The notes under the pieces: model-generated
Told to the model about the DNA's origin: nothing
Databases searched by the model: none
What the model saw: only the letters and a program-made list of their open reading frames with translations
Shown: positions 1 to 35,209 of the stretch, one piece after another
Numbering within the stretch: position 1 is the stretch's first letter
Layout of the letters: the number at the start of each line of letters is the position of its first letter
Origin: Pontiellaceae bacterium
Lineage (GTDB): Bacteria > Verrucomicrobiota > Kiritimatiellia > Kiritimatiellales > Tichowtungiaceae
DNA length: 35,209 nt
Reading direction: 5' to 3'
NCBI GenBank assembly: GCA_029939835.1
Contig: JAOZSE010000007.1
Location: 1 to 35,209, forward strand
Translations under genes and position numbers: made by a program

Positions 1-118
1 GACCACAACGGACGAAAAACCAGCAGCAAAATTCCGGTAAAAAAGGGCGTCTTCATGATTGATGGCGCACAAACCAAAACCTGCTACTATTTGGTTGAAT
101 ATTAATCAGGAGATTCGA

Positions 119-373
119 ATGACCGATGCTGAAATACTCGAAGCCGTTGAACAAATAATGAAAGAGGAAATCAACCCGGCGCTGGCCACGCATGGCGGCG
201 GCGCGGAAATCCTTAAAGTGGAAGAGGGTAAAGTGTACGTCGAACTGCAGGGCGGCTGCCGCGGCTGCATGGGTGCGCGCATGACCATGAAAGACGGGAT
301 TAAGCGCCTCTTTAAGGAGCGGCTTCCGGCTGTTAAAGAAGTCATCGATGCTACCAATCACGATGCCGCGTAA
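119..373 (+). CDS. NifU C-terminal-domain-like Fe-S scaffold protein
   Basis: ORF MTDAEILEAVEQIMKEEINPAL...GGCRGCMGARMTMKDGI with the CxxC motif and NifU-like fold signature; internal ATG at 119 preferred over 59. Confidence 0.85.
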   Translation: MTDAEILEAVEQIMKEEINPALATHGGGAEILKVEEGKVYVELQGGCRGCMGARMTMKDGIKRLFKERLPAVKEVIDATNHDAA

Positions 374-395
374 AAGCGTTGCAAAATGTATTTTT

Positions 396-444
396 GTAGC
401 CGGCCTCCGCAGAGGCCGGGGCGGGGTCTGCGGACCCCGGCTAC
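396..444. repeat. 49-bp palindromic element (GTAGCCGG...CCGGCTAC with two internal hairpins)
   Basis: gtagccggcctccgcagaggccggggcggggtctgcggaccccggctac; same length and architecture as the element inside acnA at 30632-30680. Confidence 0.85.
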
Positions 445-668
445 ATAGCTGACCCGGCTTGTTGCAGTATTTCAGCGGCCACTTCAGCATCTGCTTTTCG
501 GATCATTAACCGGACGCCGATAGTTAACTGCCAGTGGGGCCGCATGCCGCCGCAGTCATCTTTTGAAACAAAGGCGTAAATACCGTTTGATTCAAGAGCC
601 GCGCGGGCCACTTCCGCGGACATTTCATCCGAATAGGTCGCAATACAGACTGGATCGTTTTCTGTCAT
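441..668 (-). CDS. DUF2007-like small protein (putative signal-transducing protein family)
   Basis: 75 aa, MTENDPVCIATYSDEMSAEVARAALESNGIYAFVSKDD...; resembles DUF2007. Its stop codon lies in the palindromic element. Confidence 0.6.
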   Translation of the reverse strand: MTENDPVCIATYSDEMSAEVARAALESNGIYAFVSKDDCGGMRPHWQLTIGVRLMIRKADAEVAAEILQQAGSAM

Positions 669-689
669 CTTTGACTTTCGACTTTAGAC
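669..689. repeat. Degenerate 7-nt-period array (ctttgac tttcgac tttagac)
   Basis: Direct reading; contains the stop codon (tta, 684-686) of the downstream minus-strand ORF. Confidence 0.6.
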
Positions 690-1634
690 CTCTCCCTCCA
701 GCTCCTCCTTGCACAGCTCATAAAAATTACAGTATTGGCAGGATGAAGTGTCCGAGGCCAGCTCCCATTCATCCTTCGGCAGCGGCTCATTGCGTTTGCG
801 GTCGAAATCCACCAGGTACTCCGTCATCTCCGCCACCGACGCTTCAATGCGCGCTTCAAGCGTCTGGAAATCTTCGGCGGTCAGCTGAAATGGTGCCACC
901 TGTCCCTCGTTGAGATATTCGACGTACAGAAAGGTCTCCTCCGGTTTGGCGCGGAACTTTTCGCGCGCCCAGATCGCATAAAGCCCCAGTTGCTCGCGGT
1001 GCGTTTCCTTGATTTTTCCCGCCTTCCAGTCGTGAATATGAAACTGTCCGCCGATACGGTAGGCGTAGTCGGGAATCACATACATTTTCACGCCGTTCCA
1101 GGTAATGTTTTCAGGATCGCCGCCCATCTCCGGGTTTTTCACCGGAAGCTCCTGCTCGCGGGTGACGGCTTCAATTCGCGGTAGTACCTTTTCAATAAAA
1201 TTGACGATGCAGTTTTTGATCTGGCCGCTCATCTGTTCGGCGACCGCTTTTTCGTCGCCCATCGTGCCGTAATAGTGTTCGCGCAGGCAGCAGAACTGCT
1301 TCGGACTGTTTTTCCATTCGCCGCGCTTCGACTGCGTCCATTTTTCACGCAGGAAGGGGCGGGCGACCGTTTCAAACGCCGTTTCGGCATCCATGGGATT
1401 GCCCGCCTGATGCTGACGCAGCACGCGCATAATTGAATTTTCAGCGGCCTGACCCATCAGCCCCCAGCGGTTATCCATCTTATTCAGCTGATAGGCTTTT
1501 TTCTGCTCCGGCGAGGCATTCTTTTCCCAGCCGCCCCACATGCCGTACTTGCTCCAGTACCGCCGACGCCGGCATTCATCAAAATCAGCCGCCGCGCTGA
1601 ACGACCATGAAAAGGTATTTTGAAGTTTTCCCAT
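684..1634 (-). CDS. PD-(D/E)XK nuclease family protein (Cas4/RecB-like, probable Fe-S cluster)
   Basis: MGKLQNTFSWSFSAAADFDECRRRRYW...VIPDYAYRIGGQFHIHDWKAGK...CQYCNFYELCKEE: D...DWK nuclease motifs plus one N-terminal and three C-terminal Cys. The 5' extension of the track ORF (to 1739) is repeat DNA. Confidence 0.7.
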   Translation of the reverse strand: MGKLQNTFSWSFSAAADFDECRRRRYWSKYGMWGGWEKNASPEQKKAYQLNKMDNRWGLMGQAAENSIMRVLRQHQAGNPMDAETAFETVARPFLREKWTQSKRGEWKNSPKQFCCLREHYYGTMGDEKAVAEQMSGQIKNCIVNFIEKVLPRIEAVTREQELPVKNPEMGGDPENITWNGVKMYVIPDYAYRIGGQFHIHDWKAGKIKETHREQLGLYAIWAREKFRAKPEETFLYVEYLNEGQVAPFQLTAEDFQTLEARIEASVAEMTEYLVDFDRKRNEPLPKDEWELASDTSSCQYCNFYELCKEELEGEV

Positions 1635-1639
1635 ACGGG

Positions 1640-1850
1640 AGAATGTAACCGTCCGCTGTCGCTTTAGCAAGCTATGGCGAGACAGGCGAATAGACGCAAA
1701 CCGTCTTCGCTCGGCGAGCTTCGCCGCATCAAGATACACGCGAATAGAAAGTAGGATAGGCTTCCAGCCTGTCCAGTTGCACGAAAAAATAATTTTTCAC
1801 CACCCGCTTCGCTGGAGGGATTACTGGGAGGGAAAGAGGGCTTCAACACG
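1640..1850. repeat. Intergenic palindromic-repeat cluster
   Basis: Includes ccgtccgctgtcgctttagcaagctatggcgagacagg, accgtcttcgctcggcgagcttcgccgcatcaagat (relative at about 15594-15633), gtaggataggcttccagcctgtcc, and accacccgcttcgctggaggg (relative at 26158). Confidence 0.6.
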
Positions 1851-1963
1851 AATTCACACGGATTGAGAGGGAGCTTTTTAACCGCGAATGGACGCTAATT
1901 CACGCCAATGGGGGGAGAGATTTTTTAGCCGCGAAAGATCGCAAAAAGTACAAAAGCTTCAGG
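1850..1963. repeat. Degenerate 10-nt-period arrays
   Basis: aaccgcgaat ggacgctaat tcacgccaat; tagccgcgaa agatcgcaaa aagtacaaaa; aacacgaatt cacacggatt. Confidence 0.6.
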
Positions 1964-2093
1964 GTGGGAAACGTAGACGCGATGTCCCCATCGCGTTTCC
2001 AGGCATCGAAAATTTAGTAACCACGGATTATTTAGCGCGGCAGAACCGTAACCAAAATTTAAACCGCTTATGAACGCTACTGAGAAAAGAGTT

Positions 2094-2180
2094 TCGACAA
2101 AATCATGGACGACAAAATAATTTCCAACAGCCGAATAAAGAAAAGCTCTTCATGATTTTGTCATCAATCATTTTGTCGAG
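2094..2180. repeat. 15-nt-period repeat units in inverted orientation (cgacaaaatcatgga... / ...catgattttgtc...attttgtcg)
   Basis: Left copies cgacaaaatcatggacgacaaaataat; right copies catgattttgtcatcaatcattttgtcg. Confidence 0.6.
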
Positions 2181-2346
2181 CTTGGAGTTGCTCAGAGGCT
2201 TCTACTATCCCACTCATTTTATTCCCATGTTTGTCAGGCAGAAGAATCCACACCCGTTGTTACGACCTGAAAATAGATTAAAAGCCGGGCGTTGTGAAGC
2301 GCTATGACGGTAGGGAAATGGAAAATCTCACATCCGGTCGAAAAAG

Positions 2347-2405
2347 GTAGGGCACCTCGAAGCTTCGGGGCGCCGCAACCGGACAGCCCGGCGGTCTGTC
2401 CCTAC
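2347..2405. repeat. GTAGGG...CCCTAC palindromic element upstream of uvrB
   Basis: gtagggcacctcgaagcttcggggcgccgcaaccggacagcccggcggtctgtccctac; related to the elements at 5671, 15513 and 19291. Confidence 0.8.
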
Positions 2406-2518
2406 CCAAGCCATTCGCGTTCTTTCGCTTGTCCGCCATAGCTTGCTAAAGCGGCGGCGGACGGTTCGGTTTTCCATTTTCTGGAACTTCTGTGTTTTTC
2501 TGCGTATTCTGCGGGGAA

Positions 2519-4555
2519 ATGAATTCACCGTTCCAGCTTGTTTCGGACTATGTGCCGACCGGCGACCAGCCGGAGGCGATTGCCGCGCTGATGCGCGGGC
2601 TGGAGGGCGGTAAACGGTTTCAGACGCTGGAAGGTGTAACGGGTTCCGGCAAGACGTTCACGGTGGCCAATGCCATCGCGCAGTGGGGCCGTCCGACGCT
2701 GGTTATCTCGCACAACAAAACACTCGCGGCTCAGCTCTACGCCGAGTTGAAGGGCTTTTTTCCCGACAACGCAGTCGAGTTTTTCATCAGCTATTACGAC
2801 TACTATCAGCCCGAAGCCTACATTCCGCAGACGGACACCTTTATCGAAAAGGACGCCTCGATCAATGAGGAGATCGAGCGCCTGCGGCTGGCGGCCACCG
2901 ACAGCCTGCTTAACCGCGAGGACGTGATCATTGTCGCTTCGGTCTCCTGCATCTACGGACTCGGCTCACCGGAGGACTACCGCGAGATGGTACTCTCTGC
3001 GCATCTTGGCGAGGCACGCAATCGCGATGAGGTGCTCGAAAAGCTGGTCGCGATTCAGTACGAGCGCAACGATTATGAAACGGCGCCCGGCACGTTCCGC
3101 GTACGCGGTGACACGGTCGATATTTTTCCGTCGTATGCCAAACACGGCATCCGCGTCGATTTTTTCGGCGATCAAATCGACGGCATCAAGCGGATCGACC
3201 CACTGACGGGCGACGTGCAGGAAAACCTTTCCTGTATCACCGTTTCACCCGCCAAACATTTTGTGATGCCGCACGAAAAGCTCGAACCCGCGATCACCCG
3301 TATCCGCGCTGAACTCAAAGAGCGTGTTAAATGGTTCGAGGAGCGCGATAAGCTGATCGAAGCGCAGCGCATCCGGATGCGCACGGAGTACGACATTGAG
3401 ATGCTTCGCGAAATCGGCTACTGCGGCGGAGTCGAAAACTATTCCCGCCACCTTGCGGCCCGCGCCGCAGGAGAGCGCCCCGCGTGTCTGATGGACTATT
3501 TTCCCGATGATTTTCTCACCGTAGTTGACGAGTCGCATGTGACGCTTCCGCAGGTGCGCGGGATGTATAACGGCGATCAGGCCCGGAAAGGCACGCTGGT
3601 TGAGCACGGCTTCCGGCTCCCCTCGGCGCTCGATAACCGTCCGCTCGCATTCAATGAGTTTCTCGATATCACCGGCCCGATATTCTTTACCACCGCTACA
3701 CCCGGTCCGTTCGAGCTTGAGCACGGCGGCAAAACGGTCGAACAGGTGATCCGGCCCACCGGCATCATCGATCCGCCCGTCGAGGTGCGCCCGCTGACCG
3801 GCCAGATCGATGACGTGATGGAGGAAATCCGCGCGCGCACCGAGCGTGGCGAGCGGACGCTGGTGACGACGCTTACCAAGCGCACCGCCGAGGATCTGAC
3901 CGACTACCTGAAAAAGACCGGCCTTCGGGTGGAGTACCTGCATTCGGAAATCGGCGCGCTAGAACGCGTTGATATTCTGCGCGGCCTGCGCAAAGCGGAG
4001 TTCGACTGTCTGATCGGCATCAACCTGCTTCGCGAAGGGCTCGACCTGCCCGAGGTGTCGCTGGTTGCCATTCTTGACGCCGACAAGGAGGGCTTCCTGC
4101 GTTCTGAAACCGCGCTGGTGCAGACGGCGGGCCGCGCCGCCCGTCACACGGACGGGAAGGTGATTATGTATGCCGATACGGTCACCGGCTCTATGCGCCG
4201 GATGATTGAGATTACCGAGCACCGCCGAAAAAAACAGCTGGCCTATAACGAAGAACACGGCATTACCCCGCAGTCCATCCGGAAAGAGATTGAGGAAAGC
4301 CTCCAACAACTCAAGCAGGGGGCGGAGGAGCTGGAAGAGCACATCGTGCGTGAAACCGGCGAAACGTACGACATCAACTTCACCATTCGCGAAATGGAGC
4401 AGGAAATGCTCGCAGCGGCCGAAAAACTGGAATTTGAACGCGCCGCACTCCTCCGCGACCAGCTCTATGATCTCAAGGCCTCCGTGGAGCTGCAAAAGCC
4501 GATGAAAACGGGAAAGGTTTCATATGTCGGGCGTAAAATGAGAAAGAGGCGTTAG
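2519..4555 (+). CDS. uvrB: Excinuclease ABC subunit B
   Basis: [21 protein letters not shown]...[10 protein letters not shown]...[12 protein letters not shown]...DESHVT...[16 protein letters not shown]; UvrB hallmark motifs along the full length. Confidence 0.98.
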
Positions 4556-4583
4556 TGCGTAATGCGTAACGAGTAATGCGTTG
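4549..4583. repeat. Degenerate 7-nt-period array spanning the uvrB stop codon
   Basis: gcgttag tgcgtaa tgcgtaa cgagtaa tgcgttg. Confidence 0.7.
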
Positions 4584-4590
4584 GAAAGGA

Positions 4591-4735
4591 TATGGAGTGC
4601 GCAGGCTTGCCTGCGCTTTGTTTGCCGAAGCTTGCTTCGGCTTCTTATGAGAGAAATACCACTATTCACAGCGGGCAGAGGCGACACGTAGCAAGCTCCG
4701 TGAAGAAAAGCGGCGGCAAGCCACCACAGTCCATA
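4591..4735. repeat. Composite palindromic repeat (tatggagtgcgcaggcttgcctgcgctttg ... aaagcggcggcaagccaccacagtccata)
   Basis: First about 30 nt are identical to 14271-14300; the distal end is the inverted counterpart. Confidence 0.7.
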
Positions 4736-4762
4736 CTCTTTGAATTACGTTGTTTTGCGCAT

Positions 4763-4790
4763 TTGACAACTCGGCCAAAAACGCTATTCT
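4763..4790 (+). promoter_or_regulatory. Candidate sigma70-type promoter for the small basic protein
   Basis: TTGACA (4763-4768), 16-nt spacer, TATTCT (4785-4790), about 40 nt upstream of the start codon with an RBS (ggag). Confidence 0.5.
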
Positions 4791-4831
4791 CTCCCGCTCA
4801 TTCAATTACATAGATTTTCAGGAGAACAACC

Positions 4832-4987
4832 ATGACGATGCACTCCAGTTTAAAATCGGCTGCGAAAATTTCGGTTCGCCGCAATGTTCTCAAGCGTTTT
4901 GAGCGCGTGGATAAGCTCAAAGACGAGGGCAAATGGAAAGAAGGCGACCGCGGTTTCGGCCTGCCGAAAACCAAGCCGGATGAATAA
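4832..4987 (+). CDS. Small basic protein (Chlamydiae/Verrucomicrobia type)
   Basis: 51 aa, MTMHSSLKSAAKISVRRNVLKRFERVDKLKDEGKWKEGDRGFGLPKTKPDE; below the ORF-track cutoff; has RBS, upstream promoter and downstream terminator. Confidence 0.8.
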   Translation: MTMHSSLKSAAKISVRRNVLKRFERVDKLKDEGKWKEGDRGFGLPKTKPDE

Positions 4988-5010
4988 GCCTGTTTTCTTT
5001 TCCATTTTTC

Positions 5011-5039
5011 AAAGCCTCGGCACCGCCGGGGCTTTTTTT
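5011..5039 (+). terminator. Rho-independent terminator
   Basis: aaagcctcggcaccgccggggctttttttg: GC stem followed by a T tract. Confidence 0.8.
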
Positions 5040-5119
5040 GTGCGGACGGGTTTCGCCGGGTGGGGGCACCCAGCCTACAGGATAGAGTGTTTTGTAGGCC
5101 CGCTGTCCTCAGCGGGCGT

Positions 5120-5149
5120 TTTTAGTGCTGATTAGTGAGGATTAGTGGT
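5120..5149. repeat. Degenerate 10-nt-period array
   Basis: ttagtgctga ttagtgagga ttagtggttt. Confidence 0.5.
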
Positions 5150-5162
5150 TTAAAACATTATC

Positions 5163-5924
5163 ATGATTCGATTGCAGAAATATCTGGCGGAATGCGGGGT
5201 GGCCTCGCGCCGTGCCTCAGAAAAACTCATTACCGACGGGGTAGTGACCGTTGACGGCATTGTTGTTACCGAACTCGGCACCAAGGTTGACCCTGCTGTC
5301 CAGAAAGTCACTTGCGACGGCCAGCCGGTTAAGCGGGAGCAAAAAGTCTGGATCATGCTCAATAAGCCGACCGGAGTCATTTGCACCTCCGATGACCCTC
5401 AGGGTCGCGAAACGATTCTCGACATGCTTCCCGCTTCCTCCACCCGTCTCTATACCGTCGGCCGCCTTGACGTCATGAGCGAAGGCTTGCTCCTGGTTAC
5501 GAACGACGGTGATCTCGCCCATCGCCTGATGCATCCGCGCCACCACATCGAAAAAAAATATCAGGTTTGGATCGAGCGCGAACTTACTCCGGATGAAATC
5601 GACCGGATGCTCAAAGGCCTCAACTGCCGCGGTGAAAAGCTGAAAGTTTTGAGTGTTACTTCTCTTCAGGGTAGGGCTCGCTCTCCGAGCGGGCCACGGA
5701 CGGCTCGGAGAGCCGTCCCTACCGAAAGATTCGGCTATACGCTCACCCTTGGGGAAGGGCGCAACCGCCATATCCGCCGCATGATGGAAGTGCTCGATCG
5801 CAAAGTGATCCGCCTTTTACGTGTATCCGTCGGCCCGCTCCGCCTCGAAAAACTCCGCACCGGCGAACATCGCAACCTTGAGCCGTGGGAAGTGGAGAAG
5901 CTCCATAAAGCCGTCGGACATTAA
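5163..5924 (+). CDS. 23S/16S rRNA pseudouridine synthase, RsuA/RluB/E/F family
   Basis: S4 domain (MIRLQKYLAECGVASRRASEKLI), LNKPTGVICT, VGRLDVMSEGLLLVTNDGDLAHRLMHP, EGRNRHIRRMM. Confidence 0.93.
   Translation: MIRLQKYLAECGVASRRASEKLITDGVVTVDGIVVTELGTKVDPAVQKVTCDGQPVKREQKVWIMLNKPTGVICTSDDPQGRETILDMLPASSTRLYTVGRLDVMSEGLLLVTNDGDLAHRLMHPRHHIEKKYQVWIERELTPDEIDRMLKGLNCRGEKLKVLSVTSLQGRARSPSGPRTARRAVPTERFGYTLTLGEGRNRHIRRMMEVLDRKVIRLLRVSVGPLRLEKLRTGEHRNLEPWEVEKLHKAVGH
5671..5722. repeat. GTAGGG...CCCTAC palindromic element in frame within the pseudouridine synthase gene
   Basis: gtagggctcgctctccgagcgggccacggacggctcggagagccgtccctac. Confidence 0.85.
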
Positions 5925-8800
5925 AGTACCCGTAGAGTGCTTTGGAAGGGGATGCCGCTTTCTGTGATGGCTTCGGGTGAGCTGAGGACGGAAATAACCT
6001 TCTCTTTGCCGATGAGCGCTTCCGCGAACCGGTGAAAATCCTCGGCAGTTGTATTCAACACTTCATCGCGGCGTTTTTGCCGTTTTTCATCGGTCTGTCC
6101 GGTGAGCCAGCGCAGGGTGTCGGCATAGCCTTTGGCGTCGGGCAGCAGATAGGCGTCAATCGCGCCGATGGTGCCGATGATGGCGCGTGTCAGTTCGTCC
6201 TCATCAAGCTGAAGTTCTTTCAAATATTCCGAGGTGCGATCGTAAACCGCGAGCGTTTCGGTGAGGTTCGGGTCGCGGTATGAGGCGAAGGCGAGGATGC
6301 CGCAATGTGGATTGAAGGAACAGACTGCACCGTAGGCGCCGCCCAGCACCCGCACCTGCTCCCAGAGCCACGCCGTGCGCAGGTAGCGCGAGACGACCCG
6401 TGCCGACCCGTGCATTTGGTATCCGTTCTCAAAGAGGTTGCAGGCCTGTCCGACGTAGTTGACGCGCGACGGAACCGTCAGTGCCTCTGCACAGGACAGC
6501 GGCCCGGTAAACGTCCACGTTTGATGGGTTTCTTTTTCTTTGGGCAGTTCGCCGAGAAAATTTTTCAATTCGGCGAGTACTGCGGCGCGGTCGCACCCGT
6601 CGGCGGTAATGTTGATGATGAGGTTTTCGGGCGCGAGCAGGGTGGTGAGAATTCGCTCAAACCGCGCCAGTGTGGCGGGCCAGTCGGCCTCAGCGCGGTC
6701 AATGATCTCGCGGTGGAAGAAGAGGGCGTCGATACCGCTCATGGCTTCGGAAGCGCGGGCGGCTTCACTGTAATGTGCCTGCAGGCGCGAGAGGACGGCG
6801 GAATGGCCGCTCGGCACCAGAGCACTTTCCATTTCCGCTTTATGTTCAAGCAGGATTTCGCGGAAGCGCTTCACTTGGTCGAATTTCGGGGTCAGTAGAA
6901 TATCGCGGTAAATAGCGAACAGTTTGCCGGTCTGCGCACTCATGCATTTGCCGCGCAGAAAGAGGCGGCTTACGCCGGTTTCTGAGTCATCAACGGCGGA
7001 ATGGAACGGTGCAGCATAAATGCCGCCGGTTTCACGCGCGATGCGCCGGGAGAGCGAAGCAAAGTCCTCTTTGGCGGTTCCCAGTTCAAGCAGCATGGTG
7101 CCGAGCAGTGAAACCCACGGCAGATCATCAGCGGGAAGGGTGTGCAGATCGAACCCGATATCGCAGTAAACGATACCGCCAGTGAAGAGTTCATGGAAAA
7201 GAACCGTTGCACCTTCCACGGTTTCGACGTTGCGCGGTACGGTGCGAATATTTTTTTCCAGATCATCACGGCGGAGCAGGGGCAGGGTTTTGATGGCCTC
7301 AGGCGTATCCGGCGTTTTCTGCATTTCGTGCAGACGGCGACCCTCTTCCATAACGCGCTTCAGATCGTCTTCGGTCATGTCGCTACGGTCGGCTTTCAGC
7401 CGGTCGCGCTCTTCGGCGTTATCGTGCGCGGCTTTTTCGGGGTCGGGAACTAAGCGGACCGTGGCGCGGTGCGGGTTTTTGAGGAGGATGTTTTCGATGA
7501 GTTCTTCGAAGCAGCGGGGATTTTCGCCCATTTTTTCTTTGAGTTCGGCAAGCGGGTGTTCGTAAGCGGCGAGGCCGAGCGGATCCCAGCCGTAGAGCCA
7601 GGTTTCCATCATGTGCAGCATAACGGAGAGGCCCTGCGGACAGGAGCCGTGATTGTTTTCACGCAGGTCGAACTCGAAAGAGTTTAGGGCGGCTTCAATG
7701 TCGCCGGGATCAATGCCGTCTTTGGCCAGTTTTCCCAGGGTTTGGAAAATCAGACTCTCGACTTTTTCAAGGTTGTGAATTTCGACACCTTTCATGCCGA
7801 TAGACCAGGCGGGCTGCCGCAAGTGGGTTTCGAGGCCGAATCCGGCGAGGTCTTCGCCGAGACCGGATTCGATGAGTGCTTTGCGCAGGGGCGAGCCGGA
7901 GGTGCCGGCGAGGATCTGGTCGAGGACGATCATGGCGAAGTGCGGTACACCGTCGGGCAGGACCCAGTTGACCGTGATGAAGGCATGGGTCTCTTCTTCG
8001 CTGACGGCATAGGCTTCTTCCATTTCGACCGCCTTATCAAACGGTTTTTGAAGCGGAATGGCCGTGTCGCAGGCACGGTGGCTGAACCCGTCGAGGTATT
8101 CGCTGAGGATTTCGAGCCGTTTGGAAGGGTCGTCGTTGCCGTAGAAAAAGATGCGGGCATTGGAGGGGTGGTAATACATTTCATGGAATTCCCGGAACGT
8201 CTCATAGGTGAGGTTGGGGATTTCGGCGGGACTGCCACCGGCGTCGAGGCCGTAGGTGGTGTCGGGGAAGAGCGCTTGCTGGGAGCGCTCCATCAGGAGG
8301 CTGTCAGGTGAGGAGTAAGCGCCTTTCATTTCGTTGTAAACGACGCCTTTGCAGGTGAGCGGGACGTCGGGTTTTTCGAGTTCGTAGTGCCAGCCCTCCT
8401 GCCGGAAGAAATCGGGGGTGATGCGCGGGAAAAAGACCGCGTCGAGGTAGACATCTACCAGATTGTAAAAATCGGTTTCGTTCTGGCTGGCGACGGGATA
8501 GACCGTTTTGTCGGGATAGGTCATTGCGTTGAGAAACGTTTGCAACGAGCCTTTCAGGAGTTGGACAAACGGGTCTTTGAGGGGGTATTTACGCGAGCCG
8601 CAGAGCACGGTGTGTTCGAGGATGTGCGCGACGCCGGTGGAGTCGGCGGGCGGCGTGCGGAAGGTGATACCGAACACCTTGTTGTCGTCGTTGTTTTCGA
8701 CCGAGAGCACCTCTGCGCCGGTCGGTTCGTGGCGGTAGAGCTTTACCGTGCCGTTAAATTCGACGACCTTCTCTTCCCGGATGAGTGTAAAGTTGTTCAT
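5921..8800 (-). CDS. Insulinase-family (M16C, presequence-protease-like) zinc metalloprotease
   Basis: MNNFTLIREEKVVEFNGTVKLYRHEPTGAEVLSV...HILEHTVLCGSRKYPLKDPF (HxxEH). Start at 8800 preferred because the longer ORF overlaps the upstream gene. Confidence 0.92.
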   Translation of the reverse strand: MNNFTLIREEKVVEFNGTVKLYRHEPTGAEVLSVENNDDNKVFGITFRTPPADSTGVAHILEHTVLCGSRKYPLKDPFVQLLKGSLQTFLNAMTYPDKTVYPVASQNETDFYNLVDVYLDAVFFPRITPDFFRQEGWHYELEKPDVPLTCKGVVYNEMKGAYSSPDSLLMERSQQALFPDTTYGLDAGGSPAEIPNLTYETFREFHEMYYHPSNARIFFYGNDDPSKRLEILSEYLDGFSHRACDTAIPLQKPFDKAVEMEEAYAVSEEETHAFITVNWVLPDGVPHFAMIVLDQILAGTSGSPLRKALIESGLGEDLAGFGLETHLRQPAWSIGMKGVEIHNLEKVESLIFQTLGKLAKDGIDPGDIEAALNSFEFDLRENNHGSCPQGLSVMLHMMETWLYGWDPLGLAAYEHPLAELKEKMGENPRCFEELIENILLKNPHRATVRLVPDPEKAAHDNAEERDRLKADRSDMTEDDLKRVMEEGRRLHEMQKTPDTPEAIKTLPLLRRDDLEKNIRTVPRNVETVEGATVLFHELFTGGIVYCDIGFDLHTLPADDLPWVSLLGTMLLELGTAKEDFASLSRRIARETGGIYAAPFHSAVDDSETGVSRLFLRGKCMSAQTGKLFAIYRDILLTPKFDQVKRFREILLEHKAEMESALVPSGHSAVLSRLQAHYSEAARASEAMSGIDALFFHREIIDRAEADWPATLARFERILTTLLAPENLIINITADGCDRAAVLAELKNFLGELPKEKETHQTWTFTGPLSCAEALTVPSRVNYVGQACNLFENGYQMHGSARVVSRYLRTAWLWEQVRVLGGAYGAVCSFNPHCGILAFASYRDPNLTETLAVYDRTSEYLKELQLDEDELTRAIIGTIGAIDAYLLPDAKGYADTLRWLTGQTDEKRQKRRDEVLNTTAEDFHRFAEALIGKEKVISVLSSPEAITESGIPFQSTLRVL

Positions 8801-8846
8801 GGCGTAAGGCGGGAGAGAATACGCAGGCGGCGCCACTGAGGCAATG

Positions 8847-9593
8847 CTATTCAGAACGGATGAGAAACCGGACGGCTTCGGCGGCGGCGTTGAGGCCGAA
8901 GAGGGCCGGAAGCCATGGCGAACTGCCGAGCGGCGCGCGCACCTGTCCGTCGCAGGTTTTGGAGGGGGCTTCGAAATCGGGCAGTTCGTCCGGCAGCTCA
9001 ATGGAGGCGGTTTTTTCTTCGGAATAGACGCAGGTGATGCCGGTGTGTATGCCGCGGCGACGCAGCCGTTTACGGATAAACCGTGCGAGGCGGCAGTGGC
9101 GGGTTTTCGAGAGATCGGCCACGCGCACGGCTTGTGCGTCGATTTTATTGGCCGCGCCCATGCTGGAAATGATACAGGGCACTTTTAGCTCCAGCGCGCG
9201 CTGGAGAAGGCCGACTTTCGGGCTGAGTGTGTCGATGGCGTCGATCAATACGTTTGGCAGAGGAGAAAGCAGTTCATCGGTGGTTTCGCCGTTGATATAG
9301 GTTTTGAGTGCTTCGACTTCACAGCGCGGGTTGATGTCGCGCACCCGTGCGGCGGCCAGCTCGACCTTAACGCGTCCGATGGTTGAGCCGAGGGCGAAGA
9401 GCTGGCGGTTGAGGTTGCTCTCGCTGACCACATCGGCGTCAATAAGCCGCAAATGGCCGATGCCGGCGCGGGCGAGCGCTTCGACGGCATACGAACCGAC
9501 CCCGCCGAGTCCGGCAACAGTGACGCGTGCGCTCTGCAGACGCTCCATCGCTTCGGGCCCTAAAAGCAGTTCGGTTCGATGAAAACGGTTCAT
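8847..9593 (-). CDS. tcdA: tRNA threonylcarbamoyladenosine dehydratase (TcdA/ThiF-HesA superfamily)
   Basis: MNRFHRTELLLGPEAMERLQSARVTVAGLGGVGSYAVEALARAGIGHLRLIDADVVSESNLNRQ. Confidence 0.9.
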   Translation of the reverse strand: MNRFHRTELLLGPEAMERLQSARVTVAGLGGVGSYAVEALARAGIGHLRLIDADVVSESNLNRQLFALGSTIGRVKVELAAARVRDINPRCEVEALKTYINGETTDELLSPLPNVLIDAIDTLSPKVGLLQRALELKVPCIISSMGAANKIDAQAVRVADLSKTRHCRLARFIRKRLRRRGIHTGITCVYSEEKTASIELPDELPDFEAPSKTCDGQVRAPLGSSPWLPALFGLNAAAEAVRFLIRSE

Positions 9594-10810
9594 GACACAG
9601 AATGGGGTTTATTTTTTATTGCCGGCGCCATCTGCCTCAGCCCGGCGATTAGAAAAGCCAGCAGTATCACAATCGCCATGCCGATCAGGTCAATGCCGAG
9701 ATCAATCAGGGAGGCGTGGCGGTCGGAGGTGATAAACTGCAGGACTTCTGTGGCACCGGCAAAGAGTGTGAGCCCGGCGAAAAGGGCCAGTGCAAGGCGC
9801 AGAGAGGGTTTTGCGGAAAACCACGAAAGCGCGCTAAGCAGAGCCAGCAGGCTGAAGAGTATGAAGTGACCGACAAAATGGACGTGGTCAAAGACCTCCT
9901 TGCCGGTGAAAAGCGGCGGTTTTTCTTCCGGGGGCGCAGAGGGCTTAGGCAGGACAGGCTGGCCGGAAGGCGCGGCGGTGATTTCTGGCGGACTGATCGT
10001 TGCGCGCAGCGTGTGGATTTTTTGATACGCCTGCTGAAGAGCACCGTCCAGCACCGCTCCCGGCAGGAGGACGCCGATAAGAATCAACAGAATCGTTGCA
10101 CAGATCAGCCATCCAAAGCGTCGTTTCCAGAGCTGCAGCGCCATCGTACTGAGAGCGGCGGCGATAAACCACAGCAGGCCGAAAAATGTTTTACACCACG
10201 GGGCAGAAGAACGCGCTCGAACGGGGGTGATGGAAATATCATCGACCCGAAGCGTTCCGAACCTTCCGAGGTTTTGGAGATAGAGCCGGGCATTAACCGC
10301 AGCGGAAGGGACGGGGAAAAACGCGACATGGGTTTTCCAGGATCGGTCTTTCCCTGCACTGAATATCTGATGAGGGATGCTGAACATCCCCTTGTTATTT
10401 TTATCGTAGTAACAAAAGACAGCCCGCGGCATGTTCCATCCTTTTTTACCTTTTCGAACACCGGAAGCGGTGGCGTGAAGCGACACACGAAAAGCGTCCG
10501 TCTCCCTGATATCAGGCACGGAAAAACGCAACGTTCCATGTTTATTCGAAACAGCAGTCAGCACAACCCCCGGCGAATCGTTGAATCCGCCGTCGGGAAG
10601 CAGTTGTGCCCGTTGATTCCAGCCTGTCCAGCTGTTGGTGGCCATGGTTGTGCTAAAGGTGCCGTCCGGAATCAGCTCCGGTCCGGCGGGCAGCCACGGT
10701 TCGTAAAACGAAAAAAACAGCGCCATTACGCCGACGATTAAAACGGTGAAAACGGCGGCAAAGAGGCCCAGGCTGTTTTTTTTCTCCAACATTGCAAAAC
10801 AATCTCTCAA
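9590..10810 (-). CDS. VanZ-like membrane protein with a large extracytoplasmic N-terminal beta-rich domain
   Basis: N-terminal TM segment, about 170-aa CBM/jelly-roll-like region (...LRVDDISI...), C-terminal HFILFSLLALLSAL...ATEVLQFITSDRHASLIDLGIDLIGMAIVILL (VanZ-like). Confidence 0.7.
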   Translation of the reverse strand: MRDCFAMLEKKNSLGLFAAVFTVLIVGVMALFFSFYEPWLPAGPELIPDGTFSTTMATNSWTGWNQRAQLLPDGGFNDSPGVVLTAVSNKHGTLRFSVPDIRETDAFRVSLHATASGVRKGKKGWNMPRAVFCYYDKNNKGMFSIPHQIFSAGKDRSWKTHVAFFPVPSAAVNARLYLQNLGRFGTLRVDDISITPVRARSSAPWCKTFFGLLWFIAAALSTMALQLWKRRFGWLICATILLILIGVLLPGAVLDGALQQAYQKIHTLRATISPPEITAAPSGQPVLPKPSAPPEEKPPLFTGKEVFDHVHFVGHFILFSLLALLSALSWFSAKPSLRLALALFAGLTLFAGATEVLQFITSDRHASLIDLGIDLIGMAIVILLAFLIAGLRQMAPAIKNKPHSVS

Positions 10811-10856
10811 AAGTTTCTTTTCAGCGGAAGTTTTATAGCCGAAATTCGACGGCTGT

Positions 10857-11489
10857 ATGACACAGGATTTAAACAGCTATAAAGCTTTTATCTTCGATAT
10901 GGATGGAACGCTAATCGATTCGGAGAAATATCATGCTGACGGCTTTGCGCAGGCAGTCGAAGCATTGAGCGGTTACCGGTTGACTCCCGCGGAGCGGCGC
11001 GAGTTTTTTGAGGCGCATACCAGCACCTTTACACCGGTTCTTTCTGCGCGGCATGGTCTGAACCTTGATCCGTCCGAAGTGCTCGCGCACAAGCGCGTAC
11101 ATGTGAGGGATCATTTCAAAACAGACCTGTTTCCAAACGTGCTGGATTTTATTGAAAAATGGCATGGGAAAAAGCGACTGGCGCTGGCCAGTAACTCGCC
11201 GCGTCATTTTGTCGACAGTGCGCTCGAAGAAGCGGGTATTGAAAATTATTTTGAGGTGGTCTGCACGGCGGACGACGTAACGCACCGCAAACCCGATCCG
11301 GAAATGTACACGCTGACTTTACGCCGCCTGAATCTTTCACCGGAGGCCGTCCTCGTTTTTGAAGACAGTCCGCCCGGCGTAGTTGCCGCACAGGCGGCAG
11401 GGTGCCCCGTGCTGATGGTTGATAACGGAGCAGGGCGGACGGTCGAAGGCGTCGCGCAGTATACCTGGAAGGATCTGACGGAATTATGA
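10857..11489 (+). CDS. HAD-superfamily hydrolase (beta-phosphoglucomutase-like)
   Basis: FIFDMDGTLIDSE, LALASNSPR, HRKPDPEMY, VFEDSPPGVVAAQAAG. Confidence 0.88.
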   Translation: MTQDLNSYKAFIFDMDGTLIDSEKYHADGFAQAVEALSGYRLTPAERREFFEAHTSTFTPVLSARHGLNLDPSEVLAHKRVHVRDHFKTDLFPNVLDFIEKWHGKKRLALASNSPRHFVDSALEEAGIENYFEVVCTADDVTHRKPDPEMYTLTLRRLNLSPEAVLVFEDSPPGVVAAQAAGCPVLMVDNGAGRTVEGVAQYTWKDLTEL

Positions 11490-12565
11490 AAAAGACACCG
11501 TTACATGCTGAGCATGTTACCCTCGGCGCGCGCATGGCCGAATTCGGTGGCTGGGACATGCCGATTCAATACGAAGGAATTTTGGCCGAACATCAGCACA
11601 CCCGCACCAAAGCGGGGCTGTTCGATATCTGCCATATGAGCGAATTCGAACTGACCGGCCCGGCCGCCGCCGCCGACCTTGAAAAGCTGCTGACGATGAA
11701 AATTTCGACCCTCCGTATCGGCCAGTGCCGCTACGGCTTCATGCTCAACGAGCAGGGCGGGGTCATTGATGACCTCACCTGCTATCGTCTCGGCGAAGAG
11801 CGCTACATGCTTGTCGTCAACGCCGCCACGCTTGAAAGCGACGCCGAATGGATTCAGGCGCATCTCTCGGCCAATACCGGCTTTATTGATCGTTCGAACG
11901 AATTCGGAAAAATTGATTTGCAGGGGCCGGTGTCGCGCGCCGCGTTCGAAGCCGTAATCGGTAAGCCGCTTCCCGATCTCGGTTATTTCCGCTGTGAGCC
12001 GTTTTCGTGCCTTGATACGGAGATTTTGCTGAGCCGGACGGGTTACACGGGCGAGTGGGGTTATGAACTCTACTTTCCGGCCTCCGAAGCCGTCCGCCTT
12101 TGGCGCGCGCTGCTGGCGAATGAAAACATTAAACCGGTTGGCCTTGGCGCGCGCGACACGCTTCGGCTGGAAATGGGTTATTCGCTGTACGGCCACGAAC
12201 TCTCGCTCGACCGCACGCCGGTGCCGGTGAGCCGCGGCATGTTCCTTAAAAAGGAAATCGATTTTATCGGCCGCGACGCTGTATTGCGTGATCTCGAACA
12301 GCCGAGGGAATTTCTGGTTGCTCTGGAGTTCGACAGCAAGCGCGCTGCCCGGGCAGGAGCTAACGTTTTTTTCCAGACATTGGAAGCCGGTGCGGTCACC
12401 AGCGGTTCGGTTTCTCCAAGCCTTGGAAAAGCCGTTGCACTCGCCATGGTTAAAACCGATGTCTCAGAGGTCGGAACAATTCTTGACGTCGAAATCCGCG
12501 GTAAGCGCTTTCCCTCCAAAGTGGTCGAGCTTCCTTTTTATAAAAACGGAACAGCGAGAGGATAG
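11486..12565 (+). CDS. gcvT: Glycine cleavage system aminomethyltransferase (T protein)
   Basis: MKKTPLHAEHVTLGARMAEFGGWDMPIQY...LSRTGYTGEWGYEL...GLGARDTLRLEMGYSLYGHEL. Confidence 0.96.
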   Translation: MKKTPLHAEHVTLGARMAEFGGWDMPIQYEGILAEHQHTRTKAGLFDICHMSEFELTGPAAAADLEKLLTMKISTLRIGQCRYGFMLNEQGGVIDDLTCYRLGEERYMLVVNAATLESDAEWIQAHLSANTGFIDRSNEFGKIDLQGPVSRAAFEAVIGKPLPDLGYFRCEPFSCLDTEILLSRTGYTGEWGYELYFPASEAVRLWRALLANENIKPVGLGARDTLRLEMGYSLYGHELSLDRTPVPVSRGMFLKKEIDFIGRDAVLRDLEQPREFLVALEFDSKRAARAGANVFFQTLEAGAVTSGSVSPSLGKAVALAMVKTDVSEVGTILDVEIRGKRFPSKVVELPFYKNGTARG

Positions 12566-12568
12566 AGG

Positions 12569-12925
12569 CTACTTCTTTCTCGTTTTGTAGGCGGCCCGTT
12601 GCTCACGAATCAAGTTGAGGCAGTGGGTATTGAGGCTTTCACCTTTTCGGAGTGATTCAATAGCAAGCGCTTGGTGAAGCTCTTTGCCGACCCGGACCAC
12701 AAACTTTCCGGAATATTCTTTTCCGGCAGTCGCGGCGGGAAGAGGTTCGCCGTCTTCCTGATAGAGTTCAATCCACTCATCAACGGCCTGACAGAGCTCT
12801 TTGTAAACGGTAGCTTCGTCATCGCCGTGAATGCCGCCGAGCATCAGGCCGGGGCAGGTGCCCACATAGCACTGATCCTCTTCCGACCATTCGACAATTT
12901 TAAGATATTTATCGCTCGATTTCAT
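12569..12925 (-). CDS. hicB: HicB-family antitoxin
   Basis: YLKIVEWSEEDQCYVGTCPGLMLGGIHGDDEATVYKEL... with a C-terminal RHH-like region; overlaps hicA (ATGA). Confidence 0.85.
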   Translation of the reverse strand: MKSSDKYLKIVEWSEEDQCYVGTCPGLMLGGIHGDDEATVYKELCQAVDEWIELYQEDGEPLPAATAGKEYSGKFVVRVGKELHQALAIESLRKGESLNTHCLNLIREQRAAYKTRKK

Positions 12926-13116
12926 TTTTTTGCCTCCCGGAGCGCTCTCTCAACATCTCGTTCCTGATACTTCTTTGCGTCCTGCCCAGAGGTGCCGCTG
13001 ATGGTGATCCTGCTTCCGCAAGGGTGCTTAAAATTTTTGTGACTGCCTTTGCCACCGCGATCCTCAAAACCTGCCTTTTTCAGGTCACGTATCAGCGCTC
13101 TGATTTTCCTTGGCAT
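12922..13116 (-). CDS. hicA: HicA-family toxin
   Basis: MPRKIRALIRDLKKAGFEDRGGKGSHKNFKHP; GSH motif. Confidence 0.87.
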   Translation of the reverse strand: MPRKIRALIRDLKKAGFEDRGGKGSHKNFKHPCGSRITISGTSGQDAKKYQERDVERALREAKK

Positions 13117-13121
13117 GCAAC

Positions 13122-13144
13122 CATAGTACTATATTAGTACTATG
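13122..13144. promoter_or_regulatory. Perfect inverted repeat, candidate HicB operator
   Basis: catagtacta-tat-tagtactatg: 10-bp arms directly upstream of hicA. Confidence 0.65.
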
Positions 13145-13221
13145 CTGCCAGTCCTAATCTGGGATTTCTTTAGCTTTTATTCCTGAAGTTCGTTTTTCGA
13201 TAGGGTTTAATCACTCGCCTT

Positions 13222-13872
13222 ATGAAAAAGCATCTGCTCATTTTCGATTTGGATGGAACGCTGGCGGATACGCGGGCTGATCTGGCGACTGGTATCAATC
13301 TGATGAGGGGACACTACGGGCTTCCATCGCTCGACGTGGATACCGTGACCGGCTACATCGGTAACGGCATCCGCAAACTGGTCGAGCGGTCTCTGCAAGG
13401 CGCGGAGGCGGATCTCGATGAAGCGCTCGAACTCGACCGGAAATTTTACCGCGAACACATGCTGGACAAAACGACGCTCTATCCGGGCGTGGCTGAAGGG
13501 CTCGCACAGCTTGCGGAAGCGGGGCATGCGCTGGCCGTGCTGAGCAATAAGCCGGGCGAACCGTCGCGTGTGATCCTGAAACATCTCGGTGTGGACAGTC
13601 TGTTTTTACAGATTCTGGGCGGCGGTGACCTGCCGAATCTAAAACCCGCTCCCGACGGCATTCAGGCGCTCTTGGAAGCGGCGGGAACTTCAGTGGAAAA
13701 CATCTGGATGATCGGCGATCATCATACCGATCTGGAAGCGGCGCACAACGCGGGCGTCCAAAGCGGCTTCGTCACCTACGGCATCGGGCATCCCGGCGAA
13801 TTTGCCGCCGATCAGGTGTGGCATGGCTTTGAAGAACTGGTAGAGTTTTTTACCAACCAACGAGGTGAATGA
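13222..13872 (+). CDS. gph: Phosphoglycolate-phosphatase-like HAD hydrolase
   Basis: LLIFDLDGTLADTRADLATGIN...LAVLSNKPGEPSR...MIGDHHTDLEAAHNAG. Confidence 0.85.
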   Translation: MKKHLLIFDLDGTLADTRADLATGINLMRGHYGLPSLDVDTVTGYIGNGIRKLVERSLQGAEADLDEALELDRKFYREHMLDKTTLYPGVAEGLAQLAEAGHALAVLSNKPGEPSRVILKHLGVDSLFLQILGGGDLPNLKPAPDGIQALLEAAGTSVENIWMIGDHHTDLEAAHNAGVQSGFVTYGIGHPGEFAADQVWHGFEELVEFFTNQRGE

Positions 13873-14270
13873 TGAGTAATACCGACGGACTGACCCGGCT
13901 GAAAAAAGGCGAGAAAAACTATCCCCGGGAGCCGGATGTTTCAATTCTGGAGACGTTTGAAAACGCCAATGCGGAACGCGACTACTGGATCACGTTTGAG
14001 ACCGATGAGTTCACTTCGCTTTGTCCGATCACCGGCCAGCCGGATTTTGCGCGGATTACGATTGAATACATTCCCGATCAACTCTGTGTCGAGAGCAAGT
14101 CGCTTAAGCTTTATCTCTATTCATTCCGCAACGAAGGTTCGTTTTACGAGGATGTAACCAATCGCATCTTCACCGATCTGATGGAAACCTGCAAACCGCG
14201 CAAACTGATTGTAACGGGCGACTTCACGGCCCGCGGCGGTATCCGCTCCAGCGTTCGTGTGGAATCTTAA
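13872..14270 (+). CDS. queF: NADPH-dependent 7-cyano-7-deazaguanine reductase (preQ0 reductase)
   Basis: ETFENANAERDYWITFETDEFTSLCPITGQPDFARITIEYIPDQLCVESKSLKLYLYSFRNEGSFYEDVTNRI; QueF catalytic Cys and E-S-K-S motif. Confidence 0.95.
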   Translation: MSNTDGLTRLKKGEKNYPREPDVSILETFENANAERDYWITFETDEFTSLCPITGQPDFARITIEYIPDQLCVESKSLKLYLYSFRNEGSFYEDVTNRIFTDLMETCKPRKLIVTGDFTARGGIRSSVRVES

Positions 14271-14273
14271 TAT

Positions 14274-14327
14274 GGAGTGCGCAGGCTTGCCTGCGCTTTG
14301 TTAAGCCAAAGCTTGCCGCCGCACTCC
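14274..14327. repeat. GGAGTGC...GCACTCC palindromic repeat between convergent queF and queD
   Basis: ggagtgcgcaggcttgcctgcgctttgttaagccaaagcttgccgccgcactcc. Confidence 0.8.
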
Positions 14328-14336
14328 AAAGGGGAT

Positions 14337-14702
14337 TCATTCCCCGCAATAAATGCAGCCGGCGGTCCCGGTCTCTTTGATGACAATTTTCGAGAGCAGG
14401 GACAACTGCGGTTTCAGGATGTTCCACAGCCAGACACTCATGTTCTCACTGGTCGGATTTTCCAGCCCCTCAATTTCATTGAGTATCGCGTGATCAAGCT
14501 TCTTCAAAACCGGCTCGCACACGCTGGACAGGTCGCCGAAATCCATAATGAATCCGGTTTTCAGATCAACCGGGCCACGCAGGTGCACCTCGATTTCAAA
14601 GCTGTGTCCATGCATGGCAGAGCATTTATGAGTCGGGGGCACGCCGGTCAGACGATGGGCGGCATCAAAGCGAAACGTTTTATAAATTTCCATCTCAGGC
14701 AT
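14337..14702 (-). CDS. queD: 6-carboxy-5,6,7,8-tetrahydropterin synthase
   Basis: MEIYKTFRFDAAHRLTGVPPTHKCSAMHGHSFEIEVHL...IMDFGDL...LDHAILNEI...PTSENMSVWLW. Confidence 0.95.
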   Translation of the reverse strand: MPEMEIYKTFRFDAAHRLTGVPPTHKCSAMHGHSFEIEVHLRGPVDLKTGFIMDFGDLSSVCEPVLKKLDHAILNEIEGLENPTSENMSVWLWNILKPQLSLLSKIVIKETGTAGCIYCGE

Positions 14703-14717
14703 AACTTCCTCTTTCGT

Positions 14718-14753
14718 TTTTAACGAATTCAACGACTTGAACGGTTTTAACGA
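14718..14753. repeat. Degenerate 9-nt-period array
   Basis: ttttaacga attcaacga cttgaacgg ttttaacga; contains the queC stop codon; near-identical units flank the four-helix-bundle gene at 20597-21022. Confidence 0.75.
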
Positions 14754-15493
14754 GTCCCGCTTTGCGGGGTGTATTGTCTCGGATCAGTTGCGCCGGCCTC
14801 TTTGAACCCTTTCAGGCGCAAGCGGCAGGAATCGCAGGTGCCGCAGGCCGCGCCGTCCGGTGCCGGATCGTAACAGCTGGACGTTACGCTGTAATCGACA
14901 CCCAGCTCCAGCCCCTTTTGAATAATCTGCGCTTTAGTCAGATGAATAAGCGGAGTGTGGATGGTCAGTTTTTGGTCGCCGATAACAGCGGCCTTGGTGG
15001 CGAGGTTGGCCGCTTTTTCAAAGGCGACAATAAATTCAGGGCGGCAGTCAGGATATCCGCTGTAATCAAGCACGTTGACGCCGATAAAAATGTCAAAACT
15101 TTCCAGTACCTCGGCCCAGGCGAGGGCGTAGGAAAGAAAAATCGTGTTGCGCGCCGGAACATAGGTGGCGGGAATTTCATCCGCTGTGCCCGCTTCTTCC
15201 GTCGCTAAAGCTTCCGCTTTCGCCAAGGCTTCGGTGGACAGGTCGTGCGGTACAGGAATATCGGGATCGGTCAGCGCGGAGCCGCCGAACGTACCGAGGT
15301 CGATGTTGATGATGCGGTGTTCAGCAACACCCTGCGCTTTCGCAATCTGCGTTGCGCAGTCAAGCTCAATGGCATGGCGCTGGCCGTAGCGGAAGGAGAG
15401 GGCATAGCAGTCAAACCCTTCCGCTAGGGCAATTGCCAGCGCGGTGGTGGAATCCAATCCGCCGCTTAACAGTACTACCGCCTTTTTTTTCAT
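14747..15493 (-). CDS. queC: 7-cyano-7-deazaguanine synthase
   Basis: [37 protein letters not shown]...[18 protein letters not shown]...[24 protein letters not shown]. Confidence 0.96.
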
Positions 15494-15512
15494 CGTTTCT
15501 CACCGTTCTCAG

Positions 15513-15564
15513 GTAGGGCGCTTTCGCCGAAAGCGCCGCGGACAGCTCGGCGAGCTGTCCCTGC
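15513..15564. repeat. GTAGGG...CCCTGCC palindromic element between queE and queC
   Basis: gtagggcgctttcgccgaaagcgccgcggacagctcggcgagctgtccctgc; its left half is identical to 19291-19316. Confidence 0.8.
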
Positions 15565-15632
15565 CAACATTCCATCAATCCTGTATTCCACCATCTTGAC
15601 TCGGCGAAGCCTGCGGCGAAGACGGTTCCACT

Positions 15633-16406
15633 CTACATCAATCCCATCAGTTTGTGGCACTGCGGAATCACGCGAACGCTGTGACCAAGCGCAACGGCCA
15701 TTTGCGACTGCCACGCAAGAACCTGTTTTGCGGTCGGCACGCGCTCGGTTTTGGAGGCTGCAGTCATCGGCTGCAGAACCACTGCAGCCTGCGTAGCGGA
15801 GTCGCGGATGATTTCCGCGGCCTGGGCCAGATCTTCATCGGCTGTATCGGCGCTAACGACCAGTTTGATGGTGGCGCCGGTTTCTTCAGCTTCAATAATG
15901 TCCAGAAATGTACGATGCATTTCCCATGCGGCTGGCTCGCCAGTGACGCTAGGCAGCTTGATATCCATCAGCACGTGGTCAATCCATTCGACGATTCGGA
16001 CAAAGGGCCCGGGTAAGTCGCCGCTGGTTTCGAGGTGTACCGGCAGGTCGAGCTGTTTGCGCGCTTCCGGCAGGAAGGCGGCCAGAAAGTCCGCCTGCAG
16101 GAGCGGCTCACCACCGGTGATGAACAGGTCGTCGTGGGCATATTCAGGACGGTTCATTTCCGTCAGTAGCGCGAGTAGTGTTTCAACCGTCAACGGATTG
16201 GGAACTGTATTGATCAGACCGCTGCCCGGCTCTTTTTCAATGGCAACGGTTTCGGTACGCTCGATGGGCGTGTCGCAGTAGAGGCAGCTGCGGTGACATC
16301 CGCAAAAGCGCACAAAGAGCTGGCGGCGACCGATATGGATTCCCTCGCCCTGCGCAGAGCTGAATATCTCGCTCACAAAAGCTGTTATTTCGCCTGATTC
16401 CTTCAT
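15633..16406 (-). CDS. queE: 7-carboxy-7-deazaguanine synthase (radical SAM)
   Basis: FVSEIFSSAQGEGIHIGRRQLFVRFCGCHRSCLYCDTP...DLFITGGEPLLQ; start taken at MKESGEITAFV. Confidence 0.92.
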   Translation of the reverse strand: MKESGEITAFVSEIFSSAQGEGIHIGRRQLFVRFCGCHRSCLYCDTPIERTETVAIEKEPGSGLINTVPNPLTVETLLALLTEMNRPEYAHDDLFITGGEPLLQADFLAAFLPEARKQLDLPVHLETSGDLPGPFVRIVEWIDHVLMDIKLPSVTGEPAAWEMHRTFLDIIEAEETGATIKLVVSADTADEDLAQAAEIIRDSATQAAVVLQPMTAASKTERVPTAKQVLAWQSQMAVALGHSVRVIPQCHKLMGLM

Positions 16407-16440
16407 AAACTCCACCGTTTTGAGTACACCACCAAGCAAA

Positions 16441-16468
16441 CCAATAACCAATAACGAATAACTAATAA
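16441..16468. repeat. 7-nt-period array (ccaataa ccaataa cgaataa ctaataa)
   Basis: Direct reading; shares a 20-nt identical stretch with 18749-18768. Confidence 0.75.
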
Positions 16469-16477
16469 CTGCTCTTC

Positions 16478-18714
<2,237 letters not shown>

Positions 18715-18739
18715 CCACAAAAAGCGCAAAAGGTTTGGT

Positions 18740-19294
18740 ATGGGGAAACCAATAACCAATAACGAATATCAAATAACTGGCAGGATTCTTCTGCACACCT
18801 GCTGTGCGCCGTGTGCGGCGCCGTCCGCCGAGCCGCTGGTGCTCGCCGGACACGAAGTAGTGCTTTATTTCAGTAATTTCAATATTCATCCTGAAGCCGA
18901 ATATCTCAAACGACTTGAGCACGCACGCCGGTTGGCGGAGAAAATGAATCTGGTCATTGAAGAAGACCAGTACGATCACGCCGAGTGGCTGGAACATATT
19001 CGCGGACTGGAAAATGAGCCGGAAAAGGGAGCGCGCTGCCGTAAATGCTTTGAATTCAGTCTGGCCCGTACAAATCAAATGGCTGAACGGCTCGATATAC
19101 CCGCTTTTGCCACAACGCTCACCCTCAGTCCACACAAGGCGTCACAGATGATTTTTGAAATCGCCGCGCAGTTTCCGCGCTTTGTGCCGATCGATTTTAA
19201 AAAGAAAGGCGGATTCCTGCGCAGCATTGAATTGAGCGAGGAATATGAGCTTTACCGCCAGAACTACTGCGGGTGTGAGTTTTCAAAAAGGTAG
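18740..19294 (+). CDS. queH: Epoxyqueuosine reductase QueH (DUF208)
   Basis: ILLHTCCAPCAAPSAEPL...YFSNFNIHPEAEYLKRLEHARRLAE...GARCRKCFEFSLARTNQMA...FATTLTLSPHK...YRQNYCGCEFS. Confidence 0.93.
   Translation: MGKPITNNEYQITGRILLHTCCAPCAAPSAEPLVLAGHEVVLYFSNFNIHPEAEYLKRLEHARRLAEKMNLVIEEDQYDHAEWLEHIRGLENEPEKGARCRKCFEFSLARTNQMAERLDIPAFATTLTLSPHKASQMIFEIAAQFPRFVPIDFKKKGGFLRSIELSEEYELYRQNYCGCEFSKR
18749..18776. repeat. 7-nt-period array inside the 5' end of queH
   Basis: ccaataa ccaataa cgaatat caaataa, translated as part of KPITNNEYQIT. Confidence 0.75.
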
Positions 19295-19349
19295 GGCGCT
19301 TTCGCCGAAAGCGCCGGGAAGAGCGAACAGCCCGGCGGTCTGTCCCTAC
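19291..19349. repeat. GTAGGG...CCCTAC palindromic element between convergent queH and pgl
   Basis: gtagggcgctttcgccgaaagcgccgggaagagcgaacagcccggcggtctgtccctac; both terminal GTAGs supply TAG stop codons. Confidence 0.88.
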
Positions 19350-20074
19350 CGGATGTTTTGCTCTGTCCAAACTTCGATGTTCGGATGATCACTAAGCGCC
19401 ACGCCGGCGGGAATGGTCTCCGGCTCGTTCAGGAGCGTCTGAATCATCTCTTTTTTCTCTTCGCCAGCAGCGAGAATAATAATCCGTTCCACGCGGTTCA
19501 GCAGGGTGGGTGTAACGCTGATTCGATCCGGCTTTTCCTTTTTTATGACCGGAATCGCCAGCCGGTTGTCGCGGAGTGAGGCATCTTCCATATTAAAAAG
19601 CGAAGCCGTGTGACCGTCGGTACCCAGTCCGAGGAAGCCGAGCGGGATTTTTTCAATCCGGCTTAATTCATCATGAAACGCCTGTGCGGCATCTTTGAGC
19701 GGAAGTTCTGTTTGAACCTTTATAAAGTGAGACGGGGTTGCCACTTCCTTTGGGCGTTGCTTCGCAATAGCGAAGCCTCTCTTCCGTTGGTCGAGTCCAG
19801 CCTGTCCAGACAGGCAGGATGCCTGTCCTACGTTGAATATTGGAAAGATCGTTCCGTAATTGCTGGCTGAATCGCTATCCGGCACATAGCGCTCATCACC
19901 CAGGAAGAGCGTGGCTTCGATGTTTCCGGCTGGAATTTGCCGGTAGATGTCCAGCGGTGTATTGCCGCCCGAAAGCATCAGGCCGCCGGGGCGGGGGAGG
20001 TATTCTGCAAACAGCTCCAGCATAGCGGGATGCAGTGTTTCAGTGTTCGGGAAAGCATGCAGTTTAATGTTCAT
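19346..20074 (-). CDS. pgl: 6-phosphogluconolactonase
   Basis: LMLSGGNTPLDIYRQI...ATLFLGDERYVPDSDSASNYGTIFPIF...LGFLGLGTDGHTASLF...RISVTPTLLNRVERIIILAAGEEKKEMI. Confidence 0.9.
   Translation of the reverse strand: MNIKLHAFPNTETLHPAMLELFAEYLPRPGGLMLSGGNTPLDIYRQIPAGNIEATLFLGDERYVPDSDSASNYGTIFPIFNVGQASCLSGQAGLDQRKRGFAIAKQRPKEVATPSHFIKVQTELPLKDAAQAFHDELSRIEKIPLGFLGLGTDGHTASLFNMEDASLRDNRLAIPVIKKEKPDRISVTPTLLNRVERIIILAAGEEKKEMIQTLLNEPETIPAGVALSDHPNIEVWTEQNIR
19759..19831. repeat. Palindromic repeats in frame within pgl
   Basis: gcttcgc-aata-gcgaagc (19759-19776) and ccagcctgtccagacaggcaggatgcctgtcctac (19797-19831). Confidence 0.75.
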
Positions 20075-20133
20075 AGCCTGACAGCATTGTAGAAAACGCT
20101 TACCCGCAAGGGAAGCGTTGCGGATGTAAAGAA

Positions 20134-20168
20134 CTGTATTTTTTCAGTGTATTCTGTGCGTTCTGTGG
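20134..20168. repeat. Degenerate 9-nt-period array upstream of panD
   Basis: tcagtgtat tctgtgcgt tctgtggta. Confidence 0.45.
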
Positions 20169-20202
20169 TACGCTCCCCATCTTTAAAAATCAGGGAAAAG
20201 CT

Positions 20203-20553
20203 ATGACCAGAACAATGCTTAAATCCAAAATTCACATGGCGACGCTGACGGGTACCGAGCTGTACTACACGGGCAGTATCTGTATTGATCAGGATCTGCT
20301 GGACGCGGTTGATATGCTTCCCGGCGAGCAGGTTCAGGTGGTCAATTTGAACAACGGTTCCCGGCTTTTTACTTACACGATTTCCGGCAAGCGCGGTTCA
20401 GGGATAATCGAACTGAACGGTCCGGCCGCCCGGTTGGGAGCTGTCGGCGATAAAGTCATTATCATTTCCTACGCCCAGATGGATGATGCCGAAGCAAAAG
20501 CGAACGAGCCGACGATTATCCATGTGGATGAGCAAAACGCCATCAGGCCCTGA
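20203..20553 (+). CDS. panD: Aspartate 1-decarboxylase
   Basis: MTRTMLKSKIHMATLTGTELYYTGSICIDQDLLDAVDMLPGEQVQVVNLNNGSRLFTY; G-S self-processing site. Confidence 0.95.
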   Translation: MTRTMLKSKIHMATLTGTELYYTGSICIDQDLLDAVDMLPGEQVQVVNLNNGSRLFTYTISGKRGSGIIELNGPAARLGAVGDKVIIISYAQMDDAEAKANEPTIIHVDEQNAIRP

Positions 20554-20558
20554 TGGAT

Positions 20559-20612
20559 CGTTCAAACGCTTTCGCTCGTTCAAGCCGTTGAAGCTGTTAC
20601 AGTCGTGAAAGG
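20559..20612. repeat. Degenerate 9-nt-period array on the 3' side of the four-helix-bundle gene
   Basis: cgttcaaac gctttcgct cgttcaagc cgttgaagc tgttacagt cgtgaaagg; contains the gene's stop codon. Confidence 0.7.
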
Positions 20613-21022
20613 GCGGGAATTAACATCATAAGGGCAATTTGGAATCCCGTTTTCCAACCGCTATGCTTTTGTAGATGTTTAATCAGGCCCCAACAGAGCT
20701 GTGCTTCCCGCACACACAGATTGTAAGCCTCTTTGAACTGCTTCTCTTTTATGTATTTTTGATCCAAAGCAAGATACAACATGCTTCGTACTTCACCTGT
20801 CGAGCCTCGGGCTATAAAAAGAAACTTGGCAAAATCTTTATTGCTCCCACGCTCAAATCCTTCAGCAATATTATTCATCACTGAAACCGCAGCGCGCTGC
20901 ATTTGATCTTTTAAACCGTAATCTTTAAAGAAGGAATCCTCTCGAGTATACGCATAAATCAGGTTCGCCAGTTCACGACCTACCTTCCACGCATCCAAAT
21001 CTTCAAACCGTGATACTTTCAT
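20597..21022 (-). CDS. Four-helix bundle protein (23S rRNA intervening-sequence-protein-like, Avd-related fold)
   Basis: FEDLDAWKVGRELANLIYAYTREDSFFKDYGLKDQMQRAAVSVMNNIAEGFERGSNKDFAKFLFIARGSTGEVRSMLYLALDQKYI; characteristic A-xSV-xNIAEGF motif. Confidence 0.95.
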   Translation of the reverse strand: MKVSRFEDLDAWKVGRELANLIYAYTREDSFFKDYGLKDQMQRAAVSVMNNIAEGFERGSNKDFAKFLFIARGSTGEVRSMLYLALDQKYIKEKQFKEAYNLCVREAQLCWGLIKHLQKHSGWKTGFQIALMMLIPALSRL

Positions 21023-21050
21023 AATCCATTCCTTATATTGTTATTTGACA

Positions 21051-21086
21051 CTTTAATGGCTTAAACGATTTTAACGGTTTTAACAA
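21051..21086. repeat. Degenerate 9-nt-period array on the 5' side of the four-helix-bundle gene
   Basis: ctttaatgg cttaaacga ttttaacgg ttttaacaa; inverted relative to the 3' array. Confidence 0.7.
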
Positions 21087-21157
21087 GTCCGTAAGGCCGT
21101 TTTAACGACAACTCCGCCAAGCTTGAAAATCGGTGGCGGATGAGTAAACTTCTCAGC

Positions 21158-23293
21158 ATGAAAATACTGAAATCGTATGGCCCCTTTCCTTTTACTGTAT
21201 TCCTGGGAGCGTTTCTTCTTTTTCAAATTCAGCCGTTGATCGGTAAATACTTCCTGCCCTGGTTTGGCGGGGCACCGTCCGTCTGGATGACCTGCCTGAT
21301 GTTTTTTCAGATTCTGCTGCTGGGTGGTTATACTTATGCTCACCTAGTTCAGCGGCTTACGCCGCGCAGACAGAGTATCATTCACGCCACCCTCCTTGTG
21401 CTGACTCTGCTGGTCGGCGGAATGCTGTGTTTTATCTGGAAATCGCCCATTTTGCCGGATATTTCATGGCGTCCGGAAGGGGTTGATTTTCCGACCTGGC
21501 ACATTCTCCGTCTACTGCTGGTCAGCATCGGCCTTTCCTATTTTCTTCTATCAACCAGCGCTTCACTGCTGCAGGCCTGGTTTCACCGGACGGATTCAGA
21601 AAAATCGCCATACGTTTTTTATGTGGTTTCCAATACCGCTTCTCTGCTGGCGCTTTTAAGCTATCCTTTTTTGGTGGAGCCCCACTTTGCGATAAAAACG
21701 CAGGCACTGCTCTGGAGCGCCGGGTTCGTAGCCTATGTGGTATTGTGCGGATGGTGTTCCTTCAGGGTTTGGAAATTGCCGCACACCCATACTCCCGTAT
21801 CTCACCACTCCCATACTTCACCACTCCCATACTCTAAATTCCGTCCGCTGTTATGGATCAGTCTGGCGTTTTGCGGGGTGCTGGCGCTGATGGCCATCAC
21901 AAACCAGATGACACAGGATGTTCCGCCTGTTCCGTTCCTCTGGATTCTGCCGCTGTCCATCTATCTGCTCAGCTACATCATCGGTTTCATGGAAAAGCAG
22001 AAGAACTGGCAGGATATCTACATCTATATTCTGTTGTGCGCCTTTGGGGCCGCCTGGTACCTGATGAAAGAAGGGCTGGAAATTGAAATCAGGCATCAGA
22101 TCGCGGCTTACAGCTTTATCCTGCTCGCCATCTGTCTCTTCTGTCACAATGCGCTCTACCGAACCAAACCCGATCCGAAACATCTCACCGGCTTCTATCT
22201 CTGCATTTCACTGGGCGGGGCGCTGGGCGGAATGTTTGTCGTCCTGGCGGCACCCTTCCTTTTCAAGGGATACTGGGAATATCAACTGGTGCTCATCCTT
22301 TCCGGTGCTCTGGCGGTCTTCTTCATCTATACGGATGCGGAAACCCGGCGGGTGTTCCGACCCGTTCGGCATGCCTTTCCGCTTCTGCTGATCGGATTTG
22401 CCGTTCTGCTCGGTTCGGGCATCGTCAAACACATGCGCGGCTCGGTTTATATGGAGCGCAACTTCTTCGGCAGTGTCCGGGTGGCCCTCGAATACAACAA
22501 CGGGATCCCGATTTATACTCTTATGCATGGGCAGATCAACCACGGCATGCAGATTGATCATCCGCGGCTCAAACTGCGCCCGACGACGTATTTTACGGCT
22601 GATAGCGGAGTGGGGATGGCGATACTCCTCAAACAGGCTGAAAGTGATTCTTTGCGGGTTGGAGTGCTTGGGCTGGGCATCGGCACCCTGGCGGCCTACG
22701 GACGGGAAGGGGATATCTACCGCCTGTATGAAATTGATCCGGCGGTTATCCGGCTGGCAGAAGAAACTCCGTATTTCAGCTATCTGCGCGATTCCAAAGC
22801 GGAAATTATAACGGTGGCGGGTGACGGACGCATTTCGCTTGAACGGGAGGCGCGGTCAACGCCCGCGCCCACAGACCCTGTAGCTGCGCCCGCTGGGCGC
22901 GGGGGCGGCCTTGTGCCGTTCGACATCCTCGTGCTGGACGCATTCAGCGGCGATTCACCGCCGGCACATCTTCTGACCCTGGAAGCCTTTGCGCTTTATT
23001 TGCAGCATTTGGCCGATGACGGCGTCATTGCCGTTAACATTTCCAACCGCTACCTCGATCTGCTGCCGGTGATTGGACAGGTGCGGAAAACATACGGGCT
23101 GGAGATGGCTTATATCCAAAGTCGAGGGGATCAGAAAATCAGCGCCAATGCCCAGTGGGTTCTGCTCAGCCGGGATAAAAAATTTATGCAGCATCCAGAC
23201 ATTGCCCGCGCCGACTCGTTGCACAAACGATCCGTGCGCAATATCCGGCCTTGGACTGACGATTACAGCAACCTGCTCTCGGTTTTAAAATAA
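21158..23293 (+). CDS. Polytopic membrane protein fused to a spermidine-synthase-like domain
   Basis: Multiple TM segments, then VGVLGLGIGTLAAYGREGDIYRLYEIDPAVIRLAEE...DILVLDAFSGDSPPAHLLTLEAFALYLQHL. Start at 21140 is also possible. Confidence 0.85.
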   Translation: MKILKSYGPFPFTVFLGAFLLFQIQPLIGKYFLPWFGGAPSVWMTCLMFFQILLLGGYTYAHLVQRLTPRRQSIIHATLLVLTLLVGGMLCFIWKSPILPDISWRPEGVDFPTWHILRLLLVSIGLSYFLLSTSASLLQAWFHRTDSEKSPYVFYVVSNTASLLALLSYPFLVEPHFAIKTQALLWSAGFVAYVVLCGWCSFRVWKLPHTHTPVSHHSHTSPLPYSKFRPLLWISLAFCGVLALMAITNQMTQDVPPVPFLWILPLSIYLLSYIIGFMEKQKNWQDIYIYILLCAFGAAWYLMKEGLEIEIRHQIAAYSFILLAICLFCHNALYRTKPDPKHLTGFYLCISLGGALGGMFVVLAAPFLFKGYWEYQLVLILSGALAVFFIYTDAETRRVFRPVRHAFPLLLIGFAVLLGSGIVKHMRGSVYMERNFFGSVRVALEYNNGIPIYTLMHGQINHGMQIDHPRLKLRPTTYFTADSGVGMAILLKQAESDSLRVGVLGLGIGTLAAYGREGDIYRLYEIDPAVIRLAEETPYFSYLRDSKAEIITVAGDGRISLEREARSTPAPTDPVAAPAGRGGGLVPFDILVLDAFSGDSPPAHLLTLEAFALYLQHLADDGVIAVNISNRYLDLLPVIGQVRKTYGLEMAYIQSRGDQKISANAQWVLLSRDKKFMQHPDIARADSLHKRSVRNIRPWTDDYSNLLSVLK
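21788..21836. repeat. 8-nt-period array in frame within the membrane/spermidine-synthase-like gene
   Basis: cccatact cccgtatc tcaccact cccatact tcaccact cccatact c, translated as TPVSHHSHTSPLPY. Confidence 0.75.
22851..22916. repeat. GC-rich palindromic insert in frame within the spermidine-synthase-like gene
   Basis: tcaacgcccgcgcccacagaccctgtagctgcgcccgctgggcgcgggggcgg; the gtagc...gcgcgg part resembles gtagccgcgtccggcgggcgcggtca at 25360 and 25806. Confidence 0.65.
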
Positions 23294-23503
23294 GAGGATA
23301 CAAACAGAAGGACGCGAAGGGCGCGAAGAAATCAAACTTCGTGATCTTAGAAAAACTGTAGCTGATAGCTTGCTCTGGAGGGACAGCGGCCTCGCTGTCC
23401 GTGGTCGCCGAGGCCGACGACCCTCCAAAAAAATGCGGCTATGACATTTCTTAAAATGCTTGCGATCTTAAGCTTAGGGGGTGTTTGTTCAGAATCCCGA
23501 CAC

Positions 23504-23532
23504 AAAAAAAGCCCCGGAAATCCGGGGCTTTT
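23504..23532 (-). terminator. Bidirectional-type intrinsic terminator
   Basis: aaaaaaagccccggaaatccggggctttt. Confidence 0.85.
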
Positions 23533-23570
23533 CAGTCGAAACGGTAGGGACGCATCTCCGAGGTGTCCGC

Positions 23571-24164
23571 TTATTCTTCGAGTTCAGCTTCCATTCTTGC
23601 CCGCTGGTTTTTGCGACGAAGCATCCATGCACCCATTCCGCCGATGCTAAACAGCAGGGCCGTCGCCGGCTCGGGAACTATAGTGGTTGTAAAGTAAGTG
23701 GCATCAGCGAGAGTGTTCGATGGAAGTTTGAACAAGTCAATTCCGCCGATGGTAATGATTTCCTGATCGCCTGTTCCACTTGCTTCTGCAGTATCGGTAA
23801 ACCAATAAGCGGTTGCGTCGTTCATGATGCTATTATTAAAAATAACACTGATCAGATAATCATTTGTTGATATGCCAACGCCAGGAAAGCTAAAGTTGTC
23901 GCCCCAGCTGATACCTGTTTTTCCGCTTTGTAAAGTTGTGGTTTTTTCCAGAAAAACATCATCGCTGTCTGTCGAGCCGTCTGCGAAGTTGATGGCTGTT
24001 GCGCCCCATCCGTCCTGATTGGTATCCTTATAAAGTGCGACCACCCAGCCGTTTTCCATGCCAAAAGCCGTCAGGTCTCTACTGCCCCACGTTATGTTCC
24101 CAGCCATGGAACTGAACGAAACCGATCCTAGAACCAGTATTGTGATCAGGCATTTTGCTTTCAT
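23571..24164 (-). CDS. PEP-CTERM sorting-domain protein
   Basis: N-terminal signal peptide; C-terminus VPEPATALLFSIGGMGAWMLRRKNQR. Confidence 0.88.
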   Translation of the reverse strand: MKAKCLITILVLGSVSFSSMAGNITWGSRDLTAFGMENGWVVALYKDTNQDGWGATAINFADGSTDSDDVFLEKTTTLQSGKTGISWGDNFSFPGVGISTNDYLISVIFNNSIMNDATAYWFTDTAEASGTGDQEIITIGGIDLFKLPSNTLADATYFTTTIVPEPATALLFSIGGMGAWMLRRKNQRARMEAELEE

Positions 24165-24203
24165 AGGAGTTCCTTTTCTTTCCTTGATTTGTTTTGTGAG
24201 CTG

Positions 24204-24983
24204 TTAAAGATTGCCCAGATATTTATTCGGTTCCGTTGTTGTCTTGCCGCCATAGGCAATAAACCAGAATCCTTCACCGACTGCAATAACATAGTCAGTT
24301 TCTGCGATGGCATTATTCCACTCATCCAGTGTATTGCAGGGATACCAATTAGCATCTGTATATAGACCATAGGCTTGATACTGGCCCGTACTGAAAGTAA
24401 CGATCCTGTCTGCTTCAAGATAATTTGCATGTGCAGTCAGATTGGATGTATTTAGCGTGGCAATCGCTTGATCAGAGGAAAAAGGATAGGCAATAAGCTG
24501 GTAGCCGTTGAGAAGAGCAATGTCCTTTGAAGCGTCAAGAACCGCATCACCGTCCAGATAGATGCTGTTGGTTGTTGTAGAACCGCTGGCGGGTAGTATC
24601 CAAAATCCGGAGCCAACAGGAAGCACCGGGTTAGTGGCTGAACCGGTATTCCATTCATCCAGTGTATTGCAGGGATAAAACTCATGATCCCCATCATACA
24701 TGGCGTAGGCCTGATAGACTGCGGCGTCGGCATCGAACACCACAACGCGATCAGCTTCGAGGTAATTTGAGGCCTCACGAAGTTGATTGGTACCAACGAC
24801 TTCTTTAAGCGTAGGCTCTTCGCCCGAAGCGGTGAAGTTTACACCCGCCAGTAGGTATTGGCCGGGAACGATATCTGTTTGCACATACCCCACCACATTG
24901 GCTGAGCTGACGACGTTGGAATCGGCTTGCACAAGCAAAGCGATTGTTAGCAGAAAGAGGGCTATTAGGCGCATGGTTTTCAT
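24204..24983 (-). CDS. Secreted protein with SSANVVGY N-terminal motif and internal duplication
   Basis: Signal peptide followed by SNVVSSANVVGYVQTDIVPGQYLLAGVNF; two PCNTLDEWN-containing repeats; paralogue at 27322-28095. Confidence 0.75.
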   Translation of the reverse strand: MKTMRLIALFLLTIALLVQADSNVVSSANVVGYVQTDIVPGQYLLAGVNFTASGEEPTLKEVVGTNQLREASNYLEADRVVVFDADAAVYQAYAMYDGDHEFYPCNTLDEWNTGSATNPVLPVGSGFWILPASGSTTTNSIYLDGDAVLDASKDIALLNGYQLIAYPFSSDQAIATLNTSNLTAHANYLEADRIVTFSTGQYQAYGLYTDANWYPCNTLDEWNNAIAETDYVIAVGEGFWFIAYGGKTTTEPNKYLGNL

Positions 24984-25353
24984 TTCGGTTCTCCTCATTA
25001 AATAGTGCTTCTTATCTAAGAGAGTGTAGTGGAGAGGGGGGGGCAGGACAATAGTTTTTTGGAAGAATTCGTGAGTATTTTTTCAGGTTTTTGAAGGTAC
25101 TTTGGGGTGCGGCGATAAAGCCATCAGGCGTATCGCCGCTTTTTCAGCGCGGGTGGATTGGAAAGAGAATGACAAAATCATTATGGCAAAATCATGAGAA
25201 ACGCAGATCAAAGATGATGTAGGAACGTTTACCCGAGGTTGCGAGGAAAACGTTGTCCGAAAAACGTCAGAATGATGGAAGGGAGAGGGGTGGCAAAATG
25301 ATTTACGACAGAATCATGCGAGTCGCGTTGCTCAGGGCAAAACCATTGATTGG

Positions 25354-25425
25354 ATTGCTGTAGCCGCGTCCGGCGGGCGCGGTCATTTAAGCAGAATGAT
25401 TATGAGCAGAATGATGTGCGGCAGA
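25354..25425. repeat. 72-bp perfect direct repeat, copy 1
   Basis: attgctgtagccgcgtccggcgggcgcggtcatttaagcagaatgattatgagcagaatgatgtgcggcaga, identical to 25801-25872. Confidence 0.95.
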
Positions 25426-25582
25426 ATGATGGGAGGGGATGAGAGGTTTGAATATCAACCACGGATACACACGGGAAAACAGATCGGCTCTGAGAGCCGA
25501 CGTTACATTACAACAAATGTAGTGTGGGTTCTACCTGTCCCGCGAAGCCTTGGCGAAGCGGGATGAACCCATTTGCGGTTAC

Positions 25583-25613
25583 AAAAAAAGTGCCCCGGAA
25601 GGGACGCTTTTTT
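25583..25613 (-). terminator. Intrinsic terminator (aaaaaaagtgccccggaagggacgctttttt)
   Basis: Near-identical to 26332-26359 and 26682-26711. Confidence 0.8.
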
Positions 25614-25663
25614 ATCGGCAGTTTCTTCTTATCGAAGGGCCTGCCCTGAGCTTGTCGAAGGGT

Positions 25664-25718
25664 TAGGCCATCCGCTGTTTCATGCGGAGAAACCAGGTCA
25701 GGCCGCCGCCGAGAGCCG
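25664..25718 (-). pseudogene. Relic of a PEP-CTERM protein 3' end
   Basis: Reverse complement encodes PALGGGLTWFLRMKQRMA*, almost identical to the end of the intact gene at 26732 (LALGGGLTWMLRMKQRMA*); no upstream ORF. Confidence 0.8.
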
Positions 25719-25800
25719 GAAAGAATCTCCGCCTCTACAGTTCAGCTTCCTGAACATTAAAGATACTGGACACTACCAGAAAAAGGTCGCATTTGATTCG

Positions 25801-25872
25801 ATTGCTGTAGCCGCGTCCGGCGGGCGCGGTCATTTAAGCAGAATGATTATGAGCAGAATGATGTGCGGCAGA
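25801..25872. repeat. 72-bp perfect direct repeat, copy 2
   Basis: Identical to 25354-25425; followed by about 108 bp of extra sequence before homology resumes. Confidence 0.95.
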
Positions 25873-25980
25873 CCTGAGACGAGCCGACCAAAGGGAGACG
25901 GGCTTTGCTGTGCAAAGCAATGAAACGAAGTGAAATGGCAACTCGAAAGTGGCCCCGCGACAGCGGGGCAGCGAAACGGC
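25873..25980. repeat. Insertion of about 108 bp with palindromes, interrupting copy 2
   Basis: gggctttgctgtgcaaagc and ggccccgcgacagcggggc hairpins; absent at the equivalent point of copy 1 (gcagaatgatggg). Confidence 0.65.
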
Positions 25981-26156
25981 AATGATGGGAGGGAGGGGGG
26001 TGGCAAAATCATGAACAGCAAAACCATTTTCGTATACCGCCCTTTTTAATGTCTTCATAATTTTGCTGTAAATGATTCTGCCATAGAACTATTCAGAAGG
26101 TTGCCTGTTGGAGATAATACGGAATCAAACTGATTAGTATTGGTTGTTAAAAAACC

Positions 26157-26280
26157 TTTACCACCCGCTTTGCTAGAGGAACAGCCGAGGAAGGAGAGGG
26201 GGAGCGCTGTATCCATTTCCTGCAACGCTCTGACTTCCTCAGAAGTTTGCTCTAATGAACGAAGTGAATGGGTGGTAAAA
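26157..26280. repeat. Long element bounded by inverted repeats TTTACCACCCGCTT / ...AAGTGAATGGGTGGTAAAA
   Basis: tttaccaccc (26157-26166) and gggtggtaaa (26270-26279). Confidence 0.65.
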
Positions 26281-26331
26281 ATCCTACCCAAGTTAATTTG
26301 GTATAAGTTGACTGCACTGAGAATCGTGCAT

Positions 26332-26359
26332 AAAAAAAGCGCCCCGGAAGGGACGCTTT
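26332..26359 (-). terminator. Intrinsic terminator (aaaaaaagcgccccggaagggacgcttt)
   Basis: Direct reading; downstream of the DUF1640-like gene. Confidence 0.8.
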
Positions 26360-26371
26360 GCGGTGCGCGGA

Positions 26372-26608
26372 TCAGCGGATGAGAAGGGGGAGCCCTGCGA
26401 AGAGGATCATCGCCAGCGCGATCAGCATGGCGCCGATCTTTACAGTCATGCGCAACTCGAGTTCTTTCAAATCCTGCTTGGCGGCCAACTGTTCGTTAAT
26501 CAGGTCAGAGATTGCTTCGGCTTGAACTTCTGCCTGTTCCTCGGTAAAGCCGACGGCTTTCAGTTTTTTGGCGTAGGCCAGTGTGTCGAATGCTATTGCG
26601 TGTGCCAT
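26372..26608 (-). CDS. DUF1640-like coiled-coil protein with C-terminal TM helix
   Basis: MAHAIAFDTLAYAKKLKAVGFTEEQAEVQAEAISDLINEQLAAKQDLKELELRMTVKIGAMLIALAMILFAGLPLLIR. Confidence 0.85.
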   Translation of the reverse strand: MAHAIAFDTLAYAKKLKAVGFTEEQAEVQAEAISDLINEQLAAKQDLKELELRMTVKIGAMLIALAMILFAGLPLLIR

Positions 26609-26681
26609 ACTAAAATTGTCCTTGCGGTTTTTATAACTGAATACCGGAGAGAGAATACTTTGTGAGACCTTTACATGCAAT

Positions 26682-26711
26682 AAAAAAAGCGCCCCGGAAG
26701 GGACGCTTTTT
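26682..26711 (-). terminator. Intrinsic terminator (aaaaaaagcgccccggaagggacgcttttt)
   Basis: Direct reading; downstream of the PEP-CTERM gene. Confidence 0.85.
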
Positions 26712-26731
26712 CGTGCATAGAGGAGCTTGGT

Positions 26732-27280
26732 TTAAGCCATCCGCTGTTTCATGCGGAGCATCCAGGTCAGACCGCCGCCGAGAGCCAGCAACATAACCGA
26801 GGCCGGTTCAGGAACCGCCTGCCAATCTCCCGACACTACACCTCCCGTGTCATAGGTGTCCGTAGCTGGAGTAGACGAAGTTGTAATTGTGAAAAGCGAA
26901 TCGTCTATGTTGGCATAGTAGCTGGCTGCTCCAATGCTGCTGGCATCAAAAATACGACTGAAAACTTTGTCGCCGCCATTATCTGTTAATCCGGATAAAC
27001 TGGTGCTGAACGAACCTGAGAAATATCCATCCTGATACCAATTTCCGCCGCTGATCACTGCACTAGCGATTAGAAGATCATCTCCTTCGTTATAAGCACT
27101 TATGGCGTTATCTCCGCCATCAATATATAGCTGAACAAGCCAATTATCAGTCGCTGTGACGGTGCCGCCAGCCCGATTTTCTAGAACTACGGTATTCCAC
27201 CAGTTGACATCGATAGCAGCATCGGCGCAAAGAGCCAACATGCCCACACATGCCAGTATCATCATTATATGCTTCATCAT
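26732..27280 (-). CDS. PEP-CTERM sorting-domain protein
   Basis: Signal peptide; C-terminus VPEPASVMLLALGGGLTWMLRMKQRMA; core DNWLVQLYIDGGDNAISAYNEGDD parallels NGWVVALYKDTNQDGWGATAINFADG in 23571-24164. Confidence 0.9.
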   Translation of the reverse strand: MMKHIMMILACVGMLALCADAAIDVNWWNTVVLENRAGGTVTATDNWLVQLYIDGGDNAISAYNEGDDLLIASAVISGGNWYQDGYFSGSFSTSLSGLTDNGGDKVFSRIFDASSIGAASYYANIDDSLFTITTSSTPATDTYDTGGVVSGDWQAVPEPASVMLLALGGGLTWMLRMKQRMA

Positions 27281-27321
27281 TTTTTCTCCTTTATTATTTA
27301 TTTTTGTGTGCTCACTTCAAT

Positions 27322-28095
27322 TTACTCGAAAAGGTTTGAATAATGGTTTGTGGATAGCCATGTAAAACCACTTTTGGCTTCGTACCATCCGCCAACGCCA
27401 AGAGCGATCTTTTCTGAATCCGCTGGGCTGCCTGCCCAGTCAGAGGTGTAGTACCACTCACCATCGGTTTTTAGACCTAAAGTGAGAAAGCCACTTCCGG
27501 TCCAAGCATGTATCAGATCACAAGCAAAAGGAAGAGGGGAACCTGTGGCTCCACTAGTAAGGAAATTTTCGTCATTTGGAGTAAGATCAGAACTGAAAGG
27601 TGGTGAGATCATGTTGAAGCCAGAATAGAGGAAAACACTGTTGGACGGTGCGCTAATGGCGTCACCTGACAGCACAACTATATTTGTTTCAGAGGCTGAT
27701 GCGGGAGATTGCAGCCAGAAAGCTTGTCCTGCTTTAATCGTCAAATTTGTTTCTGGGTCTCCACCCCAGTTGTCTGTGTAATAAAAATTTCCATCCGTCT
27801 TTTGAGAAAGAGAAGAGTAAGACTGGCTGGCGGCATTGTAGAAGTGAACGACATCGCACAGGAATGGCAGGGGACTTTGGGTTAGCTGATCTGCCCCAAA
27901 CAATTCATCGAGCGTCATTTCCTGCTCAATGACCCCCTGAAAATTGCAACCAACAAGTGTGTATTGCCCACTCGGCGGGATGGCCACTTTAGAGTACCCC
28001 ATAATATTGGCGGAGCTGACCTTGTTGGTGATTTCCGCCTGGGAGATGCCGACGATCATTAAAAGAAATACGAGTACAAAGCTTAGTTTTTTCAT
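27322..28095 (-). CDS. Secreted protein with SSANIMGY N-terminal motif
   Basis: MKKLSFVLVFLLMIVGISQAEITNKVSSANIMGYSKVAIPPSGQYTLVGCNF...; internal repeat SPLPF(L/A)CD. Confidence 0.75.
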   Translation of the reverse strand: MKKLSFVLVFLLMIVGISQAEITNKVSSANIMGYSKVAIPPSGQYTLVGCNFQGVIEQEMTLDELFGADQLTQSPLPFLCDVVHFYNAASQSYSSLSQKTDGNFYYTDNWGGDPETNLTIKAGQAFWLQSPASASETNIVVLSGDAISAPSNSVFLYSGFNMISPPFSSDLTPNDENFLTSGATGSPLPFACDLIHAWTGSGFLTLGLKTDGEWYYTSDWAGSPADSEKIALGVGGWYEAKSGFTWLSTNHYSNLFE

Positions 28096-28406
28096 AAGAA
28101 CTCCTTCAGCCGCTTGATTAATAAATCCGAATTAACAGGAAGAAGGTAGCAGTCCGGTCGGCTTTTTACCAGCTTTTTTTGCGAAAATCTGTTTTCACTT
28201 GGGGTTTTCACCATCCGCCGCCGTCCCGATTCTCCCGACCTCTTGCAGAGTCGGGAAGATCGGGACTATGGCGGGACAAGCAGAGGGCTCAGAGGCGCAG
28301 AGGATTGCGGTATGTGTTCCCTCTGTGTCTCAGTACTACTATCCGTCCTTTTCATTGTTTTTTGTTCACGTTTTCCAAGTTGAGCCACACTCAAACTTCT
28401 GTTTTC

Positions 28407-28472
28407 GCAGAATGATGGACGGCAGAATAATGGGAAGCCGTGGCAAATCATTCTGCCGTTCATTATTCTGCA
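28407..28472. repeat. Inverted pair of 15-nt-period units
   Basis: gcagaatgatggacggcagaataatg ... cattctgccgttcattattctgc. Confidence 0.85.
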
Positions 28473-28594
28473 ACCCTCCTTATCTTTGGTTGCGGTTTCC
28501 GCCTTCTTTCATACGGCGAGACAGGTTGCCGCGCTAGGATCTCTGTGGTGATAATCTGAGTTTAATTGAAGCAGGCAGGCGGTTCAGTCCGGGA

Positions 28595-28858
28595 TTATTT
28601 AAGCCGTTTGTAGAAGTTTTCGCGGGGGCCGAAGGCGAGCAGCTCAATCTGATATTTGTCAAATCGGTAAGCCAGCCTGAACTGTGCGCCGTGAATGGAG
28701 AGCTTTATCGTATAAACCCCGGCCAGGTCTCCTCTTTTGCGGTCTCCGCGATCCGGTGATTCCAGAATTTTACTGACCTGCTTATCCAGCAGGGCTTTTT
28801 CCCCTTTCTGCAGGCGCTTAACAGCCTTTCTGAATGTGGGCGTTTGCAGGATTCGCAT
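28595..28858 (-). CDS. RelE/ParE-family toxin
   Basis: MRILQTPTFRKAVKRLQKGEKALLDKQVSKILESPDRGDRKRGDLAGVYTIKLSIHGAQFRLAYRFDKYQIELLAFGPRENFYKRLK. Confidence 0.85.
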   Translation of the reverse strand: MRILQTPTFRKAVKRLQKGEKALLDKQVSKILESPDRGDRKRGDLAGVYTIKLSIHGAQFRLAYRFDKYQIELLAFGPRENFYKRLK

Positions 28859-28863
28859 AGAAA

Positions 28864-29085
28864 TTACCCAAAGCTGTATTCGGTCAGTTCGCCGGCATCC
28901 GCTTCGGCCAGCCCGTCAAAAAGTTCCCGTATTTCTGCAAACGAAAGGTCGGGGTTGTCAATGGCGCAGCGCGCCACCTTGGCCCAGTATTCGATCTGCT
29001 GTGCAGGCTTCCGATGCTCAGCCCGTCCTTTAATTTCCGCCTGATGGATCAGGTTTTCGTTCAATCGTATGGTCATTGTGCTCAT
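28864..29085 (-). CDS. ParD-like antitoxin
   Basis: MSTMTIRLNENLIHQAEIKGRAEHRKPAQQIEYWAKVAR; directly upstream of the toxin. Confidence 0.8.
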   Translation of the reverse strand: MSTMTIRLNENLIHQAEIKGRAEHRKPAQQIEYWAKVARCAIDNPDLSFAEIRELFDGLAEADAGELTEYSFG

Positions 29086-29096
29086 AATCACCCTCC

Positions 29097-29110
29097 GTAA
29101 CAAATGTTAC
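29097..29110. promoter_or_regulatory. Small inverted repeat gtaac-aaat-gttac, possible antitoxin operator
   Basis: Located 12 nt upstream of the ParD-like start codon. Confidence 0.4.
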
Positions 29111-29396
29111 AGAGGAAACGTTTTGTGTCAACCGCTTGTGAGCCCTTTTTCTACAACCACTCCCGTCGGTTCACTATTTTTTCTGTGCCTGCCGAGCCGA
29201 AATTTTAATGAAGGCTGGTATTTCGTGGTTTTCGTGGTTTATTCTCCCGGTCTTTATCAGTGCGCCGGGTTCCGCCTTCGCCTAGGCTGCGGCGGACAGG
29301 GAGGCTTTCCGGCCTGCAGCAGACTGTAGGCCCGATCCCCGACCGGGCGTTATTTGCCAAAATGTTTTTTCAGCGCAGGCGTAAGGAGTCTTAGGA

Positions 29397-32213
29397 ATGC
29401 AAAAAGCGGATTTTTTGAAGGATTTACCCGGATTCGGAGTGTCGTATTACAGCCTTACGGAACTGGAAAAGCAGGGCGGGTACGATTTTTCCCGCTTTCC
29501 GTTTTCGGTGAAGGTGCTGCTGGAGTCGCTTCTACGGATGCAGGGGCATCCTGCCTGTACCCCGAAGCATCTGTCATCCCTGTGCGAGTGGTCGCCGAAA
29601 AGTGAACCGATTGAATTGCCCTACATGCCTGCCCGCGTGCTCCTTCAGGATTTCACCGGTGTCCCCTGTGTGGTGGATCTGGCCGCTCTGCGCTCGGCGA
29701 TGAAAAGGGCGGGCAAAGATCCCGCGGCCATCGAGCCGCAGGTTCCGGTTGATCTGGTGGTGGATCATTCGGTGCAGCTCGACGCCGCGGGTTGTCCGAC
29801 GGCCCTTGAGCAGAACATCCGCCGCGAGTTCGAGCGAAACGCAGAACGCTACGGATTCCTTAAATGGGGACAGGGGGCTTTCGAAAAACTGCGCGTGCTG
29901 CCGCCGGGTCTTGGCATCTGTCATCAGATTAATATGGAGTATCTGGCGGACTGCGTAGCAGTCGCGCCAGCAGAGGACAGGGGGCAGGAGTCAGGAGTCA
30001 GTCAGTCGGAAATCGGAAATCAGCAATCGAAAATCAAAATTGCCTATCCCGACACGCTGGTCGGAACCGATTCGCACACAACGACGATTAACTGCATGGG
30101 GGTGCTCGGCTGGGGCGTCGGCGGCATTGAGGCCGAGGCCGCGATGCTTGGCCAGCCGATTCCAATCCTGACGCCGGAGGTGATTGGGTTCAAATTTACC
30201 GGCTCACTCAAAGCCGGTGTAACGGCCACCGATCTGGCGCTGACGGTTACCCGTATGCTGCGCGAAAAAGGCGTCGTTGGAAAATTTGTCGAATTTTACG
30301 GCGAAGGTGCCGCGAACCTTAGCTTGGCCGACCGTTGCCCCGTAGCCAACATGGCGCCCGAATACGGCGCGACGACGGGCTTTTTTCCGATTGATGAAAA
30401 AACCATCGCTTACCTTAAAGAGACCGGGCGTACGGAAGAGCAGTGCGCACTGGTTGAGGCTTATTGTAAAGCGCAGGGTATCTGGGGTTTCGAAAGTGAG
30501 GCCGACTATAATGATATCCTTGAACTCGATCTTTTGACGGTTGAACCGGCGCTGGCGGGGCCGAGCCGTCCGCACCAGCAACTCTCGCTCTCTGGCCTGA
30601 AAGAGGAGTTCGTGAGAGACTTCGGCGTTTGTAGCCGCGCTCCGCAGAGCGCGGACCGGCCTTTGCGGAGGCCGGCTACAGAATTAAAAGACGGTTCTGT
30701 TGTGATTGCCTCCATCACGAGCTGCACCAACACCTCCAATCCCGGCCTGATGATGGGCGCGGCGCTGGTTGCAAAGAAAGCGGTGGAGAAGGGGCTGGAA
30801 GTTCCGGCCTTTGTTAAAACCTCGTTGGCGCCCGGCTCGCAGGCGGCCACGCGCTATCTCGAAAAAGCCGGACTGATCGAGCCGCTCAACCAGCTCGGCT
30901 TTCAAGTTGCGGCTTACGGCTGTGCCACCTGCATCGGCAACAGCGGCCCGCTTGCGCCGGAAATTGAGGATGCGATTAAGGAGAACGACCTGACGGTCGC
31001 CGCGGTACTTTCCGGTAATCGAAATTTTGAAGGGCGTGTTCATCCGCTTACCAAAGCCAACTACCTCGCTTCGCCGCCGCTCGTCGTGGCCTATGCACTG
31101 GCCGGAACGGTCAACATTGATCTCGAAAACGACCCGCTCGGCCAGGCCGCTGACGGCCGTGATGTATTCCTTAAAGACATCTGGCCGACGACGGACGAAC
31201 TGCAGGCCGCGATTGCAGTGGCCGCCGACTCCGCGTTTTATACGGAAGTTTACGACGACGCCTGCAACATAAGTCCCGAATGGAACGCGCTCGAAACCGT
31301 GAAAGGCGAAGTGTTTGCCTGGGACGATCATTCGACCTACATTCGTGAACCTTCCTTTTTCGAAGGATGCGAGGAGTCGCCCGCACCGCTGGCCGATATC
31401 GAAAACGCTTCGGTACTCGGTTTCTTCGGCGATTTCATCACCACCGACCATATTTCGCCGGCGGGTGTCATTCCCGAAGAAAGTCCGGCTGCCGATTACC
31501 TGCGTAAGCACGGCGTCGCCGAGCGCGACTTCAACTCTTTCGGTTCGCGCCGCGGCAACCACGAAGTAATGATGCGCGGCACCTTCGGCAATATTCGCAT
31601 TAAGAACAAACTGGTCGAAGGCGAGGGCAGACGCACCTTATATTTTGGAGGGGCTGCGAACGGGGTCAGTACGAATAATTTGACGAATCAGGATTCTCAA
31701 ATTATCGGACTGACCCCTGAGGCTGAGGCAGAAGAGATGTTCATCTATGACGCCGCCATGAAATATGCCGAGGGTGGAACACCGCTCGTTCTGGTGGCGG
31801 GCAAAATGTACGGCGCGGGCTCGTCGCGCGACTGGGCGGCCAAAGGCACAAAACTGCTCGGCGTCAAAGCGGTCATCGCTGAAAGTTTTGAGCGGATCCA
31901 CCGCTCCAACCTTGTCGGCATGGGTATTCTGCCGTGCGAATTCATTAACGGCGAAACCGCCGAGAGCCTTGGCCTGACCGGCCGGGAAAGCTTTACCATT
32001 AATGGACTCGCGGATGGTCTTACTCCCGGCAAAACCCTCGACGTTGTAGGCCGCCCCGAAGCTTCGGGGCGGCGGACGCCCGTTGCGGACAGCGGGCCTG
32101 CAGAAATTCAGTTTCAGGTGAAAGCGCGCGTTGATACGCCGGTTGAGATTGAATACCTAAAGAATGGCGGTGTGCTCAACTACGTTTTGCGGGGGCTTAT
32201 AGAAAGGACGTAA
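29397..32213 (+). CDS. acnA: Aconitate hydratase (AcnA/IRP type) carrying in-frame repeat insertions
   Basis: YPDTLVGTDSHTTTINCMGVLGWGVGGIEAEAAMLGQP, SCTNTSNPGLMMGAALVAKKA, YGCATCIGNSGPL, FGSRRGNHEVMMRGTFGNIR, GKMYGAGSSRDWAAKG; RBS aaggag upstream. Confidence 0.97.
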   Translation: MQKADFLKDLPGFGVSYYSLTELEKQGGYDFSRFPFSVKVLLESLLRMQGHPACTPKHLSSLCEWSPKSEPIELPYMPARVLLQDFTGVPCVVDLAALRSAMKRAGKDPAAIEPQVPVDLVVDHSVQLDAAGCPTALEQNIRREFERNAERYGFLKWGQGAFEKLRVLPPGLGICHQINMEYLADCVAVAPAEDRGQESGVSQSEIGNQQSKIKIAYPDTLVGTDSHTTTINCMGVLGWGVGGIEAEAAMLGQPIPILTPEVIGFKFTGSLKAGVTATDLALTVTRMLREKGVVGKFVEFYGEGAANLSLADRCPVANMAPEYGATTGFFPIDEKTIAYLKETGRTEEQCALVEAYCKAQGIWGFESEADYNDILELDLLTVEPALAGPSRPHQQLSLSGLKEEFVRDFGVCSRAPQSADRPLRRPATELKDGSVVIASITSCTNTSNPGLMMGAALVAKKAVEKGLEVPAFVKTSLAPGSQAATRYLEKAGLIEPLNQLGFQVAAYGCATCIGNSGPLAPEIEDAIKENDLTVAAVLSGNRNFEGRVHPLTKANYLASPPLVVAYALAGTVNIDLENDPLGQAADGRDVFLKDIWPTTDELQAAIAVAADSAFYTEVYDDACNISPEWNALETVKGEVFAWDDHSTYIREPSFFEGCEESPAPLADIENASVLGFFGDFITTDHISPAGVIPEESPAADYLRKHGVAERDFNSFGSRRGNHEVMMRGTFGNIRIKNKLVEGEGRRTLYFGGAANGVSTNNLTNQDSQIIGLTPEAEAEEMFIYDAAMKYAEGGTPLVLVAGKMYGAGSSRDWAAKGTKLLGVKAVIAESFERIHRSNLVGMGILPCEFINGETAESLGLTGRESFTINGLADGLTPGKTLDVVGRPEASGRRTPVADSGPAEIQFQVKARVDTPVEIEYLKNGGVLNYVLRGLIERT
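29977..30045. repeat. 7-nt-period array in frame within acnA
   Basis: gggggca ggagtca ggagtca gtcagtc ggaaatc ggaaatc agcaatc gaaaatc aaaattg, translated as EDRGQESGVSQSEIGNQQSKIKI. Confidence 0.85.
30632..30680. repeat. 49-bp GTAG...CTAC palindromic element in frame within acnA
   Basis: gtagccgcgctccgcagagcgcggaccggcctttgcggaggccggctac; cognate of 396-444. Confidence 0.9.
31662..31717. repeat. 56-bp hairpin element in frame within acnA
   Basis: ggggtcagtacgaataatttga...tcaaattatcggactgacccc, stem of about 21 bp with one mismatch and one bulge. Confidence 0.88.
32045..32102. repeat. GTAGGCC...GGCCTGC palindromic element in frame within acnA
   Basis: gtaggccgccccgaagcttcggggcggcggacgcccgttgcggacagcgggcctgc; half-elements occur at 5094 and 29323 (gtaggcccg...cgggcgtt). 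Confidence 0.85.
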
Positions 32214-32303
32214 GGGACGAAAAGGACAAAAAGCTCTTAAAAATATCTTGTGTTGTGGGCGCTCAAAATGTTTCTGTCCTTTTCGTTGTTTTAGTCCTTT
32301 TAT
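32203..32303. repeat. 9-nt-period GGAC module (left of four-helix-bundle gene 2)
   Basis: ggacgtaag ggacgaaaa ggacaaaaa ... inverted gtccttttcgttgttttagtcctttta; contains the acnA stop codon. Confidence 0.75.
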
Positions 32304-32320
32304 CGCTAAGGAGCCCTGCC

Positions 32321-32881
32321 ATGCCTGAGAAAAAGAGAGGCTTCATTCCGCCGCACGGCGGTTATCAGGAACTCCTTTCTTATCAGAAGGCGCTGATTGT
32401 TTTTGATGGCACGGTGTATTTCTGTAAACGCTGGCTCGATCGATTTGATCGCACCATTGATCAAATGGTTCAGGCCGCCCGTTCCGGCAAGCAGAATATC
32501 ATTGAAGGATCCAAGGCCTCCGGGCATTCCAAAAGGACTGAGGTTATGCTGACGGGAGTTGCCCGCGCCAGTCTGGAGGAGCTTCTGGAAGACTATCGCG
32601 ATTTCCTGCGCCTGCGCGGGGAGGAAGAGTGGATTTTGGAACATCCTTATACAAAGCGTTTGCGCGAACTGAATCGGCGGGAAGACTGTTCCTATGACAC
32701 CTTCAAAAAGGGGATCGAAAGTGACGATCCGGTTGTTGCAGCCAATGTATTAATTGGGCTGATCAAACTCACGAACTATCTGCTGGATCAGCAGGTCAGG
32801 CATCTGGAGCAGGCATTTCTCAGGGAGGGCGGAATCAGGGAGAGAATGACCCGTGCCCGGCTGGAGGAGCGGAGGACATAA
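32321..32881 (+). CDS. Four-helix bundle suffix-domain protein
   Basis: MPEKKRGFIPPHGGYQELLSYQKALIVFDGTVYFCKRWLDRFDRTIDQMVQAARSGKQNIIEGSKASGHSKRTEVMLTGVARASLEELLEDYRDFLR. Confidence 0.9.
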   Translation: MPEKKRGFIPPHGGYQELLSYQKALIVFDGTVYFCKRWLDRFDRTIDQMVQAARSGKQNIIEGSKASGHSKRTEVMLTGVARASLEELLEDYRDFLRLRGEEEWILEHPYTKRLRELNRREDCSYDTFKKGIESDDPVVAANVLIGLIKLTNYLLDQQVRHLEQAFLREGGIRERMTRARLEERRT

Positions 32882-32970
32882 AGGACAAAAGTGCCGAAAA
32901 TTTTTGAGAGTCGTCTTGCGGAGTTTTAGTGCAAATGTTTATGTCGCTTGAGTCCTTTATGTCCTTTTCT
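32874..32970. repeat. 9-nt-period GGAC module (right of four-helix-bundle gene 2)
   Basis: ggacataaa ggacaaaag ... inverted gtcctttatgtccttttc; perfect 13-nt arms ggacataaaggac / gtcctttatgtcc. Confidence 0.78.
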
Positions 32971-32983
32971 CTATTTTACCTCC

Positions 32984-33451
32984 ATGCACTTCAACTGGCT
33001 CATTATAGACGGCTACAACCTGCTTCATCAGGACGGGGCACTCGACGGAAAGCTCGACGACCTGCCGACGGCCCGCCAGCGGCTGGTGCGTCGTATTGAG
33101 CGCGCCGCGCCGGAAATGGCTCCGCGCATTACAGTGGTGTTCGACGGCCGCGAGGGCGGGCGTGATGTCGCCTTTGACGCACCGCACCTCGAAGTGCTTT
33201 TTTCGCCGTCCAACCGCACGGCGGACGGTTTGATTGAGCAGATGGTGCACGATGCCGAAAACCCGGAGCGAATTCTGGTGGTTACCTCCGACTGGACGGA
33301 ACAGCGGCTGGTTTCGGCGTTCGGCGCTTCGGTGATTTCCTGCCGCGAATTTCTTTTGCGCTGTGAAGCGGCGGAGCGGATGCCTCCGCCGAAATCCTTT
33401 GGAAAGCGCTCTTCGAGCGGCTCAAAACTGGGCGATTTCTTTCCGGAGTGA
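32984..33451 (+). CDS. NYN-domain (YacP-like) predicted RNA-binding/nuclease protein
   Basis: FNWLIIDGYNLLHQDGAL...RITVVFDGREGG...VEVLFSPSNRTADGLIEQMV...ILVVTSDWTEQRLVSAFGASVISCREFL. Confidence 0.87.
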   Translation: MHFNWLIIDGYNLLHQDGALDGKLDDLPTARQRLVRRIERAAPEMAPRITVVFDGREGGRDVAFDAPHLEVLFSPSNRTADGLIEQMVHDAENPERILVVTSDWTEQRLVSAFGASVISCREFLLRCEAAERMPPPKSFGKRSSSGSKLGDFFPE

Positions 33452-33516
33452 GATCCGCCGGAAAGGCCCCTTTTTGATTGATAAGCAGGCTTTTATGCGG
33501 CATAAACACCCGCCTT

Positions 33517-34863
33517 ATGAGGATTTTAATTATAGGTGCAGGTAACGCCGGACAGCAGCTCGCGATGCGGCTCTGCGAAGAGAAGCACAGTGTGGTGATG
33601 GTGGATACCAACTCGACCGCGCTGGCTGAGGCCGAAGCAAAGCTCGATATCCTGACCGTTTGCGGCCCGGGGTCGAGCCCGCGTGTGCTCACCGAAGCAC
33701 AGGTGGAGAAGTGTCAGCTGGTGATCGCAGTGACGGACTGCGACGAGGTAAACATCCTCGCCTGCCTCTATGCCCACGCCGCCGGGGTGCCGCGCAACGT
33801 GGCGCGGGTCGCCAGCCCGGAATATATCCATGCCGACGATACGTATGACCTGACGGCGATGGGCATTGATCTGGTAATCAACCAGAAGCAGGAGTGCGCC
33901 CGTGAACTGTTCCATATGCTCCAGATACCCGGCGCGCTGGAAGCGTTCAATTTGTTTGAGGGCAAGGTGATGGTGGCGGGGTTCCGCGTCAGCACGGTCA
34001 GTCCGGTGCTGAACCTCACCCTCGTCGAGTGCGACCGGCCGGATCTTATCCAGCGTGTTCGTGTGATGGCCATCCGCCGTCGTGATGAACTGGTGGTGCC
34101 GCACGGCGATACCGTGTTTCAGAAGGACGATCTGGTTTATCTGGTCGGACGGACGGCGGATGTCGCCGCCTTTTTCGAGTGGGTTTGCCCAGACTTCAAG
34201 GCGTTTGAAAAAGTGATCATCGCCGGCGGCGGCGATTTAGGCCTGATGCTCGCACAGCGGGTTGAAGAGTCGCTGGAGTGTGTTCTGCTCGAACAGGATG
34301 AAGAGCGTGCGCGGTTCTGCTCGGCGCAACTGCATAAAACCCTGGTGCTGCGGGCCGACGCGCTGGCCGAAAGCGCGCTGGATGAAACGGGCGTCACCGA
34401 CCGCACGGCGTTTGTCGCGCTGACGGGTGACGACGAGAAAAACACCATGAACTGTCTGATGGCCCAGAAGAAGGGGGTTCCTTTCACCGTCACACAGATT
34501 GCGCGCACCGATTATGTACCGATCATTGAAAGCCTCAATCTGGTTGCCCGCGTCATCAGTCCCTACCTCTCCACCACGCACGCGATCCTGCACTACCTGC
34601 GTTCGCAGAAAGTGCGGGCCGCCTCCCTTTTGCACAACCTGCCGGGCGAGCTGCTTGATGTGGTCATTTCCAATGGGAGCAGGCTGGCCGGCAAACGGAT
34701 CCGCGATATAAAAATGCCGCGCATGGCCATCATCGCTGCGGTGCTGCGCGGACAGGAGGTACAGCCCGCCACCGGCGATCTCAAACTCGTTCCGGCCGAC
34801 CGTCTGCTCATCTTTTCGCATCCTGACGCGGTCAAAAAAATCCAGTCCATGTTTCTCAAGTAA
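33517..34863 (+). CDS. trkA: Trk system potassium transporter TrkA
   Basis: MRILIIGAGNAGQQLAMRLCEEKHSVVMVDTNSTALAEAEAKLD...; second RCK unit KVIIAGGGDLGLMLAQRVEESLECVLLEQD. Confidence 0.95.
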   Translation: MRILIIGAGNAGQQLAMRLCEEKHSVVMVDTNSTALAEAEAKLDILTVCGPGSSPRVLTEAQVEKCQLVIAVTDCDEVNILACLYAHAAGVPRNVARVASPEYIHADDTYDLTAMGIDLVINQKQECARELFHMLQIPGALEAFNLFEGKVMVAGFRVSTVSPVLNLTLVECDRPDLIQRVRVMAIRRRDELVVPHGDTVFQKDDLVYLVGRTADVAAFFEWVCPDFKAFEKVIIAGGGDLGLMLAQRVEESLECVLLEQDEERARFCSAQLHKTLVLRADALAESALDETGVTDRTAFVALTGDDEKNTMNCLMAQKKGVPFTVTQIARTDYVPIIESLNLVARVISPYLSTTHAILHYLRSQKVRAASLLHNLPGELLDVVISNGSRLAGKRIRDIKMPRMAIIAAVLRGQEVQPATGDLKLVPADRLLIFSHPDAVKKIQSMFLK

Positions 34864-34880
34864 CGCCCGGAACTTTCAGT

Positions 34881-35209
34881 ATGAATAAACGTGCGGTATT
34901 TCATCTGGTTGCTTTTGTTACGCTGGTCATCGGCGCGGCCATGGGCGCTTGCGCGGCGCTGTCATTTTACTGGAACGATCCGGCGTGGACGCAGCACAGC
35001 CTGCTGATTTCCTCGGCCGTTACGATGGCGGTCGCGGGCCTCCTTTTGCTGCTGATGCGCGGCGACATCAACCTTTCGCGCCGCGACGGTTTCGGCGTGG
35101 TCACCTTTGGCTGGCTCTTTGCCGCCGGGTTCGGTGCACTGCCGTATATTTTTTCCGGCATCATTCCCCATCCGATCAGCGCAGTATTTGAAACGATGTC
35201 CGGCTTCAC
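34881..35209 (+). CDS. trkH: TrkH-family potassium uptake protein (truncated by window end)
   Basis: MNKRAVFHLVAFVTLVIGAAMGACAALSFYW...TFGWLFAAGFGALPYIFSGIIPHPISAVFETMSGF; follows trkA; open at the window end and so absent from the ORF track. Confidence 0.88.
   Translation, partial: MNKRAVFHLVAFVTLVIGAAMGACAALSFYWNDPAWTQHSLLISSAVTMAVAGLLLLLMRGDINLSRRDGFGVVTFGWLFAAGFGALPYIFSGIIPHPISAVFETMSGF

Follow-up and report, generated by a model that had tools for sequence, protein, structure and literature searches.

The question raised by this locus is why a small gene for a four-helix-bundle (4HB) protein stands between two arrays of short repeats that face each other in inverted orientation, and whether gene and arrays form a single unit. 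The window, by which we mean the whole 35,209-nt stretch of DNA analysed, carries this gene on the minus strand at positions 20597–21022. The gene encodes 141 residues of the 23S rRNA IVP / S23p-like kind, as the initial annotation had proposed; the protein exceeds the curated cut-offs of both PF05635 (7.8e-34; 116.5 bits against 33.8) and TIGR02436 (3.1e-30; 104.6 bits against 24), and PF05635 is the sole domain found in it by profile search. It is antisense to both of its neighbours, panD on the left (20203–20553, plus strand; TIGR00223, 1e-46) and, on the right, a fused MFS/spermidine-synthase-like gene (21140–23293, plus strand), which matches NF037959 below the cut-off (5.1e-09) and has a 75% identical counterpart beside panD in G007, a genome of the same genus. 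An extra hydrophobic C-terminal tail (ending in IALMMLIPALSRL; encoded at 20597–20680) is found in 4HB proteins of the window clade (also L003 and L133–L135) and is absent from most other 4HB proteins.

The right arm (21051–21086, plus strand) is built of four 9-nt units, CTTTAATGG, CTTAAACGA, TTTTAACGG and TTTTAACAA, with the consensus YTTNAACGR, and is inverted relative to the left arm. An outlying fifth unit, TTTTAACGA, follows at 21100–21108 after a 13-nt spacer. The left arm (20559–20596) is a degenerate 9-nt array that reads CGTTNAANN on the plus strand (TTNAACG on the minus strand), and its units from 20559 to 20594 are CGTTCAAAC, GCTTTCGCT, CGTTCAAGC and CGTTGAAGC. The initial annotation had placed the four right-hand units exactly and had counted six units on the left, of which the last two (20595–20612) are weak and run into the final codons of the ORF (..LSRL-stop). 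Against dinucleotide-type shuffles, lag-9 periodicity reaches p 0.0012 in the right array (0.0095 when any lag from 5 to 12 is allowed) and p 0.008 in the left array (0.06 when any lag from 5 to 12 is allowed), and the inverted complementarity between the two sides, which had been claimed from inspection, reaches p 0.0006. Taken alone, the array evidence from the window locus is moderate and suggestive. It becomes strong because an 86%-identical paralog at another place of this genome, and relatives in further genomes, carry the same 9-nt unit, also inverted.

The window contains further arrays. A second four-helix-bundle gene, with a TIGR04258 suffix domain (32255–32881, plus strand), has 9-nt AAAGGACRA / TYGTCCTTT arrays on both sides (32203–32233, 32276–32302, 32873–32891 and 32938–32967), in agreement with the earlier description of another gene of this fold with arrays of the same period and a different unit. 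A stand-alone array of the unit found at the 4HB gene (TTNAACGR) lies between convergent ORFs at 14719–14752 (plus strand), with no 4HB gene. Two AACCAAT heptamer arrays in direct orientation (16439–16470 and 18747–18775) surround two co-directional ORFs (16478–18714), again with no 4HB gene. A period-8/16 ACTCCCAT array is embedded in the MFS/spermidine-synthase coding sequence at 21791–21833, and a similar unit brackets a 4HB gene at another locus (L040). Adjoining heptamer arrays of CAGGAGT and TCGGAAA (29971–30039) both fall within the large ORF 29397–32213.

We propose that the gene and its two inverted arrays belong to a single discrete element of operon spacers that resembles an intervening sequence (IVS), is probably mobile, and has arms that pair and are the likely cognate site of its 4HB protein; we give this reading a probability of roughly two in three. 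Its first support is generality. In the window genome (1.93 Mb in 183 contigs, 87% complete), the 4HB family has about 12 matches, the last few of them weak, and 35 of 40 related genomes carry 1 to 16 such genes each. For every locus, the 150 nt upstream of the gene were aligned to the reverse complement of the 150 nt downstream and scored against cross-locus pairs; local alignment with these controls was adopted, plain sharing of 7-mers between flanks having proved too noisy. In related genomes, inverted flank similarity exceeds the 95th percentile at 41 of 60 4HB loci and the 99th at 19, where about 5% would be expected at the 95th. The corresponding counts are 59 and 41 among 77 testable loci from Bacteroidota, Bacillota, Planctomycetota, Proteobacteria, Chloroflexota, Nitrospirota, KSB1, Cyanobacteria, Parcubacteria and other phyla. 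Similarity in direct orientation passes the 95th percentile at only 7/60 and 9/77 loci, and inverted flanks are found at none of 29 panD control genes from the same genomes and none of 26 ParE toxin genes, which served as an accessory-gene control. Between about a quarter and a third of the loci fall short in the inverted test. Chance was rejected as a source of the brackets on the shuffle tests, the cross-locus percentiles and the two control gene sets.

The initial annotation had looked to other genomes and orthologous loci for possible contradiction of its proposed link between this fold and 9-nt repeats, and both comparisons favour it. The link between the fold and short-period arrays holds across genomes, but the period is mostly different: 7 is the best period at 38/60 and 40/77 loci, followed by 8, and period 9 is a minority form that belongs to the clade of the window protein. 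A universal 9-nt rule was therefore rejected. The general feature is a pair of inverted short-period arrays, one on each side of the gene, each protein clade having its own unit.

The second support is that the repeat unit tracks the protein and not the site. The nearest relatives of the window protein, on contig 57 of its own genome (86% identity) and in genomes G038 (80%) and G006 (79%), sit at cysD|cysN or gmd|fcl and not behind panD, yet have the CGTTNAANN unit, as seen beside the paralog L003 and the relatives L133 and L134. The window locus (L001) and L003 lie in different operons, and their DNA homology spans array and gene and ends there. Between the window gene and its paralog, dS is about 2.8, with synonymous sites saturated, and dN/dS is 0.026, which places the window protein under purifying selection and means that the unit has outlived neutral divergence. 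The paralogous copy at cysD|cysN (L003:1467–1893) is interrupted by an in-frame TGA and may be in decay. At a single junction, gmd|fcl, 4HB genes of the window type are accompanied by CGTTNAA (2/2), those of the L002 type by CAACAAC (6/6) and those of the L016 type by CCAAACT (8/8). Among 138 loci, the share of different-site pairs with a flank score of at least 30 rises from 0.3% at 25–35% protein identity to 34% at 60% identity or more (permutation p<0.001). Similar units also occur across phyla, between loci of relatives of the window genome (L018, L019) and loci from KSB1, Planctomycetota, Nitrospirota and Bacteroidota (L233–L235, L240, L243). This coupling of protein and unit suggests that the 4HB protein binds the repeats.

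The third support comes from the arms themselves. Among relatives that share a unit, the left arm fits its own right arm better than that of an ortholog (19 against 8 and 18 against 4 independent pairs), which is what pairing between the arms, or copying of one from the other, would predict. The predicted folds of both strands of 20554–21139 pair the two arms around the gene. Shuffles of the entire region reach a similar stability (z -0.93 and -0.63 for the two strands), so that exceptional RNA stability of the element was rejected and, the total energy being ordinary, folding alone is weak evidence.

Part of this evidence would serve equally well if the arrays were operators, with the 4HB protein binding on both sides of its own gene and regulating itself or the host operon, and with no movement involved. 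Coupling of protein and unit, purifying selection on the protein and the position of the arms near the start and stop codons all agree with such a role. It leaves unexplained, however, an inverted downstream arm that co-evolves with the upstream arm, the sporadic presence at one junction and the recurrence of similar units across operons and phyla. As a full account we consider it unlikely; an operator function can nevertheless coexist with the IVS-like element.

The same junctions occur with and without the element. Comparison of the interval from panD to its downstream gene, which the initial annotation had proposed, shows that panD and the MFS gene are 50 nt apart in G007, with no 4HB gene between them (site L109). 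That spacer holds one CGTTGAAGC and is either a never-occupied site or a remnant. Across 30 genomes, the gmd|fcl junction is empty in 8, with spacers of 10–90 nt, carries a 4HB gene in 17, an ORF-less array in one (L217) and a GxxExxY gene in at least two; the ORF-less array seems to retain the tail of a 4HB gene. Presence and absence at an orthologous site are thus seen both at panD|MFS and at gmd|fcl, and the spacers at both are too divergent to delimit insertion ends or a target-site duplication. At 100 of 120 4HB loci the flanking genes are co-directional, and at 92 the 4HB gene shares their direction, approximate figures given that strands were taken from the longest ORF; the window copy is antisense, as few others are. 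Many sites are operon-like by inspection, with neighbours named from their translations: gmd|fcl, cysD|cysN, gltB|gltD, plsY|gpsA, V-ATPase genes, rfbB|rfbA and lysA|dapA.

Behind panD, three loci (L119, L123, L125) have ORF-less inverted arrays where most relatives have the next gene abutting panD; these look as if a gene-less hairpin element had inserted. At L202, on contig C57 of the window genome, fcl has a 64-aa in-frame insert at about codons 205–275 that is missing from many relatives and includes an TTNAACGA array, read as LND-FND-LNE; the inserts of other genomes have other array-like residues. Judging by the fcl insert, arrays seem to enter coding sequence too.

Arrays are also abundant on their own. 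In 0.7 Mb of the window genome, sampled as stretches, 46 of 53 arrays lie away from any 4HB or GxxExxY gene, a slightly pessimistic count because at least one weak 4HB gene escaped the census seeds. Arrays are hence commoner than 4HB elements. An inverted partner within 350 nt exists for only 11 of these 46, and the idea that stand-alone arrays are mostly hairpins was rejected. They may be derivatives of elements or may have a separate origin. The CGTTNAANN array in particular is expanded in the window genome, with 16 occurrences in 699 kb (copies at 4HB genes included) against 0–2 for control motifs and 2 per 350–360 kb in other genomes. Four 4HB-free relatives had one clear array in 351 kb and four 4HB-bearing relatives about eight in 362 kb, small numbers for which genome size is a confounder.

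This abundance is an argument for regarding the arrays as intergenic repeats of an ordinary kind that were already in place, comparable to cyanobacterial heptamer repeats, and beside or inside which 4HB genes merely land. A published precedent points the same way: the TAACTGA heptamer arrays of Beggiatoaceae are described as direct repeats that precede start codons, one unit being dominant, and their description makes no mention of S23, four-helix proteins or intervening sequences (PMC4679880). Those arrays resemble the present ones in being intergenic, tandem and of a 7-nt period, but the 4HB elements have many units, inverted pairs and a coupling to a gene. Insertion into a tandem array, moreover, would leave two halves of the same orientation, and here one side is inverted relative to the other. 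At a single junction (gmd|fcl) the unit changes with the protein clade, empty junctions of 10–90 nt are mostly free of arrays, control accessory genes have no bracket, and the genomes with no 4HB hits had almost no arrays in the 351 kb covered. We therefore hold landing in pre-existing repeats to be improbable, to about the same degree as an operator role.

The proposed IVS-like element is best understood as the operon-spacer counterpart of the IVSs of 23S rRNA genes. In Coxiella and Leptospira, these consist of an S23p/IVP ORF with terminal inverted repeats and are excised by RNase III (PMC4990558). The two have in common the ORF family, a similar size (about 430 nt for the rRNA IVS and about 550–590 nt for the operon-spacer element), terminal inverted sequences that could close a stem around the ORF, and sporadic presence; terminal complementary sequences for a closing stem are found at the window locus in the inverted match between its sides and in the paired arms of the predicted folds. 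They differ in location, since the window element lies between protein genes (panD, MFS) and not within a 23S rRNA gene, and in their arms, which are a single 28-bp inverted repeat in the rRNA IVS and tandem 7–9 nt arrays with a clade-specific unit in the operon-spacer element.

The arms are inverted copies of a 7–9 nt unit, so that a transcript crossing the element could fold back into a hairpin whose loop holds the gene. We infer that the arms pair in vivo and that the repeated unit is most likely what the 4HB protein recognises. On the IVS analogy, such a transcript would then fold and be isolated or cut, presumably by RNase III-type processing, and the neighbouring cistrons would survive. 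Elements would enter junctions of co-directional genes, where a closed hairpin may do little harm, and would later decay into ORF-less arrays. No mobility enzyme was identified for the element. A search against Rfam returned no match for the window element and no PADLOC model for anti-phage defence matched; readings as an Rfam RNA family and as a defence system were rejected on these grounds. IVP genes have been reported near cas genes (PMC3936711, PMC10910872).

A DNA transposase acting in trans is one candidate for the mover. The IVS-like element could be a non-autonomous DNA element moved by a RAYT/IS200-type Y1 (HUH) transposase, in the manner of REPINs, and it does share with RAYT and REP/REPIN systems a single gene between inverted repeats plus stand-alone genomic copies. 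Y1_Tnp matches occur in 37 of 40 relatives, with 8 in the window genome, and G021, G030 and G039 lack Y1, 4HB and GxxExxY genes together. These three are, however, small genomes (1.1–1.2 Mb), and G016 and G022 have Y1 but no 4HB genes. The 4HB protein also has no Y1 domain and its arms are of the array type, whereas Y1 genes here have their own inverted ends, of the known longer kind and of different sequence. A Y1 transposase in trans is possible as the mover, poorly supported, and in our estimate very unlikely. Least probable of all is a retro-mobile element whose 4HB protein acts with a reverse transcriptase in trans as Avd does in diversity-generating retroelements (DGRs): the kinship to Avd that the initial annotation had pointed out, like that to 23S rRNA IVS proteins, is right at family level (PF05635; PMC10053308), but the DGR connection finds no support, as RVT_1 has 0 matches in the window genome (87% complete), which led us to reject RT-dependent mobility, and occurs in 15/40 relatives against 35/40 with 4HB genes.

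In the 5.4 million open-access papers that our search covered, nothing joins IVP/4HB genes to short-repeat arrays, and we regard the novelty of this coupling as provisional. PF05635/TIGR02436 is a large bacterial family without known function. Within the literature searched, the clade-matched inverted arrays offer the first concrete candidate ligand for each family member. They also supply a readable element boundary, and they make it possible to test directly an old proposal, namely that the ORFs of rRNA IVSs are part of a mobile element. The 4HB elements could in addition account for some of the short tandem repeats of bacterial intergenic DNA that have lacked an explanation.

The bracket extends to another gene family. 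GxxExxY genes (TIGR04256; L312–L341) have inverted flanks at 25 of 29 loci, with a weaker period than 4HB genes, and the copy at L210 matches PF13366 of the PD-(D/E)XK nuclease superfamily (4.7e-38). The insertion sequences of CPR rRNA genes offer a parallel: the same sites hold a homing endonuclease ORF, a 23S_rRNA_IVP ORF or none (PMC11270868), much as gmd|fcl holds a 4HB gene, a PD-(D/E)XK-type GxxExxY gene or ORF-less remnants. More than half of the CPR insertions resemble group I introns, and every one is situated in an rRNA gene (PMC11270868), unlike the window element with its lack of an Rfam match. Among the 4HB relatives with structures in the PDB (2gsc and 2rld), XCC0516 is a pentameric ring (PMC4990558; PDB 2gsc). 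A broader and more tentative reading, to which we give somewhat less than even odds, is that these are widespread selfish operon elements in which a ring-shaped 4HB protein reads its own inverted 7–9 nt unit, clades and units diversify as cognate pairs, and GxxExxY genes share the format; that each subunit might take one repeat is speculation. Many of the GxxExxY inverted brackets (L312–L341) have CCAC...GTGG as their outermost sequence.
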